Origin: an uncultured Clostridia bacterium
GTDB lineage: Bacteria > Bacillota > Clostridia > Lachnospirales > CAG-274
Direction of reading: 5' to 3'
Assembly: GCA_947627425.1 (NCBI GenBank)
Contig: CANQVZ010000008.1
Coordinates: 1 to 64,000, forward strand
Length of the DNA: 64,000 bases
Shown here: positions 1 to 64,000 of the stretch, piece after piece
How positions within the stretch are numbered: position 1 is the stretch's first letter
How the letters are laid out: the number at the start of each line of letters is the position of its first letter
Made by a program: the position numbers and the translations under genes
The notes under the pieces: generated by a model
The model's database searches: none
What the model was told of the DNA's origin: nothing
The model's input: the letters and a program-made list of their open reading frames with translations, nothing else

Positions 1-447
1 CTTGCGGATGCCATAGCCACCACCTGCGGCGCGGTCTGCGGCACATCCACGGTAAGCTCTTATGTGGAAGCCTCCACGGGTATTGCGGAAGGCGGCAAAA
101 CAGGCATGGCAGCCATGGTGACGGGAGCGCTGTTTTTTATAAGTATGTTTTTAAGCCCGATTGCGATGCTTGTGCCGGGCTGCGCGACAGCGGCAGCTCT
201 CATATATGTTGGTATCATGATGATGAACTGCGCCAGAAGTATAGACTGGCTGAAAACAGAGGATGCGGTCCCTGCATTTCTGACCTTGGCAATGATGCCT
301 ATGACCTACAATATTTCCTACGGCATTGCCTTTGGCGTGATTTCTTATGTGCTCATCAGCGTATTTACCGGAAAGGCAAAAAACATAAAAGCAGGAACAT
401 GGGTAATTGCAGCGCTCTTTGCCGTTATGTTCTTTGTGACGCATTAA
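1..447 (+). CDS. NCS2 family (AzgA/PbuG-like) purine permease, C-terminal part
   Basis: The reading frame is open from base 1, so the N-terminal part lies outside the window. The visible 148 residues begin LADAIATTCGAVCGTSTVSS and continue with a YVEAS-GIAEGGKTG motif, which matches the conserved G-T-S/T-x-x-x-Y-x-E-x-x-x-G-x-x-x-GG-x-TG core of adenine/guanine/hypoxanthine permeases of the NCS2 family. At least three hydrophobic membrane segments follow (around ALFFISMFL, LIYVGIMMM and VIAALFAVMFF). The predicted role is proton-coupled nucleobase uptake across the cytoplasmic membrane. The family call rests on motif recognition only; the exact substrate cannot be read from this fragment. It is followed by the terminator at 551-584. 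Confidence 0.85.
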   Translation, partial: LADAIATTCGAVCGTSTVSSYVEASTGIAEGGKTGMAAMVTGALFFISMFLSPIAMLVPGCATAAALIYVGIMMMNCARSIDWLKTEDAVPAFLTLAMMPMTYNISYGIAFGVISYVLISVFTGKAKNIKAGTWVIAALFAVMFFVTH

Positions 448-550
448 GAACCGTCGCGGGAATAGTTATTATAGCTTATTAGCATAAAAATCGAGAAATA
501 ACTGGAATATAATGGCAATCAGATTGAATTTGTAATACGAAAAAATAAAA

Positions 551-584
551 AAGTCCTGTAATCGGCTTGATTACAGGGCTTTTT
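551..584 (+). terminator. bidirectional intrinsic terminator
   Basis: A 13-bp stem (551-563 with 569-581, one G-T wobble) closes the 5-base loop GGCTT and is followed by TTT on the plus strand. An A-rich run lies before it (541-552), which becomes the U-run when read on the minus strand. It can therefore end transcripts of the permease (+) and anything reading through the tRNA remnant on the minus strand. Confidence 0.85.
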
Positions 585-588
585 GAGT

Positions 589-630
589 TGCGGAGAGCGG
601 ATTTGAACCACCGACCTTCGGGGTATGAGG
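589..630 (-). pseudogene. 3' half of an initiator-type tRNA-Met (CAT); probable old attachment-site scar
   Basis: Read on the minus strand, the segment gives an anticodon loop CTCATAC, the 3' stem strand CCCGA, a variable loop, a T-arm GGTTCAAATCC and an acceptor end CTCTCCGCA. This is the 3' half of a tRNA with anticodon CAT, most like initiator tRNA-fMet of Clostridia. The bases before it (631 upward) do not pair to make an anticodon stem, D-arm or acceptor stem, so no complete tRNA can form. Elements that integrate into tRNA genes commonly duplicate exactly such a 3' end, so I infer a relic attachment site. The genetically intact tRNA copy is not in this window. Confidence 0.75.
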
Positions 631-889
631 CTGACTCTGCCATATTCTGCTGAAGTTGATTTATCTCAGACAGCAGTATTTAAACCGGTTTGACAGGTCA
701 GCCTTTATAAATAATTTCTTTAATTACAACCAAATTTCAGTTGATTGTGGGTAAAATTGTGGTACAAACCTTCAAAAAATTCCGTTGAATTTTATTCAGA
801 CAAAACATATCCGGCAGTATTAGTTACCCCCCCCTATCAATATATCAGCATTTTACCATTATATTAAATATATCCTTATTATTGATCTA
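631..889. other. gene-poor relic region with an 8-C tract
   Basis: No convincing gene is present. On the minus strand, 780 to 725 could encode a short tail reading FVPQFYPQSTEIWL before a stop, which may be the remains of an integrase-type reading frame next to the tRNA scar, but this is too short to name. A run of eight C residues lies at 827-834 (G8 on the minus strand). I see no strong terminator directly after the LRR gene that ends at 890. Confidence 0.4.
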
Positions 890-3800
890 TTAATCCAGTC
901 CTGAAATTCTATGCGCAAAAGCAGCAAACTCTGCACGGGTCAATGTGGACTTGGGGTCAACAATGTTATTTCCTTTGCCCGCAAGTACTCCTATCTTATA
1001 GAGTATCTGCACAGCTTCTTTTGCTTCATCCGAAATGAGACTGCTGTCCGAGAATTCAACATCTCTGTCATCAGCAGTATATTTCTTTCCTGTCATATCA
1101 AGGAATTTCTTAAGTATATTGCACATATCTTCTCTTGAAATTGATGCGTCGGGGTCAAATGCAGAAGCATTTACAAGACCGGAGCTTACTGCCCATTTTG
1201 CATAAGATGTATACCACATACCGTCTCTTATCCCTGAAACGGAGGATTCAAACACAGATACATCTGCACCCGACATCTTGGCAAGAACAGTTGCTATGTT
1301 GCTCATTGTCATTGGATTCATCGGTGCAAATACCGCATTGTTATATCCTACCATATACTTATTTGCATAAGCCCACTGTACATCATCGTAATACCATGCA
1401 TTTTCATCTACATCTATAAAGTCCTTGGCTTCATCGGGAGCCTTATCGGGTACAACAAGTGTCCACCTTGCATGAAGTGTTGTATTGCTATATATCTTAT
1501 CACCCGAATTGAACTGTTTTCCATCATCTGTAAACCATCCCTCAAGCTTATAACCTTCCCTTGTGCTTGTTGGAAGCTCAAGTGCCGTATCGCCAAGTAT
1601 ATTAACAGAACCTACTTCGCTGCCTCCGTCTGTATCAAACCATACAGTGCACTGTACCTGCTCCCACTTTGCATAGAGCGTAAATGAAGTTGTTACCTTG
1701 CTGTTCTTGTCATATTCCTTTGTAAGCTCCTTATCCGTATACCAACCCACAAACTTATAACCCGGTTTTTCGGGAGTCGCAAAGAAGGTTATCTTTGAGC
1801 CTCTCTTCACAGACTGTGCCTTAACTGCAGAGCCGCCGTTGCTGTTGTATGAAACAGTGTAGGAAGGCGTTGCACCGCCACCCGAACCGCCGCTGCTCGT
1901 TCCCGTTGGTTTGCTTGGGTTCGTAGGCGTGGTTGGATTTGAAGGGGTACTCGGATTTGACGGAGTACTGGGATTTGATGGCGTATTTGGCTTGCTGCCT
2001 TTTGAATAATTGAAGTTCTGAGCAGCCTTCTTTACCTGATTGTTTGAAGTACGGTATTCTGCAGCTATTGTATGATTTCCCGTTCCTCTGTCGCTTATAG
2101 TCTGGGATTTTACGGTTATCTTAGTACTGCCTGCTTCCACATCATAGTCTACACCCGGTGTAAGCTTTTCACCATCAAACCAGAAACCTTGGAATTCATC
2201 GGCATGTTCTGCATAGTCATAAGTGAACTCAAATACCTGGTCTGTAAGAGGTGAATCTTCATTTTCCTCAATTGCAGGTATTTTCTTTATTATCTCAAAG
2301 CCTTCATCTGTCTGAGAGTCAACATAGGTATCCGTGTTGTCAAGCACATGAAGCGTAAGCTCTATCTGCTTGCTCTCAAAATAGTCCGCGCCGAAATTGG
2401 CTTGTACGGTAAATGTGAAATCACCCGTTTCAAGCGGAGTACCATAAATCTCACCCGTATTGTCATTGAATGTAACTCCATCGGGTAGTTTTCCGTCAAT
2501 CATACTGTATGTAACATCATTCCAATAATGCATATTGTTGGTAGCAACTATACTCTGATATGGTACATACTTAACAGCAGGAGCAAGCTGCTGCGTTACT
2601 ATGTCGGGATTGCCCGCCGTACCCACAAGCTTTATTTCGTACAACTCATAGTTGTTGTTCTTATCAAGTGTACCATCGGCATTGAGTCCGCCGCTTGCCT
2701 CTATGTATAATGTACCGCTTATGGAGTTCTTGCCTGTAGCTGTTACTTTGCCTCCTAAATCTACTATTTCATACTTGAAACCATTTTTTATTGCGTAGCT
2801 TAGAGCATATGAATCTGCTTCTACTTTAATTACGATTTTATCTCTATCGATATAATCAAAAGCATACTCTCCTATATATGTAACACTGCTTGGCAATGTT
2901 ATACTTGTAAGATTATCGCAGTGTTCAAAGGCAAAATCTTCAATAGATGTAACACTATTAGGAATCGTTATACTTGTTAAACTTATACAATTTTCAAATA
3001 TTCCTTCTCCAATAGATGTGACACTATCTGGAAGGGTTATACTTACCAAACTTTCGCAATCATAGAATGCGTGATTCCCAATTAATATAACATTGTTGGG
3101 AATCGTTATACTTGTTAAATTGCCACAAAATTCAAAGGCATATTCACCAATAGATGTAACATTATTAGAAAGTGTTATACTGGTTAAATTGGTACAAAAC
3201 GCAAATACCCCCTTATCGATAAATGTAAGACTTTCGGGTATAGTTATACTTGTTAAACCGCTACAATCACTAAATGCCCAACTCCCAATAGATATAACAC
3301 TGTCTGGTATTGTTATACTCTTTAAACTGCTACATATATTAAATGCGCTTTCTCCAATGGATGTAACACCATTGGGTATCTTTATGTTTGTTAAACTGCT
3401 ACAATCACTAAATGCATCATTGCCAATAGAAGTAACACCATCAGGTATTATTATACTTGTTAAACTGTCACAACCATAAAATGCAGAATCACCAATAGAT
3501 GTAATACCACTTAAAATTTCAACATTTGTAGTTGCTCCAGGAACACACAATAACTCGGTTTTATCTTTATTATATAAAACCCCATTTTGAGATGAAAAAT
3601 TTACATTATTAACACCTACATTTATACTTCTAAGTTTATGACAAGATGCAAATACGCCAATACCGATAAAACTAACATTATCAGGTATAGTTATGCTTGT
3701 TAAACTATCACACCCATAAAATGCGTTGTCTCCAATAGAAGTAACATTGTCAGGTATAGTTATATTCGTTAAACTATCACAGTTAGTAAATGCTCCATTT

Positions 3801-6454
3801 CCAATAGATATAACACTGTTAGGCATCGTTACACTTGATAAATTGATACAACCATTAAATGCAGTATCACCAATAGATGTAACTCCCTCGGGTATAGTTA
3901 TGCTTGATAAGCTATCACAACCCCAAAAAGCAGAATCACCAATAGATGTAACATTAACTCCATTAATTTTGCTCGGTATATCAACCTTTGTTATTTTTGT
4001 TATCCATTTATCTGCGTTGGTTATAGTTCCCGTTGACAAGTCAAAATAAATATTACCACCTTCTACGGGGTACGCCACTTCGTTTACATCAAGAGGCATG
4101 ATCTCGGCATCATTATTTGTCGAAACAGCTGTAAGCAGCACATCTTTCTTGGCAGAGTTGACTATATTGCTGAAAACAACATAATTATCATCCGGATCAT
4201 CATCCCCTGAGTTATCATCACCCTTGTTGTCATCAGGCGGAGTAACAGCGCTGCCGCTTTCAACATCATCACCCTTAATAAGTCTTATCTTTGCCACATT
4301 GGGCAGTTCGCTGTAATCAGAATCCGTTGATGTTGTTGTGAAGGGAGCAAGATATTGATTGTTTTCTCCGCCCACCTTCCAATAATCATCTATTTTTACA
4401 TTTTTAGCGTCATCGCTTAAATAAGCGTTGATATACATAGGCTCATCGCCTGTGTTGGCAACAAATATATCGTGCTTATCCTCAAAATATTCGTCGATAC
4501 ACACTTCTCTTGTTTTACCGTTTCCGGGACCATCAACAAAGAGCTTAGGACCGCCCGTGGTCTTTTTAACTATCGAAAGCCAATAGTTCTTAACCTTCAT
4601 ACCCGTATCGTCATCCTTCCATGCAAGGGCATACTGCTGATTTTCACGGTCAATACTTTCAGGCGCATCGGGATCCTGCAATGTGCTGCCGTTATCATTG
4701 ACCTTGTAAAGATTGAAGTAATCATTGGCAGCAAACCAAAACAGCGGTTTAAGCTTGCTTAAATCGGCATTTTCATCATTTACAAGTATAGACTGATAAC
4801 CATAACCATAGTAGGTGTCAAGGTTGTGAGAGCCGCCGTTTTCGATAACATAGCTGTCGGCACCATCAACGCCCGTGAGCCTGAAATAGGGGTCTGCTGC
4901 ACCTACAACGGGGGCTTTGCTAAAATCGGGAACTTCATACTCATTTTGAACAGTCTTAAAAATAAATTTCTGAGAACTGCCCGATTTATAAAAGAATGTC
5001 ATTCTTACACCTTTACTATAATTTGCCTTAAAACCTATATCATTGAACTGTGCCTTAATATCCTCAACAGATGCCGCTGCATCCAAAGAATCATAATATC
5101 CCAAAACTATTTTTTCTATTTCATCTGTATTAAGGCGAAGATAATATTCATCATCCGCTTTATTACCTTCTGTAAGTTCATAATTAATGGTTATAACGAT
5201 TTTTCCATCAATAGCAGAATGATTGCCACCTAAAGCCTCACCTATATCAATATTGTTCCAGTCAAAATCAACACTGAGATTATGTGTTTTCTCTACACTT
5301 ATAGGATTATTGCCTTCATATTTATTTATAGAGGCTACTTCAGGAGTTTTTTCTTTATCAATTAGGGCGACATTGAAAGCGATAAATTTTTCTTTTGAGT
5401 TCAATTTCCCCGAATTCAGCATATCAACTAAATTATAAAATTTAAAATTGTCCCAATCAATATTGTTTTCCTTATTGTTATTGTAATAGAAATAAAGGGG
5501 ATGTGTTAAGCCCTCTGTTGATATGCCGCTTAATAATTCCATTCCTGCATCAGTTTGAAGCATATCCTGATTTAACACAGATGATGTGCAACTTGGATAA
5601 TCTCCTGCAAGATTTACATCACCTGTAAGCATGTAAATCACATTATATACCATGGGATCAAATGCACTCATTGTTATATATGGATGTCTGTCTCTCAGTG
5701 ACTTTACTCCGAAAAATGTAGATTTACTCGAATCATATCCTGATTTGGGATATATTGTATATTGAAGCACATTTATTTCAGCTTTTGAAGATGTTCCCAA
5801 AAACAAGTCGCTTGCTTTAACTTTGGATTCAATAGGAACTATATCATACTCAAATGTAGTTCTGTTGCCGTTTTCATCCTGCTGATAAAGCTCCATGTCT
5901 AAAAACTCTGAAATACTGTCTGAAACATATACTCTTACAAGATAACGCACATTGTCAGGATCAAGTTGCTGCCCACTGCCAACAATCAATTCCATCGTAT
6001 AACCTGTAGTATATCCAAATTCAGACATATCGACAGTTTCATTTCTTTCAATTTCATGGTATTCATCGCGAATAACATTTCCATTTTCATCCTTAAAATG
6101 CGCCCAAACAACATTTGCATTCTTAGGAATTTCTATTTTATTCCCATCATTATCAACAAGCATATCCAACACTGTCTGTAAGGGAACAGCTTTAAGCTGT
6201 TCTTCCGTATAACCATTCAGTACGATAGCCGCCTCTTTTTCTTCCAAAGGAAGCAAAGATGTCAATGACGGAACATCTTCGTCTGCGATTTCTCCACTGC
6301 CCCAAATAATTGAACCGGGAGATTCTACACTATCCTCTGTTGCGGGCGCAGCGCTTTGTAATGCCTTATTTGCTGCCGGTGAAGCTACCGGCACGGACAT
6401 TGCCATGGCTGTTGCTAAGGCAAGAGATACTGCCCTTTTCAGTTTGTTTTTCAT
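890..6454 (-). CDS. large secreted surface protein: BspA-type LRRs, Ig-like, InlB repeats and C-terminal SLH domains
   Basis: This 1854-aa protein starts with a clear signal peptide (MKNKLKRAVSLALATAMAMS, then VPVASPAA). Residues about 200-720 hold no motif I recognise. Residues about 820-1205 carry 15 leucine-rich repeats of the BspA/LRR_5 type (consensus SITIP-x2-VTSIG-x2-AF-x2-C-x-SL), with a break after the fifth. A putative-Ig (He_PIG-like, LPDGVTFNDNTGEIYGTP) region lies near 1295-1360. A Pro/Ser/Thr linker of TPSNPS units covers about 1486-1529. Two InlB/Listeria-Bacteroides repeats (GYKFVGWYTD, GYKLEGWFTD) lie near 1532-1668, and SLH-type repeats from about 1680 to the end. The LRR and InlB parts suggest adhesion or ligand binding; the SLH part suggests anchoring to pyruvylated wall polymer. 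It is last in the minus-strand operon, 64 bp after the kinase gene. RBS: AGAGG before ATG. Confidence 0.88.
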   Translation of the reverse strand: MKNKLKRAVSLALATAMAMSVPVASPAANKALQSAAPATEDSVESPGSIIWGSGEIADEDVPSLTSLLPLEEKEAAIVLNGYTEEQLKAVPLQTVLDMLVDNDGNKIEIPKNANVVWAHFKDENGNVIRDEYHEIERNETVDMSEFGYTTGYTMELIVGSGQQLDPDNVRYLVRVYVSDSISEFLDMELYQQDENGNRTTFEYDIVPIESKVKASDLFLGTSSKAEINVLQYTIYPKSGYDSSKSTFFGVKSLRDRHPYITMSAFDPMVYNVIYMLTGDVNLAGDYPSCTSSVLNQDMLQTDAGMELLSGISTEGLTHPLYFYYNNNKENNIDWDNFKFYNLVDMLNSGKLNSKEKFIAFNVALIDKEKTPEVASINKYEGNNPISVEKTHNLSVDFDWNNIDIGEALGGNHSAIDGKIVITINYELTEGNKADDEYYLRLNTDEIEKIVLGYYDSLDAAASVEDIKAQFNDIGFKANYSKGVRMTFFYKSGSSQKFIFKTVQNEYEVPDFSKAPVVGAADPYFRLTGVDGADSYVIENGGSHNLDTYYGYGYQSILVNDENADLSKLKPLFWFAANDYFNLYKVNDNGSTLQDPDAPESIDRENQQYALAWKDDDTGMKVKNYWLSIVKKTTGGPKLFVDGPGNGKTREVCIDEYFEDKHDIFVANTGDEPMYINAYLSDDAKNVKIDDYWKVGGENNQYLAPFTTTSTDSDYSELPNVAKIRLIKGDDVESGSAVTPPDDNKGDDNSGDDDPDDNYVVFSNIVNSAKKDVLLTAVSTNNDAEIMPLDVNEVAYPVEGGNIYFDLSTGTITNADKWITKITKVDIPSKINGVNVTSIGDSAFWGCDSLSSITIPEGVTSIGDTAFNGCINLSSVTMPNSVISIGNGAFTNCDSLTNITIPDNVTSIGDNAFYGCDSLTSITIPDNVSFIGIGVFASCHKLRSINVGVNNVNFSSQNGVLYNKDKTELLCVPGATTNVEILSGITSIGDSAFYGCDSLTSIIIPDGVTSIGNDAFSDCSSLTNIKIPNGVTSIGESAFNICSSLKSITIPDSVISIGSWAFSDCSGLTSITIPESLTFIDKGVFAFCTNLTSITLSNNVTSIGEYAFEFCGNLTSITIPNNVILIGNHAFYDCESLVSITLPDSVTSIGEGIFENCISLTSITIPNSVTSIEDFAFEHCDNLTSITLPSSVTYIGEYAFDYIDRDKIVIKVEADSYALSYAIKNGFKYEIVDLGGKVTATGKNSISGTLYIEASGGLNADGTLDKNNNYELYEIKLVGTAGNPDIVTQQLAPAVKYVPYQSIVATNNMHYWNDVTYSMIDGKLPDGVTFNDNTGEIYGTPLETGDFTFTVQANFGADYFESKQIELTLHVLDNTDTYVDSQTDEGFEIIKKIPAIEENEDSPLTDQVFEFTYDYAEHADEFQGFWFDGEKLTPGVDYDVEAGSTKITVKSQTISDRGTGNHTIAAEYRTSNNQVKKAAQNFNYSKGSKPNTPSNPSTPSNPSTPSNPTTPTNPSKPTGTSSGGSGGGATPSYTVSYNSNGGSAVKAQSVKRGSKITFFATPEKPGYKFVGWYTDKELTKEYDKNSKVTTSFTLYAKWEQVQCTVWFDTDGGSEVGSVNILGDTALELPTSTREGYKLEGWFTDDGKQFNSGDKIYSNTTLHARWTLVVPDKAPDEAKDFIDVDENAWYYDDVQWAYANKYMVGYNNAVFAPMNPMTMSNIATVLAKMSGADVSVFESSVSGIRDGMWYTSYAKWAVSSGLVNASAFDPDASISREDMCNILKKFLDMTGKKYTADDRDVEFSDSSLISDEAKEAVQILYKIGVLAGKGNNIVDPKSTLTRAEFAAFAHRISGLD
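2845..3990 (-). repeat. LRR-coding tandem repeat array (about 69-bp units)
   Basis: Fifteen imperfect 69-bp units each encode a 23-residue LRR_5 repeat. The array is interrupted once, near 3500-3640, by a non-repeat stretch ending in SSQNGVLYNKDKTELLCVP, itself typical of BspA proteins. Neighbouring units share blocks such as CCAATAGATGTAACA, so slippage or recombination could change the copy number. Confidence 0.8.
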
Positions 6455-6518
6455 TTGATCAACCTCTTTCTTTATATATTTTATTTAAAAGGCTATGCCT
6501 TAAGATTTATATAATTAT

Positions 6519-9500
6519 TTATTTCATTGCCATAAGTTCATCTATTGAGTAAATCGGTGCCTGCCTTAGCATACCTTTATCAAAATCAAAAATGAACCTA
6601 TTGTCCGATATATCCGTAAGTTCGGGAAGATATGCCAATGCTTCATATTTTTTGTTCAAAAGTATACCATATCTTTCACCCGAAGCGGCTATATACTCAC
6701 TTACGATATTATCGCCCAAAGGCGTGATATATGTAAGATAGGAATCCTTTTCAAGGTCTGCGATCTTTTTGCCGTTTTTAAGACAGTATACAGCAGGTGT
6801 GCCATGAAGGGGCGAAATTATTACTTCCTTATCGGTAAAAAACGCCTCCGACTGATCTTCAACAGGTACCTCAAATTTTTTATTTTTCTTATCATCATAT
6901 ACGCTGCATATTCCTTCATTTTCGACAGCAAACACATAACCATTGTCTATATGCGCTGCCCCTACAATCCTTCCACCGTTTATAATATCATCACCAATGA
7001 CAGTACCGCAGTATGCGCCTGCACTGCCGTTAAAGCTCTCCGTTACAACGGCTTCGCCCGTATCAATATCTATAAGCCTCAGAGTGCCATTGCCATCAAC
7101 TATGCTCACACCATAGGGCGCATAAAATACTGATCTCAAACCTGTTTCTTCAAATATTGGTTCGCCTGTAGTTCCCGAATAAATACGGAGCGCATCTTTG
7201 TACATGACTGCCAAATTCCCGCTTTTTCTGCTGTATTGCTGATCATATACCTTTTCCGCATCGGGTATAGGTAATTCTTTTATGATATTGCCTTGTTTAT
7301 CACACAATCTAAAGCTATTGTAGCTGAAAAGCAAAAGTCTGTTGCCATCATCACTCATCCTTGCTTCGTCATGTGTGTAAGAAGGATCATAAGTAAATAC
7401 ATCTGCTTGCGAAAGTTCCTTGATTTTGAGTATCCTTATGATAGGCGAATCTCTTCCTGCAATAAGAGCATAACAGCCCGAAATATCCGTAAAGACACAT
7501 TCTCTCTGACCGCCGCTATATCTTGAAATAAGGTCTGCATCTTTATCATAAAACAGATATTCATTCTTATCCGTTATGACAACAGTTTTTTCGCCATCTG
7601 TCGACAATGCTCTTATATCTGCATCGGCATAGGCAAGCTCAGTCTGCTCTCCGGTCTCCGGATCTATGGTCACAGCAGTACTCTTGTTATATATGCAAAT
7701 ATTTTTTTCATCTGTCTTTACTCCTATAAGGATATCAAGCTGTAGTCCTATTGTCTGAGTAAGCTCTGCGGTATCTATGACCGCAAATTCGGAAAGACCG
7801 TTTTTTGTACCCGAAAACGCAAAATATTTTCCGCTGAAACCACCCTCAAAATGAGTAAAATCAGACTTGTCATATATTTCAATATTGTTTTCACTGTTTG
7901 ATATATCATATACTGTCAAGCCGCCATTTGCAAAGCTGACTGCCATATATTTACCATCGGCACTGAGAGCCAATAAATTGTCCATAGGATCTGCAAAGGT
8001 ATCATTTTCGACTACCTTCTGTTTGTTTCCGCTAAAACTTACAGTTGTTTTTTCATTGCCGTTTATATCATATACTGTGGCAAAGCCTTCGTCTCTGTAT
8101 ATGCCTGCAACTGTTTGTCCATCTGACGACACCGCAATGTGAGTCGCAGGTTTTCCTGTCCACAGTTCTTTATTTTCCTTTACATTATAGGCGGTAATGC
8201 CATTTTCACCTGCATAGACAATAATTTCATTATCGACAAATACGGCATCGGAAAGAGCAGAGCTTATAATTGGAAGCAAAGCTATACTTTCTCCGCTTTC
8301 AACATCAAATACAGCAGCTTCAAATGAATATATGCCTATTCCCGTTTTTCCGTCGGGCGAAAGAGCAATTTTGAAGATTTCCGACGGCATTTCCTTTGTG
8401 CCGTAGCTTTTAAAACCATCGGAAAGATCATATACTCCAAGTGCATCTGTAAGTGCTTTCTGTGCCTGAGGTGTATACGAGGGTATAAGTATATTCCCCT
8501 TATCAATCGCTTCGGAAGCATATTCCAAAGCTCCTTGTATGTTTCCCTCAGCAAACGCATTCTGTGAAAGTTCAGCAAGATTAAGTGAGTTTTGAAATTG
8601 TTCCATGCGTTTCAGACCCAAAAATGATGTTGCAATACTTCCTGCAACAAGTACTGAAAATATGATACAACCAATCTTAAAAGCCCTTTTTCTTGTCTTT
8701 GTTCTTGGATCGTTCTCCCGAAGATGCGTGAAATCATAGAGCATGTCCTCCGCACTTTGATAACGCATATCGGGATTGGGATCCATTGCCTTTGTTATTA
8801 TCTTTACTATAAGAGGGCTTATATTTTCTGTCGAAAGATGTACGACCTCCTTTGCATTCCTTGCCGGTCTTACACCCGACAAAAGATGATACAGCGTTGC
8901 GCCCAGACTATATATATCAGAACGAGCATCGGGTATAACTATTTTTTTGCTTGAAGAACTGTATTCCGATTTCTTTTGCGCCGAAATATCTGCCATTGTC
9001 TGTGTAGCAGCAGCATTGCCCATTGTTACTGTTTCGGCTTCATAGACATTTTGCGGCATAGCCTCTGTTGCCTTGACTGCCGGATCTTGAGAAACAGATC
9101 TGTCATCATTATCCATGTATGAACTGTCTGTTGAAAAATCCAGACCATAGTGTTCGGGAGATGCATAGCCTGCACTTCGACCAACAATATTTTCCTCACC
9201 TAATGCAAGAGCAATGTTAAAATCTATAAGACATATATTGCCCTGTGGTGTTAGCATTATATTTGCCGGCTTAATATCGCTGTGTACGATACCCTTTGGC
9301 GGTGTGCCATGTATAGGACTATGAAGATAACAAAGTGCTTCCAAGATCTGACATGCCCACTTTATGACCTGAGGCTGTGAAAATCTTTCGCCTCTCTTAA
9401 GAGGCTTATCAAGACTTTCGCCCTCTACATAGTCAATTACGGTATATACCGTTTCGCCTTCGGCAAAAAAGTCATATACCTGAGGTATATATGTATGGCT

Positions 9501-9689
9501 CAGATCCTTCAAAGCGTCTACTTCACGGCGCAAAATTTCAGGTCGTGTCGTTAATTTACGCTTATCTGCTTTCAGCACCACTTTCTTGCCTAAACGCATA
9601 TGGTTGGCTAAATATACAACACCGCCACCACCCGAGCCTATTTTTTCGATTATTTCATAGGTTGATGCAATTATTTCTGCCATAATCAT
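6519..9689 (-). CDS. transmembrane Ser/Thr protein kinase with C-terminal beta-propeller-like domain
   Basis: The 1056-aa protein has a Hanks-type kinase domain at residues about 8-325: glycine loop GSGGGGVVY (18-26), the ATP lysine in VVLK (K40), catalytic loop HSDIKPANIML and metal loop LIDFN, with DFN in place of the usual DFG and HSD in place of HRD. A single membrane helix (GCIIFSVLVAGSIATSFLGL) follows near 345-365, then about 680 residues of WD40/PQQ-like repeats (SPDGKTGIGIYS, SADGKYMAVSFAN, SSDGQTVAGIY) that are predicted to lie outside the cell and act as a sensor. The start ATG overlaps the stop of the 56-aa gene (ATGA), with AGAGG as RBS; a second ATG lies two codons in. The operon context with surface proteins suggests control of cell-surface functions. 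The substrates are unknown. Confidence 0.88.
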   Translation of the reverse strand: MIMAEIIASTYEIIEKIGSGGGGVVYLANHMRLGKKVVLKADKRKLTTRPEILRREVDALKDLSHTYIPQVYDFFAEGETVYTVIDYVEGESLDKPLKRGERFSQPQVIKWACQILEALCYLHSPIHGTPPKGIVHSDIKPANIMLTPQGNICLIDFNIALALGEENIVGRSAGYASPEHYGLDFSTDSSYMDNDDRSVSQDPAVKATEAMPQNVYEAETVTMGNAAATQTMADISAQKKSEYSSSSKKIVIPDARSDIYSLGATLYHLLSGVRPARNAKEVVHLSTENISPLIVKIITKAMDPNPDMRYQSAEDMLYDFTHLRENDPRTKTRKRAFKIGCIIFSVLVAGSIATSFLGLKRMEQFQNSLNLAELSQNAFAEGNIQGALEYASEAIDKGNILIPSYTPQAQKALTDALGVYDLSDGFKSYGTKEMPSEIFKIALSPDGKTGIGIYSFEAAVFDVESGESIALLPIISSALSDAVFVDNEIIVYAGENGITAYNVKENKELWTGKPATHIAVSSDGQTVAGIYRDEGFATVYDINGNEKTTVSFSGNKQKVVENDTFADPMDNLLALSADGKYMAVSFANGGLTVYDISNSENNIEIYDKSDFTHFEGGFSGKYFAFSGTKNGLSEFAVIDTAELTQTIGLQLDILIGVKTDEKNICIYNKSTAVTIDPETGEQTELAYADADIRALSTDGEKTVVITDKNEYLFYDKDADLISRYSGGQRECVFTDISGCYALIAGRDSPIIRILKIKELSQADVFTYDPSYTHDEARMSDDGNRLLLFSYNSFRLCDKQGNIIKELPIPDAEKVYDQQYSRKSGNLAVMYKDALRIYSGTTGEPIFEETGLRSVFYAPYGVSIVDGNGTLRLIDIDTGEAVVTESFNGSAGAYCGTVIGDDIINGGRIVGAAHIDNGYVFAVENEGICSVYDDKKNKKFEVPVEDQSEAFFTDKEVIISPLHGTPAVYCLKNGKKIADLEKDSYLTYITPLGDNIVSEYIAASGERYGILLNKKYEALAYLPELTDISDNRFIFDFDKGMLRQAPIYSIDELMAMK

Positions 9690-9856
9690 TTTTTCCTCTT
9701 ATCTTTTATATCACTCACTTCACCATATTCTTTAATATACTGAGCTTCAAGCTTCACTTTCCACACATAAAGCATTACAAAAAAAATCACTGCGAATATG
9801 ACTGCAGCCACTGCTGCAGCCATACCGCCATAAAACAAAATCTCGTTAAAAGTCAT
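9686..9856 (-). CDS. 56-aa single-span membrane peptide
   Basis: A short frame MTFNEILFYGGMAAAVAAVI continues with FAVIFFVMLYVWKVKLEAQY and ends in a charged tail. It has a good RBS (GTAGGTGATATAG before ATG), starts 11 bp after the macrodomain gene and overlaps the kinase start by 4 bp (ATGA), which indicates translational coupling. One hydrophobic helix spans about residues 7-31, followed by a basic/acidic cytoplasmic tail rich in Lys, Glu and Asp. No family is recognised. Its position directly before a membrane kinase makes it a candidate small partner or regulator of that kinase; this is inference. Confidence 0.72.
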   Translation of the reverse strand: MTFNEILFYGGMAAAVAAVIFAVIFFVMLYVWKVKLEAQYIKEYGEVSDIKDKRKK

Positions 9857-9867
9857 ATCTATATCAC

Positions 9868-10371
9868 CTACTGTTTTGAATCTAAAATATCATTAACCAT
9901 CTTGTAAATATCATCGTCAATAACCGCAATATATACTTCAATATTTTTTTCTGCAGTATATTCACATATTGCATCCACTGCAACTTTTATAGCTTTTTTC
10001 TTTGGATAACCGAATATTCCCGTTGATATGAGAGGGAATGCCACAGAATGACATCCATATTTTTCCGCAAGCGCAAGTGAGTTTAAATAACAAGCTCTCA
10101 GAAGTTTCCTTTCTCCTAAAAAGCCTCCCAGCCAAACAGGTCCCACTGTATGTATCACATATTTACAAGGCAGATTCCAGCCATTAGTGATTTTAGCTTT
10201 TCCAAACATACAGCCATGAAGCTTAAAACACTCCTTCTGCAGTTCAGGGCCTGCTGCCCTATGTATACAGCCATCAACCCCTCCGCCTTTTATAAGCAGA
10301 GGGTTTGCTGCATTTACTATCGCGTCCGCTTTAATTTTTGTGATATCCTCTTTCATAACAGAAATATGCAT
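9868..10371 (-). CDS. macrodomain protein (MacroD/YmdB type, ADP-ribose binding or hydrolysis)
   Basis: The 167-aa protein is a stand-alone macrodomain at full family length. Visible signatures are DITKIKADAIVNAANPLL (adenine and ribose contact), GGGVDGCIHRAAG (catalytic loop of MacroD-like enzymes) and the phosphate loop ISTGIFGYP near the C-terminus. Such proteins remove ADP-ribose from proteins or hydrolyse O-acetyl-ADP-ribose in the cytoplasm. It sits between the SLH protein (11 bp) and the 56-aa membrane peptide (11 bp), within the kinase operon. Which ADP-ribose signal it acts on cannot be told from the sequence. Confidence 0.92.
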   Translation of the reverse strand: MHISVMKEDITKIKADAIVNAANPLLIKGGGVDGCIHRAAGPELQKECFKLHGCMFGKAKITNGWNLPCKYVIHTVGPVWLGGFLGERKLLRACYLNSLALAEKYGCHSVAFPLISTGIFGYPKKKAIKVAVDAICEYTAEKNIEVYIAVIDDDIYKMVNDILDSKQ

Positions 10372-10382
10372 CTGCTTCCCTC

Positions 10383-12185
10383 CTACCAGATCTTATCAAA
10401 CAATCTCTTTAATATAATAGCGGCATCGCCTCTTGTCAATTTGTCGGTACCGACAAATTGATTATCTGTTCTTCGTATAACCATATTGGCATCTGTTGCA
10501 AGTGCAACATCACCCCTCGCCCACTGCGCAATTGCAGCACTGTCCGTATAGGCTCCGGAAAGTATGGTTTCGGCATTTGATATATCCTTATATGCCATTT
10601 CCTCTTTAAGTACTCTTGCAGCAACAGATACTATCTGAACCTTAGGTATAACTACTTTTCCTCTGAATGTATTATCCTCATAGCCTGTTATTATTCCTGC
10701 ATTCTTAGAACTTCCTGCTACACCGTAGAACCAATCTGTTTTCTGTACATCAACAAAACCCGAATCCGCATTTGGATCAAGTTTGGATATGGTTCTCAAT
10801 ATGATTGCTGCTACCTCTGCTCTCGATATGCTGCTGTCAGGCGAAAATTCCTGTTCGCTAGTTCCGCTTATTATTCCTTTTGATGCAAGAAGCTTTATGG
10901 CAGCCTGCATTTCAGCAGACTTGTTTTTTATATCCGTGAAATTCTTTTCATTTTCAGCAACAGAATAAACTCCGCTTTCATTTATTTTGGCACTCAATTC
11001 TTTGGCAACAGGATCATATTTTCCACCCACTGCCTCATTGTTTTCATTCAATACTGCTTTATATCCCTCTGATGTTATGCCTGGGAAACTTACATTCACC
11101 TTAGTAGTGCTGTCGATCTTGTCAAATTTAACAGAAACCTTGTTTGTGCCTGCTTCCGATAAATCAACATCTGTCACATCATCTGCTTTAAAGCGAACAC
11201 TGCTGTATGGCGTTACAAGCGTTACCATGTCTATATCGGAGGTAAGGTTTTTCTTTTCTATTGCAACCGGTTCTTTATTGTCAACCACAATTCTTATATT
11301 CTTTCTTATATTTCTTTTTGCATAGGAGCCTATCACATTGTTTACGGCAGAATACGCTTCATTTGCCTTGTCTGCCGTATCAGCGATAAGTGCATCATCA
11401 ATAACTATCTCATTACCCTTAGCATTAAGAGTTGCAACTCTTGCTATTGCCTCCTCGGCATATAAAGATATATTGTCCAGTGCCGTTGCATTCTTATCTG
11501 CCACAGAGTTCAATGCTGACTGTACTGACTTTGCAGCGGAATCGGCATCTGTTACATTGTCAAGCTCAGATACGGGAAGTTCGGGAACCGGGTCTGTTTC
11601 GTTGTATATATATTCTGCACTTTTGGTCTGAGCAGTTGTTGTTTCTGAACTTTCTGTTATTGCCTCTGTTGTGTCTTCTGTTATATCTTCGTCAGTTTTT
11701 GCCGATGTAGTTTCAGATGTAACATCTGCCTGATCAATTGTTTTTTCATATACTACTCTTAACCCATAACCTAAAGATGCCAATTCTGAAAAACTTTCAT
11801 TACTAGATATATATTTGTCAGCGTAGGAACCTTTTACTAAGTGATATATGGGTAATTCACTAGGATATGTAATAGGACCATTATGAAGAGCCCCATCTTC
11901 CATATATGTTATACTTTCGGGTATATAAACCTCTGTATTAGGCATAACTTCATACTCTAATGGCAACCACTCCGTACCTAATCCTTTAACCGGAACTGCA
12001 CCAATAGACTTTGGAATGGTAATTATATAATGATCTCCTTGTTTTTTAGCAACCTTATCAAAAGAACAATTTGTTATAATGCCGTCAGGAGATATTGTCC
12101 AACCCGAATCATCTGCAAATGCTATAACACTAAAACTATTTACAATAAATGCAATACTTAAAATCAATCCAATTATTTTTTTCAT
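10383..12185 (-). CDS. SLH-domain cell-surface protein with BspA-like N-terminal region
   Basis: The 600-aa protein has a signal peptide (MKKIIGLILSIAFIVNSFSV-IAFADD) and a short region resembling degenerate BspA LRRs (ITIPKSIGAVPVKGLGTEW, VYIPESITYMEDGALHNG). A Thr/Ser/Glu-rich linker follows (TTSAKTDEDITEDTTEAITE), then a central region of unknown fold. Three SLH repeats close the protein from about residue 415 (AIKLLASKGIISGTSEQEFS, ISRAEVAAII, GIITGYEDNTF, KLTRGDAAIILKRLFDKIW). It is predicted to be wall-anchored, like the 1854-aa protein of the same operon. It starts 31 bp after the truncated NHL gene. The function is unknown beyond surface attachment. Confidence 0.82.
   Translation of the reverse strand: MKKIIGLILSIAFIVNSFSVIAFADDSGWTISPDGIITNCSFDKVAKKQGDHYIITIPKSIGAVPVKGLGTEWLPLEYEVMPNTEVYIPESITYMEDGALHNGPITYPSELPIYHLVKGSYADKYISSNESFSELASLGYGLRVVYEKTIDQADVTSETTSAKTDEDITEDTTEAITESSETTTAQTKSAEYIYNETDPVPELPVSELDNVTDADSAAKSVQSALNSVADKNATALDNISLYAEEAIARVATLNAKGNEIVIDDALIADTADKANEAYSAVNNVIGSYAKRNIRKNIRIVVDNKEPVAIEKKNLTSDIDMVTLVTPYSSVRFKADDVTDVDLSEAGTNKVSVKFDKIDSTTKVNVSFPGITSEGYKAVLNENNEAVGGKYDPVAKELSAKINESGVYSVAENEKNFTDIKNKSAEMQAAIKLLASKGIISGTSEQEFSPDSSISRAEVAAIILRTISKLDPNADSGFVDVQKTDWFYGVAGSSKNAGIITGYEDNTFRGKVVIPKVQIVSVAARVLKEEMAYKDISNAETILSGAYTDSAAIAQWARGDVALATDANMVIRRTDNQFVGTDKLTRGDAAIILKRLFDKIW
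10437..10460. repeat. 24-bp perfect palindrome inside the SLH coding region
   Basis: The two halves CAATTTGTCGGT and ACCGACAAATTG are exact reverse complements with no spacer. The site lies within codons for NQFVGTDKL in the third SLH repeat. It could be a protein-binding site or cruciform, or be coincidental given codon constraints. Confidence 0.6.
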
Positions 12186-12216
12186 AGTTTATCCCTCCTA
12201 TAAATTAAGTTATTAT

Positions 12217-13144
12217 TTATTCCACGACCCTCAGAACATCATTCACAGGGTCTGTGATATACACCTTACCATCAAGCACACCTATTTCCATAAGATAGCT
12301 TGGGGCTATCTCTGCATCACTTGCTTTTCCGTCCTTTGTCTGAGGTTTAAGCTCGGTGCTTATTTTTCCTGCAAACGTTTCAGAATATGAAGCAATGTTG
12401 CCATTGTTTATTTCTATTCTTCTGAGCAAATTGTAGTCCATTATATAAAGTGAATTATCCTTATAAAAAAGACTTCTTGGTTCAAAGAACATAGGATCCG
12501 GACCGTCTACAAACCTTGTATTATCATCTACCCCTGCAAAGAGCCTCAGCTCACCTGTCGGAACATCATAATAATATATAGAACCTTTTACAGAATTGCC
12601 CAAAAAGATATTGTCATTTTTGTCAATTGTCATACAGGTAAAGCCTTGATCTACCTCTTTGAGATATTCCATATCATCTTTGTTGAATCTTGCAATATAG
12701 TTAGCACCCATACCCACATTATTTATAAGCGCATATATATTGCCTTTGCTGTCAATGTCAAAATCGGTAATCTTGCTGTAAACGGCCTCAGTTATGTATA
12801 TACCATCGGCGGTATTTCCGCTAAGCTTAACTATTCCGTAATACTGCTCACCGCTTTCGTCTTCAAAAGCATTTGTAGTAAAATACACATCATTGCCATA
12901 ACAACGCACAATGGCAGATGAAATATAACTTGGTTCAAATTCAACGGTTTCGCTTTTGCCGTTGCTTATTTTTCTTATGGCTCCCGAATCAGAAATAAAT
13001 ATAGAACCGTCTGCCGCTATGTCCATACTTTCGGGGGAAAGAAACTCCATTTTGTCAACGGTGCTGTCATATCTCTTCCTTGCTCCATGCCCTGCATATG
13101 TGCTTATTGTCTTATTGGCGGCATATTTTATTGTGGTATCATAA
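12217..13144 (-). pseudogene. NHL-repeat/beta-propeller host gene, 5' end cut off by the prophage
   Basis: The frame encodes a propeller-like protein: TISTYAGHGARK, then SPESMDIAADGSIFISDSG, DFDIDSKGNIYALINN, CMTIDKNDNIFLGN and YLMEIGVLDGKVYITDPVND, which are NHL/SMP-30-like blades. Upstream of YDTTIKYAANKT the frame stays open to 13,446, but only through antisense of phage genes (13,210-13,446). No start codon with an RBS exists in the host portion. The natural protein probably began with a short membrane anchor, now on the far side of the prophage. It is the first gene of the SLH-macrodomain-kinase-LRR operon, so the insertion also removes that operon's upstream promoter. The exact junction is uncertain by about 40 bp. 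Confidence 0.75.
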
Positions 13145-13158
13145 ACAATTATCACAAT
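13130..13158. other. probable left attachment site (attL) of the prophage
   Basis: An imperfect inverted repeat (ATTGTGGTAT against TTATCACAAT, centre near 13,144) lies where the host NHL frame loses its plausible sequence and before the first phage gene at 13,210. Large serine recombinases use 40-50-bp sites with such imperfect dyads. Without the right end or an empty site, the core dinucleotide cannot be fixed. Confidence 0.4.
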
Positions 13159-13209
13159 AATTATTTCAAGTTGTCTAAACCGAAAGTAAAAAACAAGGAG
13201 GAAAACGCA

Positions 13210-13413
13210 ATGACGGAGACCAAGAAAAGTAAGATGTGCGAAGAATACGCACGGTGCAAACAGAACATCCTCTCCAGTAGCGCAGAACGCAGAATGGAGA
13301 GCCTTAACACAGAGGCAGCACAGGAAGGGCTGAGATTTGAAATGACAAATGAAGCCCAGTACATGATGCCTAACTACCTCGGAGCGCCAAGATATAGGCT
13401 TGTAAAAGCCTAA
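13210..13413 (+). CDS. 67-aa phage protein, unknown
   Basis: Starts at the ATG that follows AAGGAGG with good spacing; the frame upstream of it reads back into host DNA and is not used. The product (MTETKKSKMCEEYARCKQNI at its start) is hydrophilic with two cysteines near the N-terminus and no family I recognise. It is the first gene inside the left end of the prophage and is followed by the 222-aa gene after 25 bp, in the same orientation. Confidence 0.7.
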   Translation: MTETKKSKMCEEYARCKQNILSSSAERRMESLNTEAAQEGLRFEMTNEAQYMMPNYLGAPRYRLVKA

Positions 13414-13438
13414 ACAAAAACCGAAAGGAGAATGAAAT

Positions 13439-14107
13439 ATGTACAACGCAGAACTCGAAGAACTTTTTGATCAACTTGTGCCAGAGATCGGCAGCGCAGA
13501 AACAGTCGCAGGAGAAATAGTAAGAGCCATCTGCCAAATCGGATATAGATGCTACAACGACGGAGATCACCTCGGTGTAGGATACGGCAGAGAGACCTGC
13601 AACCCAGCAGGAAGATACCTTGCCAAAAAGTGCAACGACATGATAGCGCTTCTGATAGATAAAATATGGGGCGTGGAAGACGACTATAACTACGATACAG
13701 GTCTTGCGGTACTTGAAGACGCTATTTTGAAATACCTCGACCAACACCCAGAACTAAAGGAGACTAAGAACGAAGAAGATATGTGGGACTTCGCAATAAT
13801 GGAGGGTGTAGACATAGACAAATACGAGAGTGGGGTTGAATATAGGCAGCCTATAAGCTCGGAGGACGCAAAGAAATGGACAGACATACTGCCGACTGAT
13901 GTTTACAACAGGTTGTGCAACTGCCGGAGCTACAAGACAGACATCGAGACGCTTACTAACGCGAAATGGACAGCAATGCAGTACGCAGGTAAAGACAAAG
14001 AGGGCTTCACGAAGGAGGACGCGTTGGTGGCGGTTTTGGAGGTGCTCGACAGCAACGGTCAGGAGTTCGCCCTCACTACGGACGAATACAACGACTTCTG
14101 CAGATAA
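13439..14107 (+). CDS. 222-aa phage protein, unknown
   Basis: An acidic soluble protein with a good RBS (AAAGGAG). It contains no membrane segment. Cysteines occur at CQIGYRC, ETCNP, KKCND and CNCRSYK but with no clear metal-binding spacing. No family is recognised. It lies in the small plus-strand accessory block between attL and the recombinase, a place where phages often carry cargo genes not needed for growth. Confidence 0.7.
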   Translation: MYNAELEELFDQLVPEIGSAETVAGEIVRAICQIGYRCYNDGDHLGVGYGRETCNPAGRYLAKKCNDMIALLIDKIWGVEDDYNYDTGLAVLEDAILKYLDQHPELKETKNEEDMWDFAIMEGVDIDKYESGVEYRQPISSEDAKKWTDILPTDVYNRLCNCRSYKTDIETLTNAKWTAMQYAGKDKEGFTKEDALVAVLEVLDSNGQEFALTTDEYNDFCR

Positions 14108-14123
14108 TGAAAGGAGAACAAAC

Positions 14124-14330
14124 ATGAAGAAATTAATTTACGACATTATCGAAGTAGGTAAAGACATAAAGAGTATAGCAATAACCATTTTCTGCGAAAT
14201 TGTCGCAGATATATGGGATTACGGCTTAACAATAGGCGAACTTACGGCAAAGGCAGTAAGCAGAGTAAAAGCAAAGATTGACTTTGTAAGGAGCATAAGA
14301 GGCATCGGATTTATAAGGGAGGTGCGATAA
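14124..14330 (+). CDS. 68-aa phage protein, unknown
   Basis: Starts at ATG after AAAGGAG; the longer upstream frame overlaps the 222-aa gene and lacks an RBS. The product starts MKKLIYDIIEVGKDIKSIAI and is helical and mildly amphipathic (FCEIVADIWDYGL), with a basic C-terminus. Its stop shares a base with the next start (TAATG), so the two are translationally coupled. The pair may act together at the membrane; this is inference. Confidence 0.68.
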   Translation: MKKLIYDIIEVGKDIKSIAITIFCEIVADIWDYGLTIGELTAKAVSRVKAKIDFVRSIRGIGFIREVR

Positions 14331-14518
14331 TGGGATTAATTATGACCGCGATCCTTGCAATTTTAAAAATAAGCAGCATTCTAAATCTAACATGGAGCCT
14401 CGTGCTCATGCCTTTAACAGTAGAGGGAATATTCTGGGCAGGAATGATTTACTTATTTATGAGAGCAGCAAGCGAAGCAAGCAAAGACAGTGCTAAAAAA
14501 GAAACGGAGGAAAAGTAA
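14330..14518 (+). CDS. 62-aa small membrane protein
   Basis: Two hydrophobic segments (LIMTAILAILKI and FWAGMIYLFM) precede a charged C-terminal tail (SKDSAKKETEEK). It is coupled to the gene before (TAATG) and abuts the sigma-like gene after it (TAA then ATG). The size and double span are compatible with a holin-like or membrane-altering peptide, but the position far from the late operon's end and the lack of a neighbouring lysin argue against a confident holin call. Confidence 0.65.
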   Translation: MGLIMTAILAILKISSILNLTWSLVLMPLTVEGIFWAGMIYLFMRAASEASKDSAKKETEEK

Positions 14519-14833
14519 ATGAAGGTTAGAGATTGCATAGAAAAATACAAGTTAAACAAAAAGCTTTTAGACAGCATTCAAAACGACAGCTACAGAGATG
14601 AAGAGGAAGAAAGCCTTGCGATCAGGCTAAAAGAAGAAAACGAAACTATAAAGGAAACCGTACATAGTATAGGGGAACCATACAGCGACATAATAATGAT
14701 GCATTATTTCCGCGGGCTTTCGTTAAGATTTATAGCAAAAAGATTGTTTTATAGTTACCCTAACATTGTAAAAATGCGCAAAAAAGCGGAAGAACTGTTA
14801 GAAGAAAAGCTCAATAAAACAGAAAACACCTAA
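14519..14833 (+). CDS. sigma-70 region-4-like / phage transcription regulator (HTH)
   Basis: The 104-aa protein has an N-terminal charged, coiled region and a C-terminal helix-turn-helix: YSDIIMMHYFRGLSLRFIAK then RLFYSYPNIVKMRKKAEELL. This reads like the region-4 part of sigma factors and of small phage regulators such as the DUF1492 type. It is expected to bind DNA and perhaps RNA polymerase. RBS: CGGAGG. It could control the accessory block; its target is not visible. Confidence 0.65.
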   Translation: MKVRDCIEKYKLNKKLLDSIQNDSYRDEEEESLAIRLKEENETIKETVHSIGEPYSDIIMMHYFRGLSLRFIAKRLFYSYPNIVKMRKKAEELLEEKLNKTENT

Positions 14834-14858
14834 AATAAAGGAGGCATAATCAGAAAGA

Positions 14859-15266
14859 ATGAAACAGAAATATAAATCAACAAGAGATCACGCAATCGCA
14901 GAACACCGCAAGATGTGGCGGTGGATCGCAGACGAAACGACAAAGCGCCAAGAGCCTGTCACAAAGGAGGATTATTTTGTGGCAATAGGTTTAGAAGTAA
15001 TACCTTTTTGCAGATGCTTTTTATGCGACTACTGCGGCGTCATATGCGAGAACTGCCCGTTGGTATGGGATAGTAATATATCAGATTTTAAATGCTTTGA
15101 TAAAGACAGAAAAGGCGATGGAAAAGGATTGTATGAAAAGTGGTTTAAATGCACCCCGGATGAATGGGAGCAGGCAGCCGAGTTGGCAAGACAAATAGCC
15201 GAGCTGCCGGAAAGGGAGGAATATCGTGATAATATTCCCGAAAATTTACAGAATAGCAGCCGATAA
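14859..15266 (+). CDS. 135-aa cysteine-rich phage protein, probable zinc binding
   Basis: The middle carries a dense cysteine cluster (FCRCFLCDYCGVICENCPLV, then CFDKD) that could bind zinc or a cluster; the flanks are charged. An AAAGGAGG lies 14 bp before ATG, longer than usual, but no better in-frame start exists. The protein ends NSSR. After its stop, the same frame continues open for 29 codons (EKADDDCRYLEEALENLETA and on) to 15,356, discussed with the next feature. No family is recognised. Confidence 0.65.
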   Translation: MKQKYKSTRDHAIAEHRKMWRWIADETTKRQEPVTKEDYFVAIGLEVIPFCRCFLCDYCGVICENCPLVWDSNISDFKCFDKDRKGDGKGLYEKWFKCTPDEWEQAAELARQIAELPEREEYRDNIPENLQNSSR

Positions 15267-15356
15267 GAAAAAGCTGATGATGATTGCCGTTATTTGGAAG
15301 AGGCTTTAGAAAACTTGGAAACTGCTATTGATAATATAGAAGAGGTGGTGGAATAA
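15226..15356 (+). CDS. short protein in two frames, possible -1 frameshift at G-AAA-AAG
   Basis: GTG at 15,226 follows a strong RBS (AAAGGGAGG) and reads MIIFPKIYRIAADKKKLMMI, then stops at 15,309. The -1 frame from the sequence G-AAA-AAG continues as ADDDCRYLEEALENLETAID and on to a stop at 15,356 that overlaps the next ATG (TAATG). Joined, a 43-aa protein with an N-terminal hydrophobic/basic start and an acidic helix would form. The joint could be programmed slippage or a plain frameshift error. The 27-aa product alone is also possible. Overlaps the end of the 135-aa gene. Confidence 0.4.
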
Positions 15357-15607
15357 TGAGGCGATATAAGGATATATCCGAAGGGATAAGGCTTCGCATG
15401 CTTAGGGTGATAGAGCAGGACAATTCAAGCGAGGGCAGCGAATTTAAAAGAAAACAGGCTGCGCGGCACGAACTCAATGAACACTATGTATGCGCTGCGG
15501 CAAATGTAGCAAACATATATGAGATAATATCTTTTTGCAATACATACGGCTGTACGGCAGATTATATTTTGGGACTGAGCGACAGCCCATATGTGATAGG
15601 AGGTTAA
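15356..15607 (+). CDS. 83-aa protein with XRE-like C-terminal helix
   Basis: The C-terminal sequence IYEIISFCNTYGCTADYILG then LSDSP is the usual end of small Cro/C1-type helix-turn-helix proteins (TADYLLGLSD pattern). The N-terminal half is basic (MRRYKDISEGIRLRMLRVIE) and could hold the first helices. Start ATG overlaps the previous stop (TAATG) with AGGTGG as RBS. Predicted DNA-binding regulator of the accessory block; confidence in the fold is moderate. Confidence 0.6.
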   Translation: MRRYKDISEGIRLRMLRVIEQDNSSEGSEFKRKQAARHELNEHYVCAAANVANIYEIISFCNTYGCTADYILGLSDSPYVIGG

Positions 15608-15609
15608 AA

Positions 15610-15858
15610 ATGGGATATTTAAAAGAAAAATACAAAATGACACTACTCGGCAATACACCCGAGGGAACTTGCCCTGAATGCGCCATAAAGCATGACCCAG
15701 AGCAACCGCACAACAGAGACAGCATTGCGTATCAATATAAATTTTACGACCAACATGGGCGCTTTCCAACATGGGCAGACGCTATGGCGCATTGCCCGAA
15801 AGAAATTAAAGAATTATGGACGCAGGCTTTGAAAGAACGAGGTATTGAAGTTGAATAG
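15610..15858 (+). CDS. 82-aa conserved-type phage protein with GTCPECAIKH motif
   Basis: Starts at ATG right after AGGAGGTTAAAA. The N-terminal EGTCPECAIKHDPEQPHN is a likely metal site (C-x2-C with nearby His) and is followed by YQYKFYDQHGRFPTWADAMA then HC. I have seen this arrangement in uncharacterised proteins of Clostridia phages and mobile elements, always without known function. It is transcribed with its neighbours on the plus strand. Confidence 0.62.
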   Translation: MGYLKEKYKMTLLGNTPEGTCPECAIKHDPEQPHNRDSIAYQYKFYDQHGRFPTWADAMAHCPKEIKELWTQALKERGIEVE

Positions 15859-15874
15859 GAGGATTGGACGCGAC

Positions 15875-16288
15875 ATGGGATTTGAAAGTAAAGAGATAGA
15901 CAGCACGAACACAATGACAACGGTTGAATGTTTAATAATTTTAGGGACTTTAGCGTTGGCATTTGCAGGAGAACAGGGAACAGGGAAAACAGCCTTTGAT
16001 GCAATAAACTACGCAATAAATTACATAGAGAGCCACCCAGATAAGAAAAGATTTTTTTACACATACGGCTCGGACAGAGAATATCCATATGGAGCAGGAG
16101 AGTATGTAGAGGTACACGCAAAGGACGCCCAGACGGCAAACAAAATATACAGCGACCAGTACCCTAACAGACCCGGAAACATACTAAACTGCGCATTCGT
16201 TTACACCGAAGATCAGTGGATAGGCGAAGGAATAAGGGATAAATACTACAAGGACAAGCTGCCTGCGGTGGTTATGGAGGAAAACTAA
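15875..16288 (+). CDS. 137-aa phage protein with a P-loop-like motif
   Basis: Starts at ATG 15,875; AGGAGG lies 12 bp upstream, and the longer TTG start at 15,845 would overlap the previous gene. A short hydrophobic stretch (CLIILGTLALAF) leads straight into GEQGTGKT (residues 32-39), which fits Walker A (G-x4-GK-T). No Walker B or other NTPase motif is visible and the protein is short, so nucleotide binding is doubtful. The C-terminal half is mixed alpha/beta with no family recognised. Confidence 0.6.
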   Translation: MGFESKEIDSTNTMTTVECLIILGTLALAFAGEQGTGKTAFDAINYAINYIESHPDKKRFFYTYGSDREYPYGAGEYVEVHAKDAQTANKIYSDQYPNRPGNILNCAFVYTEDQWIGEGIRDKYYKDKLPAVVMEEN

Positions 16289-16305
16289 AACACGGAGGTG
16301 ATAAT

Positions 16306-16446
16306 ATGGCATACTACCATGTGTGCGAGTATTGCGGAAGTAATCTCGATCCAAACGAAAAATGCGACTGCCAGAAACAGGAACAAAATCAAGAGCAAAA
16401 GTCAGAGCAAAAGGAAATAAACGCAAAGCGAGCGTTGGCGTCATAA
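16306..16446 (+). CDS. 46-aa zinc-ribbon peptide
   Basis: A short frame beginning MAYYHVCEYCGSNLDPNEKC then DCQ, followed by a Gln/Glu/Lys-rich tail. C-x2-C and C-x-C spacing gives a classical small zinc ribbon, a type common in Clostridia phages. RBS CGGAGGTGATAAT has good spacing. It is the last gene of the plus-strand accessory block and is followed by the terminator at 16,457. Confidence 0.72.
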   Translation: MAYYHVCEYCGSNLDPNEKCDCQKQEQNQEQKSEQKEINAKRALAS

Positions 16447-16456
16447 CCTTACACAT

Positions 16457-16490
16457 AAACCCCCACCGAAAATGGCGGGGGTTTATTTTA
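16457..16490 (+). terminator. intrinsic terminator between convergent gene blocks
   Basis: The stem AAACCCCCACC / GGCGGGGGTTT (one mismatch) with loop GAAAAT is followed by a T-rich tail on the plus strand. It separates the accessory block (+) from the recombinase gene that ends at 16,488 (-), and its A-rich left flank may let it serve both directions. Confidence 0.8.
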
Positions 16491-17921
16491 TAGAAAAGCC
16501 CATTCAATTTTTACATGGTCATCATCAAGGACGATTTTGTCAATAAGCGTCGATATAATTTCTCGCCGATCCGCAGCGTCGGCAGATTTCCATACCGTAG
16601 CAAAATCATCCAAGAGCGCAGCAAAAGCGTCATCGCTATAGTCCCTTTTAGGACCAGGAGGCTCGATAGCAGCAAGCTGTTCTTCAAGGGCAACTTTATC
16701 CCGATGTAGCTTTCCTATACGCGCAGAAACAACTTCCATAGGCATACGCTCGTCCTGATATAAATCCATAAGTCGTCCGATTTGCTTATCCAAATTTTGA
16801 ATTTTTTTTGTAATAATACCAACTTCAGCAGGGACAGAGGCAGTCGTCTCGGCTTTTTTTACTTTTAAAAGTTTTTTATAATAAGACGAATCAAACAAGA
16901 GCCTTGAAACCTCGCCTTCAATAATAGAATCAAGATCAGCCATCCGCCAATTTTTGTTTTTGCATTTTTCGGTCGTCATCATACGCTTCACCGTCCCAGC
17001 CCTAGAATAGCAGGAATAATATTTATAAGTTTTATGATTATGCTTCACATGGTACCTTGCGCCGCATTTTCCGCACCAAACCAAGCCGGTGAGTAAATAC
17101 CTCGACACATAAGCGGAGTCCCCGAATACCTCTTGACGCTTCTTTAAAATGACAGCAACGCGGTCAAAGGAATCCTTGTCTATAATAGCAGGGTGTGCGT
17201 TTTCTGTAACTACGCCGCCGAAGCGCACAGTGCCAAGATAAATATCGGAAGTAAGAATACGACGCACAGACATACGCCCTGACTTTTGAGACCAAGATCC
17301 GTAGCGATTTGTATACCCCTCGGAGCGTAGCCGTTCCGCAATTTTTTCAGGAGAGAATCCGTCAATATACCACTCATAGATTTTACGCACCTGTGCAGCT
17401 TCATACTCGTTTATAACAAGCCGACCGTCAACATAGTTATAGCCAATAGGCGCATAACAACCGCCGTGATACATACCCTCCTTCGCCCTTTCAAGACGAC
17501 CCATAAAGGTGCGCTCCTTGATTTGCTCGCGTTCAAGCTGGGCAAAAACAGAAAGAATACCAATCATAGCCCTTCCAAAAGGCGTAGAGGTATCAAAGGA
17601 CTCGGACATAGATATAAAATCGACATTGTGAGGCAAAAATACATCCTCAAACAAATACAGAGTATCGCGTTGAGAACGAGACAAACGGTCAAGTTTCCAG
17701 ACGATAATGAGGTCAAAGCTTTCTATATCCGATATAAGTTTTTGTATACCGGGGCGATCCAAATTTGAACCCGAATAACCCCCGTCAATATAACATTCCG
17801 CAGGGAGCCAATCATGTGCCTTGCAAAAAGCAAAAAGCCGTTCCTTTTGCGCCCCGATAGAATATCCCTCTTGCGCCTGTTCAAGAGTAGACACTCGGAT
17901 ATATAATGCTACGCGTTTCAT
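16488..17921 (-). CDS. large serine recombinase (phage integrase)
   Basis: The 477-aa protein has an N-terminal resolvase domain with catalytic serine in YIRVSTLEQ (S11), then GYSIGAQKERL, YIDGGYSGSNLDRPGIQKLI and KLDRLSRSQRDT. The recombinase domain follows (GGCYAPIGYNYVDGRL), then a zinc ribbon (CGKCGARY ... CYSRAG ... KCKNKNW) and a C-terminal coiled coil (residues about 370-420). It catalyses integration, and excision with a directionality factor, by double-strand cleavage with a covalent serine link. It is transcribed away from the repressor and toward attL. Its start overlaps the stop of the 225-aa gene by 4 bp, so both are co-translated. Confidence 0.95.
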   Translation of the reverse strand: MKRVALYIRVSTLEQAQEGYSIGAQKERLFAFCKAHDWLPAECYIDGGYSGSNLDRPGIQKLISDIESFDLIIVWKLDRLSRSQRDTLYLFEDVFLPHNVDFISMSESFDTSTPFGRAMIGILSVFAQLEREQIKERTFMGRLERAKEGMYHGGCYAPIGYNYVDGRLVINEYEAAQVRKIYEWYIDGFSPEKIAERLRSEGYTNRYGSWSQKSGRMSVRRILTSDIYLGTVRFGGVVTENAHPAIIDKDSFDRVAVILKKRQEVFGDSAYVSRYLLTGLVWCGKCGARYHVKHNHKTYKYYSCYSRAGTVKRMMTTEKCKNKNWRMADLDSIIEGEVSRLLFDSSYYKKLLKVKKAETTASVPAEVGIITKKIQNLDKQIGRLMDLYQDERMPMEVVSARIGKLHRDKVALEEQLAAIEPPGPKRDYSDDAFAALLDDFATVWKSADAADRREIISTLIDKIVLDDDHVKIEWAFL

Positions 17922-18595
17922 GACAACACCCCGTCAACAACATAAAGCCTGTTTGCGTTTTTTTCGGGTTCCCTTTTAATTTGATGCGAAAATCGGCAGA
18001 ACCATACGAGCGCATCGTGGTCGACCGAAGCAAGCGCAGGGACTTTATAAATTTTATTTTGAAATGTCCCTGGATTTTTTGAGATATAAGCAATGGCAGC
18101 TTCGGCGGCAGATCGGCGCAAAGTAATGGAGGTTAACTCAGTTTCCCCAGTTTCGGCAACCCAACAGCCGTCAGAAGAATTATTTTTGTATTCCATATGA
18201 CCATAAGCCCCGCAAGAAATACAAAGTTGTACCGTCGCCTCAGCTTCGCTCCACTCCCCGAAGCGCATAAGCAACTCGGGCATATAATCACGCACCGACA
18301 CAACGGGAGGAAGCTCTCCGTCCTGTTTAAAACAACGAGAGACAAAAGCCGGTAACTCAGGAAGTAAAAAACGACATAGACGCAATTTGTTTTCGTCCCC
18401 TTTTATGGTAAGGATTTCACGGGAAACAGTAAGAAAATCATATAACGGATCGTCAGTAGCTTCTGAATGAGCTACCTCGTTTGATACAGATAATTCTACA
18501 TGGTTGTTGTTGAATATAAGCCTACAAGCTCCATCTGCAATAGCAGATACTTTAGAAAATAAATATTGTTTACGCCCCACAGGCAGCACCTCCAA
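17918..18595 (-). CDS. 225-aa protein coupled to the recombinase, unknown
   Basis: Soluble protein with no family recognised. It has a His/Cys-containing central part (CISCGAYGHMEYKNNSSDGC) and ends in a basic region (HQIKREPEKNANRLYVVDGV). The 4-bp overlap with the recombinase start and 26-bp overlap with the 82-aa gene show a tight operon: repressor, 82 aa, 225 aa, recombinase. Candidate roles are recombination directionality factor or lysogeny control; neither is demonstrated by motifs. Confidence 0.72.
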   Translation of the reverse strand: MEVLPVGRKQYLFSKVSAIADGACRLIFNNNHVELSVSNEVAHSEATDDPLYDFLTVSREILTIKGDENKLRLCRFLLPELPAFVSRCFKQDGELPPVVSVRDYMPELLMRFGEWSEAEATVQLCISCGAYGHMEYKNNSSDGCWVAETGETELTSITLRRSAAEAAIAYISKNPGTFQNKIYKVPALASVDHDALVWFCRFSHQIKREPEKNANRLYVVDGVLS

Positions 18596-18818
18596 AAGGA
18601 ACTACCGAAACAGAAATAAAAGCTCCAAGCCCATCGGCAGCAGGAGACAACGACACCGATACAGAGCCGCCAATATAATCTGCAGCCACATGATAAGGAG
18701 ATACCTCCGACACTCCATTAAATCCATTAGAACGCAAAGAGGATACAACTAAAGGCAACCAATCACCACAAGAACCACAAACCAAAATGGAGCGCGTAAC
18801 AGGTTCATTTTTATTCAT
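18570..18818 (-). CDS. 82-aa lysogeny-block protein, unknown
   Basis: The start ATG at 18,818 (MNKNEPVTRSILVCGSCGDW) is preceded by AAGGGGGC and lies inside the last codons of the repressor gene. A longer frame to 18,866 lacks an RBS. A CGSC pair near the N-terminus may bind metal; the rest is small and hydrophobic (GGSVSVSLSPAADGLGAFIS). No membrane helix is certain. It has no recognised family. Confidence 0.65.
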   Translation of the reverse strand: MNKNEPVTRSILVCGSCGDWLPLVVSSLRSNGFNGVSEVSPYHVAADYIGGSVSVSLSPAADGLGAFISVSVVPFGGAACGA

Positions 18819-19236
18819 ATGTAGTAGCCCCCTTTTTGCGGTTTTCGTCGGCAATTTTAAAAGCAAAATCCAACAATTTTATACGATCGCGTATTTCAAG
18901 AGCTTCATATACACGAACAAGCTCCGCACACTCGTCAGACAAAATACGCTCCCCACCATTTACAACATAAACTGTTCCTGAATTCGGTCCTAAATTGCCA
19001 GAGAGCGACCCGTTGTTGACAAAAGAGGATCGGTTTTTCTCTTCACCGGTTAATAGCCATTCAACAGATACGCCAAAAAAATCAGCAATTTTGCAAATCA
19101 ATTCAGCAGGAGGATCGGAACCCCGTGTACGCCAAGAACTAATGTTCCTTGAATTCGTACCAATAGCAGAAGCAAAATCCTTTTGCGATATATGCCGTTC
19201 CTCGAGAATACTAAAAAGCCGCTCGTTTATAGACAT
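18811..19236 (-). CDS. XRE-family (C1-type) phage repressor
   Basis: The real start is ATG 19,236 after GGGGGTGA; the longer frame upstream covers the promoter region. The 141-aa protein has an HTH at residues about 5-65: INERLFSILEERHISQKDFA, SAIGTNSRNISSWRTRGSDP, ELICKIADFFGVSVEWLLTG. The C-terminal half (YEALEIRDRIKLLDFAFKIA) is probably an oligomerisation helix pair. It faces the early operon across a control region with an operator palindrome, so it is the likely master repressor of lysogeny. There is no peptidase domain, so induction would not occur by LexA-type self-cleavage. Confidence 0.88.
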   Translation of the reverse strand: MSINERLFSILEERHISQKDFASAIGTNSRNISSWRTRGSDPPAELICKIADFFGVSVEWLLTGEEKNRSSFVNNGSLSGNLGPNSGTVYVVNGGERILSDECAELVRVYEALEIRDRIKLLDFAFKIADENRKKGATTYE

Positions 19237-19293
19237 AGACTCACCCCCATAAGCATATAAAGAAAATATTTTCTTAAAAAAGAACAAATTTAC

Positions 19294-19322
19294 TTGACAA
19301 AGAAAAAATGCACTGCTATACT
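19294..19322 (+). promoter_or_regulatory. early (lytic) promoter, sigma-70/SigA consensus
   Basis: TTGACA (19,294-19,299), 17-bp spacer, TATACT (19,317-19,322). This is a near-perfect housekeeping promoter pointing into the early operon. The -10 overlaps a half copy of the operator (ATACTGTAA, 19,318-19,326), which fits repression by the XRE protein. Confidence 0.85.
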
Positions 19323-19378
19323 GTAAGTGTACCCAGACAAAAAAGCAAAAATAGGGTTCAAATTTAAGTACAGCACAA

Positions 19379-19402
19379 TTACAGTATAGCACAATACTGT
19401 AA
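19379..19402. promoter_or_regulatory. operator palindrome for the repressor
   Basis: A perfect inverted repeat, TTACAGTAT - AGCACA - ATACTGTAA, lies 57 bp downstream of the -10 box and before the first early gene. The right half recurs at 19,318-19,326 on the -10. Two sites sharing a 9-bp half match the usual arrangement of a C1-type operator pair. Binding by the 18,811-19,236 product is inferred. Confidence 0.78.
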
Positions 19403-19438
19403 CAAAAACAAGCTAATTTGCAGAAAGGAGGTGCAAAT

Positions 19439-19651
19439 ATGGCAATTATGAAAAGAGCAACGAGCAGAAACGGAGACTTTCACTCCTTCAGCTCGCGTGT
19501 ACCCACAGACATTTACAACGAATTAAGCGAGTGGGCATACAAAAACAAAATGACATTCTCAGCGGCTATAGGCGTACTAATCGAAAAATCCCTTCAAGCG
19601 GAAAAAACAGGAATATATACGCCATACGCAGACCCTTGTGCCACTAATTAA
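19439..19651 (+). CDS. 70-aa ribbon-helix-helix-type regulator
   Basis: Start ATG 19,439 follows AAAGGAGGTG. After a short basic N-terminus the sequence reads FSSRVPTDIYNELSEWAYKN then KMTFSAAIGVLIEKSL, the beta-strand plus two helices of Arc/MetJ-type ribbon-helix-helix proteins. As the first gene under the early promoter it may act as an antirepressor or Cro-like regulator. No cognate toxin neighbour is present, so an antitoxin role is unlikely. Confidence 0.7.
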   Translation: MAIMKRATSRNGDFHSFSSRVPTDIYNELSEWAYKNKMTFSAAIGVLIEKSLQAEKTGIYTPYADPCATN

Positions 19652-19679
19652 ATTATAAACCGAAAGCGAGGTGGAAGCA

Positions 19680-20126
19680 ATGAGGGAAAAAAGCGAGAAT
19701 TTATACAAAGCGAGCAGAACAACCGCAGGTCTGACGCAGGAACAAGCGGCTGCGCTTCTGGCAATAGCTCCAAGGACGCTTTCAGACTATGAGAACGGAC
19801 ACACAAGAGTGCCTGACGACATAGTAGCAGCCATGAGCGACTACTACAAAGCACCACTACTGGCAATACAACACTTACAGCAAACAAGCGTGTTAGGGAA
19901 ATACCTGCCGGCAATAATAGCTCCACAGACAAACGGAGACTTGACGGCTCAGCTTTCCATAGCCGAATGGAGGCTTAAACAAGTAGTAGATGACATTTTG
20001 CGAATAATGGAGAACGGAACCGTAGATGAAGCGGAAAAGCCCGGATTTAAACAGGCTATAGAATATTTAAGGCAAATAAACAGCAAATTGCTGTCAGCCG
20101 CCGTATTTGCGGAGGGGATAGAGTGA
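19680..20126 (+). CDS. XRE-family early regulator
   Basis: A 148-aa protein starting at ATG 19,680 after GAGGTGG; the GTG nine bases upstream lies inside the RBS. The N-terminal HTH is clear: ENLYKASRTTAGLTQEQAAA, LLAIAPRTLSDYENGHTRVP, DDIVAAMSDYY. The C-terminal half (IAEWRLKQVVDDILRIMENG) is helical. Probable Cro-like or early gene regulator. Overlaps the next start by 4 bp (GTGA). Confidence 0.82.
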   Translation: MREKSENLYKASRTTAGLTQEQAAALLAIAPRTLSDYENGHTRVPDDIVAAMSDYYKAPLLAIQHLQQTSVLGKYLPAIIAPQTNGDLTAQLSIAEWRLKQVVDDILRIMENGTVDEAEKPGFKQAIEYLRQINSKLLSAAVFAEGIE

Positions 20127-20383
20127 ATAAAGACAAAATAAAAATACCATATAACGCAGCTGGGCAAAGAGCATTTGATGTGTTCTACAAGGTAGCAGCC
20201 AAGCTTTATATGGCAGCTCAAGATGCAACAAGCGAATATGTAGCGAGAGAATATCCCGAAAGCGAAACAATAGCGGAAAAATACGCAAAAGGAAAGTATA
20301 AAAGAACAATAGCAACGCCCGAAGGGAATAAGCTAATATGCTACGACTTTGAAACAAAAGAAGTAGCACAAATGAGGACATAA
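20123..20383 (+). CDS. 86-aa early phage protein, unknown
   Basis: GTG start overlapping the previous stop (GTGA), hence translational coupling to the XRE regulator. The protein is basic and helical (GQRAFDVFYKVAAKLYMAAQ, YAKGKYKRTIATPEG). No family is recognised. It ends before a 160-bp spacer with a hairpin. Confidence 0.68.
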   Translation: MNKDKIKIPYNAAGQRAFDVFYKVAAKLYMAAQDATSEYVAREYPESETIAEKYAKGKYKRTIATPEGNKLICYDFETKEVAQMRT

Positions 20384-20386
20384 AAA

Positions 20387-20409
20387 GACAGGCTGCAGAA
20401 CAGCCCGTC
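20387..20409 (+). other. hairpin in early-operon spacer
   Basis: GACAGGCTG and CAGCCCGTC form a 9-pair stem with one mismatch around loop CAGAA. No U-run follows, so it is not a normal intrinsic terminator; it may be an RNA processing or protein-binding element, or protect the downstream message. The remaining spacer to 20,546 is AT-rich and holds no gene I can support. Confidence 0.45.
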
Positions 20410-20546
20410 TCAACCGAAAGCGAACAAAGCGATGAACAACGCTCTGACGCAATAATATTATATCATATAGAAATATTAAAGTCAATATATAAGGCTTGAA
20501 TTTGCCGAGAGCGGAAAATAACGATTAATTGAAAGGAGAACAAAGT

Positions 20547-21530
20547 ATGGACGCAACAACGATGGTTCAGCTTAACAAGTATCCACCGGATAAGTACAAT
20601 GTACTTATACCAGTAACAAGCATGCAGGTCATGAGCAATCTGCAGAAGGTAGTTGTAAACGAAGTAAAACTTAACCCGGACACCGAAAAAGGTAATGATG
20701 TATACCTTGACAAACAAACCGGGAAGCTGGCAATAACAGCAGTTGGAGGCACGAAACTGGCAGCAGCAGCAAATATAAGCATAGTATATAACGAAAGCGA
20801 GCAACCCGATGTCTGCAAGCGCTGTGTACAAATGGCGAAAGCGACAAACAAAGCGCAGAGCTGCGGAACATGCCCTCACGCCTACGATGTTAAACATACA
20901 GTTACAGTAAGGGTCCCGGAGCCGAGCGGTGGCTTTAGGCTTATAACAAAAAGCAAAGAGATTGATTGCTCACTGGAAAAGCAGACAATGAAGGAAGCAC
21001 AATACAAAAAATTCCTTCCGCACAGAACGAGCATTGCAGAGACTAAAGCATATATGCGTTGTCTAAGAGCTGCGCTGGGATTGGCGCAGGGATATACAAA
21101 AGCAGAAATCGAAAAACCTTTTGTAATAGCGCATATAGTACCAAACCTTGACGCACCCGACATAAGGCAGGCTTTAATAAGCAATTCCCTTAAGGATATG
21201 GGCATGCTGTTTGAGATACCAACAAAACAAACGGCAACAGTCCCGCAGCTTCAGATGAACGAATTTTACGAGGACAGCGAGGATAACTACACAGAAGGCG
21301 AATATCAGGAGGCAAATCAAGAGGCAGATCAGACACAAGATTTTGAAGAACCTCTTCCCTGGGATATACCAGCTCAAGAAGTAATCACTTGCGCCGATTG
21401 CGGAAAAGAAATAATAGAAACGGCAGGCAAAAACGGAAGCGTGTGGACGCCACAACGCATAAGCGAATATTCTAATAAAAGGTTCGGACGCTGCCTTTGC
21501 CCCGATTGCCAAAAGAGAGCAAAAGCATAA
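20547..21530 (+). CDS. 327-aa zinc-finger protein upstream of SbcDC, probable recombination function
   Basis: Start ATG 20,547 with GAAAGGAG upstream. A cysteine cluster lies mid-protein (CKRCVQMAKATNKAQSCGTC) and a second zinc ribbon at the C-terminus (CADCGKEII ... CLCPDCQKRA). The region TSIAETKAYMRCLRAALGLA resembles segments of phage single-strand-annealing or ssDNA-handling proteins, but I cannot assign a family. The acidic linker (EFYEDSEDNYTEGEYQEANQ) and the adjacent SbcDC fusion (12 bp gap) support a role in DNA recombination or replication. Function is inferred from context. Confidence 0.6.
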   Translation: MDATTMVQLNKYPPDKYNVLIPVTSMQVMSNLQKVVVNEVKLNPDTEKGNDVYLDKQTGKLAITAVGGTKLAAAANISIVYNESEQPDVCKRCVQMAKATNKAQSCGTCPHAYDVKHTVTVRVPEPSGGFRLITKSKEIDCSLEKQTMKEAQYKKFLPHRTSIAETKAYMRCLRAALGLAQGYTKAEIEKPFVIAHIVPNLDAPDIRQALISNSLKDMGMLFEIPTKQTATVPQLQMNEFYEDSEDNYTEGEYQEANQEADQTQDFEEPLPWDIPAQEVITCADCGKEIIETAGKNGSVWTPQRISEYSNKRFGRCLCPDCQKRAKA

Positions 21531-21542
21531 GGAGGCGGAGCA

Positions 21543-24500
21543 ATGAAGATATTACATTGTGCAGATTTACACTTAGGAGATTTGACGGGTCCCATTAAAG
21601 ACGGCAAAAACGCACGGCGAGCAGATACGCTCAGGTGTATGGATACGATCGTAAAATCAGCAGAAGAAAAAAAACCCGATATATCGATAATAGCGGGCGA
21701 TTTGTTTAACAGATCAAGAGTGTGGGCGGACACAGCGCTTGACGATATATCCGCCGCCATAACGGAATTTATAAAGCCCTTGTGCATGACAAGTGGATAT
21801 GTGGTGCTTCTTTTCGGCACCCAGAACCACGACAACCCAAAAGCGTTTGAAACGCTAAGACACCTGACACAAGGTATAAATAACCTTAAAATTTATACAA
21901 CGCCAAAATGCGACACGATCCCGACGAAGGACGGAGTCGTACAGTTATTGGCTATGCCCGGATTTGATAAGGGTAGGCTCAGAGCATTTATGCCTAACGC
22001 AGACGCAGAGACGGAAAACAAGAATGCAACAGCTCTTGTAAACGAGATAATAGCAGGACTGGCAGCCGAAACTTGCGCAAACGAAACGGCAGCCAGAATA
22101 CTGGTGGCGCATTATACAGTAGCAGGCGCAGAAGGAGAAAACGGTCAGAGCTTCCTCGCAGGGCAGGATGTAGTTATATTGCCACAAACAATAGACATGG
22201 CAGGAGTAACGCTGGGCTGTTTCGGACACATACATAAGCCGCAGAGGTTGACAAGCAAGACGCCTGCATACTACAGCGGCAGCCCCAACGAGCTGACCTT
22301 TAACGACGAGGGCATAGAGCACGGCTTCTATTACCACACGATAGAGGGCGGAGAGGTTATCAAAAGCGAATTTATGCCGACGCCTTCGAGAAAACACCAT
22401 ACAGTACACCTTACAAGGGATATGGTAACGGAGTTTATAACGACGGGAGACATAACAGCGACGGACGCAGAAGCATACGACGCTATAGTAAGAGTTTACT
22501 ATGACTGCACCGCAGAGCAAGACAAACAGCTCAACAGAGCAGCCCTGCAGAACTGGCTCCTTGATAAAAAGAATTACGGAGCGTTCTATGTTGCCGATTT
22601 TGTACGGAAGGAGGCAGACTACGAAGCAACCCTGACGGAAGCAGCTACAGAGGAATCGCCAACAGCAGCCCTGCACAGATACCTGAATAAGATAGTAGAG
22701 ACCAGCGACAACATGACCGAGGCTGATATGTCGAGGATTGAAGAACTGGCAACACCGATAATCAGGCAGGCAGACGATGGCAGAGAAACAGACAAACGAG
22801 TCGGCGCTTTTATACCGCAAAAAATTGTTATAGATAATTACCGCAGCTATTCACACGCCGAATTTGACTTTAAAGATATCCGAATGGCAATGGTCAATGG
22901 ACAAAATGGTGTCGGCAAAAGCAGTCTTTTTATGGACGCAATAGCTGATTGCCTATATGAGACCAGCAGAGACGGAGCAATAGGCGAATGGCTAAGAGTC
23001 GGAGAAAAGAAAGGCTCAATAATTTTTGAATTTGAGATGGGCGGAATCAGCTACAGAGTATCAAGAACCCGAACAGCAAGCGGCAAAGGAACGCTGGCAC
23101 TGGCAAGGTTCGACCCCGACACAGGAGAGTGGGTAAACGAAAGCGATACCACCATGAGGCTTACGCAGGACAAAATAATAAAGGTCATAGGTATGGACTG
23201 CCAGACATTCTGCTCCATAGCCCTAATAAGACAGGACGCATACGGACTGTTCCTTGACGCAGACAGCGACCGCAGAATGGAAGTACTTTCTACCTTGCTC
23301 GATTTAGGATTGTATAGCAGAGCAGAAGAAATAGCAAAGGCACTGGCAACGGATCAGCGCAGAGCAATAGCACAGATCAACGACCGCATGAATATATTGC
23401 AGGAACAAATCGACAAAGGAGCGGATATACACAATGAAATGGAGCGTAATCAAGTGCTCGCAGAGGCAAATATAAGTAAAAAAGCCGTAGCAAATGAACA
23501 AATAAAAGCTACGGAAAAAGAAGAAGCACTCAGACAGGAACTTATATCACAGGCTGAAAAGAAGGAGCAAGAAATCCTCGAGCTTGAAAAACAGATAAAC
23601 GAAAAGTCTGCAGAGCTTATAAAACAGGAAAAAGAAAGAGATGCCGCATCTGAAATGTCAGCAATGCTCCCTTCAGCAACAAAAGCAGTAGCAGACCTTG
23701 AACGAGCAAGAAAAGACCTTGAAGCCCTGGCTCCTAACGAAACCAGACTTGCCGATTTAATCAAAGAAAAAATAAAGGCAGATAACCTGATCCTAAACTA
23801 CAGGAAAAATATACTCGATATCCGAAGAAACATAGAAGAAACAAAAAAAATTCTCAAAGATAAAGAGGAAATAGAAGCAGCAGTAGCAACAATCGATGCC
23901 GTCAGAGAGTCAAGAGAAAAGCTTATGCCCCTGCAAACGGAATATAACGAGCTAACAGCCAAAATCAGAGACCTTAAGGCAAAAAGGGATAAAACAACTG
24001 CAGAATATAAGGCAGAAATAGAAACACTGCAAAATTCTATTTCAACAGCGCAAAGAAAAACAGATATGCTGACATCTAGCGGATGCCCTATTGCCAACAA
24101 AGCGACATGCGAATTTTTGAAAGATGCTCAAGCAGCGAAAATAGAGGTTCTCGAGCTGAATACAAAGCTTGGAAACAAAAAAGCTGAAGCAAGACAGGTA
24201 TATGACAAAGCAACTACCGAAATTGAAGCCATAGAAGCGACTGTGGCGCGAATTCCAAATCCAATCGAGGAATTAGACACACTCATACAAAAAGAGCGCA
24301 CAGCGGCGCCCATAGCAGCGCAGGCGGCAAGGTTGGCAGGAGCCGAAGCAAAAATGCAGCACCTAAAAAAGGACGAAGCCGATACCGAAAAAGCAATGGC
24401 TGAGATAAAGAGCGAAGTCGAGTCTACAACAAAAGAAATAAGGAGTCTAACATGGAGCGCAGAAAAGGCAAAAAATTTACGCTCGACCATAAAGGACTTA

Positions 24501-25355
24501 GAGCCTATAGCGGCGCTTAAACCGCAATGTGTAGGCGCAGAAGCCACCGTGAAGGCTTTAACTGTAACAGTTGACCTTTTGCACAAGGATATAACAAAAA
24601 CGCAGGAGAAAGCAACTCAGGCGCATATGGAGGCGGAAGAAATAAAAAGCCGCATACCAAGCGAGAGCTCAAACCTTGAAGCATTAAGAGATGAACTCAA
24701 AAAAATAGAATCCATGGACAGATATTACGCAGGTGTTATAGGAGGATTGGAAGCCCAGCTCAAAGCAATAGAACAACAAAAAGAGCAGTGGGAGGTATAC
24801 AGAGACGAAAAGGCAGAAGTAGCGAGAAAACTGCGTGACTACGAGATACTAGCCGGAGCTTTCGGTCTCGATGGAATCCAATATAACATAATACGCAACA
24901 CCGTCCCTGAAATACAGGAAAAAGCAAATTCTATATTAGCCGCTATGACAGGCGGAAGAATGGCGGTTGATTTTAAGACAGAAAGGGAGTTAAAAAACAA
25001 AAAAATGGTCAATAGCCTAGATGTATGGATTAACAGCATAACGGGCGGAAGCAGACCTTATAACAGCCACAGCGGAGGCGAAAAGGTAAAAATAGCACTA
25101 GCAGTTACACTGGGACTGGCGGATGTAAAGGCTCATAGAGCAGGCGTGCAGCTCGGTATGCTTTGGATTGATGAACCGCCCTTCTTGGACGGAGACGGCA
25201 CCGAAGCATATGCGGATGCGTTAGTCAATATGGCAAATCGCAATCCACAAATGCGAATTTTGGCGATAAGCCACGATCCGCAGCTTAAGGCGAGATTTGC
25301 ACAGAATATAACAGTAACCGCAGGAGAAAACGGCAGCGAGGTAACAATGGACTGA
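21543..25355 (+). CDS. single-chain SbcD-SbcC (Mre11-Rad50) nuclease-ATPase fusion
   Basis: One 1270-aa frame without interruption. The N-terminal part (1-about 410) is a calcineurin-type phosphoesterase: HCADLHLGD (D8, H10), IIAGDLFNRS, FGTQNHDN, LVAHYTVAG and GCFGHIHKPQ. From about residue 425 an SbcC/Rad50 ATPase begins: IVIDNYRSYSHAEFDF, Walker A GQNGVGKSS (453-461). Two long coiled coils flank a hook-like turn with C848 and C856 (CPIANKATC, wider than the usual C-x2-C). The signature SGGEKVKIA (about 1177) and Walker B LGMLWIDEPP (D1210/E1211) follow. Such complexes process DNA ends and hairpins; phage T4 gp46/gp47 do this as two proteins. The fusion fixes 1:1 stoichiometry. RBS AAGGAGG. 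Confidence 0.93.
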   Translation: MKILHCADLHLGDLTGPIKDGKNARRADTLRCMDTIVKSAEEKKPDISIIAGDLFNRSRVWADTALDDISAAITEFIKPLCMTSGYVVLLFGTQNHDNPKAFETLRHLTQGINNLKIYTTPKCDTIPTKDGVVQLLAMPGFDKGRLRAFMPNADAETENKNATALVNEIIAGLAAETCANETAARILVAHYTVAGAEGENGQSFLAGQDVVILPQTIDMAGVTLGCFGHIHKPQRLTSKTPAYYSGSPNELTFNDEGIEHGFYYHTIEGGEVIKSEFMPTPSRKHHTVHLTRDMVTEFITTGDITATDAEAYDAIVRVYYDCTAEQDKQLNRAALQNWLLDKKNYGAFYVADFVRKEADYEATLTEAATEESPTAALHRYLNKIVETSDNMTEADMSRIEELATPIIRQADDGRETDKRVGAFIPQKIVIDNYRSYSHAEFDFKDIRMAMVNGQNGVGKSSLFMDAIADCLYETSRDGAIGEWLRVGEKKGSIIFEFEMGGISYRVSRTRTASGKGTLALARFDPDTGEWVNESDTTMRLTQDKIIKVIGMDCQTFCSIALIRQDAYGLFLDADSDRRMEVLSTLLDLGLYSRAEEIAKALATDQRRAIAQINDRMNILQEQIDKGADIHNEMERNQVLAEANISKKAVANEQIKATEKEEALRQELISQAEKKEQEILELEKQINEKSAELIKQEKERDAASEMSAMLPSATKAVADLERARKDLEALAPNETRLADLIKEKIKADNLILNYRKNILDIRRNIEETKKILKDKEEIEAAVATIDAVRESREKLMPLQTEYNELTAKIRDLKAKRDKTTAEYKAEIETLQNSISTAQRKTDMLTSSGCPIANKATCEFLKDAQAAKIEVLELNTKLGNKKAEARQVYDKATTEIEAIEATVARIPNPIEELDTLIQKERTAAPIAAQAARLAGAEAKMQHLKKDEADTEKAMAEIKSEVESTTKEIRSLTWSAEKAKNLRSTIKDLEPIAALKPQCVGAEATVKALTVTVDLLHKDITKTQEKATQAHMEAEEIKSRIPSESSNLEALRDELKKIESMDRYYAGVIGGLEAQLKAIEQQKEQWEVYRDEKAEVARKLRDYEILAGAFGLDGIQYNIIRNTVPEIQEKANSILAAMTGGRMAVDFKTERELKNKKMVNSLDVWINSITGGSRPYNSHSGGEKVKIALAVTLGLADVKAHRAGVQLGMLWIDEPPFLDGDGTEAYADALVNMANRNPQMRILAISHDPQLKARFAQNITVTAGENGSEVTMD

Positions 25356-25371
25356 GGACTGAGGTGGTAAT

Positions 25372-26343
25372 ATGGCATGGATTACAAGCAGTCAAGAATT
25401 GCGATATCATCCAAAAACAAAGAGGCTGGCGAGGAGGCTCGACTTGTCGCCAGCCGCAGCCATAGGTCATTTGCATTGCCTATGGTGGTGGGCAGTAGAC
25501 TATGCTCCCGACGGCGACCTGTCAGACCTTGAAGATTGGGAGATAGCAGACGCAGCCGGATACGAGGGAGATTCCGTAGACTTTGTAATGGCTCTCGTCT
25601 ATTCGGGATTTTTAGACAACAACGAGGAAGGACGCTTATATATACACGACTGGAGCGAACACGCTGGGCAAACAATAGAAATGCTCAACAGAACGAAAAA
25701 AAATAATCGCGATAGGCAACGCAGATATAGAGAAAAGCGCAGACTTGCCAAGGAAATCACGGATAGTAACGCAGATGTAACGGGCGACAGTAATGTTATT
25801 GTAACGGATAGTAACGCAGATGTAACGGGCGACAGTAACGCCGATGTAACGGAAATAACGCCCTTACATAACATAAACATAAACAATAACACAACACAAG
25901 ATAATATAACACAAGATAACAATTCTCTTCCCCCTTCCCTCGCAGGGGGAGAGAGCGAGGATCAAGCGCAGAACAAGCGAACTGACCTTCAACAGAAAAG
26001 ATTTGCTGAATTTTGGTCTGTGTATCCGAAAAAGAAAAGCAAAGGTAGCGCAGAAAAAGCGTGGAACAAAATCAAGCCGGATAAACAGCTCTTTGAAAAA
26101 ATAATAAAGGCTGTAGGAGACAATATAAGGCTCAATACTACATGGCAGAAAGACAATGGTCAATTTATACCATACCCTGCTACATGGTTGAACGCCAAAG
26201 GTTGGGAAGACAGCTTAGAGGATATGCACATAGGAGGTGAGCGTGGTGCAGAAAACAATGACCCCGGAGCGTCCCATTACACTGCCTTTAGACAAAGCTC
26301 GGGATTTAGAAAAGCAAATACAGAGCCAAATACTGACAACTGA
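25372..26343 (+). CDS. phage replication initiator / replisome organiser
   Basis: The 323-aa protein has a basic winged-helix-like N-terminus (SSQELRYHPKTKRLARRLDL, GDLSDLEDWEIADAAGYEGD, GFLDNNEEGRLYIHDW), then a low-complexity linker rich in Asn, Asp and Thr encoded by iteron-like DNA repeats. A C-terminal domain follows (FAEFWSVYPKKKSKGSAEKA, WQKDNGQFIPYPATWLNAKG) that is common in phage DnaD/replisome-organiser proteins. The loader gene comes directly after and overlaps it by about 98 bp. This parallels lambda O/P: initiator with the origin inside its gene, then loader. Confidence 0.85.
   Translation: MAWITSSQELRYHPKTKRLARRLDLSPAAAIGHLHCLWWWAVDYAPDGDLSDLEDWEIADAAGYEGDSVDFVMALVYSGFLDNNEEGRLYIHDWSEHAGQTIEMLNRTKKNNRDRQRRYREKRRLAKEITDSNADVTGDSNVIVTDSNADVTGDSNADVTEITPLHNININNNTTQDNITQDNNSLPPSLAGGESEDQAQNKRTDLQQKRFAEFWSVYPKKKSKGSAEKAWNKIKPDKQLFEKIIKAVGDNIRLNTTWQKDNGQFIPYPATWLNAKGWEDSLEDMHIGGERGAENNDPGASHYTAFRQSSGFRKANTEPNTDN
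25759..25852. repeat. iteron-like direct repeats inside the initiator gene (probable origin)
   Basis: A 35-bp unit starting ACGGATAGTAACGCAGATGT occurs twice exactly (25,759-25,793 and 25,804-25,838), 45 bp apart, and a shortened third copy (TAACGCCGATGTAACGG) follows at 25,836-25,852. They encode DSNADVTGDS repeats in a non-conserved linker, which suggests the DNA, not the protein, is under selection. Confidence 0.65.
25861..25923. other. AT-rich stretch next to the iterons, candidate unwinding element
   Basis: This stretch is low in GC and almost G-free on the plus strand, with the 12-base unit AACACAAGATAA occurring twice. Adjacent to the iterons, it would serve as a DNA-unwinding element as in lambdoid origins. 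It encodes the Asn/Thr/Gln-rich linker of the initiator. No DnaA box was found by eye. Confidence 0.5.
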
Positions 26344-27352
26344 TGAATCTATCGCATATTTCAAAAGCGAAAACTTTGCAAACAATTTTACAAAGTTTAG
26401 ATATGCAACCACAAGTCAAATAAAAGAGCTATCACATAAGGGGCGAAATGCAGTAAGAGGTTTGAATCCATGGGAAGGAGACGGAATTGATTTTTGGAAG
26501 ACAACGCCAACCGAAAAGCTAAAAATTCCAGAACCGAAAACCTGCGAATTTTGCGGAGCGCCTCGAGAGTACCTAGGGCTTATTTGCAAAAGCGATAGCT
26601 TCTACGATTGGGAAATAAAAAAATGGTCTATAATTCCTCAACACTGTTGTTGCGATAAGGCACAACAACAGCACATAATCGAGGAAAAGGAAAGACAAAA
26701 AAAAGAAGCTGAAGCAAGACAGCGCATGGCTGAAGAAGCAAAAAAAGAAAAATTTAAGAAGCTTATGTTTGAAAGCGGAATAAAGCCGAGATTTCTAACT
26801 CGCACATTTGAAAATTTTTTAATAGATACGCCCGGCAGAAAAACGGCTTATACAGCAACAAAAAACTACGCTGATAATTTCTCCGCATACAGCGCCAATG
26901 GAGATGGGTTATACATCGAAGGTACATTTGGAACAGGCAAAACGCACCTAGCCGCTGCGATAGCAATACAGCTTATGCGAGACGGACACCAAGTCGTTTT
27001 TAAAACGGCAGATGATATGCTCCAAGATATTAAGGCTACATTTGACTACACAGGACGGCAAGAAAAAGAGGCTTTAAACGAGTTTAAACAGTGCGAACTG
27101 CTGATTATTGATGACATAGGCAAAGAACAAGCAACAGATTGGTCTACTGCCCAGCTCTACGCAATAATAAACGATCGCTACGAAAATCAACGACCGACAA
27201 TCATCACTACAAATTTTAATGAAGATGAATTAATAATGGCGGAGTCGCCTAAAGGCACAGGATCCCACAGGATAAAAGCCATAATAAGCCGCCTGCACGA
27301 AGTATGCACGCTAGTCACCATGTGCTGGCAAGATTGGAGGGGAACTGAATGA
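26246..27352 (+). CDS. DnaC-like helicase loader (AAA+ ATPase)
   Basis: The product has an N-terminal zinc-binding region (CEFCGAPREYLGLIC ... HCCCDKAQ) of the DnaC/DnaI type, a charged helix (EEKERQKKEAEARQRMAEEA), then an AAA+ core: Walker A GTFGTGKTHLA (about 226-236), Walker B LLIIDDIGKE (D289/D290) and sensor region IITTNFNEDEL. It loads the replicative helicase at the phage origin. GTG codons at 26,237, 26,243 and 26,246 are all possible; 26,246 gives the best spacing (8 bp) to AGGAGG. Ends in a 4-bp ATGA overlap with recU. Confidence 0.88.
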   Translation: MQKTMTPERPITLPLDKARDLEKQIQSQILTTDESIAYFKSENFANNFTKFRYATTSQIKELSHKGRNAVRGLNPWEGDGIDFWKTTPTEKLKIPEPKTCEFCGAPREYLGLICKSDSFYDWEIKKWSIIPQHCCCDKAQQQHIIEEKERQKKEAEARQRMAEEAKKEKFKKLMFESGIKPRFLTRTFENFLIDTPGRKTAYTATKNYADNFSAYSANGDGLYIEGTFGTGKTHLAAAIAIQLMRDGHQVVFKTADDMLQDIKATFDYTGRQEKEALNEFKQCELLIIDDIGKEQATDWSTAQLYAIINDRYENQRPTIITTNFNEDELIMAESPKGTGSHRIKAIISRLHEVCTLVTMCWQDWRGTE

Positions 27353-27930
27353 CAAGATACGCCAACAGAGGGATGACCTTTGAAGGGCTTATAGAATTTT
27401 CCAACAGACAATGTTGCCAGAGCGGAGAGGCAATTGTCGAAAAACAACACACGCTTTGTAAGCCATTACGAAATGCACAGGGTAAAATCGTAAGCGCAAA
27501 ATACGAAGAAAAGGCAACTGTAGATTTTGTAGGAAGAATAGGATCGCGACCAATAGCGTTTGAAGCAAAACACTGCTCAACAGATAAAATTGACATTAAG
27601 CGAGTGGAAGAACACCAGTGTGCTTTTTTGCGAAACTGGACGGAAGAAACAGCTGCAATAGGATTTGTAATAATAAGCTTCAACCTGCAGAGCTTTTACA
27701 TAGTACCGTGGCAATATTGGGAAGCAGCAAAAGAAGCCAAGAAAACAAAACAAAAATCCGTTGTAGTATTCAGTCCTATAGGCACGGCATGGCAAGTAAC
27801 AGGGAAAGCAAGTATAAAAAAAGACGAACTGCCACCAGAGTGGGAAGTAAAAACAGGCGGCAAATATGGTCTTGATTGGATCGGCACAGTAAAAAGACTA
27901 TGGCTAATAAACGGAGGCAGAGAGCAATGA
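27349..27930 (+). CDS. recU: RecU-type Holliday junction resolvase
   Basis: The 193-aa protein carries the PD-(D/E)xK core of RecU: an N-terminal RGMTFEGLIE, then ATVDFVGRIGSRPIAFEAKH, IKRVEEHQCAFLRNW and a C-terminal barrel-like segment (AAIGFVIISFNLQSFYIVPW). The length matches RecU enzymes of Firmicutes and their phages. It would resolve Holliday junctions during phage recombination and before packaging. Both ends overlap neighbours by 4 bp (ATGA). Confidence 0.88.
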   Translation: MTRYANRGMTFEGLIEFSNRQCCQSGEAIVEKQHTLCKPLRNAQGKIVSAKYEEKATVDFVGRIGSRPIAFEAKHCSTDKIDIKRVEEHQCAFLRNWTEETAAIGFVIISFNLQSFYIVPWQYWEAAKEAKKTKQKSVVVFSPIGTAWQVTGKASIKKDELPPEWEVKTGGKYGLDWIGTVKRLWLINGGREQ

Positions 27931-28394
27931 AAGAGATTTTGACGCTAGGCTCATTGTTTGACGGTGCCGGTGGTTTTCCATACGCAGGGATGCTGGCAGG
28001 AATTGTGCCGATATGGGCTTCAGAAATAGAGCCATTCCCTATTAGGGTAACAACCCGAAGATTTCCAAATATGAAACATTTAGGAAATATAAAGGACATA
28101 AATGGAGCCGAAGTAGCTCCTGTAGATATAATAACCTTCGGAAGCCCATGCCAAGATTTATCGGTAGCAGGCAACAGATCAGGTCTTAAAGGAGAACGAT
28201 CGGGGCTATTTAAAGAAGCAATACGGATAATACGAGAAATGAGGGAAAAGACCAATGGACGCAAACCAACTTACATTGTATGGGAAAATGTCCCCGGAGC
28301 CTTCAGCAGCAATAAGGGAGAGGATTTCCGAATCGTCCTCGAAGAGATTGCAAAAATCAAAGATGTTCGGGGGGGGGAGACTATCAATACCTAG
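27927..28394 (+). CDS. cytosine-C5 DNA methyltransferase, N-terminal part (frame broken at a 9-G tract)
   Basis: 155 aa with the first catalytic motifs of Dcm-type enzymes: motif I TLGSLFDGAGGFPYAG, motif IV GSPCQDLSVAGNRSGL with the catalytic cysteine of PCQ, and motif VI WENVPGAFSS. The frame then enters nine G residues (28,369-28,377) and stops 6 codons later (GGETINT). With eight (or eleven) G the frame would read on into RLSIPRPNKGKW and the remaining motifs encoded by the next feature. So the gene is either phase-OFF, decayed, or carries a homopolymer sequencing error. Overlaps recU by 4 bp. Confidence 0.85.
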   Translation: MKEILTLGSLFDGAGGFPYAGMLAGIVPIWASEIEPFPIRVTTRRFPNMKHLGNIKDINGAEVAPVDIITFGSPCQDLSVAGNRSGLKGERSGLFKEAIRIIREMREKTNGRKPTYIVWENVPGAFSSNKGEDFRIVLEEIAKIKDVRGGETINT

Positions 28395-29796
28395 ACCTAA
28401 CAAAGGAAAATGGAAACCCGCAGGAGAGGTGCTGGGAGATGGTTACAGTATCGCGTGGAGAACCTATGACGCTCAATATTGGGGAGTACCCCAGAGAAGA
28501 AAGAGAATCTATCTTGTCGCAGATTTTGGAGGGCATAGTGCCGGACAAATACAATTTAAGTCCGACCGCCTGCTCAGGAATCCTACGCAGAGCAGAACAG
28601 AGAGGAAAAGAACTGCCGGAGCTTCTGAGGATAACCCTTCTCAACCAACAGCGGGGGGGGTGAAAGCCAAAGTATACGAAAACCACGCCAATGACAGCCG
28701 TATAAAAGAGCTTGGAAAAGTAGGAGAAACAGTAACTACAAGATACGGCACAGGCGGAAACAACACTCCTATAGTGGTTCAGGAACGAACCCCGACAGTA
28801 TATAGCTTATCAAGCAAAGGAAGCGAAGCATGGCTGAGCGATAACCCACATAGCGGCTGCCATGAGGTCGAAGTTACAAGAACGCTTGATACGAACGGAG
28901 GAAACCCAAACTGCGCGCAGGGAGGCAACATAGTGATACAACCAAAGCCGTATACCGTAGGAAACGGACAAGTGGACGGAGCTACACACCTTGACCCTTT
29001 ATGCAAGACACTTAACTGTATGCACGATCCTATGATCGTTTTAATTCCGCAGGAAAAACCAGCATACGGCATAGACAGGGCAGCGTTCAATCAAGGCAAA
29101 AACGCTCGGTATAATTCTAGTATAGAGGAGGAGTTGGAGCCTTGCCTTGTAGCAAAAGGACCTAATGCTGTGGCAGTGCCGCAAGACAGCGATCAGTATC
29201 CATACATAGCAAGGAGGCTCATGCCGATAGAGTGTTGCAGGCTACAAGGATACCCAGACTATTGGACAAAGGATATAGCAACGCCAGAGCCGACAGAAAC
29301 GGAAATAGACTGGTGGCAAAAGGCGTTCGAAGCGCATCGAAAAGCTACAAATCCAAACGGCAAACCAAAGACACGCAATCAAATACGGAAATGGCTTCAA
29401 AGCCCGCAGACAGACAGCGCTGAATACAAAATGTGGGGTAATTCGTTAGCGATACCGTGCGCATACACAGTACTGGCGGGGATTGCCGAAGTTTTAACCA
29501 AATGCAAAGGAGTGGGTAGACAACGAATGGAACAGAACGGTCAGGAAACTCCTTCACCCGGATCCAGAGGCGAAAGAAATGACGGAGGTGAATATATGGA
29601 CGAAATAACCATGATGCCAACCAGAAGATGCAAAAGGTGCGGGCGACTACTATTCAGCTCGGACGCATTAAGGACAGGGTACGGTTGCCAATGTGCCAAA
29701 AAAGCAAAGAAGGAGGACATGGAAAAGCGACCCGATCCGAACCAAATAACCTTGTTTAATCTTGAAACCAAAAAAGAAAGCGAAGTGAAAGAATGA
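28255..29796 (+). CDS. cytosine-C5 DNA methyltransferase, C-terminal part with DUF6011-like zinc tail
   Basis: In the frame shifted by one base, the segment downstream of the G tract holds GDGYSIAWRTYDAQYWGVPQ, RRKRIYLVADF (motif VIII), a long target-recognition region, then RRLMPIECCRLQGYPDYW (motif IX) and GNSLAIPCAYTVLAGI (motif X). After motif X a zinc tail follows (CKRCGRLLFSSDALRTGYGC then QC), as in DUF6011 proteins, an unusual fusion. The ATG at 28,255 lies inside the N-terminal gene in another frame and is probably not the natural start; the intact enzyme would be about 622 aa from 27,927 to 29,796. A second tract of eight G (28,653-28,660) lies before the recognition region. Confidence 0.82.
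   Translation: MDANQLTLYGKMSPEPSAAIRERISESSSKRLQKSKMFGGGRLSIPRPNKGKWKPAGEVLGDGYSIAWRTYDAQYWGVPQRRKRIYLVADFGGHSAGQIQFKSDRLLRNPTQSRTERKRTAGASEDNPSQPTAGGVKAKVYENHANDSRIKELGKVGETVTTRYGTGGNNTPIVVQERTPTVYSLSSKGSEAWLSDNPHSGCHEVEVTRTLDTNGGNPNCAQGGNIVIQPKPYTVGNGQVDGATHLDPLCKTLNCMHDPMIVLIPQEKPAYGIDRAAFNQGKNARYNSSIEEELEPCLVAKGPNAVAVPQDSDQYPYIARRLMPIECCRLQGYPDYWTKDIATPEPTETEIDWWQKAFEAHRKATNPNGKPKTRNQIRKWLQSPQTDSAEYKMWGNSLAIPCAYTVLAGIAEVLTKCKGVGRQRMEQNGQETPSPGSRGERNDGGEYMDEITMMPTRRCKRCGRLLFSSDALRTGYGCQCAKKAKKEDMEKRPDPNQITLFNLETKKESEVKE
28369..28377 (+). repeat. poly-G tract (G9) at the frameshift in the methyltransferase
   Basis: Nine consecutive G residues between the codons for KDV and RLSIP. The reading frame needs 3n+2 G (8 or 11) to join the two halves; nine gives a stop after a few codons. 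Tracts of this kind slip readily during replication and are a standard phase-variation switch in other bacteria. Confidence 0.85.
28653..28660 (+). repeat. second poly-G tract (G8) in the methyltransferase
   Basis: Eight G residues in codons for TAGGVK. Loss of one G creates an immediate TGA; gain of one leads to a stop about 12 codons on. Either change would cut the enzyme before its target-recognition region. Confidence 0.8.
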
Positions 29797-30185
29797 GAGA
29801 TATACTTTTTAGAGCGAAAAGCGCAGATAAATTTGACGAAGGCAAATGGTTGAATGGGAGCTATGTCTATTTTAACAGCACACATAGAATTTATAATAAT
29901 AAATTTCCGTCAGAAGGGTGGGATTGGTGCTTTATAAATCCCGATACGGTCGGGCAGTACATAGGAAGGCTTGACATGGGCAAAAATAAGATTTTTGAAG
30001 ACGACATATTATATGCCATGATGCCTTATGACACAGAAATAGGAAAGGTTATATGGAACATCGAAGCGGCAGGATTTTACTTAGAAACGGCAGGCGGGCT
30101 TATAGACTTTGATGATTTGAAAAGCGGTGATATAGCGGTGATTGGAAACATACACGACAATCCCAAGCTACTGGAGGAGGAATAA
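29793..30185 (+). CDS. YopX family protein (copy 1)
   Basis: 130 aa with the family pattern: MRDILFRAKSADKFDEGKWL, GSYVYF, NPDTVGQYIGRLDMGKNKIF, EDDILYAMM, ... VIGNIHDNPKLL. YopX proteins form a small beta-rich fold and occur in many Firmicutes phages and prophages; their biochemical role is unknown. Overlaps the methyltransferase stop by 4 bp. A paralogue lies at 30,575. Confidence 0.88.
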   Translation: MRDILFRAKSADKFDEGKWLNGSYVYFNSTHRIYNNKFPSEGWDWCFINPDTVGQYIGRLDMGKNKIFEDDILYAMMPYDTEIGKVIWNIEAAGFYLETAGGLIDFDDLKSGDIAVIGNIHDNPKLLEEE

Positions 30186-30187
30186 GA

Positions 30188-30397
30188 ATGAAGCAGGAAC
30201 TTACATATAGATGCGAAATATGTAACACAGTATATAATAACAAAGAAATATGCGAAAAGTGTGAAAAAAATCATCACATGCCAAGAGATATAGAATCGTG
30301 CCGCTATCGCCCTATAACATGTAATCAAGCTGGCTATCCTGACAGAATAACTGTTGTATTTGATAATGGTGAGTTAATTACATATAAGAGAGGATGA
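30188..30397 (+). CDS. 69-aa zinc-ribbon protein
   Basis: Two C-x2-C pairs (CEICNTVYNNKEICEKC) form a likely zinc ribbon, followed by a His pair and a small beta region (RITVVFDNGELITYKR). RBS GGAGGAGG. No named family. It ends in a 4-bp overlap (ATGA) with the Lar-type gene. Confidence 0.72.
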   Translation: MKQELTYRCEICNTVYNNKEICEKCEKNHHMPRDIESCRYRPITCNQAGYPDRITVVFDNGELITYKRG

Positions 30398-30582
30398 ATA
30401 AATTGCCAAAAGAATTAAAGCCCTGTCCGTTTTGCGGAGGTAGAGATCTAACGATAATAGATTATATAGGTATTGGAGGAGCAATATATGTATTATGCCA
30501 CAGTTGTGGTTCAAGTTCGGGAACATATAACACAAGGAATGAAGCCATAACGGCATGGAATAGGAGGTCGGAAGATGAGTAA
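30394..30582 (+). CDS. Lar-type restriction alleviation protein
   Basis: 62 aa with the signature of Lar-family proteins: ELKPCPFCGGRDLTI, then VLCHSCGSSSGTYNTRNEAI, TAWNRR. The rac-prophage Lar protein alleviates type I restriction by increasing host methylation; many phage zinc peptides share the fold without proof of that function. Its place beside two phage methyltransferase genes suits a counter-restriction role. Overlaps both neighbours. Confidence 0.78.
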   Translation: MNKLPKELKPCPFCGGRDLTIIDYIGIGGAIYVLCHSCGSSSGTYNTRNEAITAWNRRSEDE

Positions 30583-31009
30583 AAATAAGAACAGGCAAAT
30601 AACATTCAGAGGAAAAAAGCTCGATAATGGCGAGTGGGTATGCGGAGCTTTGTTTGATGGTTTATTTTTAACCTTGATTTTAGATACCATAGTGCAAAAG
30701 GGCGTAAATAATTTCCAAACAGTAGGATATGAAGTCGACCCAGAAACCGTGGGACAATATATGGGATTTAAAGACAAAAACGGAACAAAGGTTTTTGAAG
30801 GAGATGTAATAAGCCTAAACGGAAACGAGATATGCGCAGTTAAATGGGGTAGCGCCGTGGAAAAATATTTAGATTTTATTTTATTCAAAACACTTCTAGC
30901 TGCAGCTAATAACCAAGATTGCATAGAAGATTTAATGGTATTAGGCAATATACACGACAACCCGGAACTGCTCAGCATTTGCACAAATAGGGAGGGAGGA
31001 AAACAATGA
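30575..31009 (+). CDS. YopX family protein (copy 2)
   Basis: 144 aa, same family as the 29,793 gene: ITFRGKKLDNGEWVCGALFD, GYEVDPETVGQYMGFKDKNG, TKVFEGDVISL, MVLGNIHDNPELL. The two copies are clearly diverged at the residue level, so the duplication is old or they were acquired separately. They bracket two zinc-ribbon genes. Overlaps the Lar gene by 8 bp and the next gene by 4 bp. Confidence 0.85.
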   Translation: MSKNKNRQITFRGKKLDNGEWVCGALFDGLFLTLILDTIVQKGVNNFQTVGYEVDPETVGQYMGFKDKNGTKVFEGDVISLNGNEICAVKWGSAVEKYLDFILFKTLLAAANNQDCIEDLMVLGNIHDNPELLSICTNREGGKQ

Positions 31010-31806
31010 AAAACACAAGGATTGAATGGTGCGATAGCACATGGAACCCAATAACAGGTTGCTATAATAACTGCGACTACTGTTTCGCAAAAAGAATAGC
31101 ACAGAGGTTCGGAGGATCTAAATCCGCGCAGGGCAAAATACCGAACATAACAAATACAAACTACGGTATAATTGCAGATTTAGAAAAACCGATGCTCGAT
31201 ACAAACAAAAAAATAGCAGCTTACCCCTTCCATTTTTCGCCAACCCTTCATAGGTATAGGCTGGATCAGCCAAAAAAGTGGAAAGAGCCACAGACGATAT
31301 TTGTCTGTAGCATGGCGGATTTATTCGGAGACTGGGTACCAAGCGAGTGGATAACAGAAGTGTTCAAAGCCACAGAGGCGGCTCCGCAGCACAGGTATTT
31401 ATTTTTAACCAAAAACCCTGCAAAAATGTTTGAATATAGCCGATACCTCACAGATCATAAGAATTACTGGTTCGGAACAACAATAACAACACCCGAGCAA
31501 GCGTTTATGACAAACGGAACAGGGACAAATACATTTTTGTCGATAGAGCCTCTACATAGCGATTTTGAAAAGGAAATACCGAAGGGAAGAGTCGACGGAG
31601 TGTCGATGATAGACTGGGTAATAATAGGCGCAGAAACAGGCAACAGGGAAGGCAAGATAGTACCAAAGCCCGAATGGATTAAGCATATAACAGACAGGTG
31701 CGATGAGTATAAAATCCCGGTATTTATGAAAGACAGCCTTATTAAGATAATAGGCAACGAAAATATGCGCCGAGAATTTCCCTGGGATAAGAAGGAGGAA
31801 GGTTAA
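31006..31806 (+). CDS. DUF5131 (phage Gp37/Gp68 family) protein
   Basis: 266 aa. N-terminal IEWCDSTWNPITGCYNNCDY then CFAKRIA gives the C-x3-C-x2-C cluster of this family, which resembles a radical-SAM iron-sulfur site. The other family hallmarks are FVCSMADLFGDWVP, YLFLTKNPAKM, FGTTITTPEQ, SIEPLHSDF and WVIIGAETGN. The enzymatic reaction is not known. It is common in phages and integrative elements. Overlaps YopX copy 2 by 4 bp. Confidence 0.9.
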   Translation: MKNTRIEWCDSTWNPITGCYNNCDYCFAKRIAQRFGGSKSAQGKIPNITNTNYGIIADLEKPMLDTNKKIAAYPFHFSPTLHRYRLDQPKKWKEPQTIFVCSMADLFGDWVPSEWITEVFKATEAAPQHRYLFLTKNPAKMFEYSRYLTDHKNYWFGTTITTPEQAFMTNGTGTNTFLSIEPLHSDFEKEIPKGRVDGVSMIDWVIIGAETGNREGKIVPKPEWIKHITDRCDEYKIPVFMKDSLIKIIGNENMRREFPWDKKEEG

Positions 31807-32037
31807 ATGAAAAGCCTTGAATTTATAAAGCGCGATTTCAAAACGCTCGCCAAAGATACAGTAACTGTGCTTAATGATTTAAAAAAATTGATAAAAGAAA
31901 TAGCGTTTGAACCTATAGCAAACGCACTAGTCGAGGGCGTGATATTTGTCTGGGCAATACACGAGAAATACCTCGAATACAAAGAAAATAAACAGAATTC
32001 GGAATTAAAAATTCCACAGTGCGTTATGCGCAGGTAA
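31807..32037 (+). CDS. 76-aa phage protein, unknown
   Basis: Helical protein with an amphipathic central part (DLKKLIKEIAFEPIANALVE) and a partly hydrophobic helix (GVIFVWAIHEKYLEYK). The ATG follows GGAGGAAGGTTAA and abuts the DUF5131 stop. No family recognised. Confidence 0.65.
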   Translation: MKSLEFIKRDFKTLAKDTVTVLNDLKKLIKEIAFEPIANALVEGVIFVWAIHEKYLEYKENKQNSELKIPQCVMRR

Positions 32038-32040
32038 AAA

Positions 32041-32385
32041 ATGAAAGGAGGAAGAAACTCGGCTGGGTACCCAGACCCGACCGCGACAATTGCAATAAGC
32101 AGAGCATACCGAGACCAGAAAAGGAAGGAGCGCAACATGAAGCAGCACAAATACATAATCAATAGAAAAACATACAAAACCGTTAAGCAGTACGATCATG
32201 AACAGTTTGATGCATTCTGTGCAAAGATATATACAAAAGGCTGGGAAGACGGACAGAGAGCAGGAAAGATTATCACCGACGACATAATAGACGCTTTGCG
32301 GAGCGTAAAGGGAATAGGACCTTCCACCCTAAATAATATAAAAGCAGCCCTTGAAGAAAAGCTGGGAGGGAGAAAAGAGGCATAA
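32041..32385 (+). CDS. 114-aa protein with helix-hairpin-helix motif
   Basis: The C-terminal half contains LRSVKGIGPSTLNNIKAALE, a helix-hairpin-helix DNA-binding pattern. The N-terminal NSAGYPDPTATIAISRA is a motif seen before in small phage proteins of unknown function. An internal ATG at 32,137 has a much stronger RBS (AAGGAAGGAG) than the first ATG and would give an 82-aa product, so two starts are possible. Stop overlaps next start by one base. Confidence 0.65.
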   Translation: MKGGRNSAGYPDPTATIAISRAYRDQKRKERNMKQHKYIINRKTYKTVKQYDHEQFDAFCAKIYTKGWEDGQRAGKIITDDIIDALRSVKGIGPSTLNNIKAALEEKLGGRKEA

Positions 32386-32663
32386 TGGAAAATAAAAAAG
32401 TAAAAGTATATTCGTTCTTTATAATAAACGAAGAAATATACGAAAAGTGCATATTAAAGAAAGACCCGGACGCCGAAAAGTGTTTGTTAGCAAATGCAAA
32501 ATATGTACTCGAGGATACATTTTTTACAAGCTGCTTTCTTTATGAATCGGAGGAAGAAAGAGACAGCGCGTTTGAGAAAATAAAAAAATATTTTAAAACA
32601 GCTGGAATAATTCCCGCAGTAGGATATGTAGATAAAGCGGAGCTTGAAAAAGGGAGGAAATAG
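32385..32663 (+). CDS. 92-aa phage protein, unknown
   Basis: TAATG overlap with the previous gene. Mixed alpha/beta protein (VKVYSFFIINEEIYEKCILK; SAFEKIKKYFKTAGIIPAVG) with no recognised family. It ends just before the DUF7768-like gene and shares the same short-spaced operon. Confidence 0.62.
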   Translation: MENKKVKVYSFFIINEEIYEKCILKKDPDAEKCLLANAKYVLEDTFFTSCFLYESEEERDSAFEKIKKYFKTAGIIPAVGYVDKAELEKGRK

Positions 32664-32664
32664 C

Positions 32665-32988
32665 ATGGTAGTTTATATATGCTCACCCCTAAGAGGGAAC
32701 CCACCCTACAGCATGCAGAAGCGCAACAAGAACCTAAGAAAAGCCATAGTGTATGGACGAAAGGCATTTGTAGAAGGGTATGTGCCAATAATACCACACC
32801 TATATTTCTCCTCGTTTTTAGATGATAGCAATACGGAGGAAAGAAAAAAAGGAATTGAAATGGCTGTAGAGCTTGTAAGCAAGTGCGATGCAGTATGGGT
32901 ATATGACGACGGTTGCATAAGTGACGGCATGAAAGCAGTATTGAAACAAGCAACTCTGCTCAATAAAACAATAGAATTTAAAGAGTAA
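32665..32988 (+). CDS. DUF7768/DUF4406-like, nucleoside 2-deoxyribosyltransferase-fold protein
   Basis: Start ATG 32,665 follows GGGAGG. The 107-aa protein starts MVVYICSPLRGNPPYSMQKR, then GYVPIIPHLYFSSFLDD, ERKKGIEMAVELVSKCDAVW, VYDDGCISDGMKAVLKQA. This is the Rossmann-like fold of short nucleoside deoxyribosyltransferase relatives common in phages, which may act on nucleotides. The catalytic Glu is not certain. Confidence 0.72.
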   Translation: MVVYICSPLRGNPPYSMQKRNKNLRKAIVYGRKAFVEGYVPIIPHLYFSSFLDDSNTEERKKGIEMAVELVSKCDAVWVYDDGCISDGMKAVLKQATLLNKTIEFKE

Positions 32989-32999
32989 CAAAAAACAAG

Positions 33000-33023
33000 C
33001 CTCCCTGCAGACGCGCAGGGAGG
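33000..33023 (+). other. strong hairpin before the late regulator gene
   Basis: CCTCCCTGC and GCAGGGAGG pair perfectly over 9 bp around loop AGACGC, in the 77-bp gap before the late regulator. No U-run follows. It may be a transcript stabiliser or attenuator controlling the late regulator. Confidence 0.5.
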
Positions 33024-33065
33024 TGTGCTCAGTGAGACCCGGAAAGAATAAGGAGGCTGCAGGAG

Positions 33066-33578
33066 ATGGGCAGAAAAAAAACAGAATCACTGGAGGAAAT
33101 TATAACAAAAACGGTGCTGGCTACACGCATGTCCTGCGCCAAAGAAGTTAAAGATGTATTTAAAGCTACAGAAAAAAGGCTCTACGCCTACCCCGTTCTT
33201 TTGGTAAAAAAGAAGGAAGACGAAGAAACCCTTGATGAAATCCAGAAATACGGAATAAAAGAAAAAAGCAAAAGCATAACAAGATTTGTAAAGAGCGGAA
33301 CGAGGCTGTCGCAAGAGGAAATCAAAACAGGCATAATAATAGACCTGCAGGCTACGATCGCGAACGATACGCACGAAATTTATAAAATAGAAAAGGCTCT
33401 CGAGCAAATAAAGGGGGATGAATACGAAGAAATAATAAAGCTTAAATATTTCGAGCAAAAAACTGACGAAGAAATAGCGGAAAAAATGAACTGTTCGCCG
33501 AGAACAGTGAGAACCCACAAATATGCTCTAGTGGGCAGAATATCTGTGTATTTATACGGTGCAGAAGCGTTACAATAA
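33066..33578 (+). CDS. sigma-like late transcription regulator (ArpU/RinA-type role)
   Basis: 170 aa. The C-terminal IKLKYFEQKTDEEIAEKMNC then SPRTVRTHKYALVGRI is a sigma-70 region-4 type HTH. The N-terminal half is basic and helical. Genes of this size placed as last early gene before the terminase operon regulate late transcription in Gram-positive phages (ArpU, RinA, LtrC). Directly downstream lie TGCCAAA repeats and a promoter, probably its target. RBS: AATAAGGAGG and CAGGAG near the start. Confidence 0.8.
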   Translation: MGRKKTESLEEIITKTVLATRMSCAKEVKDVFKATEKRLYAYPVLLVKKKEDEETLDEIQKYGIKEKSKSITRFVKSGTRLSQEEIKTGIIIDLQATIANDTHEIYKIEKALEQIKGDEYEEIIKLKYFEQKTDEEIAEKMNCSPRTVRTHKYALVGRISVYLYGAEALQ

Positions 33579-33579
33579 T

Positions 33580-33662
33580 TGCCAAATAGAGCTGCCAAAA
33601 GTCTGCCTTGTAATGTTGCCAAATAAGTGATATACTTTTTTTAAGATTAAAAGTGTGCCACA
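33580..33662 (+). promoter_or_regulatory. TGCCAAA repeat array upstream of the late operon
   Basis: TGCCAAATA (33,580), TGCCAAAA (33,593), TGCC (33,604), TGCCAAATA (33,617) and TGCCACAA (33,656) occur in the same orientation with spacings of 13, 11, 13 and 39 bp. A tandem array of one motif ending at the -10 box is the arrangement expected of an activator-binding region. The protein encoded immediately upstream is the natural candidate binder. Confidence 0.65.
33608..33636 (+). promoter_or_regulatory. late-operon promoter
   Basis: TTGTAA (33,608-33,613), 17-bp spacer, TATACT (33,631-33,636). The -35 is imperfect and the spacer carries a TGCCAAATA copy, which fits an activator-dependent late promoter. 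It is followed by a terminator 27 bp on, suggesting transcription control by read-through. Confidence 0.6.
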
Positions 33663-33695
33663 AGAGCCGTTGCAAGCAGAAGCAACGGCTCTTTT
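33663..33695 (+). terminator. intrinsic terminator or attenuator in the late leader
   Basis: An AGAGCCGTTGC stem pairs with GCAACGGCTCT around AAGCAGAA and is followed by TTTT. It lies between the late promoter and the first late gene, so either it ends early-operon transcripts or it is part of an antitermination control. Confidence 0.8.
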
Positions 33696-33722
33696 TCATG
33701 CACCGGGAAGGAGGAATGCCAA

Positions 33723-35276
33723 ATGGCAAGACGGAAAACACCAAAGAAAATTACATACCAATCACAGGCGGAAGCCAGAACAGAAGCTGGCGGCATTCCT
33801 GTGTTCTGTGCGTTTGACAAATTGATTAACCCGAAGGATTTAATCGGAAATCCAAGAAATCCGAACCACCACCCGAAGGAACAAATAGAATTACTGGCAC
33901 ACATAATACAATCGCAGGGCTGGCGCGCGCCGATAACCGTGAGCAATCAGAGCGGATTTGTTGTGCGCGGACACGGAAGACTGGCAGCGGCTTTATATTT
34001 TAAGGCGGAGGCTGTCCCCGTCGATTACCAAAACTACTCTAACGAGGCAGAGGAATGGGCGGATCTAATCGCGGACAACAGACTGGCAGAACTATCCGAC
34101 ATCGACAACACAAAAATAGTCGAGCTGATCGCGGATTTAGACACAGGAGAGGTTCCTGTCATATTGACAGGCTACGATGAGGATGAAATAAATAACATAT
34201 TGGCGGCAATGGCAGGTGAAGGAGACGCAGAAGCCGACGGCATAGACGAAGTGACGCCACCGCCAGAAATACCCATGTCGCAGCCCGGAGATTTATGGCT
34301 TTTAGGTGAACACCGAGTAATATGTGGAAGCGCAACAGATAAAGCAACGATTGAGAGGCTTATGGATGGCGAAAAAGCGAGCTGCGTATGGACGGATCCT
34401 CCATACGGAGTAAGTTACACAGGCGGTGAAGGTAAGACATGGGACATGCTTAACTCAGATGATAAAACAGGCGACGACCTAATGGGCGAGTTATTAATTC
34501 CTAGTTTTAAGAATATGGCAGAAAATACCGAAGATACAGCAGCTTTTTATATATGGTATGCGTCAAATAGGCGCAGAGATTTTGAAGATGCCATGACTGC
34601 CGTGGGACTGTTAGAAAAGCAGCAAATAATATGGGTAAAAAATAATTTCCAAATGGGACATGCAAATTATCACTGGGGACACGAACCCTGCTTTTATGCC
34701 GAAAAAGCAGGATACAGTGCAGATTTTTACGGAGACAGAACAAATCAAACTGTATGGCGAGTGTGCAGACGAACTAAAAGCGATATAGCAACAACCATAA
34801 CAGGCGGAATACTTATAACAGACGGCAGCGGCGGCAAAATGTATATTGTCGAAAAAGCGCCGAAGGACAAAAAAACAAGATATATAAGACTGTCCGAGAA
34901 AGACACAGCTTACCTCTACTCAGACAACAAAACAAGTACGGCGTGGGAAGTATCAAGAGAATCAAAATACGAACACCCCACACAAAAACCCGTTGAATTG
35001 GCAACAAGAGCAATAGAAAACAGCACTAAAGAGGGAGAAATCGTCCTTGACCTTTTCGGGGGCAGCGGAACAGCCCTTATAGGCGCAGAATTGACCCACA
35101 GACGGGCATATATAGCAGAGCTTACACCGAAATACACAGATGTAATAGTTAATCGTTATGTAAGGCTCACAGGCAATGTCGGGGGGGGTTGCGTAAGAAA
35201 TGGTAAAACTATACCATATGCACAACTTAAGGAGGAAAACAACCGAGCGAACGGAAGAGAAAGCGAAATGAGGTGA
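33723..35276 (+). CDS. ParB-like domain fused to DNA N4/N6 methyltransferase
   Basis: 517 aa. Residues about 30-150 are a ParB/sulfiredoxin-like nuclease domain (LIGNPRNPNHHPKEQIELLA, FVVRGHGRLAAALYF, WADLIADNRLAEL). The C-terminal part is a beta-class DNA methylase: motif IV TDPPYGVSYTGG and motif I VLDLFGGSGTALIGAEL, with SATDKATIERLM before the catalytic site. Such fusions sit beside terminase genes in many phages and probably protect phage DNA or mark it for packaging. A G8 tract (35,181-35,188) lies 30 codons before the stop. Changing its length would only alter the last residues. Confidence 0.9.
   Translation: MARRKTPKKITYQSQAEARTEAGGIPVFCAFDKLINPKDLIGNPRNPNHHPKEQIELLAHIIQSQGWRAPITVSNQSGFVVRGHGRLAAALYFKAEAVPVDYQNYSNEAEEWADLIADNRLAELSDIDNTKIVELIADLDTGEVPVILTGYDEDEINNILAAMAGEGDAEADGIDEVTPPPEIPMSQPGDLWLLGEHRVICGSATDKATIERLMDGEKASCVWTDPPYGVSYTGGEGKTWDMLNSDDKTGDDLMGELLIPSFKNMAENTEDTAAFYIWYASNRRRDFEDAMTAVGLLEKQQIIWVKNNFQMGHANYHWGHEPCFYAEKAGYSADFYGDRTNQTVWRVCRRTKSDIATTITGGILITDGSGGKMYIVEKAPKDKKTRYIRLSEKDTAYLYSDNKTSTAWEVSRESKYEHPTQKPVELATRAIENSTKEGEIVLDLFGGSGTALIGAELTHRRAYIAELTPKYTDVIVNRYVRLTGNVGGGCVRNGKTIPYAQLKEENNRANGRESEMR
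35181..35188 (+). repeat. poly-G tract (G8) near the 3' end of the ParB-methylase
   Basis: Eight G residues in codons for VGGGC. Seven G would end the protein at once (VGGVA then stop) and nine would end it after LRKKW, so only a tail of about 25 residues varies. Third poly-G tract of at least eight bases in this window, again in a DNA methyltransferase. Confidence 0.75.
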
Positions 35277-35283
35277 AGCCAAT

Positions 35284-35868
35284 ATGAATAAAAAAGAGAC
35301 GGCAGCACCGCAGTTATGGGAACGACAACCAAAAGAAGGACCGCAGGCGTTCAAAGCGTTTGCAGCCTATAGAGACAGCGGGATAAACGGCGCAAGACGC
35401 AGCTTAACAAGGACTGCACAAAATCTTACCAAAAGAGACGGCACCCACTACTCTGACGGAACCCTTAAAGTTTGGAGTCAAAGGTGGCATTGGCAAGAGC
35501 GAGTAAAAGCCTTTGACGAATATATGGACAAACAAATCAGGGACGAACTGTCTAAAGGAATAACGAATATGCTCAAAAAGCATGTAGATATAGCACAAGC
35601 AATGCTTGTTAAAGCGTTAAAGGCTTTGCAGAGCATACCAGAAACGGAGCTAAACGCGCAGGATATAACAAAAATGGTTGATATAGCCAGTAAGCTTGAA
35701 AGGATAAGTAGAGGCGAATCAACCGAGCGTACAGAGGGAACAAGAACTGTTACGGGAGAGGTTCAGGCACATGCAACCCTCAACACATATAATACAGACC
35801 TGAGTGGACTAAGCGACGAAGAACTGGAGAAATTGAATGAACTCGTGGGCAAACTTGCTGCTGAGTAA
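35284..35868 (+). CDS. terS: terminase small subunit
   Basis: 194 aa with an N-terminal HTH-like part (ESP-like): FKAFAAYRDSGINGARRSLT, then LTKRDGTHYSDGTLKVWSQR WHWQERVKAFDEY, a pattern found in small terminase subunits of Clostridia phages. A helical oligomerisation part and an acidic C-terminus follow (LSGLSDEELEKLNELVGKLA). It recognises phage DNA for packaging. It overlaps the large subunit by 32 bp. Confidence 0.82.
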   Translation: MNKKETAAPQLWERQPKEGPQAFKAFAAYRDSGINGARRSLTRTAQNLTKRDGTHYSDGTLKVWSQRWHWQERVKAFDEYMDKQIRDELSKGITNMLKKHVDIAQAMLVKALKALQSIPETELNAQDITKMVDIASKLERISRGESTERTEGTRTVTGEVQAHATLNTYNTDLSGLSDEELEKLNELVGKLAAE

Positions 35869-37321
35869 CCCAGAGGCAGCAAAAAGGCTACAGAACCAAA
35901 TCTCCCGTGAAATAGCAGAGAGAACCCTGCCGGGCTTTATAGAACAGGCGTGGCAGGTTATCGAGCCGGGAATTGAATATGTTGACAATTGGCATATTCA
36001 CTTGATCGGCGAATATATGGAGGCTATAAACAGGGGACAAATACAGAGATTGATTATAAATATGCCACCAAGGCATATGAAATCGCTTGAAGTAACTGTT
36101 TGCTATCCGGTATGGACATGGATTAAAAACCCGGAAAAGCGTTTTATAAAGGTCAGCTATAGCGACAGCCTGTCTCGTAAGCACAATATAATAGCAAGAG
36201 ACATAATAAATAGTCCTTGGTACCAACACAACTGGGGAGACCAATTCACGCTAAAAGCAGATGTAAACCGACAGGCAGAGTTCAAAAACAATCATCAAGG
36301 TTTCATGCTATCCACATCAGTGGGCGGAGCCTTAACAGGCGAAGGTGGCGATGTAATCATAATAGACGATCCACAAAATCCCCTCATGGCTAACAGTGAA
36401 GCCGAACGAGAAGCAAGCGTGAACTTCTTTAAAAACACCCTACAAACTCGACTTAACAACCCTAAAACGGGCGTTTTTATAATAATCATGCAGAGGCTTC
36501 ACGAAAACGACCTGACCGGGCATATATTAAGCGAACAACTGGACTATGAACACCTGTGCCTTCCTGCGATTGCCGAGAAAAAAACCGTGGTAACATTCCC
36601 GATAAGCGGAAAAGAAATCATAAGGGAACCGGGCGATGTTTTGAATGAAGGCAGATTTGATATGACAGTCCTCGAAAATTTAAAGCAATCAATGGGTAGT
36701 GTCCAGTTTGCGGGGCAATTCCTACAGACGCCTGCACCGGCAGAAGGTATTATATTCAAACGGGAGTGGCTGCACAACTTCTACACGCAGGCACCCCGGA
36801 CGACCGACATACAAAGCTGGGATATGGCATTTACCAAGAGTGAGGGTAGCGCAAAGGTAGCAGGAATAGTTATGGGTAAAAACAAGGCGGATATATACAT
36901 AAAGGACCTTGTAAACGACAAAATGGACTTTACGGAGAGCGTGGCAGCCGTCCGAACCTTATCGGGCAAATGGTCGTCCGCCAGAGCGAAAGTTGTCGAG
37001 AATAAAGCCAACGGTCCCGCAATCGTAAACACCCTCAAAAAAGAAATACCCGGCATGGTAGAGTTTAACCCGAAAGGCAGCAAGGAAGAAAGAGCAATGA
37101 GCATAACGCCTTACTTCGAGGCGGGCAATATCCATTTTCCCGATCCAAAGACCCACCCGTGGGTGGAGGATTTAATAAGGGATTTGCTCATTTTTCCGAA
37201 AGGCACATACAAAGACACGGTCGATGCATTAGTGCAAGGTATTTTATATTTAATGGATAAACCAATAAGCAGTATAGGCGGAAGCAACCTGAGTAAAGAG
37301 AGCTACTGGCACAGCATTTAA
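35837..37321 (+). CDS. terL: terminase large subunit
   Basis: 494 aa. The ATPase has an atypical Walker A (INMPPRHMKSLEV) and Walker B (VIIIDDPQNP) as in the COG5410/5362 terminase type. The C-terminal RNase H-like nuclease shows SWDMAFTKSEGSAKVAG, KADIYIKDL and a final YKDTVDALVQGILYLMD. It packages DNA through the portal and cuts it. Start ATG 35,837 lies inside terS. Confidence 0.93.
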   Translation: MNSWANLLLSNPEAAKRLQNQISREIAERTLPGFIEQAWQVIEPGIEYVDNWHIHLIGEYMEAINRGQIQRLIINMPPRHMKSLEVTVCYPVWTWIKNPEKRFIKVSYSDSLSRKHNIIARDIINSPWYQHNWGDQFTLKADVNRQAEFKNNHQGFMLSTSVGGALTGEGGDVIIIDDPQNPLMANSEAEREASVNFFKNTLQTRLNNPKTGVFIIIMQRLHENDLTGHILSEQLDYEHLCLPAIAEKKTVVTFPISGKEIIREPGDVLNEGRFDMTVLENLKQSMGSVQFAGQFLQTPAPAEGIIFKREWLHNFYTQAPRTTDIQSWDMAFTKSEGSAKVAGIVMGKNKADIYIKDLVNDKMDFTESVAAVRTLSGKWSSARAKVVENKANGPAIVNTLKKEIPGMVEFNPKGSKEERAMSITPYFEAGNIHFPDPKTHPWVEDLIRDLLIFPKGTYKDTVDALVQGILYLMDKPISSIGGSNLSKESYWHSI

Positions 37322-37340
37322 TAAAGGAGATGAGCAATAA

Positions 37341-38732
37341 GTGGGTAAATTCGATGAATACGGAAAAACGGGACTATTTCGCTTCAATACCGGATGGATT
37401 TACGAAGAATTCCTCCGGGAGCTTCAGGGGAGAAAAGGCGTTGAAGTTTACAAAGAAATGTCCGAAAATGATGATGTAATAGGTGCGATACTGTTCGCCA
37501 CAGAAATGCTCATGCGCCAGAGTGAATGGAACATTCAGGAGGCAGGAACGCAACAGGTGGATATGGACGCCGCAGAATTTGTACGGAGCTGCATGAACGA
37601 CATGGAGGAAACATGGAGCGATTTCATCTCCGAAGTTTTGAGTTTTTTAACCTACGGCTGGAGCTATCACGAAATCGTATATAAACGCAGAATGGGCAAT
37701 ACCAAAGACCCAAAGACCAAGAGCAAGTATACCGACGGGCTTATAGGTTGGAGAAAGCTCCCGATTAGGTCGCAGGACACCTTATGGGAATGGAAATACG
37801 ACGATAACGACAACCTCATAGGACTTATACAATGCGCCCCTCCAAATTATGCGCAAGTATTCATCCCGATTGAAAAGGCGCTACATTTTAAGACCAAAAA
37901 CAGAAAGAATAACCCAGAAGGACGCAGTATTCTGCGCAACTGTTACCGCAATTGGTATTTCAAACGCAGAATACAAGAGATTGAAGGTATAGGCATAGAG
38001 CGAGACCTCGCAGGCTTACCCGTACTCACGGCTCCCGAGGGTGTGGACATTTGGAGCGACGAAAACCGAGAAGAGCTCGAAAAGGCAGAAAGGATAGTAA
38101 GCAGTGTTCGCAGAGACGAAAGAGAGGGAATCGTCCTCGGAAACGGATGGCAATTCACACTAACAAGTACGGGCGGAAGGCGGCAGTTTGATACAAATCA
38201 AATAATAGAGCGATACGACACCCGCATGGCAATGACCGTCCTTGCAGATTTTGTACTTTTAGGACACCAAAATGTCGGCAGCTTTGCGCTTTCAAGCGAC
38301 AAAACAGAAATGTTCGGTATAGCAATGGGCGCGTTCCTCGATTTGATATGCGAAGTATTTAACAGTCAGGCGATCCCACGACTAATTGACATAAACGGCG
38401 ACCGCTTCAAAGGCATTACAGATTATCCCCAGCTCGTACACGGAGACATTGAGACGCAAGACTTAGGACAGCTCGGCGACTTCGTAAGCAAAATGGTGGG
38501 CATAGGAGCAATAACCCCCGACGAGAAAATGGAGGATTACCTGCGTATGACCGCAAACCTGCCGGAGCGCGACTTTGATACAGACTACGGCACCCCAAAT
38601 AAGCCGCCAGAACAGCCACAGAGCGACGAAAACACCGAAAACGAACAGATACAAGACAAAGTGCCGAAAAAGCCTAACACAGCCGCAGGGGACGGCAAAG
38701 ACGGCGCAGATGACGAACCCCCGGAGGGATAA
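37341..38732 (+). CDS. portal protein (DUF935-like)
   Basis: 463 aa, GTG start after AAAGGAG. It shows ENDDVIGAILFATEMLMRQS, SEVLSFLTYGWSYHEIVYKR, LPIRSQDTLWEWKYDDNDNL and LADFVLLGHQNVGSFALSS, the pattern of Mu-gp29/DUF935-type portals. The C-terminal tail is Pro/Glu/Asp-rich. It forms the dodecameric channel at the head vertex. Directly between terminase and Mu-F-type head protein, as in Mu-like heads. Confidence 0.88.
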   Translation: MGKFDEYGKTGLFRFNTGWIYEEFLRELQGRKGVEVYKEMSENDDVIGAILFATEMLMRQSEWNIQEAGTQQVDMDAAEFVRSCMNDMEETWSDFISEVLSFLTYGWSYHEIVYKRRMGNTKDPKTKSKYTDGLIGWRKLPIRSQDTLWEWKYDDNDNLIGLIQCAPPNYAQVFIPIEKALHFKTKNRKNNPEGRSILRNCYRNWYFKRRIQEIEGIGIERDLAGLPVLTAPEGVDIWSDENREELEKAERIVSSVRRDEREGIVLGNGWQFTLTSTGGRRQFDTNQIIERYDTRMAMTVLADFVLLGHQNVGSFALSSDKTEMFGIAMGAFLDLICEVFNSQAIPRLIDINGDRFKGITDYPQLVHGDIETQDLGQLGDFVSKMVGIGAITPDEKMEDYLRMTANLPERDFDTDYGTPNKPPEQPQSDENTENEQIQDKVPKKPNTAAGDGKDGADDEPPEG

Positions 38733-38735
38733 TGA

Positions 38736-41700
38736 ATGGCAAATAAAATAGTATTTACTAAAGCGACAGCGAAAAATAATAAGAAAAAGAAACCCAGTAA
38801 AACCGCAGCTCTTAAAAAGCTTAACAGTTTTTTAAATTCGGAAGAGCCTAAAACCGTTGAACTACTTGTAAATAACCTTCATGCACAAAGTAATAGCATA
38901 ACATACAAGGAGCTTAGGGAGGCATACATGGCAGGAGGAATAACCGGAGAACAATTCATAAAATGGGAAATGAAGTATAGCAACCTTGTGAAGACGGTTC
39001 TGCAGCCTGAATGGGAAAAGGCTGCAGCAGAAGCGGCGCAGGAAATGAAAGACAAATACCCCTATTTTCTCTATCAGCCCGGTGTAGGAGCGGCTGCGGA
39101 CTGGATAAAGCAACACGGGGCAGAACTTGTAACAAATCTAGCAACAGTACAACGGGAGGCTTTAAATGCCGTTATAAGCCATGTAAGCGGATATACGGCA
39201 ATAACACCCGATGCGGCAGCAAGGATAATGCGCTCATGTATCGGGCTAACCAAACCGCAGGCGATCGCAAATTTAAGATATAGGGAAGCAGTAAAAACGG
39301 CTTACATCAATGCGCACCCGAACGGCAAACTTGAAACCGCCGAAAAGAAGGCAAAAGAAGCGGCTGCCAGATATGCCGCACGGCAGCACCGATACAGAGC
39401 GTTCAGCATTGCCCGTACAGAGTTAGCCTTCGGATACAATGCAGGAGCATACGGAGCCACAAAGGACGCTCAATCAAAAGGATATATAGGCGATTGCAAA
39501 AAAGTATGGATGACAGCATACGACGAAAGAGTGTGCCCTATATGCTCCGCAATGGACGGCGAGAAAAGAAATATGGATGAAGCGTTCAGCAACGGAACAC
39601 TCCTGCCGCCCGGACACCCACAGTGCAGATGTGCAGTCGCGTATGAGGAAGTACCGGGAACAACTACGCAGCCACAGCCGGCAAGCAATACAATGGATGC
39701 GCAGTCTCAACAGCCACAGAGTCAACCACAACCGACAGCAGCACAGCCGCAGCAGGCACCAGTACCACAGGCACAACCGACAGCGATACAGCCTCAAATA
39801 ATAGATCCGAATGCCCCGGACATACCTGCCACAATAAAAATGACAGATCAGGAATTGACATATCAAAATGACATTAATTTAGGTGGCACGGGCAAAATGG
39901 AATTATTTAAAGATACAGACGGCAACGACTGGCTGTTTAAACCTGCACGAACCAAAGCGGGAATGCCAGAGGAATTCAGAGCATATGCTCAAGAAGCGGG
40001 ATACAAGGTTCAGGGCATAGTCGACCCAGACACAGCGGTTCAGGTCGGCGTCGGCAATCTCCGCGGTGAATTTGGAGCATATCAGCGAAGAATAAATACA
40101 GTAGAAGGTATAAATTTTAAGAATTGGCAGAGAGGATATGGAGTACCCGACAGCGATATAACGCCCGAAATGTTTAACCAGATCCAAAGAGAACATGTTA
40201 CAGACTGGTTGCTAGGCAATTTTGACAGCCACGGAGGAAACTTCATAACCGATGTAAATGACAATATAATAGGCGTGGATAAAGAGCAAGCCTTTAGGTA
40301 TATAAAAGACAAAGCAAGTCATGTAATGAGCTATAATTATCACCCTAACAGCGCATACGGAGAAACAGAGCCTATATATAACACTATTTACCGCAAATAC
40401 GCAAAGGGCGACATACAACTTGACTTAAACGCAACTTTGCCGTATATTAAAAGAGTGGAGGCAATCCCAGACGCAGAATATAGGGAGATATTCAGACAAT
40501 ACGCCGAGAGTCTGCATGGCAAAGGAAAAGCGGCAGAGGATTTACTCGATACCATTGTAAAGCGTAAACAAAATCTCCGAAAGTCATACAAGCAATTTTA
40601 CAGCGAACTTGAAACAGAGCGAGCAGGAGCAAAGAAAACATTTAAGTTTGCCGACGAAATAGCAGGAACAGCCAAGCCAAAGGCGCCTAAAAAACCAAAA
40701 GCACCAAAGCCACAAGTGGCGGCGGCTCCAAAACCGACTGTTCCTGTTAAGACAGACAGCGGATTTATGATTTCAGATGTACTGAATGACATAACTGTAC
40801 TGCCAAAGACACAGAACGGCGTAGCAATACGATCCGACGGTGGCATGCTCGAACAGATGAATTTGACAGGCAGAATGCTTACTATAGACGGCAACGATTT
40901 CTACGAAATATCTGGGAAACTTACAGAAGATACATGGACTGCAGCGGTAGCCGATGCAAGGAAACGAGGCGTACAAACACCGATAGAATTCTACAGAATG
41001 CAGAATGGTAACAGTTATTCATCAAGTGTAGTAGCTTCTACCATAGATGGCGTGCGGATAACCCTGCCGAGTCAAGCGCAATTTGAAATATATTCAGATA
41101 TTGCCAATAAGAATTTATACAGTATGAGTGGGTATTTCCGCATAAAAGTACCCGTAACAGGCAATACAACAACAGACCGCAAGGCACTGAAGGATATACT
41201 GGACAAGTCAGGCTTAAAAGCATTGACAGTCGACCCCACAGAGGCGGAGGAAAGATTGCTGAAAAAATCTCGTATAGCTTGGCAGAGAGACCCACAGGGC
41301 ATGGAAAGAGCCTTAAAAGCTCCACTGAACCGACGGGAGGCAGAGCTTGACAAGATACTAAGTAAATGCGGCATATCGCCTACAAGAGTTGATAATTTAG
41401 AGCTTCAGGAGATTTTTCCCGGATACAGTATATACATAGACCCCGAAGCTCAGAAAGAATATATGCAGGCAGGACTGACACATATATGGGCTGGAGTAGG
41501 CAATTGCGACGGAGTAGTCGCCATTTGCAAAAGCGACGGTTTAATGGCGACAAATTACCGAATGACCACAGGTATGAAAGACTGTGGAGCAAGTCCCGAA
41601 AAGGACATGAAAACAGGCGGAGCAGACAGTGTATTTACAAGAATAGGCTTAAAGACACAAACAGAGTACGCGCAAAGCTATTTAGGCGATTATTACAGAA

Positions 41701-42089
41701 TAATTATAGATCCAAGTGAAATGAACCGTACAGATTGGTATGCATTTGAATACGACAGTTATGGAGTTACAAAACCCGGAGAGAAAGATGATCGTTTCAG
41801 AAAAAGAAAAAACACAATAGGTTTTATAAAATCGCAAGCAAAGCAATATGCAGACTCTAACGAAATCATGTTTAGACATGGTATATCCACAAATAAATTT
41901 ATAGGGATTTCTTGCCAAAACGGCATGAGAAGAGACGCTCTACTTCAAAAATTCAAAGATGCAGGAATTACCGAAATAAACGGCGTAGACATAAACGATT
42001 TTGTACAAGTTACATGGAAAGTCGGAGATGACTGCCGGCGCGGTATTGAAGGGTTAAGTTATTACGATAAAAATAAACCAAAATTCTGA
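38736..42089 (+). CDS. Mu F/SPP1 gp7-type minor head protein fused to a kinase-like domain and an unknown C-terminal domain
   Basis: 1117 aa. Residues 1-about 310 are a Mu-F-type head morphogenesis protein (FSIARTELAFGYNAGAYGAT; CPICSAMDGEKRN; LPPGHPQCRCAVAYE). A Gln/Pro linker follows (about 311-360). Residues about 365-650 look like a PI3/4-kinase or HipA-like fold: WLFKPARTK (K402), then DWLLGNFDSHGGN (D490, N495, D497, N502) and IIGVDKEQAF (D515), in the order of ATP lysine, catalytic loop and metal Asp. A Lys/Pro linker leads to residues about 690-1117 with conserved-looking motifs GGADSVFTR, DWYAFEYD and NEIMFRHGIS but no family I can name. Fused enzymes on such head proteins are usually carried in the virion and injected. 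Confidence 0.85.
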   Translation: MANKIVFTKATAKNNKKKKPSKTAALKKLNSFLNSEEPKTVELLVNNLHAQSNSITYKELREAYMAGGITGEQFIKWEMKYSNLVKTVLQPEWEKAAAEAAQEMKDKYPYFLYQPGVGAAADWIKQHGAELVTNLATVQREALNAVISHVSGYTAITPDAAARIMRSCIGLTKPQAIANLRYREAVKTAYINAHPNGKLETAEKKAKEAAARYAARQHRYRAFSIARTELAFGYNAGAYGATKDAQSKGYIGDCKKVWMTAYDERVCPICSAMDGEKRNMDEAFSNGTLLPPGHPQCRCAVAYEEVPGTTTQPQPASNTMDAQSQQPQSQPQPTAAQPQQAPVPQAQPTAIQPQIIDPNAPDIPATIKMTDQELTYQNDINLGGTGKMELFKDTDGNDWLFKPARTKAGMPEEFRAYAQEAGYKVQGIVDPDTAVQVGVGNLRGEFGAYQRRINTVEGINFKNWQRGYGVPDSDITPEMFNQIQREHVTDWLLGNFDSHGGNFITDVNDNIIGVDKEQAFRYIKDKASHVMSYNYHPNSAYGETEPIYNTIYRKYAKGDIQLDLNATLPYIKRVEAIPDAEYREIFRQYAESLHGKGKAAEDLLDTIVKRKQNLRKSYKQFYSELETERAGAKKTFKFADEIAGTAKPKAPKKPKAPKPQVAAAPKPTVPVKTDSGFMISDVLNDITVLPKTQNGVAIRSDGGMLEQMNLTGRMLTIDGNDFYEISGKLTEDTWTAAVADARKRGVQTPIEFYRMQNGNSYSSSVVASTIDGVRITLPSQAQFEIYSDIANKNLYSMSGYFRIKVPVTGNTTTDRKALKDILDKSGLKALTVDPTEAEERLLKKSRIAWQRDPQGMERALKAPLNRREAELDKILSKCGISPTRVDNLELQEIFPGYSIYIDPEAQKEYMQAGLTHIWAGVGNCDGVVAICKSDGLMATNYRMTTGMKDCGASPEKDMKTGGADSVFTRIGLKTQTEYAQSYLGDYYRIIIDPSEMNRTDWYAFEYDSYGVTKPGEKDDRFRKRKNTIGFIKSQAKQYADSNEIMFRHGISTNKFIGISCQNGMRRDALLQKFKDAGITEINGVDINDFVQVTWKVGDDCRRGIEGLSYYDKNKPKF

Positions 42090-42103
42090 AAGGAGCAACA
42101 ATT

Positions 42104-42469
42104 ATGGCAGAAAATATTGTAAAAAAGAATAGGCTATATGCTATTCAATTTTCAGAGCATTCTGAACCAAGCGAAATAATAATGAATGCTGAGATTGGCA
42201 GAAAAGGGTTTAAAGGAATATGTTACCTTACACCACCATCGCATGGACATATGATAAGAGGTAAAGTTACCAAAAAAACCAAAAACGGCTTCAAATTCAA
42301 AGAAATAGACAACCCCGAAGAATGGATCTTTACAGAAGTTACTTATGAAAACTTCTGCAGCAAGTACTACAAGATAGTATACGGAGGCGCAACCCTTAAA
42401 GATGAGGTAAGCAGTACAGAGGAACTGGAAAAATACTACCATGACCACTTCCCGAATTATGCAGACTAA
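42104..42469 (+). CDS. 121-aa protein after the head-kinase fusion, unknown
   Basis: Small basic protein (MAENIVKKNRLYAIQFSEHS; GKVTKKTKNGFKFKEIDNPE) with a good RBS (AAAGGAG) and no recognised family. It is followed by a terminator at once, so it is the end of the first late transcript segment. Being coupled with the fusion protein, it may be a partner or inhibitor of its enzymatic domains; there is no motif to prove this. Confidence 0.65.
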   Translation: MAENIVKKNRLYAIQFSEHSEPSEIIMNAEIGRKGFKGICYLTPPSHGHMIRGKVTKKTKNGFKFKEIDNPEEWIFTEVTYENFCSKYYKIVYGGATLKDEVSSTEELEKYYHDHFPNYAD

Positions 42470-42509
42470 AAGCCTGCGCTATATTTAGACAACATAAAAT
42501 ATCCAAAAG

Positions 42510-42537
42510 AACGCCATACACAAGTGGCGTTTTTTTA
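42510..42537 (+). terminator. internal intrinsic terminator in the late operon
   Basis: AACGCCA pairs with TGGCGTT around TACACAAG, followed by six or seven T. It separates the terminase-portal-fusion block from the protease-capsid-tail block, so part of the late transcript may end here and reduce downstream dosage, or the structural genes have a separate promoter not seen by eye. Confidence 0.78.
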
Positions 42538-42558
42538 TTGAAAAAGGAGGATAACAAA

Positions 42559-43035
42559 ATGGCAGCTAAAACATTTAAACAAGTTATAAAAGCAAGAGAC
42601 CAGACCGCCCACCTTTATAAGTTAAAAGTGCTTAAATCCGATGATGAGCAAAGGCTTGTATTTGGATGGGCAAATGTAACAATACGGATTGATGGAGAAC
42701 AAATCGTTGACTGGCAGAAGGATATAATAGACACCGAAGACCTCGAAAAAGCTGCATACGAATATGTTGCGCATTTCGGAACCGCAGGAGAAATGCACAG
42801 GCGTGGCGGTGTAGGTCGGCTCGTAGAAAGCATGGTATTCACCAAAGAAAAGGCAACAGCCCTTGAAATACCTAAAGACATACTCCCGGAAGGTTGGTGG
42901 ATAGGCTTTCACATAGAAGACGAAGAAGTATGGGAAAAAGTTAAGAGCGGAGTGTATCCAATGTTCAGCATAGAGGGTAAAGCAGTAAGAGTGCCGATCA
43001 AGGAAGGAGGTGAAAGCGATGGCGACAATGCTTAA
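42559..43035 (+). CDS. XkdF-type prohead protease
   Basis: 158 aa from ATG 42,559 (AAAGGAGG). Typical XkdF features: RLVFGWANVTIRIDGEQIVD, WQKDIIDTEDLEKAAYEYV, AGEMHRRGGVGRLVESMVFT, GWWIGFHIEDEEVWEKVKSG, YPMFSIEGKA. PBSX XkdF is a putative serine protease that trims the scaffold. It overlaps the scaffold gene by 17 bp. Confidence 0.86.
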   Translation: MAAKTFKQVIKARDQTAHLYKLKVLKSDDEQRLVFGWANVTIRIDGEQIVDWQKDIIDTEDLEKAAYEYVAHFGTAGEMHRRGGVGRLVESMVFTKEKATALEIPKDILPEGWWIGFHIEDEEVWEKVKSGVYPMFSIEGKAVRVPIKEGGESDGDNA

Positions 43036-44233
43036 AGATTTATCTATAACAAGCGTTGATCTCGTAGACAGAGGCGCAAATCCCGATGCACATGTAAAGC
43101 TGTTTAAACGAGACAAAGACCACAACAATGCCCCGGAAACGGGGATGGATGAAGGACTGTTTAAAAAATTCCTGTATTGGCTCGGCAAAGGATTTGTAGA
43201 GGCAACAGGCGAAAGGCAGGAAGCAGAAGACCTGACTGCCGAGAGTAGCGTTGAAAAAGACGCTCATACATTCGGCGAAAAAATAAACAGAGTTATGCTG
43301 GAGGAAGTAACAAGAGAAATGCATGAATTCACATACGCCCTTGCGGATAGTTTGTGTTCTATAATTTGCGATAATTCCCTTACTTCGGAAAGCAAAAAGA
43401 CGCTCATGGCGCAAAGTTTAGAGGAATTTAACACCACAGTGCGCGGAGCTATGGACAGTTGGACAAAGGGAAAGAAGATAACGGACGATAATGACTCGAC
43501 CGAAGAAGCAGGAATCCAGAAATCAGACGCAGAAGCAGAAGAACTGGAAAAAATATTAAAAAACAATGGAATTAAAGAATCAGAAGCCGAAACGGCAACA
43601 GCCGACGGCGAGAAGGAGGAAACAGACACAATGAAAATTGACAAATCAAAAATGACGGCAGAGGAACAGGCTGTTCTTGCTGATTTTGAAAAGAGATACG
43701 GCATGGCAGACGAACCTGACACAGGCAACACACCTGATGAGCCTATAATCAAGGATGCAGGAGCTGAAAGCGAGACGGGCGAGAGCACAGAGCTTCACCC
43801 TGAAGTAGCAAAGGCACTTGACGAATTCAGAGAGATAAGCAAGCAGAGAGACGCAGAAGTCGCAGAGCTTAAAAAGAACCTTGAAATCGAAAAGCTTAAG
43901 ACAGTAGCCAAGAAGTATGAGGTTCTCGGCAAGAATAGCGACGATTTAGCGACTAAGCTCTACGATTTAAAGAAGGCAGGCGGCACAGTCTATGACGACT
44001 ATGTAGCCCTTCTCGACGAAAATGTAGAGACAGTTACAAAGAGTGGCTTATTTGGCGAAATCGGCAGCAACCAGCAGGGCAGCATGGGCACAGCACAGAG
44101 CTTACAGACAAAGGCTGCAGAAATAGGGAAAAGCGCAGGAGGTATGTCTTCCGCCGAGGCGATCGTCAAAGCATTTGAAGATAACCCCGAGCTTGCGGCA
44201 CAGTATGACGCAGAATACAAAGGCAATCGTTAA
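43019..44233 (+). CDS. scaffold / capsid assembly protein
   Basis: 404 aa from ATG 43,019 after GGAAGGAGG; the GTG at 43,010 is inside the RBS. It starts MLKDLSITSVDLVDRGANPD, a conserved N-terminal of XkdF-linked proteins, and continues with a strongly acidic, helical, low-complexity body (ELKKNLEIEKLKTVAKKYEV) that is typical of scaffolds between protease and capsid. The N-terminal motif is shared with XkdF C-terminal domains, so the pair may be a split XkdF. Confidence 0.75.
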   Translation: MATMLKDLSITSVDLVDRGANPDAHVKLFKRDKDHNNAPETGMDEGLFKKFLYWLGKGFVEATGERQEAEDLTAESSVEKDAHTFGEKINRVMLEEVTREMHEFTYALADSLCSIICDNSLTSESKKTLMAQSLEEFNTTVRGAMDSWTKGKKITDDNDSTEEAGIQKSDAEAEELEKILKNNGIKESEAETATADGEKEETDTMKIDKSKMTAEEQAVLADFEKRYGMADEPDTGNTPDEPIIKDAGAESETGESTELHPEVAKALDEFREISKQRDAEVAELKKNLEIEKLKTVAKKYEVLGKNSDDLATKLYDLKKAGGTVYDDYVALLDENVETVTKSGLFGEIGSNQQGSMGTAQSLQTKAAEIGKSAGGMSSAEAIVKAFEDNPELAAQYDAEYKGNR

Positions 44234-44249
44234 TAAGGAGGAATAGACA

Positions 44250-44672
44250 ATGGCAAAGGAATATTTAACAGCGTTTATCAATAACAGCTCAACAATCCGC
44301 GACACTACAGCAGCGGAAATAGAGGGAGCGCCGCATAAGGCAGTAGCCTACGACGAAAATGGAAAGCTTATACTCCCAGCAGCCGACGGCGATCCTGCTA
44401 TCGGATTTATTCTATCCGATGCACCGGGAGGACCCGAAGGAACTGTTCCCGCAGGAGCCGAGGTTGATGTAATTATCAAAAATATAGGTTTAGGCGAGGC
44501 AGCGAGCGAAATCAAAAAGGGCGAATTTGTTACAGCAACAAGCACAGGCAAGCTTCAGAAGGCAGCGGAAGGCAACTTTATACTTGGTGTTGCTTTAACT
44601 GCAGCAGCTGCGGAAGGAGAGCTTGTGCAGGTACAGATCACAAAGAGCGGATACGAGAAATCCGCCGAGTAA
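44250..44672 (+). CDS. capsid decoration protein (DUF2190-like)
   Basis: 140 aa: beta-rich with IRDTTAAEIEGAPHKAVAYD, DPAIGFILSDAPGGPEGTVP, AGAEVDVIIKNIGLGEAASE and KKGEFVTATSTGKLQKA, as in DUF2190/head-fibre decoration proteins that bind the outside of capsids. It lies directly before the major capsid gene. Confidence 0.78.
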   Translation: MAKEYLTAFINNSSTIRDTTAAEIEGAPHKAVAYDENGKLILPAADGDPAIGFILSDAPGGPEGTVPAGAEVDVIIKNIGLGEAASEIKKGEFVTATSTGKLQKAAEGNFILGVALTAAAAEGELVQVQITKSGYEKSAE

Positions 44673-44692
44673 ACAATAAGGAGGAATGAACA

Positions 44693-45733
44693 ATGGCTAT
44701 AAACACAGCTAATATTGCGGCAAACATACAGAAAGGCGCATTCAAGCCGCACCTTTATTTAACCAACATGTGCCTTGCATATTTTCAGCAGGCTGCAGGT
44801 TTCGTGGCAAAAAAAGTGTTCCCGATTTTGCCGGTACCCACCAGTTCAGCACACTACTACGAGTTCGACAAGGGCGACCTTGCAAGAGACAACATGGCGA
44901 GGAAGCCTGAATTTGGACATGTAGCTCCCGGCATCTACGGCAAAAGTGATAAGACATATCACTGCGAAGTGGATCAAGTAATCACAGGAATAGACCAAAT
45001 AAGCACACTGGACTTTCAGCGTACAAACGCCCCTGCAGTAATTGACCCACGCAGAAGCAAGGTTCGCTGGGTAGCCGAGCAAATGAACATACACCTTGAC
45101 AGAATATGGGCAAACAAATATTTCAACAGCGAGAGCTGGGGAAATGTACTTACAGGCAAAAACGCAGCGCCGAGCGAGAACGAATTTTGGCAGTTCGACA
45201 ACGAAAACTGCGACCCCGTATCCCTTATGTCCCAGTTAAGGCTTAAGATGCTTTTAATGGGATTGCGTAAGCCTAACAAGGCGGTACTGGGCGCAAACGC
45301 ATACGCAGCGTTAACCCTCAATCCCTCAATCCTCGAAAGGATAAAATATCAGGGCAGCGAAGCAAACCCAGCTAATGTAACAGCAAATGTACTGGCTCAG
45401 CTTTTCGGGCTTGACGAAATCGTAGTTGCAGAAGCGGTTTACAACGCAGCGCCATACGGTGCAAAAGATGATTTAAAGTTTATCTGCAATCCTAACGATG
45501 TACTCCTTGTTTACACAACAAGCAGCCCGAGCATAGAAGAACCGAGCGCAGGTTATACATTCACATGGGATATGTTAGGCAACGGTCAGTATACCGCAGT
45601 ACAGCAGTTCCTCGGAGCCCCTGCAACCCATACAGAGTTTGTAGAGGGTTTGCTTTGCACAGACCCAGAGATTACAGCGCCCGACCTCGGAATCTACTTA
45701 AAGGACGCAGTAAGCGAAGGATTTACAATTTAG
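44693..45733 (+). CDS. major capsid protein
   Basis: 346 aa with the HK97-fold major head pattern of Mu/PBSX-like phages: MCLAYFQQAAGFVAKKVFPI, YYEFDKGDLARDNMARKPEF, AVIDPRRSKVRWVAEQMNIH. C-terminal half includes KFICNPNDVLLVYTTSSPSI and GYTFTWDMLGNGQYTAVQQF. Strong RBS (AAGGAGG). It forms the icosahedral shell. Confidence 0.88.
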   Translation: MAINTANIAANIQKGAFKPHLYLTNMCLAYFQQAAGFVAKKVFPILPVPTSSAHYYEFDKGDLARDNMARKPEFGHVAPGIYGKSDKTYHCEVDQVITGIDQISTLDFQRTNAPAVIDPRRSKVRWVAEQMNIHLDRIWANKYFNSESWGNVLTGKNAAPSENEFWQFDNENCDPVSLMSQLRLKMLLMGLRKPNKAVLGANAYAALTLNPSILERIKYQGSEANPANVTANVLAQLFGLDEIVVAEAVYNAAPYGAKDDLKFICNPNDVLLVYTTSSPSIEEPSAGYTFTWDMLGNGQYTAVQQFLGAPATHTEFVEGLLCTDPEITAPDLGIYLKDAVSEGFTI

Positions 45734-45745
45734 GAGGCACAGTCT

Positions 45746-46117
45746 ATGGCATATATAGCTAACAGACCTATACGCTTTGACCGCAACTACTATATAGGTG
45801 AGGAAATCCCCGAAAGGGTCATAGAACCTAAAATGATCCCTAAACTTATAAGCATGGGGCGCATAATAAAAGTCGACCTAGAAACCGACAACAAAAAAGC
45901 CCCCGCAGAAACGGCAGAAACGGCACATAGCGACGAAATAGGCAATACGGACACAATTACACAAGATAATGCAGAAAACGCCTCAGACGGCGAGGAAACG
46001 CGGTCAGACGACGGCATGAGCATACAAGACAGTCAAGAATTCATATGCGGCACCTGCGGAAAACCGTTCAAATCGGCACAGGCACTATCTGCACATTCTA
46101 AATTTCACAAAAAATAA
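45746..46117 (+). CDS. head-completion-region protein with a C2H2 zinc finger
   Basis: 123 aa. The N-terminal part (AYIANRPIRFDRNYYIGEEI) resembles short phage neck proteins; a middle acidic linker follows. The C-terminal part is a canonical eukaryotic-like zinc finger, C101-x2-C104-x12-H117-x3-H121 (CGTCGKPFKSAQALSAHSKF then H). This is rare among phage structural proteins, and could bind DNA or a protein in the virion neck or simply be a small structural clip. Confidence 0.72.
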   Translation: MAYIANRPIRFDRNYYIGEEIPERVIEPKMIPKLISMGRIIKVDLETDNKKAPAETAETAHSDEIGNTDTITQDNAENASDGEETRSDDGMSIQDSQEFICGTCGKPFKSAQALSAHSKFHKK

Positions 46118-46128
46118 GGAGGGCGCAA

Positions 46129-46572
46129 ATGACATACAGCTACGATCCGACTAAAATCAAAGCACGAGGCAAAGATCAAATGCGCTTCGAGCTGGGGGAC
46201 ACTCAAATAGAAGGAGGCGCAGACACCTGCGTCCTCGCCGACGAAGAATATGAGGCAATGCTTGTCGATATAAAGGACGGCAAAAAGGCGTGGCTGTTTG
46301 CGAAACTGGCAGTCTTGGAGGCAATCCTTTTTAAACTAAGCTACCAGCCCGACACAAAAATAGATGTCCTGTCATACGACATGGGAGAAAGAGCGGACAG
46401 GTTCAAAAAGCTATACGACGACCTGAAGAAACAGACTCTCGCAATGGCTTCTGTACCTACCCTTGCACCTTCTATATTGGCAGAGCCGCCATATTTCCAC
46501 AAAAATATGCAGGTCAACGAAAGAGTACAACACAACAGACCGCCCCATCCTTTCAAAAAAATAACCACATAA
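46129..46572 (+). CDS. head-tail connector region protein, unknown
   Basis: 147 aa with an N-terminal YDPTKIKARGKDQMRFELGD and a helical body (AWLFAKLAVLEAILFKLSYQ), resembling small head-tail joining proteins that follow the capsid gene. No exact family. Gene spacing of 11 bp on each side indicates the morphogenesis operon. Confidence 0.68.
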   Translation: MTYSYDPTKIKARGKDQMRFELGDTQIEGGADTCVLADEEYEAMLVDIKDGKKAWLFAKLAVLEAILFKLSYQPDTKIDVLSYDMGERADRFKKLYDDLKKQTLAMASVPTLAPSILAEPPYFHKNMQVNERVQHNRPPHPFKKITT

Positions 46573-46584
46573 GGGGGCGGTCAA

Positions 46585-46941
46585 ATGTTTGTAGGAGCTA
46601 TAAATTTTCTACCCGGACAGGAGCTACGAATGTTTGATGTATACCGCAACGGTGATATAATCACGGCAAGCGGCAGACCGATCAATAATGGCTTCACCAA
46701 AATAGGAGAAGTCAAGGCTATTCTTGCCGCGGCAAGACCAGATGAACGGGAGCGCTGGAGGCAGCTCGAACACCCCGTTACGCACAAAATCATACAAAAA
46801 GGAGTTGCCCCGTTTGAAATAAGACCGGGGGACTCCTTTATACGCGGAAACAAGCGGTACATTGTACAAGCGGCACCATACAACCCCGGAGACATTAATC
46901 ATTGGACGATTTATTATTGCGACGAAAGGAGCGACATATAA
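46585..46941 (+). CDS. head closure/adaptor protein
   Basis: 118 aa, beta-rich (MFVGAINFLPGQELRMFDVY, SFIRGNKRYIVQAAPYNPGD) in the position of SPP1 gp16/HK97 stopper proteins. It shares its last base with the next start (TAATG). Confidence 0.68.
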   Translation: MFVGAINFLPGQELRMFDVYRNGDIITASGRPINNGFTKIGEVKAILAAARPDERERWRQLEHPVTHKIIQKGVAPFEIRPGDSFIRGNKRYIVQAAPYNPGDINHWTIYYCDERSDI

Positions 46942-47378
46942 TGGCAGCTTCGGACATAATCGGAAAAACGATACAATCAACGCTAAAAAATCTTGAAAAT
47001 GAAGTATCGCACAGGACTTACAGAGCAAGCAACGAACTACGAAACTCAGCGCTTACCGTTTTAAGAGGTTCAAGAAGTGGAAGATCTTACAAGATACCGC
47101 ACACCGGCAGAACATATCGTGCTTCTGCGCCGGGAGAACCTCCCGCAGTAAGGACAGGCGCATTCAGAGCATCATGGAACACAAAGGTTCATTGCGAAAA
47201 AGTGGGTGTGCATTTTAAAGCTGTTGCCTCAATCGAAAGCGGATTGAAGGCAGGAGGCGGGCTTCTTGGTGAAATGCTCGAAAATGGCACAAGTAAGATG
47301 GCGCCGAGACCATATAAACAAAAGGTCATTGATAAAGCCCTGCCCTCGATAAAAGCAATTTATTCTAAACCCTACTAA
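46941..47378 (+). CDS. HK97 gp10-like tail completion protein
   Basis: 145 aa from ATG 46,941 (RBS GAAAGGAG). YRASNELRNSALTVLRGSRS, GRTYRASAPGEPPAVRTGAF and MLENGTSKMAPRPYKQKVID match the HK97 gp10/Mu-like pattern in which GEPP..RTG is a hallmark. It joins head and tail. Confidence 0.8.
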   Translation: MAASDIIGKTIQSTLKNLENEVSHRTYRASNELRNSALTVLRGSRSGRSYKIPHTGRTYRASAPGEPPAVRTGAFRASWNTKVHCEKVGVHFKAVASIESGLKAGGGLLGEMLENGTSKMAPRPYKQKVIDKALPSIKAIYSKPY

Positions 47379-47393
47379 AGCAAGGAGGAAGAT

Positions 47394-47666
47394 ATGGCAC
47401 TTATAAAAAATGAGACACAGTCCCTATTTGACCTAACACAAATAAAGCGTGGCGATTGCGTGCGAATCCGTAGGGCTTGCGATACAACACCAAGAAATGG
47501 ATTTGTAACAGAAGCCACTCCAAATAGGCTAATGATACTTTACTGCAATGTCCAAAACAACGCATACAGCTATTTAGAGGTATACGCCGAAGATGTAGCG
47601 TTAGGCGTGTGGGTAATTGACTGGACAGCAGATTTTGAAACAATAAATCATGAGCCGGAGGAATAA
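47394..47666 (+). CDS. 90-aa neck-region protein, unknown
   Basis: Mixed beta protein (RIRRACDTTPRNGFVTEATP; NNAYSYLEVYAEDVALGVWV) with strong RBS (AAGGAGG) in the head-tail joining cluster. No family recognised. Confidence 0.65.
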   Translation: MALIKNETQSLFDLTQIKRGDCVRIRRACDTTPRNGFVTEATPNRLMILYCNVQNNAYSYLEVYAEDVALGVWVIDWTADFETINHEPEE

Positions 47667-47681
47667 AGGAAGGGACCGAGA

Positions 47682-48593
47682 ATGAACAAAAGCATTAGAC
47701 AGCTTTTATATAAACAAGTAATAACGGACACACAAATAGCCGGTATGTTAGCAGGATACAGGAGTATGCCTGCTTTTTTTTATCAAAAGGCACCAAGCGA
47801 CAGTCGTCCGGGCTGGAGCGATCCGAAATATCCGAGGGTAGACTTTAACATAGACACTCGACAGGACCCAGAGCGAAAGACGGCAGGTACGCTTTCGGTA
47901 AACATATGGGTAACGACGGAATGCCCTGCCATAGGCGATATGGATCCCGACAGAGCTATAGAAGCAAGGCTTCAAGAGCTTATATCGGGAACATTTTATA
48001 CAGGTGAAGACGGAACTGTATGCGCCGAATGGGAAAGGTCAGACGAATTCGACATACCCGGAGACGACACACACCCTGAGATTTACGGATTAAGCGTAAT
48101 GTTTGAGTTGTTGGAGTTCCCGCAACAAATAACCACAGACCCCGATCCCATAATAGCACTTTGTAGGTGGACAAAAAAACATTTCGGAGCCATGTCAATT
48201 ATAGGGTATGACGACTTGCCGAAGGTATGGAAGCCAACAGATGAACACCCTGCAATTTACTGGCGGTTTGCGGAGACAGCAAGCACAGACAGACAAAGCT
48301 ACGCTGTAGTTTGGTATAACGGTTCTTTTGCCGGACATGTAATCGCAGAGAGCGTTAAGGAGCGTAATCGGTGGACTAAAGCACTAATCGAGCGTGCGCA
48401 GATAGACGGCGAAATAATATTACTTGATGAAAGTCCTATGTTTATAAAAAACATAGCGGTTAAGCATGGTGCAGACCCACTACGGGAAGGACAAATAAGC
48501 TTACTCGGTCAGTACGGAGCGCTTACACGGGCTGTAAAAGAGCCAGCAAGCTTAAAACTTATGCATATAACCCATACATCAAAGGAGGAATGA
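47682..48593 (+). CDS. tail terminator-region protein
   Basis: 303 aa. N-terminal third (QLLYKQVITDTQIAGMLAGY, YPRVDFNIDTRQDPERKTAG, LSVNIWVTTECP) resembles tail terminator proteins of the XkdJ/gpU type, while the remaining two thirds are an additional part (WKPTDEHPAIYWRFAETAST) of unknown fold. It is longer than the usual 130-190 aa. It lies just before the sheath gene. Confidence 0.68.
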   Translation: MNKSIRQLLYKQVITDTQIAGMLAGYRSMPAFFYQKAPSDSRPGWSDPKYPRVDFNIDTRQDPERKTAGTLSVNIWVTTECPAIGDMDPDRAIEARLQELISGTFYTGEDGTVCAEWERSDEFDIPGDDTHPEIYGLSVMFELLEFPQQITTDPDPIIALCRWTKKHFGAMSIIGYDDLPKVWKPTDEHPAIYWRFAETASTDRQSYAVVWYNGSFAGHVIAESVKERNRWTKALIERAQIDGEIILLDESPMFIKNIAVKHGADPLREGQISLLGQYGALTRAVKEPASLKLMHITHTSKEE

Positions 48594-48596
48594 AGC

Positions 48597-48764
48597 ATGG
48601 AGCCAAAGTATACCGCAGCAGAGCTGGCGAAACATGCCAGACAGATATTCAACACCACTCCCGAAGTGGTAACAGTGGCTTTAAAAATCGCAGGAATTGA
48701 AAACTCTACGGTTGAAGAAGCCAAGAAAGCAGTGAAAAATTTTTTATCTAAGGAGGTAAAGTAA
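48597..48764 (+). CDS. 55-aa pre-sheath peptide
   Basis: ATG after AGGAGGAATGA. It reads MEPKYTAAELAKHARQIFNT, VVTVALKIAGIENSTVEEAK then KKAVKNFLSKEVK. It is helical and resembles the small YqbN/XkdJ-K-linked proteins found between terminator and sheath genes in PBSX-like phages. The gene fits exactly in the gap and ends 3 bp before the sheath ATG, whose RBS it contains. Confidence 0.72.
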   Translation: MEPKYTAAELAKHARQIFNTTPEVVTVALKIAGIENSTVEEAKKAVKNFLSKEVK

Positions 48765-48767
48765 CAA

Positions 48768-50192
48768 ATGGCAGTATTTTTTTCAATCGGAGAAAAGAAA
48801 ACACGCCCCGGCGTATATTTCCGCTACGAAAACAGAGGCAATCCTCCCATAGCCGGAGCAGATGACGGAAAGGGAGCTGTAACCATAAGAAGCAACTGGG
48901 GACCCATAGGCGAAGCTGTATTACTCGAAAGCGATACAGACATAACCAAGGTCTTTGGTAACGGCGGAGATGAAGGAACAACGAATGTAGCTCTCGAAAT
49001 GTTCAGAGGTGGAGCGCAGACCGTAAGGGCGGTCAGAGTAGGCAGCGGAGGCACAAACGGTACATACTCGATTAAAGATAGCACCGAAGAGGTTATTAAA
49101 TTAACCCTTAAATGTCCCGGAAGCAGACAGCTGTCTGTAACTATAAGACCTACATTAACAGACGAGAAAGTAACAGAACTCCTAATCCTTGAGGGAACAG
49201 AGCAGCTCGAGAGACACACATTTAACAACGAGACAGACAGCGTTAACGCCTTAATGGCGGAATTTGCGGAAAACGGCAGTAATTACTTTGTGCTCTCTAA
49301 GACAAAAGACAGCGAAAACAAGCTCGCTACCGTTACGCAAGAAGAAATTACGCCCGGCACCGACCCAGAAGTCAATAACGAGGCTTACAGCAAGGCTTTT
49401 GAAATCCTCGAGGCTTACAAGTGGAATGTAATCGTCGTAGATACAGACGAAACAGCTGTCCAAACTTTGTTACAAACATTTGTCAACAGGATATTCCAAG
49501 AGGGAGCGTTCTGTATGGATGTAATAGGACAGCCCACATCGACAGCGTTTGAAACTAGGCTAAAGCAGGCAAGCGCTTGTAACGACAGCCAGACCGTATA
49601 TGTAGGTTCGGGATTTATTGACGCAGACGGCAACGAATACGAGGGATACATGGCAGCCGCCAGAATAGCAGGTATGATAGCCGGAACGCCCTCTAATCAG
49701 AGCATAACACACGCAGCGTTGACGGGTGCTGTAGACCTTATCGAAAAACTGACCAACAATCAGTACGAGAGAGCAACCACCGCAGGTATGCTGACATTCA
49801 GTACATCATCGGCAAATACGGTATGGGTGGAAAGCGGCATAAATACCCTTGTGCTCCCATCGCAGACCGAGGATGAAGGCTGGAAAAAGATTAAGCGCAC
49901 AAAAGTACGCTACGAATTATTCCAGAGATTGAACGATACCGTCGAAGGTTTAGTCGGGAAAATAAACAACGATCCAGACGGCAGAATGACTGTTGTGCAG
50001 GTTTCAAATGCTGTTTGTAACGAGATGGTCGCAGAGAAAAAGCTCCTTGCAGGAGCATATGTAGAAGTTGACCCGGACAATGCACCGCAGGGCGACAGTG
50101 CATGGTTTGTCGTATACGCAGATGATATAGACAGCATGGAGAAGCTCTATTTTACTTTTAAGTTCAGATTTGCGCCCGAAGAAACAGAATAA
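48768..50192 (+). CDS. contractile tail sheath protein (XkdK-like)
   Basis: 474 aa with FFSIGEKKTRPGVYFRYENR at the N-terminus, then AVTIRSNWGPIGEAVLLESD and the C-terminal LVGKINNDPDGRMTVVQVSN. These are standard sheath hallmarks; its presence makes the phage a myovirus. The C-terminal domain is conserved across Firmicutes phages and tailocins. Confidence 0.92.
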   Translation: MAVFFSIGEKKTRPGVYFRYENRGNPPIAGADDGKGAVTIRSNWGPIGEAVLLESDTDITKVFGNGGDEGTTNVALEMFRGGAQTVRAVRVGSGGTNGTYSIKDSTEEVIKLTLKCPGSRQLSVTIRPTLTDEKVTELLILEGTEQLERHTFNNETDSVNALMAEFAENGSNYFVLSKTKDSENKLATVTQEEITPGTDPEVNNEAYSKAFEILEAYKWNVIVVDTDETAVQTLLQTFVNRIFQEGAFCMDVIGQPTSTAFETRLKQASACNDSQTVYVGSGFIDADGNEYEGYMAAARIAGMIAGTPSNQSITHAALTGAVDLIEKLTNNQYERATTAGMLTFSTSSANTVWVESGINTLVLPSQTEDEGWKKIKRTKVRYELFQRLNDTVEGLVGKINNDPDGRMTVVQVSNAVCNEMVAEKKLLAGAYVEVDPDNAPQGDSAWFVVYADDIDSMEKLYFTFKFRFAPEETE

Positions 50193-50214
50193 AGCATAAA
50201 GGAGGATAAGACAT

Positions 50215-50709
50215 ATGGACGGTTTAAACGATCAGAGTTTGCTCGATGTGCGAAAGCTCATAACAGGCAAAGACGGACAGTTATTTGTAACTACCAAAAA
50301 AGGTACAAATATATTCCTCGCAGAAGCGGATCAATTTCAAGCTCAGCTCGCGCCCGCAAATACGGACTATCAGCCGGTGGGCAGTGCGCTGGTATATGCT
50401 GTTAACACAGGCTACAGTGTAACCTTAACGCTAACAGAGGCAGTAGTAAGAGACGATGTAATGCTCGATGAGCTTTTGGACGACATAAAGAAGGGATACT
50501 TCCCGACATTTGACTTCCAAGGCAAGATGCGTAGGAGAGACGGTCAGGCAGAACGCATAGTTTACCGTAACTGCGTGCCGGGCGACTCCATAGACTTACA
50601 GAATCTGACCCCCGGCGAAATCATAAAGAGAGCGTGGAGTTTCCGCGTAAACGCAACACCTGAAATGTTGGAGAAATTCAACGATGGATCATGGTCACCC
50701 GTAGAGTAA
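50215..50709 (+). CDS. tail tube protein (XkdM-like)
   Basis: 164 aa: LLDVRKLITGKDGQLFVTTK, GTNIFLAEADQFQAQLAPAN, TLTEAVVRDDVMLDELLDDI, KGYFPTFDFQGKMRRRDGQA. This matches XkdM/phage tail tube proteins following the sheath. Confidence 0.88.
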   Translation: MDGLNDQSLLDVRKLITGKDGQLFVTTKKGTNIFLAEADQFQAQLAPANTDYQPVGSALVYAVNTGYSVTLTLTEAVVRDDVMLDELLDDIKKGYFPTFDFQGKMRRRDGQAERIVYRNCVPGDSIDLQNLTPGEIIKRAWSFRVNATPEMLEKFNDGSWSPVE

Positions 50710-50726
50710 TAGGAGGATAAATCGAA

Positions 50727-51251
50727 ATGAGCGAGACGAAGAAAAACACAATGCCTGAGGCATACGACGAAAACCCAGCAGGAGTAAAGGAAATGACAAA
50801 GGAAGAAGTCCTTATGAGCGAAACACAGCTCCTGCAGGGTCTACTCGAGGCAGCTAAATCAAAGGACGGCGCAGAAGCATATGAAAAGATCCAAATCAAA
50901 AGAAACGGAAAACTGTTAATAGAATTTAGGATTAGACCACTCTCGGAAGAGGAAAGCATGAAATGCCACGAGAGAGCAACCAAGTATGCGCCAAGAAGGA
51001 GAGGACAGCCGAAGCAGGAAATAGAGACTAATACTGCAAAAATGAGGTCATGGCTCATTTACGCAGCTACGGTCGACGAAGACAGAGCTAAAACATGGGA
51101 CAACCAAGAGGCACAGGCTGCCCTTGATGTACTCCAAGGAGTAGATATGATAGACGCTGTCCTCCTTTCTGGCGAAAAAGACAGAATCATCGACAGAATA
51201 AACGAAATAAGCGGTTATAGCGATGATATGGAGGAAATAGCAAAAAACTAA
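50727..51251 (+). CDS. tail assembly chaperone, short form (XkdN-like)
   Basis: 174 aa, equivalent to XkdN / lambda gpG: helical, with MTKEEVLMSETQLLQGLLEA, RIRPLSEEESMKCHERATKY and a C-terminal ISGYSDDMEEIAKN that ends on a slippery heptamer. It binds the tape measure during tail assembly. Confidence 0.86.
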   Translation: MSETKKNTMPEAYDENPAGVKEMTKEEVLMSETQLLQGLLEAAKSKDGAEAYEKIQIKRNGKLLIEFRIRPLSEEESMKCHERATKYAPRRRGQPKQEIETNTAKMRSWLIYAATVDEDRAKTWDNQEAQAALDVLQGVDMIDAVLLSGEKDRIIDRINEISGYSDDMEEIAKN

Positions 51252-51427
51252 TTAAGGCACAGGGAAAAACATACCTAATGTTTAAGGTTTTGGAAAGGTT
51301 CCCGCAAATCAACGGCATTCAAGCATATTTAGAGCTTCCGCTCGGTGAGCAATTATTGTACGAGCAATATACAATTGACGCAATCGAGACGGAAGCCAAA
51401 CAGCCTGTGCTTAAAATAACAAAATAA
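50727..51427 (+). CDS. tail assembly chaperone, frameshifted G-T-type long form
   Basis: At the end of the short form the sequence A-AAA-AAC (51,242-51,248) directly precedes the TAA. A -1 slip there continues as LIKAQGKTYLMFKVLERFPQ, INGIQAYLELPLGEQLLYEQ and on to 51,427, giving about 233 residues. No start codon with RBS opens that downstream frame, so it can only be made by frameshift. This is the lambda gpG-gpGT arrangement that sets the ratio of short to long chaperone during tail assembly. Confidence 0.82.
51242..51248 (+). promoter_or_regulatory. programmed -1 frameshift site (A-AAA-AAC)
   Basis: Canonical X-XXY-YYZ heptamer in frame with the tail-chaperone codons GCA AAA AAC, followed immediately by the stop TAA. 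Slipping by -1 opens a 60-codon frame that ends right before the tape measure gene. Confidence 0.82.
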
Positions 51428-51451
51428 AAATCAAAAGGAAGGAGGCAGAGC

Positions 51452-54400
51452 ATGGCACAAGCAACTACAGTAATCGACATAGTGGCACAGGTCACGGACA
51501 AAACAGCAAGCGGCACCGCGAGCGCAACAAAAAATGTTACAAAACTCGAAAAGTCCATGCAGAACCTCCAGAAAAAAATACTGGGCATGAGCGGAAAAAG
51601 CAAGCTGGAAATAAAGGCAGAGCTTAAGGATATGGCTACAAAGGGACTACAGGCTGTCGCAACTAAGGGCAAGCAGATCGCAGGCAAGGTATGGACAGTA
51701 ACACTTAAGGCAGTAGACCTTGTAACCGCCCCGTTCCGCAAGATATTAAACCTAGTTCGAAGCCCTATAACGCAAATGATAACATTTGCAGGCTTGACTA
51801 TAGGAGCAGCGGACACCTTAAATACCTTTAAATCATTTGAACAAGGTATGGCAAATGTAAAAGCTATATCGGGAGCAACAGGAAAGGATTTTGAGGATTT
51901 AACAAACCAAGCAAGGAAGCTGGGAGAAACAACACAGTTCTCAGCAAGCGAGGCGGCAGCCGGCATGGAAAATTTAGCAATGGCAGGTTGGAAAACAAAA
52001 GATATACTGGCAGGCATGCCCGGACTTTTAGACCTTGCTGCGGCAGGAAATGTTGACCTATACACGGCAGCCGATGTAACATCAAGCGCCCTTGCGCAGT
52101 TTAGGCTTGACGCAAGTCAAAGTACAAGGGTGGCAGATGTCCTCGCTGCGACCGCTACAAACAGCAAGACCGATATATCAGGATTGGGCGAATCGCTTAA
52201 AATGGCAGGTACGCAAGCCGGAGCATTAGGATACTCGATAGAGGACGCAGCCCTCGCCATAGGTTTAATGGGTAATGCAGGCGTTGACGCTTCAAGCGCA
52301 GGAACAGCCCTCCGATCAATGCTCGCCAGAATGAGCAAGCAAGAAGGTATGACCGCAGAAGAAAGCAATGCCATGTCAAAAGCAATGCAAAAAGTCGGCG
52401 TTTCATTGACAGACCAAAACGGAAAGAGTAAATCACTTATCACGGTTTTAAAAGAGCTGAGAAAAGGATTTTCAGGAATGACCGAAGTTGAAAAGGCAAG
52501 TACAGCCGCAAACTTAGCCGGTATGTACGCACAAAGCGGTCTACTTGCTATAGTAAACGCTTCGGATGAATCGTTTAACAAATTGGAAGCTGCGATCAAC
52601 AGTTCTTCAGGAGCAGCCTCGGAAATGGCAAAAATAAAAATGGATACCCTCGAAGGATCCTTGAAATATTTGCAGAGTGCCGCCGAAGGCGTAAAAATTG
52701 CTTTAGGCGATAAGCTACGCCCATATGTAAAAGGGTTTATAGACTGGCTGACATCGCACATGCCCGATATACAGAGAGTAGCAGAAAGAGCGATTGACTT
52801 TGTAACAGGCAAAATTGACAGCCTGAGAGAAAGTATACATAAATTAACTTCAAGCCCCGAATGGGCGCAGGCTGACGGTTTCTGGGCGAAACTGGAACTG
52901 GCATGGGATAAGTTAATAGTAGAACCTTTCGACGCGTGGTGGAACAGCTCAGGCAGAGCATGGTTGACGGAAAAAGCAAATTCAATCGGTGAAGGAATAG
53001 GAAGCGCACTAAACGCAGGGCTTATGGCAATACTAGGCATAGATACAGAAGGAGCGGTAACAGACGGTTTAGCAATAGGTCGTTCGTTTGCTGATGGTTT
53101 CCTTGAAGGCTTTGACGGCGAAGAAGTAGGAAAAGCGCTTGTTAAAGCTATTAAAGGCGGTGTTAGCGCATTAGGTTCAGATGCCGCAACACTTATGCCC
53201 GGAGGCAAAGAAGCCACAGGAACAAGCGGAATATCCGCTTTACTTTTAGCGTTAGGCGCTGCAAAAGTAGGCTCAATAGGCTATAAAATATTCAAAGCAG
53301 GAAGGGGCGTTTTTAAGGGCGCAAATGCAGTAAAAGGCGTTGGCAGTGCGATAGGTGCTGTCTCAGGCGTTACGGGCGGTTTAGAGATAGCAAATGCCGC
53401 AACAAACGGAGGAAAAGCAGCACAAAGCGCAATGGCATTTGCGGAAGGCGGCGCACTTGGAACAGGAACAATGATTACTGCAAAGGCGGCAAGCAGCGGC
53501 GCTAAAGGCATACCTGTGTTGGGCGCAATATTATCTGCCCTTGATATAGGCATAGATGCATATCACGGCACGAAAAATGCAAAAGAATGGACAGGATCGG
53601 ACACAACAGGTGCAAAGATAGCTTCGGGAATCGGTGGCGCTTTAGGTGGCACGGGCGAAGGAATAATGGGCGATACAAGCGCGCTTAATAAAGCGTTTAA
53701 TATAGGCGGAGGTGCACTAAAGGGCGCAGGAGTAGGCGCCGTTATAGGCTCTGTAGTCCCTGGATTAGGTACAGCAGCAGGTGCAGCAATAGGCGCAGGC
53801 GTAGGAGGTATAGGCGCGGCAGTAGGCGGAAAAAACATCGCTAACAGCGTTCATCAACTCGGCGCAGGTTTGGTAGCAACATCCGCTCCTGGACCTGTTG
53901 GGGCAACCGCAGCCGCATTAAGTAACCCTGTTATAAAGCATGTATTTACAAAAATTCTCCCACAAAAAATGGGAGAATTTAGAGATAGTGCGGAAAAATT
54001 TATATCGCAAGCCGCTTCACAAGCAACCGAAAAAGTGGGAATGCCTATAAAAGAATTTTTCGGAACAACCCTGCCCGACAAATTCGACGAATTCAAAAGC
54101 GGCGCAAATCGACTCATAAAGGAAACAGCGCCACACGCCTTGGAGAAAATAAGCTCCCCCATAAAAGAACTATTTACAGAAACTTTACCCGACAAATTCG
54201 ACGAATTCAAGGGTGGAGCTTCTAAACTCATAACAGAAACAGCTCCGCAAGCGGTCGACAGAGCGAAGGAAAAGCTTGGTGCATTATTCACGGAAACGAT
54301 CCCGCAAAAATGGGACGAATTAAAAGAAGGAATATCAGGGCTTTTAACAGAAACCGCAAGTGCATTCTTTACAGAAACGCTACCAACAACATTTATAACA

Positions 54401-55162
54401 ATATGGAACGGGCTAACCGAAGCAATAACAACAATCGCAGAAACAGCGCTCGAAACCATAGGTTCAACTATAGAAACGGTAGGTTCAGCAGTATCTACAT
54501 TTTTTGGAACTACCGTGCCGGGATTTTTCACACAGCTATTCAATGGCGTTGTAGGATTTTTCTCGAATGCTATACCAGCAGCGGTAGCAAATATAGGCGC
54601 AAGTATAAGTACATTCTTCTCGAATGTCGTGGCAAAAGTAAAAAGCTTTTTTGAAAGTCTATTACTAAAAGTGTCGGGTAGCTTTACAAGCGGATATGCC
54701 GCTGCGGGCATACCGCACGCAGAAGGCGGAATAATGACCAGCCCACATGTCGGATTGGTCGCAGAAGACGGAGCGGAAGCAATAATACCTCTATCCCCGA
54801 AACGCAGAAGCCGAGGTATAGCCTTATGGAAGCGCGCAGGCGACATAATGGGATTAGAACAGCTTATACCGCACGCAGAAGGCGGAATATTCGGCAACCA
54901 AGGCGTTAATCAAAACGAACCAGAAGACCCTGACGAATCGCCTACATCGCCTACGCCGCAAACTGTAACAACAGGCGCACCGCAGGTTACAATAAGCAAT
55001 CTGACATTCTCCGTTAACATAAATGGAGACGCACAGAATTCAGAGGCTATCGTGGGAGCGTTGAAGGATAATATAAAGGGATTGACGGACGAAATCGCGT
55101 ACCAGCTCGCGACAGCCCTGCAGCAAGTATATTCAAACGCCCCGAGAACAGCATGGGAGTGA
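51452..55162 (+). CDS. tail tape measure protein (TP901 type)
   Basis: 1236 aa. N-terminal coiled segments ([20 protein letters not shown]) lead to the TP901 core ([60 protein letters not shown]). A Gly/Ala-rich hydrophobic part (about 560-830) provides membrane-spanning stretches. A repeated 37-38-residue unit ([20 protein letters not shown]; twice near 870-950 with relatives) follows. The C-terminus has [20 protein letters not shown], found in Firmicutes tape measures. At about 0.15 nm per residue this predicts a tail of roughly 185 nm. Confidence 0.92.
54074..54306 (+). repeat. 114-bp repeats inside the tape measure gene
   Basis: The block CCCGACAAATTCGACGAATT (then CAA) occurs at 54,074 and again at 54,188, exactly 114 bp apart, with a diverged third unit after it (CCGCAAAAATGGGACGAATT). 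Each unit encodes about 38 residues of coiled structure. Loss or gain of a unit would change the tail length by one step. Confidence 0.7.
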
Positions 55163-55166
55163 TAAA

Positions 55167-55811
55167 ATGGACATATATATAACCAATCTGAAAACGGAGG
55201 AACAGTTAAGAATACCCATGCTGCCAGAGGAAATATCAGGCACGCTGGGTAATAAATTTACAACATACAGCATAATGCAGAACGGCGATGTTCAAATCCC
55301 TAACGGCACAGCGCTTGACACCTACTCATGGAATGCATACTTCCCCGGAGAGGCGCGAAGTCAGGAACCATATATAAAGGGTTGGACATCACCGAAAACC
55401 TGCGACATGTTTATGCGCCACCTTTTAACAAAAGAAGGTAAACCGATAAAAGCAAGATTGCTTGTAACGGAAACGCAAATAAATCTAGATGTATATTTGC
55501 AAAGCTACGCACCTACAGAATCAGGAGGCTACGGAGACATAAGTTATAGCGTTACATTTATACGAGCCAAGCAAATCAAGATCGTAAAAAATTCAGACGA
55601 AACAAAAGAAGAAACAGCAAAAGAGGCGGAGCGAACATCTCCGCCACAGGCTCAAACCTACACAGTAGTAAAAGGAGACTGTTTGTGGAAAATAGCTCAA
55701 AAATTCTACGGTTCAGGAGCGCAATATACTAAAATATATGATGCCAACAAAGACACCATAGGCAGCAATCCAAATCTTATATACCCCGGACAGGTCTTCA
55801 CAATACCATAA
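55167..55811 (+). CDS. LysM baseplate/tail protein (XkdP-like)
   Basis: 214 aa: N-terminal [20 protein letters not shown] as in XkdP; C-terminal LysM domain ([40 protein letters not shown]) that binds peptidoglycan. It likely contacts the cell wall during injection. Its last codons are tandemly repeated in the DNA just after the stop. Confidence 0.88.
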
Positions 55812-55843
55812 TTTTTAAATACCATAATTTTTAAATACCATAA
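55803..55843 (+). repeat. 16-bp tandem repeat (2.6 copies) after the LysM gene
   Basis: ATACCATAATTTTTAA repeats at 55,803 and 55,819 and in part at 55,835. Each unit contains the ACCATAA with the stop TAA, so the end of the gene was duplicated by slippage. It ends next to AAGGAGG of the following gene. Confidence 0.8.
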
Positions 55844-55854
55844 GGAGGGAGAGC

Positions 55855-57099
55855 ATGACAAATGTCGACATTGCCACAATTGAGTACAGCGCAGCGCTGA
55901 TTACCGACAAAGGCACACCATACAAACTGGAAAATGTAATAACCTCCCTCGCATGGGAGGAACAAGAAGGTCAACTTGCACAAAAAGCCAGCATGACCGT
56001 ATCGGCGGATTGTGAAATTGAGGGCGAGAGCATTCTCGCCCTTTTTAAAATTAATTGCCCGATCCAAATAACAGCAGACTGGGGAGACGGATCCCAAAAA
56101 ATTTTTGAAGGTACTGTGTGGGATTGGTCGTATACACACGGACAGCAAAGGCAATTAAGTATTACAGCATACGACCCAATGATTAGACTACAAAAAAGCA
56201 AAGATTATAAATACTATTCAAAGGGCATGACAACCCAAGCCATAATAAAAAAAATATGCGATGATTGGTGGGTGCCCCTGAATTATAAATGGGGACAGGA
56301 AATAACCCATGAAAAGAAAGCGTTTAAAAATAAAACAGTAAGCGAGATGATAAAGGAGCTTCTCGATGAAGTGCATCAGCAGAAAAACAAGGACTATATA
56401 GCCCTATACAGAGACGGGAAACTTGAAATAAATTCATATGGCACTAACGAAGATGTTTATGTCTTGGAACCGTCAGACTCTATAAGTATAAGCAATAAAT
56501 TAAGCCTTGATAGCCTAGTAACGAGAGTAAAGGTATTAGGCAAAGCGGACACAGAAGGCAGAGCGAGCGTTGAAGCTGTAGTTGACGGCAAAATTGAGTT
56601 TGGAGTATTGCAGGAAATTGTACAAAGAGACAATGACAAAGACCTGTCAAAAGCAAAAGCAGAGGCAAATACTATAATAAGCGAAAAAGGAACGCCGACA
56701 GAAACTATAACCATGACCGCCCCTGACCTTCCTTTTATGCGTAAAGGCGATGCAGTAGCAGTAAGAGCTGGGAATATGGACGGAATGTTTTATATTTTAG
56801 GCATATCGCACAACGCTACGCAACGGCAAATGACACTGACGCTCAAGAGGCAGCCTGAAACAGACAAAAAAGAGGATACCGTCAATAAACAAAGCAACAG
56901 TGAAGACAAAAGCTATAAAGTAGGAGACTCCATTATTCTTAACGGACCCGTCTACAGAGACAGTTACGGCACAGGCAAAGGGCGAACATTCACCGACTAT
57001 AAATCAACAATAACCATAGTCGCACCAACTGAACGCAACTGCCCTTACCACATAGGAACCGTGGGCTGGGTATACCCCGACGAATTGACAAGAGCATAG
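55855..57099 (+). CDS. baseplate hub protein (XkdQ/gpD-like)
   Basis: 414 aa with TLRPGQI-free XkdQ pattern: EYSAALITDKGTPYKLENVI, GDGSQKIFEGTVWDWSYTHG, QRQLSITAYDPMIRLQKSKD, YSKGMTTQAIIKKICDDWWV, MRKGDAVAVRAGNMDGMFYI. An SH3-like C-terminal tail follows (YKVGDSIILNGPVYRDSYGT; YHIGTVGWVYPDELTRA), unlike the usual XkdQ end, possibly a cell-wall-binding extension. Forms the hub below the tube. Confidence 0.85.
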   Translation: MTNVDIATIEYSAALITDKGTPYKLENVITSLAWEEQEGQLAQKASMTVSADCEIEGESILALFKINCPIQITADWGDGSQKIFEGTVWDWSYTHGQQRQLSITAYDPMIRLQKSKDYKYYSKGMTTQAIIKKICDDWWVPLNYKWGQEITHEKKAFKNKTVSEMIKELLDEVHQQKNKDYIALYRDGKLEINSYGTNEDVYVLEPSDSISISNKLSLDSLVTRVKVLGKADTEGRASVEAVVDGKIEFGVLQEIVQRDNDKDLSKAKAEANTIISEKGTPTETITMTAPDLPFMRKGDAVAVRAGNMDGMFYILGISHNATQRQMTLTLKRQPETDKKEDTVNKQSNSEDKSYKVGDSIILNGPVYRDSYGTGKGRTFTDYKSTITIVAPTERNCPYHIGTVGWVYPDELTRA

Positions 57100-57109
57100 G
57101 AGGTAAAAA

Positions 57110-57385
57110 ATGAAAGGTACAATGGGAAGTGAAGGCATAAATAAATTTGCGAAAGTAATACAGCGCAGGATGAAACAGGTCTACGAACAACCTGCAGTAT
57201 TGGATTTTGGAACAATAAACGAAGACCTAAGCCTTATAACAAATAATTTCCCGGTTCCAATACCAAAGCCCGACTATATAATCTGCAGCAAAGCTATTGA
57301 CATAAAAGCAGGCAGTCGCGTACTTGTTGCGTGGGTAGGCGATGACGCATGCATAATAGACACTATAGCAAACAACGCCGTCTGA
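57110..57385 (+). CDS. DUF2577 baseplate protein (XkdR-like)
   Basis: 91 aa: NKFAKVIQRRMKQVYEQPAV, DFGTINEDLSLITNNFPVPI, IKAGSRVLVAWVGDDACIID match DUF2577/XkdR. Its last codons overlap the stem of the downstream terminator. Confidence 0.85.
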   Translation: MKGTMGSEGINKFAKVIQRRMKQVYEQPAVLDFGTINEDLSLITNNFPVPIPKPDYIICSKAIDIKAGSRVLVAWVGDDACIIDTIANNAV

Positions 57386-57415
57386 AACGCCAGAGAGCCG
57401 ACAGACGGCGTTTTT
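57374..57415 (+). terminator. internal intrinsic terminator in the baseplate region
   Basis: AACGCCGTCTG (57,374-57,384) pairs exactly with CAGACGGCGTT (57,402-57,412), with TTTTT following. A second small hairpin (GCCCT/AGGGC near 57,453) lies in the 125-bp spacer before the DUF2634 gene. Partial termination here would lower expression of the baseplate wedge and fibre genes. Confidence 0.82.
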
Positions 57416-57510
57416 GTATTATTTTGAATATTTATATATAAACGAGATAAAAAGCCCTACAGCGACGCACAGGGCGCAAAAAACAAGCAAACAGAAAGGG
57501 GTTGTAGATA
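57416..57510. other. AT-rich spacer after the terminator
   Basis: The spacer before the DUF2634 gene contains TTGAATATTTATATATAAAC, which has -10-like segments but no acceptable -35 spacing. No gene is seen. Confidence 0.35.
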
Positions 57511-57963
57511 GTGGAAAGTCTATTTCCGACATTTGATGTACCTTCTGCGATTGTAAGCGATAAACAGAGGGAAGAACAATATGCCCCAGCACCTCTATGG
57601 AATTACGAAGCTGGGGAGTTTATAACAGATGGAGCAAACAAGTCAATATATGGCAGCGGATATGACGCATGGGTTCTATGGTGTATAAAGAGTATTATGA
57701 CCCAGAGGTGGGCGCATTTAGGGTACAGCAGCAATGAAGGTATAGAAGCAGAACAGGCATTCAAACAGCCCGATAGAGAGGCTGTACAAAGTGCGTTTGA
57801 AAGAACCATAACAGAAGCGTTGCTTGCAGATCCTATGCATAGGACAACGCAGGTCAAGGATTTTAAATTTTCGTGGCAAACAGACAGTTTGTGGATTGAA
57901 TGCGTTGCAATTGGCACCGACGGACAAACGGCAGATTTAAAAGCAAAGATACCCACAATATAA
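57511..57963 (+). CDS. DUF2634 baseplate wedge protein (XkdS-like)
   Basis: 150 aa, GTG start (AAAGGGG upstream): FVPTFDV-like N-terminus MESLFPTFDVPSAIV, then LWNYEAGEFITDGANKSIYG and HRTTQVKDFKFSWQTDSLWI, the gp25/DUF2634 pattern. Part of the baseplate wedge beside the J protein. Confidence 0.85.
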   Translation: MESLFPTFDVPSAIVSDKQREEQYAPAPLWNYEAGEFITDGANKSIYGSGYDAWVLWCIKSIMTQRWAHLGYSSNEGIEAEQAFKQPDREAVQSAFERTITEALLADPMHRTTQVKDFKFSWQTDSLWIECVAIGTDGQTADLKAKIPTI

Positions 57964-57978
57964 AAAGGAGGCGAAAGC

Positions 57979-59214
57979 ATGCCCGGAGAATATGACTACG
58001 AATATGAAACACCGTCGTTTTTGACGGGACACAGTGCAGACGAAATACACGCACGAATGCTCGAAAATCTTCCCGCAGGAATAGATAAGAGCGAGGGTAA
58101 TATACCATGGGACTTTACCAGACCAAGTGCACTGGAGAAAGCGGAATTTATAGAATTTGTACTAAACGAAAGTATAAAACTTATATTCCCGCAATGGAGC
58201 TACGGTGAGTGGTTAGACCTACACGGCGAAAAATGCAATTGTATACGCAGAGAGGCTAACAGAGCAAGCGGAACAATAAATGTAACAGGAGCCGTGGGGA
58301 CGGTTATACCTGTAGGCTTCCTTTTTGCAACAGTAGCAGAGCTGACAGCCAGCGTGTTATTTGAGACGCAGGAGGAATACATACTGGAGGGAGAACCTGA
58401 CGAAAACGGCATGGTTACAAATTCGCTTGAAGTTATAGCAGTAGAAGGCGGAATAAACGGGAATGTTGACGCAGATACGATAAAAATAATGGTAACTCCT
58501 ATAAGCAGCATATCGATTGTAACAAACCCCGAAGCTTTAACAGGCGGCACAGAAGCAGAAACAGACGAAGACTACCTGATCCGTATACTTGACACAATGC
58601 GAAAAGGACAATCCATGACGGGCTGTGTGGCAGACTACAAGGCATGGGGAAGAGAGGTGGCAGGAGTAGGACAGGTAATAGTCGACCCAGAGTGGAACGA
58701 TCCTAACCTGCCTGAAAAATTCCATTATACAGACCAATACGGAAACGAGCGTTGCGCAGGAGCTGTAAGACTACTAATTATAGACAGCAACGGACAGCCG
58801 GCAAATGAGCAAATTATAAGAGCAGTGGAACTACATATAGCAGGGACAGGCGATGACGATATAGAAAGACTCATGCCAATCGGCGCTCATTTAACCGTTA
58901 CAGCTCCGACAGGTATGACAGTAAATATATCAGCAACTGTAGAGCTGGAGGATGGAGAAGAAATAGAAACGATTATAACGCGATTTAAAGAAGCTCTGTC
59001 CGACTACTGGCTCGAAGTTGCCGAAGAAGCGCAGCTCGATGCGGGCAACCATACCGGATTTATAAGAGCGGTTCAGGTCGGTGCAACTTTGGCAAAAACA
59101 ATAGGCGTAATTGACTATACAGATTTAACGATTAACGGAGGGACAACAAATATCGCTATTACACAAGCGCAATACCCCGTTACCGGGGAGGTGAAATTAA
59201 GTGTCAAAGCCTGA
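57979..59214 (+). CDS. baseplate J family protein (XkdT-like)
   Basis: 411 aa: GIDKSEGNIPWDFTRPSALE, IFPQWSYGEWLDLHGEKCNC, GTVIPVGFLFATVAELTASV, VEGGINGNVDADTIKIMVTP, GGTEAETDEDYLIRIL. These are clear Baseplate_J/XkdT hallmarks. It forms the wedge that controls sheath contraction. Overlaps the next start by 14 bp. Confidence 0.92.
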   Translation: MPGEYDYEYETPSFLTGHSADEIHARMLENLPAGIDKSEGNIPWDFTRPSALEKAEFIEFVLNESIKLIFPQWSYGEWLDLHGEKCNCIRREANRASGTINVTGAVGTVIPVGFLFATVAELTASVLFETQEEYILEGEPDENGMVTNSLEVIAVEGGINGNVDADTIKIMVTPISSISIVTNPEALTGGTEAETDEDYLIRILDTMRKGQSMTGCVADYKAWGREVAGVGQVIVDPEWNDPNLPEKFHYTDQYGNERCAGAVRLLIIDSNGQPANEQIIRAVELHIAGTGDDDIERLMPIGAHLTVTAPTGMTVNISATVELEDGEEIETIITRFKEALSDYWLEVAEEAQLDAGNHTGFIRAVQVGATLAKTIGVIDYTDLTINGGTTNIAITQAQYPVTGEVKLSVKA

Positions 59215-59782
59215 TTTGGAAAACATAATAACAAGCCCGGAGGCTGAAGTATTCCTTCAAATGGTAACAAGGGATTTCTACAGCAATTCTTATATAGGCT
59301 TATGGATTTTTGAAGTAATAGGGCGCGAATGGGACGAAATGAGAGCATGGGCGGAAGACTTAAAACAAGAAATAAATCCGCAAACCTGCACATGGACACT
59401 CCCTATATGGGAGTGGGTGTACGGCATACCGACCGACACCAGTCTGACATTTGAATACAGGCGACAGAGGCTTCTAACAAAAATAATAACGGCAAAACCG
59501 ATAAATCCCGAAGTAATACGCAGGGGAGCAGCTGCCTTGATAGGCACAAGCCCTGAAAGCATAATAATCGACCCAAACAAAGGACCATATCAATTTGAGA
59601 TAACTGTACACACAACAGATAAATCTTTGCCATATGACAGACTGCCGCCTTATATATACGACATAAAGCCGGCACACTTAAGAGTTAACTACAATGTAAA
59701 GGCAGATCCGTGCAAAAACTTATATTGCGGGCTTTTGCCACAAATCAAGGGCAATATAACCGTTTACGGAAAGGAGGTTTAA
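59201..59782 (+). CDS. DUF2313 baseplate protein (XkdU-like)
   Basis: 193 aa, GTG start. LWIFEVIGREWDEMRAWAED, CTWTLPIWEWVYGIPTDTSL, YRRQRLLTKIITAKPINPEV match the DUF2313/XkdU tail protein family. The C-terminal (YIYDIKPAHLRVNYNV) is typical. It links baseplate and fibres. Confidence 0.85.
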   Translation: MSKPDLENIITSPEAEVFLQMVTRDFYSNSYIGLWIFEVIGREWDEMRAWAEDLKQEINPQTCTWTLPIWEWVYGIPTDTSLTFEYRRQRLLTKIITAKPINPEVIRRGAAALIGTSPESIIIDPNKGPYQFEITVHTTDKSLPYDRLPPYIYDIKPAHLRVNYNVKADPCKNLYCGLLPQIKGNITVYGKEV

Positions 59783-59785
59783 ACC

Positions 59786-62569
59786 ATGGAATATTTTGCA
59801 CTCGTAACGAGAAAAGGCTTAGACAAAATGCTGTCTGCCATCGCAAACGAAAAGCAAATACAGATTACAAAATTTTGTATAGGCGACGGAGGCGGTGAAC
59901 CTGTTACACCGAGCGAAACCCAAACAGCACTGGTCAACCAGACATGGATCGGAGACATAACCAAATATTCTAAGGACGGAGACATGGTCTCAGCGTCCAC
60001 AGTAGTCCCCGAAGATGTCGGCAATTTTGTACTAAGGGAGATGGGACTTATAGACAGCGATGGAGATCTGTTCGCAGTAGCAAATGTCCCGGACACTTTA
60101 AAAACAAAAGATAGTGGCATAAGAGCAACGCTTAATTTGACTATAAGTCTAAAGATTGAAAACACCAACGCCATCACATTTCATATAATAAGCGATTTTG
60201 ATACGGCACTCGACGAAAATTCAGCAAATGCTGTACAAAACAAGGTTGTAACACAAGAGATAAGAAACTTGAAAGAAGATATTGATAGCATAGGGCTTGT
60301 TTACGATTCTGAATATCACGCCATAGAACTTGGAGGTGGCGGACATTCAGGCGGCGGAGGTGGTGGATATACTCCGACCGCAGCAGGTCCCGACAAACTA
60401 GGCTGCATAAAAGTTGGTCCCGATTTTAGCATAACTGAAGACGGCATGTTGTCTATAAATAAAGCCTCTACCTCGGATATAGACAACCTGTTTACGGAGC
60501 CTGCTTCCATAAGCGAGACAAATGATGTTAATGTTACTCCTAAAAAAGCTACACGAACCAGCAAAACTGCTGCTACAGCGCTTGCGCAAATATCTGCGCC
60601 AAGCAATGTCGGAGACACTGCTCGTTATATCAAAGACGGCGGCGGAGTATACCACCCTGTTGAAGACACAGCAGCAAGACAAGCTGCAGAAGACAACGCA
60701 AACGCTATTGAAGAGAATGCGAGCGCCATCGAAGAGAATGCGAGCGCCATCAAAAACAAGGTTGATAAAGAGACAGGCAAAGGACTGTCTACTAATGATT
60801 TTACTACAGCCGAAAAGAATAAGCTCAAAGGCATAGATGAAGGCGCAAACAAAACAACAGTTGACAGTGAATTAAGTGATACAAGTGAAAATCCATTGCA
60901 GAACAAGGTGGTTGCCGCCGAGTTAAAAAATAAGGCAAATAAGGAGCATAAGCACAAAACGGGAGATATAGAAGGACTTGAGGATGCGATTGATACAAAG
61001 ATTGTGTTAGGAGAAGCGACAAGTACGACAAATTTTGGTTGCCTGTCTCCATATCTAAATCTAGTGCAGAACGGAAAGGTAAAAAGCAGTTTTAGGTTAG
61101 CGCCTTATGAAAACAGCTCAATTGATATTTTTTTTCACAACGAATCCGGAGAGATACAATTTAATGTTCAAGCAGAAAAAAACGCTACAAAAAACAATTG
61201 TTCTATAGGTATTTTTCACGACATACAGCTTGATAACTGCATATCTACGGACGGTACAATAAGTCTTACGACTACGACAAAAACTTATGAGGGTCCACCT
61301 TTTCGAGATTTAAGCGAAGGACTTGTTTACTTACATTTCCGAAGTCTATCGACTACAAAAGTAAGCGATGATACAGACCTTACTCTTAACATAGACGGAG
61401 TAAGCTATGACTTTGATTACTTGGATAATCGCAACGGTGGGAGGATGACATACGAAATACTAAAAGAACGCTATAGCGGTTTCGGAGGTTTCGTTCTATT
61501 CTCCTATGACAATTTTTATTCGTTACCAAAAGATACAGTAAATATAACCGTTGACAGCGCTCTAAATAAAGCAAGCTCGAATCCGGTTCAAAATAGGGTG
61601 ATAGCACAAGAGCTTGAAAAGAAGCTTGATAAAGCAGGCGGAGAGATTGACGGCAATGTAACAATAAACGGGTATGTGTCGGCAAAAGTTATTGAAATAG
61701 ACGGAGACGATATGTTTAACCAAAATGGGTGGAGTGACTCTACTTCACATATTATGGCGACACAGGAAAAGCCCGGTCTTATGAGCGCAGCAGACAAAAA
61801 AAGATTAGATAGCCTATCAAAGGGAAACTATCTAATAGCCGCTTCCGATACCGACAGCACCATAAAGAGCAGCGCAGATTATGTGCATACAAGCGGCGTT
61901 ATGACGAGTTTACAGGCGTTTATTGACAGTTTGCCTACAAGTGCAAAGGTAACATTTGCCCCGGGACATTATGTGTTCAATACAGCGCTTAAACTCAACA
62001 AGCCAATAAGCATTGACGGCAGCGGGCAGGGAGCCATAATACAGTCAAGCACTACGACATGCAGCCACAGCCGATTATTTACCGTCGGTGACGGAACAGC
62101 CGGAACGAATATATTCCTCCGCGACCTATTCCTAGATCACAAGGGAGACGGCAGTGGCAGCGGAAATGACGACGACTGCCTCATATATGTAGACAATATA
62201 AACGGCTTTTACTTGTATAACACAAGGCTTGGTATGGATATAGGCGATACAAGTCCTTCAGAGTGCTGCGTAATAAGGATTGTTGGAGCTTCAACAAGAA
62301 ACATACACATACATGATTGTGTATTCACAACGACAGATGGTTTCACAAGTAAAAAAGATGGCTATACCATAGACTGCTCAAGGATTACAAGCGGAGCAAA
62401 TAATTTTTGCGCGTTTGTGAGCGGTTTTTCGTACACCTTCGGAGAAACATTCAAAATTCGCATATTGGACGACAGCTATTTACCTACAATAGCAGTTTAC
62501 GGCTTTTGCGGAACTTGTCACATGCAAGACAGCAATGATAGCGAAATAAAAACATATAAAGCATTTTAA
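59786..62569 (+). CDS. tail fibre/collar protein (DUF3751) with beta-helix C-terminal region
   Basis: 927 aa. The N-terminal ALVTRKGLDKMLSAIANEKQ, QITKFCIGDGGGEPVTPSET is the DUF3751 tail-collar fibre domain. A Gly-rich hinge (GGGGHSGGGGGGYTP), a set of short direct repeats (EENASAIEENASAI, DNA unit of 21 bp near 60,714) and two copies of a VDSxLxxxSxNPxQNxVxxxEL unit follow. The C-terminal third is beta-helix-like (FAPGHYVFNTALKLNKPISI, DGSGQGAIIQ, NIFLRDLFLDHKGDGSG), probably host-receptor binding or polysaccharide processing. Confidence 0.85.
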   Translation: MEYFALVTRKGLDKMLSAIANEKQIQITKFCIGDGGGEPVTPSETQTALVNQTWIGDITKYSKDGDMVSASTVVPEDVGNFVLREMGLIDSDGDLFAVANVPDTLKTKDSGIRATLNLTISLKIENTNAITFHIISDFDTALDENSANAVQNKVVTQEIRNLKEDIDSIGLVYDSEYHAIELGGGGHSGGGGGGYTPTAAGPDKLGCIKVGPDFSITEDGMLSINKASTSDIDNLFTEPASISETNDVNVTPKKATRTSKTAATALAQISAPSNVGDTARYIKDGGGVYHPVEDTAARQAAEDNANAIEENASAIEENASAIKNKVDKETGKGLSTNDFTTAEKNKLKGIDEGANKTTVDSELSDTSENPLQNKVVAAELKNKANKEHKHKTGDIEGLEDAIDTKIVLGEATSTTNFGCLSPYLNLVQNGKVKSSFRLAPYENSSIDIFFHNESGEIQFNVQAEKNATKNNCSIGIFHDIQLDNCISTDGTISLTTTTKTYEGPPFRDLSEGLVYLHFRSLSTTKVSDDTDLTLNIDGVSYDFDYLDNRNGGRMTYEILKERYSGFGGFVLFSYDNFYSLPKDTVNITVDSALNKASSNPVQNRVIAQELEKKLDKAGGEIDGNVTINGYVSAKVIEIDGDDMFNQNGWSDSTSHIMATQEKPGLMSAADKKRLDSLSKGNYLIAASDTDSTIKSSADYVHTSGVMTSLQAFIDSLPTSAKVTFAPGHYVFNTALKLNKPISIDGSGQGAIIQSSTTTCSHSRLFTVGDGTAGTNIFLRDLFLDHKGDGSGSGNDDDCLIYVDNINGFYLYNTRLGMDIGDTSPSECCVIRIVGASTRNIHIHDCVFTTTDGFTSKKDGYTIDCSRITSGANNFCAFVSGFSYTFGETFKIRILDDSYLPTIAVYGFCGTCHMQDSNDSEIKTYKAF

Positions 62570-62583
62570 GGAGGAATAAAATT

Positions 62584-63129
62584 ATGAGTAAATTTTTGGA
62601 TCTTACAGGACTCGGAACATTTAAGGAAAAAATCGATGCGCAGATAAAGGCGGAGGTGGCAAACGCCGACCATCTCAAAAGGCAGATAGTGGAGGCTTTG
62701 CCCGAAACAGGCAGCGCAGACGAGAATACCATATATATGAAGCTGCATGACGGCGAGGGCAGGGACGACAAGTATGATGAATATATGCTCATAGACGGCA
62801 CCTTTGAGCTCATAGGCAACAGCGAGGTAGATCTTACGGACTATGCCAAAAAGACAGATGTAAGCAGCGCCAAGGACGACGCTGTTTCTCAGGCAAAGGC
62901 ATATACCGACGGAAAGGCAAGCGAATACGCTACGGCGGCACAGGGCAAGAAAGCCGACAGCGCGGTGCAGAGCGTTAAAATAGGCGAAAAGGAGCTTAAT
63001 TCAGAAGGAAATGTTGTGCTTCCTGCGGCTACGGCTTCCGCAGACGGACTTATGGCAAGCGCGGATAAGAAAAAGCTCGATGAACTTGTGCCTATAACAA
63101 ACGAGGAAATAGAGGCGTTGTTTAATTAA
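62584..63129 (+). CDS. tail fibre-type protein, 181 aa
   Basis: The N-terminal [20 protein letters not shown] and the body ([55 protein letters not shown]) are typical short fibre modules with a C-terminal ADKKKLD clip. Codons ending in G or C and GC content are visibly higher than in the upstream morphogenesis genes, which suggests separate acquisition. Confidence 0.75.
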
Positions 63130-63146
63130 ATATAAGAGGTGGTTAT

Positions 63147-64000
63147 ATGTCTTATTTAGACAAAACAGGGCTTTTAAAGGTAATATCTAAACTGCTTGAA
63201 AAGATAGCGGAGCCTTTTGACAAGCTGGACAAGCAAGTTACGGAGATAGAAAAGAGGGTCCCGGAGCCTACGGAGGCGGAAACGGCGCTTTATTTAAGGG
63301 GTGACGGTACCTGGGCTGACGGTGTGCAGGGACCGAAGGGAGACAAGGGTGCTGACGGTGTTACGCCGACAGTTGCTATTGGCACAAACGGTAACTGGGT
63401 CATAAACGGAGTAGATACACAAAAACCTTCGAGAGGCGCTACGGGAGCAAAGGGCGACCAAGGCGAACAGGGTCCTACGGGAGCGCAGGGACCAAAAGGC
63501 GACAAGGGAGAGCCGGGACCGCAGGGAGAGACCGGAGCAACGGGCGACAAAGGCGATACGGGAGCTAAAGGCGACACAGGAGCAGTGGGACCAACGGGAC
63601 CACAGGGACCGAAGGGAGCTGACGGAGCAACGCCAACAATAGGCAGCAATGGCAACTGGTTTATAAACGGCACAGATACACAAAAACCTTCGAGAGGCGC
63701 TACGGGACCGCAGGGCGCTACGGGTCCGCAAGGTCCGACAGGTCCGCAGGGTCCTACGGGATCAACAGGACCGCAAGGTGCAAAGGGCGACAAGGGCGCG
63801 ACAGGAACATCTATAAGAAATATGGGTGCTTGGAAGGCTAGTACAGCTTATGTCAACAGCGCTACATATATTGACATAGTTACATATAACGGGTCGGCGT
63901 ATGCCTGCAAGACATCACATACATCGGCGTCAAGCTGGAACAGTTCTTACTGGACATTGCTTGCATCGAAAGGCGACCCGGGAGCCAAGGGTGACAAAGG
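63147..64000 (+). CDS. collagen-like tail fibre protein, N-terminal part (runs off the window)
   Basis: Start ATG after AAGAGGTGG; open to the last base (284 codons). After an N-terminal helix ([20 protein letters not shown]) the body is Gly-X-Y collagen-like: [20 protein letters not shown] and [20 protein letters not shown]. Two copies of a non-collagen insert ([20 protein letters not shown]) occur within it. A short globular piece ([20 protein letters not shown]) follows before the collagen resumes. Such fibres form trimers for receptor binding. The 3' end is not in the window. Confidence 0.8.
63414..63707 (+). repeat. 33-bp exact direct repeats in the collagen-like fibre gene
   Basis: The unit starting GATACACAAAAACCTTCGAG (33 bp to GGCGCTACGGGA) occurs at 63,414-63,446 and 63,675-63,707, 261 bp apart. 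Recombination between copies would delete or duplicate a stretch of collagen while keeping the frame (261 = 87 codons). Confidence 0.8.

What the first reader, a model, noticed from the sequence alone, without database searches (positions are those of the whole stretch)
38736..42089. Head morphogenesis protein carrying a PI3/4-kinase-like domain plus an unknown third domain
After the Mu F-type part comes a region with K402 in WLFKPA, D490-x4-N495-x-D497, N502 and D515 in GVDKEQAF, in the order and rough spacing of lipid-kinase-like/HipA folds. The last 430 aa hold three conserved-looking motifs (GGADSVFTR, DWYAFEYD, NEIMFRHGIS) with no family I can name. Enzymes fused to Mu F/SPP1 gp7 proteins are known to travel in the virion (ADP-ribosyltransferases are the known case); a kinase and a second effector on one head protein would be a double payload. 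The 121-aa gene right after, closed off by a terminator, may be its partner.
Basis: partly seen in the sequence, partly recalled or inferred. Interest (0 to 1): 0.75.

Follow-up and report, generated by a model that had tools for sequence, protein, structure and literature searches.

The report
Phage head protein: kinase plus ADP-ribosyltransferase
A prophage carries one head protein that joins a capsid domain to a kinase and to a DarT-like ADP-ribosyltransferase, followed by a small gene that looks like its antidote, so this phage may inject two enzymes at once into the cells it infects.

Summary
The 1117-aa ORF (38736-42089) is real, intact, and lies in the head module of a contractile-tailed temperate prophage. 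It has three parts. (1) A MuF/SPP1-gp7 domain. (2) A kinase domain: the AlphaFold model (pLDDT 90) matches CtkA and PI4KII (Z 14), with K402, D497, H499 and D515 invariant. Its second half (aa 904-1098) has the fold of DarT ADP-ribosyltransferases (Z 9-11 to DarT structures only; the next fold scores 6.5), with R942 and E1043 invariant. The motif-1 histidine is replaced by A919. The 121-aa gene behind it belongs to a family that follows this ART module in 52 of 56 distinct genes and follows none of 32 related MuF genes with other C-termini. It also occurs alone in at least 13 genomes without the ART, and once elsewhere in this genome, as orphan immunity genes do. Kinase and ART occur in the same 5 of 398 genomes. 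They are adjacent separate genes on Streptomyces plasmids, and a second kinase family is fused to the same ART in CPR bacteria. Best reading: a MuF polymorphic toxin with a cooperating kinase-ART payload and a cognate immunity gene. Enzyme activity, packaging and neutralisation are untested.

The parts
38736..42089 (+). MuF-kinase-ART head protein gene, 1117 aa
   Evidence: open ORF; architecture shared with many phage relatives
38793..39650 (+). MuF / SPP1 gp7-like N-terminal domain (aa 20-305)
   Evidence: PF04233 E 1e-14, TIGR01641; PHROG head morphogenesis
39651..39842 (+). P/Q-rich linker (aa about 306-369)
   Evidence: sequence
39843..40640 (+). kinase domain of the CtkA / PI4KII / HipA fold group (aa 370-635); K402, D497, N502, D515
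   Evidence: model m3d481ee42bb8 pLDDT 89.9; fold matches; invariant residues
40788..41390 (+). first half of the C-terminal module (aa 685-885), confident model but no clear fold match
   Evidence: best weak match Z 5.6 to a CYTH-type protein, not usable
41445..42029 (+). DarT-like ADP-ribosyltransferase domain (aa 904-1098); R942, E1043; A919 at the motif-1 histidine position
   Evidence: model m0fa02cf00409 pLDDT 90.1; DarT structures Z 9.1-10.8; conservation
42104..42469 (+). 121-aa candidate immunity gene, cognate to the ART module
42510..42538 (+). intrinsic-terminator-like hairpin with T tract
   Evidence: sequence; fold energy of the hairpin -10.4 kcal/mol
37341..38732 (+). portal protein (context)
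   Evidence: Portal_Mu E 2e-36
42538..43035 (+). prohead protease, XkdF type (context)
   Evidence: Peptidase_S78_2 E 2e-26
44693..45733 (+). major head protein (context)
   Evidence: PHROG 1005 E 2e-73
16488..17921 (-). large serine recombinase, prophage integrase (context)
   Evidence: Resolvase + Recombinase
18811..19392 (-). CI-type repressor (context)
   Evidence: HTH_3, Phage_CI_repr

Best explanation
This is a phage MuF polymorphic toxin with a two-enzyme payload and its own immunity gene. The MuF domain builds the protein into the head (inferred from the family). On infection the C-terminal part enters the cell with the DNA (inferred). There a HipA/PI4KII/CtkA-type kinase and a DarT-like ADP-ribosyltransferase act together. 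Most likely the ART modifies a host nucleic acid or protein, and the kinase phosphorylates either the same target or the ART module so as to switch or tune it. The 121-aa protein binds and blocks the ART in the producing cell, and relatives of it held alone by bacteria protect against such phages. Shown here: the domain folds, the conserved active-site residues, the link between ART and small gene, the link between kinase and ART, and orphan copies of the small gene. Inferred: enzyme activity, delivery, target, the order of events and neutralisation.
For: Fold: the kinase model scores Z 14.3 to CtkA and PI4KIIbeta, 11.7 to MavQ, 10.1 to HipT and 9.3 to HipA. The C-terminal model puts only DarT entries on top (8baq 10.8, 7omu 10.7, 7omw 9.8, 7yk3 9.2); the next fold is Tpt1 at 6.5. 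Active sites: K402/D497/H499/D515 in 28/28; R942 in 38/38 and E1043 in 37/37. DarT needs R51 and E160 (PMC9967889). Polymorphism: the same MuF N-terminus carries ADPrib_exo_Tox, Gln_amidase or other C-termini in other phages. Small gene: behind the ART module in 52 of 56 distinct genes. Among MuF relatives with enough flank it follows 21 of 21 with the module and 0 of 32 without. It stays when the kinase is missing (L013, L106). It stands alone in 13 genomes with E <= 2e-16 and no ART, and as a 43% identical intact gene on another contig of this genome. Kinase with ART: the same 5 of 398 genomes. They are adjacent genes on Streptomyces plasmids (L252, L253) and separate nearby genes in G564. 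A second kinase family is fused to the ART in CPR bacteria and in the phage protein L073. Kinase relatives in mycobacteriophages are fused to an unrelated ART class. An ADP-ribosylglycohydrolase gene lies beside one CPR ART-partner pair. Precedent: Bxa, a MuF-ART with a binding immunity protein (PMC11699363).
Against: No activity, toxicity, binding or virion data. Sequence evidence for DarT is weak: Pfam DarT E 0.03 in 3 of 7 relatives and none for the window's own copy; hhalign with three DarTs gave probability 3.9%. The histidine that binds the adenine-side ribose of NAD+ in DarT (H13) is alanine here and is kept in only 12 of 38 relatives, so this copy could be altered or inactive. Several ART relatives have no kinase (L013, L021, L106 and the more distant ones), so the kinase is not essential to the module. 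The small gene lies inside the late operon with no clear promoter of its own, which would also suit a chaperone.
Confidence: 0.7

Rival explanations
1. The small gene is a packaging chaperone or assembly factor for the large C-terminal module, not an immunity protein, and the ART works only as a host-takeover enzyme like T4 Alt.
For: It lies in the late head operon next to its partner with no promoter above chance. T4 Alt and other head-packaged ARTs are described as host-modifying enzymes (PMC9503650).
Against: At least 13 genomes hold copies with no ART module in the genome, and this genome itself holds an intact second copy on another contig, which a dedicated chaperone would not explain.
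Confidence: 0.2
2. The kinase and ART domains are degenerate and serve as structural or binding modules in the head.
For: Motif-1 histidine lost in this copy (A919). Phage Mu F itself carries an inactive PBECR domain (PMC5512222).
Against: All kinase catalytic residues and the ART R and E are invariant over sequences down to about 43% (kinase) and 21% (ART module) identity. A structural part would not need a cognate small gene that follows the ART only.
Confidence: 0.12
3. The kinase is a safety catch rather than a second weapon: it phosphorylates and silences, or on entry activates, the ART in the same chain.
For: Kinase and ART go together in fused and two-gene forms; in this phage family the kinase was found only with this ART.
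Against: Kinase-free relatives keep the ART and the small gene (L013, L106), so the ART can be managed without it.
Confidence: 0.3

Closest known systems
MuF polymorphic toxins (Jamet 2017, PMC5576092), including Apk2 and Bxa (PMC11699363, PMC12226406)
   Same: MuF N-terminus in the head module of a temperate phage, swappable C-terminal toxin, small cognate gene behind; Bxa is also an ART
   Different: Two enzyme domains in one chain; the ART is DarT-like. Neither a kinase nor a DarT-like ART on a MuF protein was found in the papers I could search
DarT / DarTG (PF14487)
   Same: fold of aa 904-1098 and an invariant R and E in similar places along the fold
   Different: far below family score, motif-1 histidine lost here, no DarG macrodomain or NADAR partner; fused to a phage head protein and kinase
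HipA/HipT, CtkA and type II PI4-kinases
   Same: fold and catalytic K, D, N, D
   Different: below Pfam cut-offs; a MuF-linked module; no HipB-like partner seen; substrate unknown
Mycobacterium abscessus prophage 'minor capsid and ADP-ribosyltransferase fusion' (BK061312 gp54)
   Same: MuF-type domain + homologous kinase + ART on one protein next to the portal gene
   Different: the ART is an ADPrib_exo_Tox (R-S-E) domain; the kinase is not mentioned in its annotation; the small genes behind were not compared with the partner family
Polyvalent proteins (Iyer 2017, PMC5512222)
   Same: virion-linked multi-domain effectors with ARTs and kinases among their parts
   Different: the kinase described there is a reduced Ser/Thr-type one in other lineages; whether the CPR type-2 kinase seen here is related was not tested

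Membership tests
MuF polymorphic toxin | N-terminal MuF domain | tested here: met
   PF04233 and TIGR01641 above cut-off
MuF polymorphic toxin | gene in the head module of a temperate phage | tested here: met
   portal before, protease and capsid after; serine recombinase and CI repressor
MuF polymorphic toxin | same N-terminus joined to different C-terminal toxin domains | tested here: met
   relatives with ADPrib_exo_Tox, Gln_amidase and other C-termini
MuF polymorphic toxin | small cognate gene directly behind | tested here: met
   21 of 21 with the module, 0 of 32 without
MuF polymorphic toxin | toxicity relieved by the small gene; presence in the virion | not testable with these tools
   needs experiments
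DarT (PF14487) | DarT fold | tested here: met
   Z 9.1-10.8 to all DarT entries listed, well above the next fold
DarT (PF14487) | score above the family cut-off | tested here: not met
   best E 0.03 among relatives, none for the window copy
DarT (PF14487) | catalytic arginine and glutamate (R51, E160) | tested here: inconclusive
   R942 and E1043 invariant and in fitting positions, but no residue-level superposition could be made
DarT (PF14487) | motif-1 histidine (H13) | tested here: not met
   A919 in the window; H in 12 of 38 relatives
DarT (PF14487) | DarG macrodomain or NADAR antitoxin next to it | tested here: not met
   adjacent small protein has no Pfam match above cut-off and no PDB match
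HipA / PI4KII / CtkA kinases | kinase fold of this group | tested here: met
HipA / PI4KII / CtkA kinases | catalytic Lys, Asp, Asn, Asp | tested here: met
   K402, D497, D515 in 28/28; N502 in 27/28
HipA / PI4KII / CtkA kinases | Pfam score above cut-off | tested here: not met
   PI3_PI4_kinase E 0.007 at best in 3 of 8 relatives, HipA_C 0.027 in one
HipA / PI4KII / CtkA kinases | lipid or protein kinase activity | not testable with these tools
   needs assay
immunity protein | orphan copies in genomes without the toxin | tested here: met
   13 genomes at E <= 2e-16 and a second copy in the own genome
immunity protein | neutralises the toxin | not testable with these tools
   needs co-expression

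The most novel reading that the evidence does not exclude
Kinase plus ADP-ribosyltransferase is a mobile two-enzyme weapon. The two activities act in sequence or on one target, and the pair has been assembled repeatedly: in phage heads with two kinase families and two ART classes, as adjacent genes on Streptomyces linear plasmids, and on CPR chromosomes. Bacteria answer it with a dedicated small immunity family.
Probability: 0.45. Interest if true: 0.85.

Novelty: new variant of a known kind. Interest (0 to 1): 0.72.

Why it matters
MuF toxins are a known family, but only Apk2 and Bxa have been characterised according to the papers read. A head protein with two enzymes plus a matching immunity gene would be a ready test of why temperate phages carry toxins in their heads. 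The kinase-ART pairing recurs in unrelated elements, so one activity probably depends on the other. Orphan immunity genes in bacteria point to real selection by such phages.

Tried and rejected
Single-sequence and profile searches of the PDB by sequence found nothing for the whole protein, the kinase, the C-terminal module or the small partner. Profile comparison with three DarTs was too weak to use alone. The DUF4811 hit of the small gene (E 0.02) and the Pfam CIS tape-measure hit of the neighbour 43010-44233 are below cut-off and were ignored. Capsid decoration as the role of the C-terminus: rejected, the fold matches are DarT. A lipid-kinase function cannot be claimed, since CtkA, a Ser/Thr kinase, matches equally well. 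Aa 685-885 gave only weak matches (CYTH-type Z 5.6, YbjN 4.7) and stays unassigned. Search of plasmids for the small gene: none. A MuF single-sequence scan of viral contigs found one locus only and was replaced by an alignment scan. BFVD search gave uncharacterised phage and giant-virus proteins.

Full report
What is there. ORF 38736-42089 encodes 1117 aa and occurs once in a 2.1 Mb genome. It lies between the portal gene and an XkdF-type protease gene, followed by the major head protein. The element has a large serine recombinase, a CI-type repressor, a contractile tail sheath and baseplate J, so it is a temperate, contractile-tailed prophage. The N-terminal 305 aa are MuF/SPP1 gp7.

Kinase. 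Pfam gives no hit for the window's own kinase region. Three of eight close relatives hit PI3_PI4_kinase at E 0.007 at best and one hits HipA_C at 0.027, all below cut-off. An AlphaFold model from 28 aligned relatives has pLDDT 89.9. Foldseek and VIA-align place it with kinases: CtkA of Helicobacter 14.3, PI4KIIbeta 14.3, PI4KIIalpha 14.1, Golgi casein kinase (Fam20-type) 11.8, MavQ 11.7, HipT 10.1, HipA 9.3. K402, D497, H499 and D515 are the same in all 28 relatives and N502 in 27. Protein or lipid substrate is open.

C-terminal module. A model from 38 relatives has pLDDT 90.1. Residues 904-1098 match DarT structures: 8baq Z 10.8 over 166 residues at 3.7 A, 7omu 10.7, 7omw 9.8, 7omv 9.5, 7yk3 9.2. 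Tpt1 follows at 6.5. Pfam DarT was also the only family hit by several relatives, though only at E 0.03. R942, G961, G962 and R969 are invariant in 38 sequences and E1043 in all 37 that have a residue there. DarT depends on R51 and E160 (PMC9967889). The histidine of motif 1 is alanine here; 12 of 38 relatives keep it, among them the most distant. I call it DarT-like, not a member of DarT. Aa 685-885 form a confident but unassigned part.

Partner gene. A profile of the 121-aa family was built from genes behind the ART module and then searched over all frames of the fetched loci. It is found behind 52 of 56 distinct ART genes with enough flank, from Firmicute phages to Polyangia and Saccharibacteria, and nowhere else in those loci. 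Part of this is circular, because the profile was trained there. The MuF scan is the better test. Relatives with the same N-terminus but other C-termini (ADPrib_exo_Tox, Gln_amidase, peptidase-like, HNH-like, or none) never have the partner: 0 of 32, against 21 of 21 with the module, Fisher p 3e-15. The contigs are related, so p overstates the case. The partner stays when the kinase is missing: L013 keeps only 'IVDPDTAVQVG' of the kinase, and L106 has none. In 398 genomes of the phylum the partner occurs in 21 and the ART in 5. Thirteen genomes have the partner at E <= 2e-16 with no ART. Some lie in prophage replication regions (L234-L238). Others lie in chromosomal settings, two of them (L240, L245) beside an AAA gene that Pfam in L240 calls OLD-like. 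This genome has a second intact copy on contig 17, 43% identical. Orphan copies are typical of immunity genes and are hard to explain for a packaging chaperone.

Kinase and ART belong together. (a) The kinase and ART profiles find the same 5 of 398 genomes; leaving out this one, 4 of 397. In G564 they are separate genes about 3.7 kb apart. (b) On Streptomyces linear plasmids (25 records matched by the ART search) two were read in full: the kinase gene sits directly before the ART gene (L252, L253). In L252 both proteins start with MGTNSKSSHESYA. (c) In Saccharibacteria, Azambacteria and one phage protein (L073) a different kinase family precedes the same ART in one chain. It aligns to the phage kinase by profile (hhalign E 3e-5, probability 73%) with the D-N-D core in register. 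(d) In mycobacteriophages the homologous kinase is fused to ADPrib_exo_Tox. Against: about a third of the ART genes have no kinase fused, and none was detected nearby. So the kinase is a frequent, not obligatory, companion.

Function. The best reading is a MuF polymorphic toxin: capsid domain, two enzymes, immunity gene. The closest tested cases are Bxa (MuF-ART with a binding and a hydrolytic immunity protein, PMC11699363) and Apk2 (PMC12226406). MuF-ART fusions of the Alt/VIP2 and N4 classes are published (PMC9503650). I found no paper with a kinase or a DarT-like ART on a MuF protein; the library is open-access only, so this is not proof. An ADP-ribosylglycohydrolase gene (E 3e-71) next to one Saccharibacteria ART-partner pair fits ADP-ribosylation as the activity.

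Limits. No structure-level residue alignment to DarT, no model of the partner, no experiment. Viral loci overlap and are not independent. Delivery in the virion is inferred from the MuF family.

Noticed in passing
window 9868-10371 (-): Macrodomain protein (Pfam Macro E 2e-42) encoded just outside the prophage; could remove ADP-ribose, link to the prophage ART unknown.
   Followed up: partly
L246 (G000 contig 17) 5359-5721 (-): Second intact copy of the 121-aa partner family in the same genome, 43% identical, behind a dockerin-like gene, no MuF gene near.
   Followed up: yes
L252 and L253, about 1.6-6.5 kb: Streptomyces linear plasmids: kinase gene followed by DarT-like ART gene; in L252 both proteins start MGTNSKSSHESYA, as if both used one export or loading signal. 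The 154-aa gene behind was not found by the partner profile.
   Followed up: partly
L121 6116-9850: Saccharibacteria chromosome: ART gene, partner gene, then an ADP-ribosylglycohydrolase on the other strand, between genes that look like EF-G and EF-Tu by sequence (not profile-tested).
   Followed up: partly
L112, L115, L117, L119, L120, L126: A second kinase-like family (GTNEGGWY, YVKFY, ANWDVVGL..DN, RIDNGG) with no Pfam match, fused to the DarT-like ART in CPR bacteria.
   Followed up: partly
L240 6350-8856 (-), L245: Orphan partner gene beside an AAA ATPase gene; in L240 Pfam finds AAA_15 and an OLD-like TOPRIM domain, and a further upstream ORF resembles PglZ by eye, perhaps a defence island.
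   Followed up: partly
L013 5855-8311: Kinase deleted from the MuF protein with the remnant IVDPDTAVQVG left in the linker, ART and partner kept.
   Followed up: yes
L070 3943-7242: MuF protein with an apparent intein-like or HNH insertion (CFLPGTMITN...VSHN CRC) inside the MuF cysteine region.
   Followed up: no
L014 4693-8205 (BK061312 gp54): Mycobacterium abscessus prophage MuF-ART protein also holds the kinase domain, which its annotation does not mention.
   Followed up: yes
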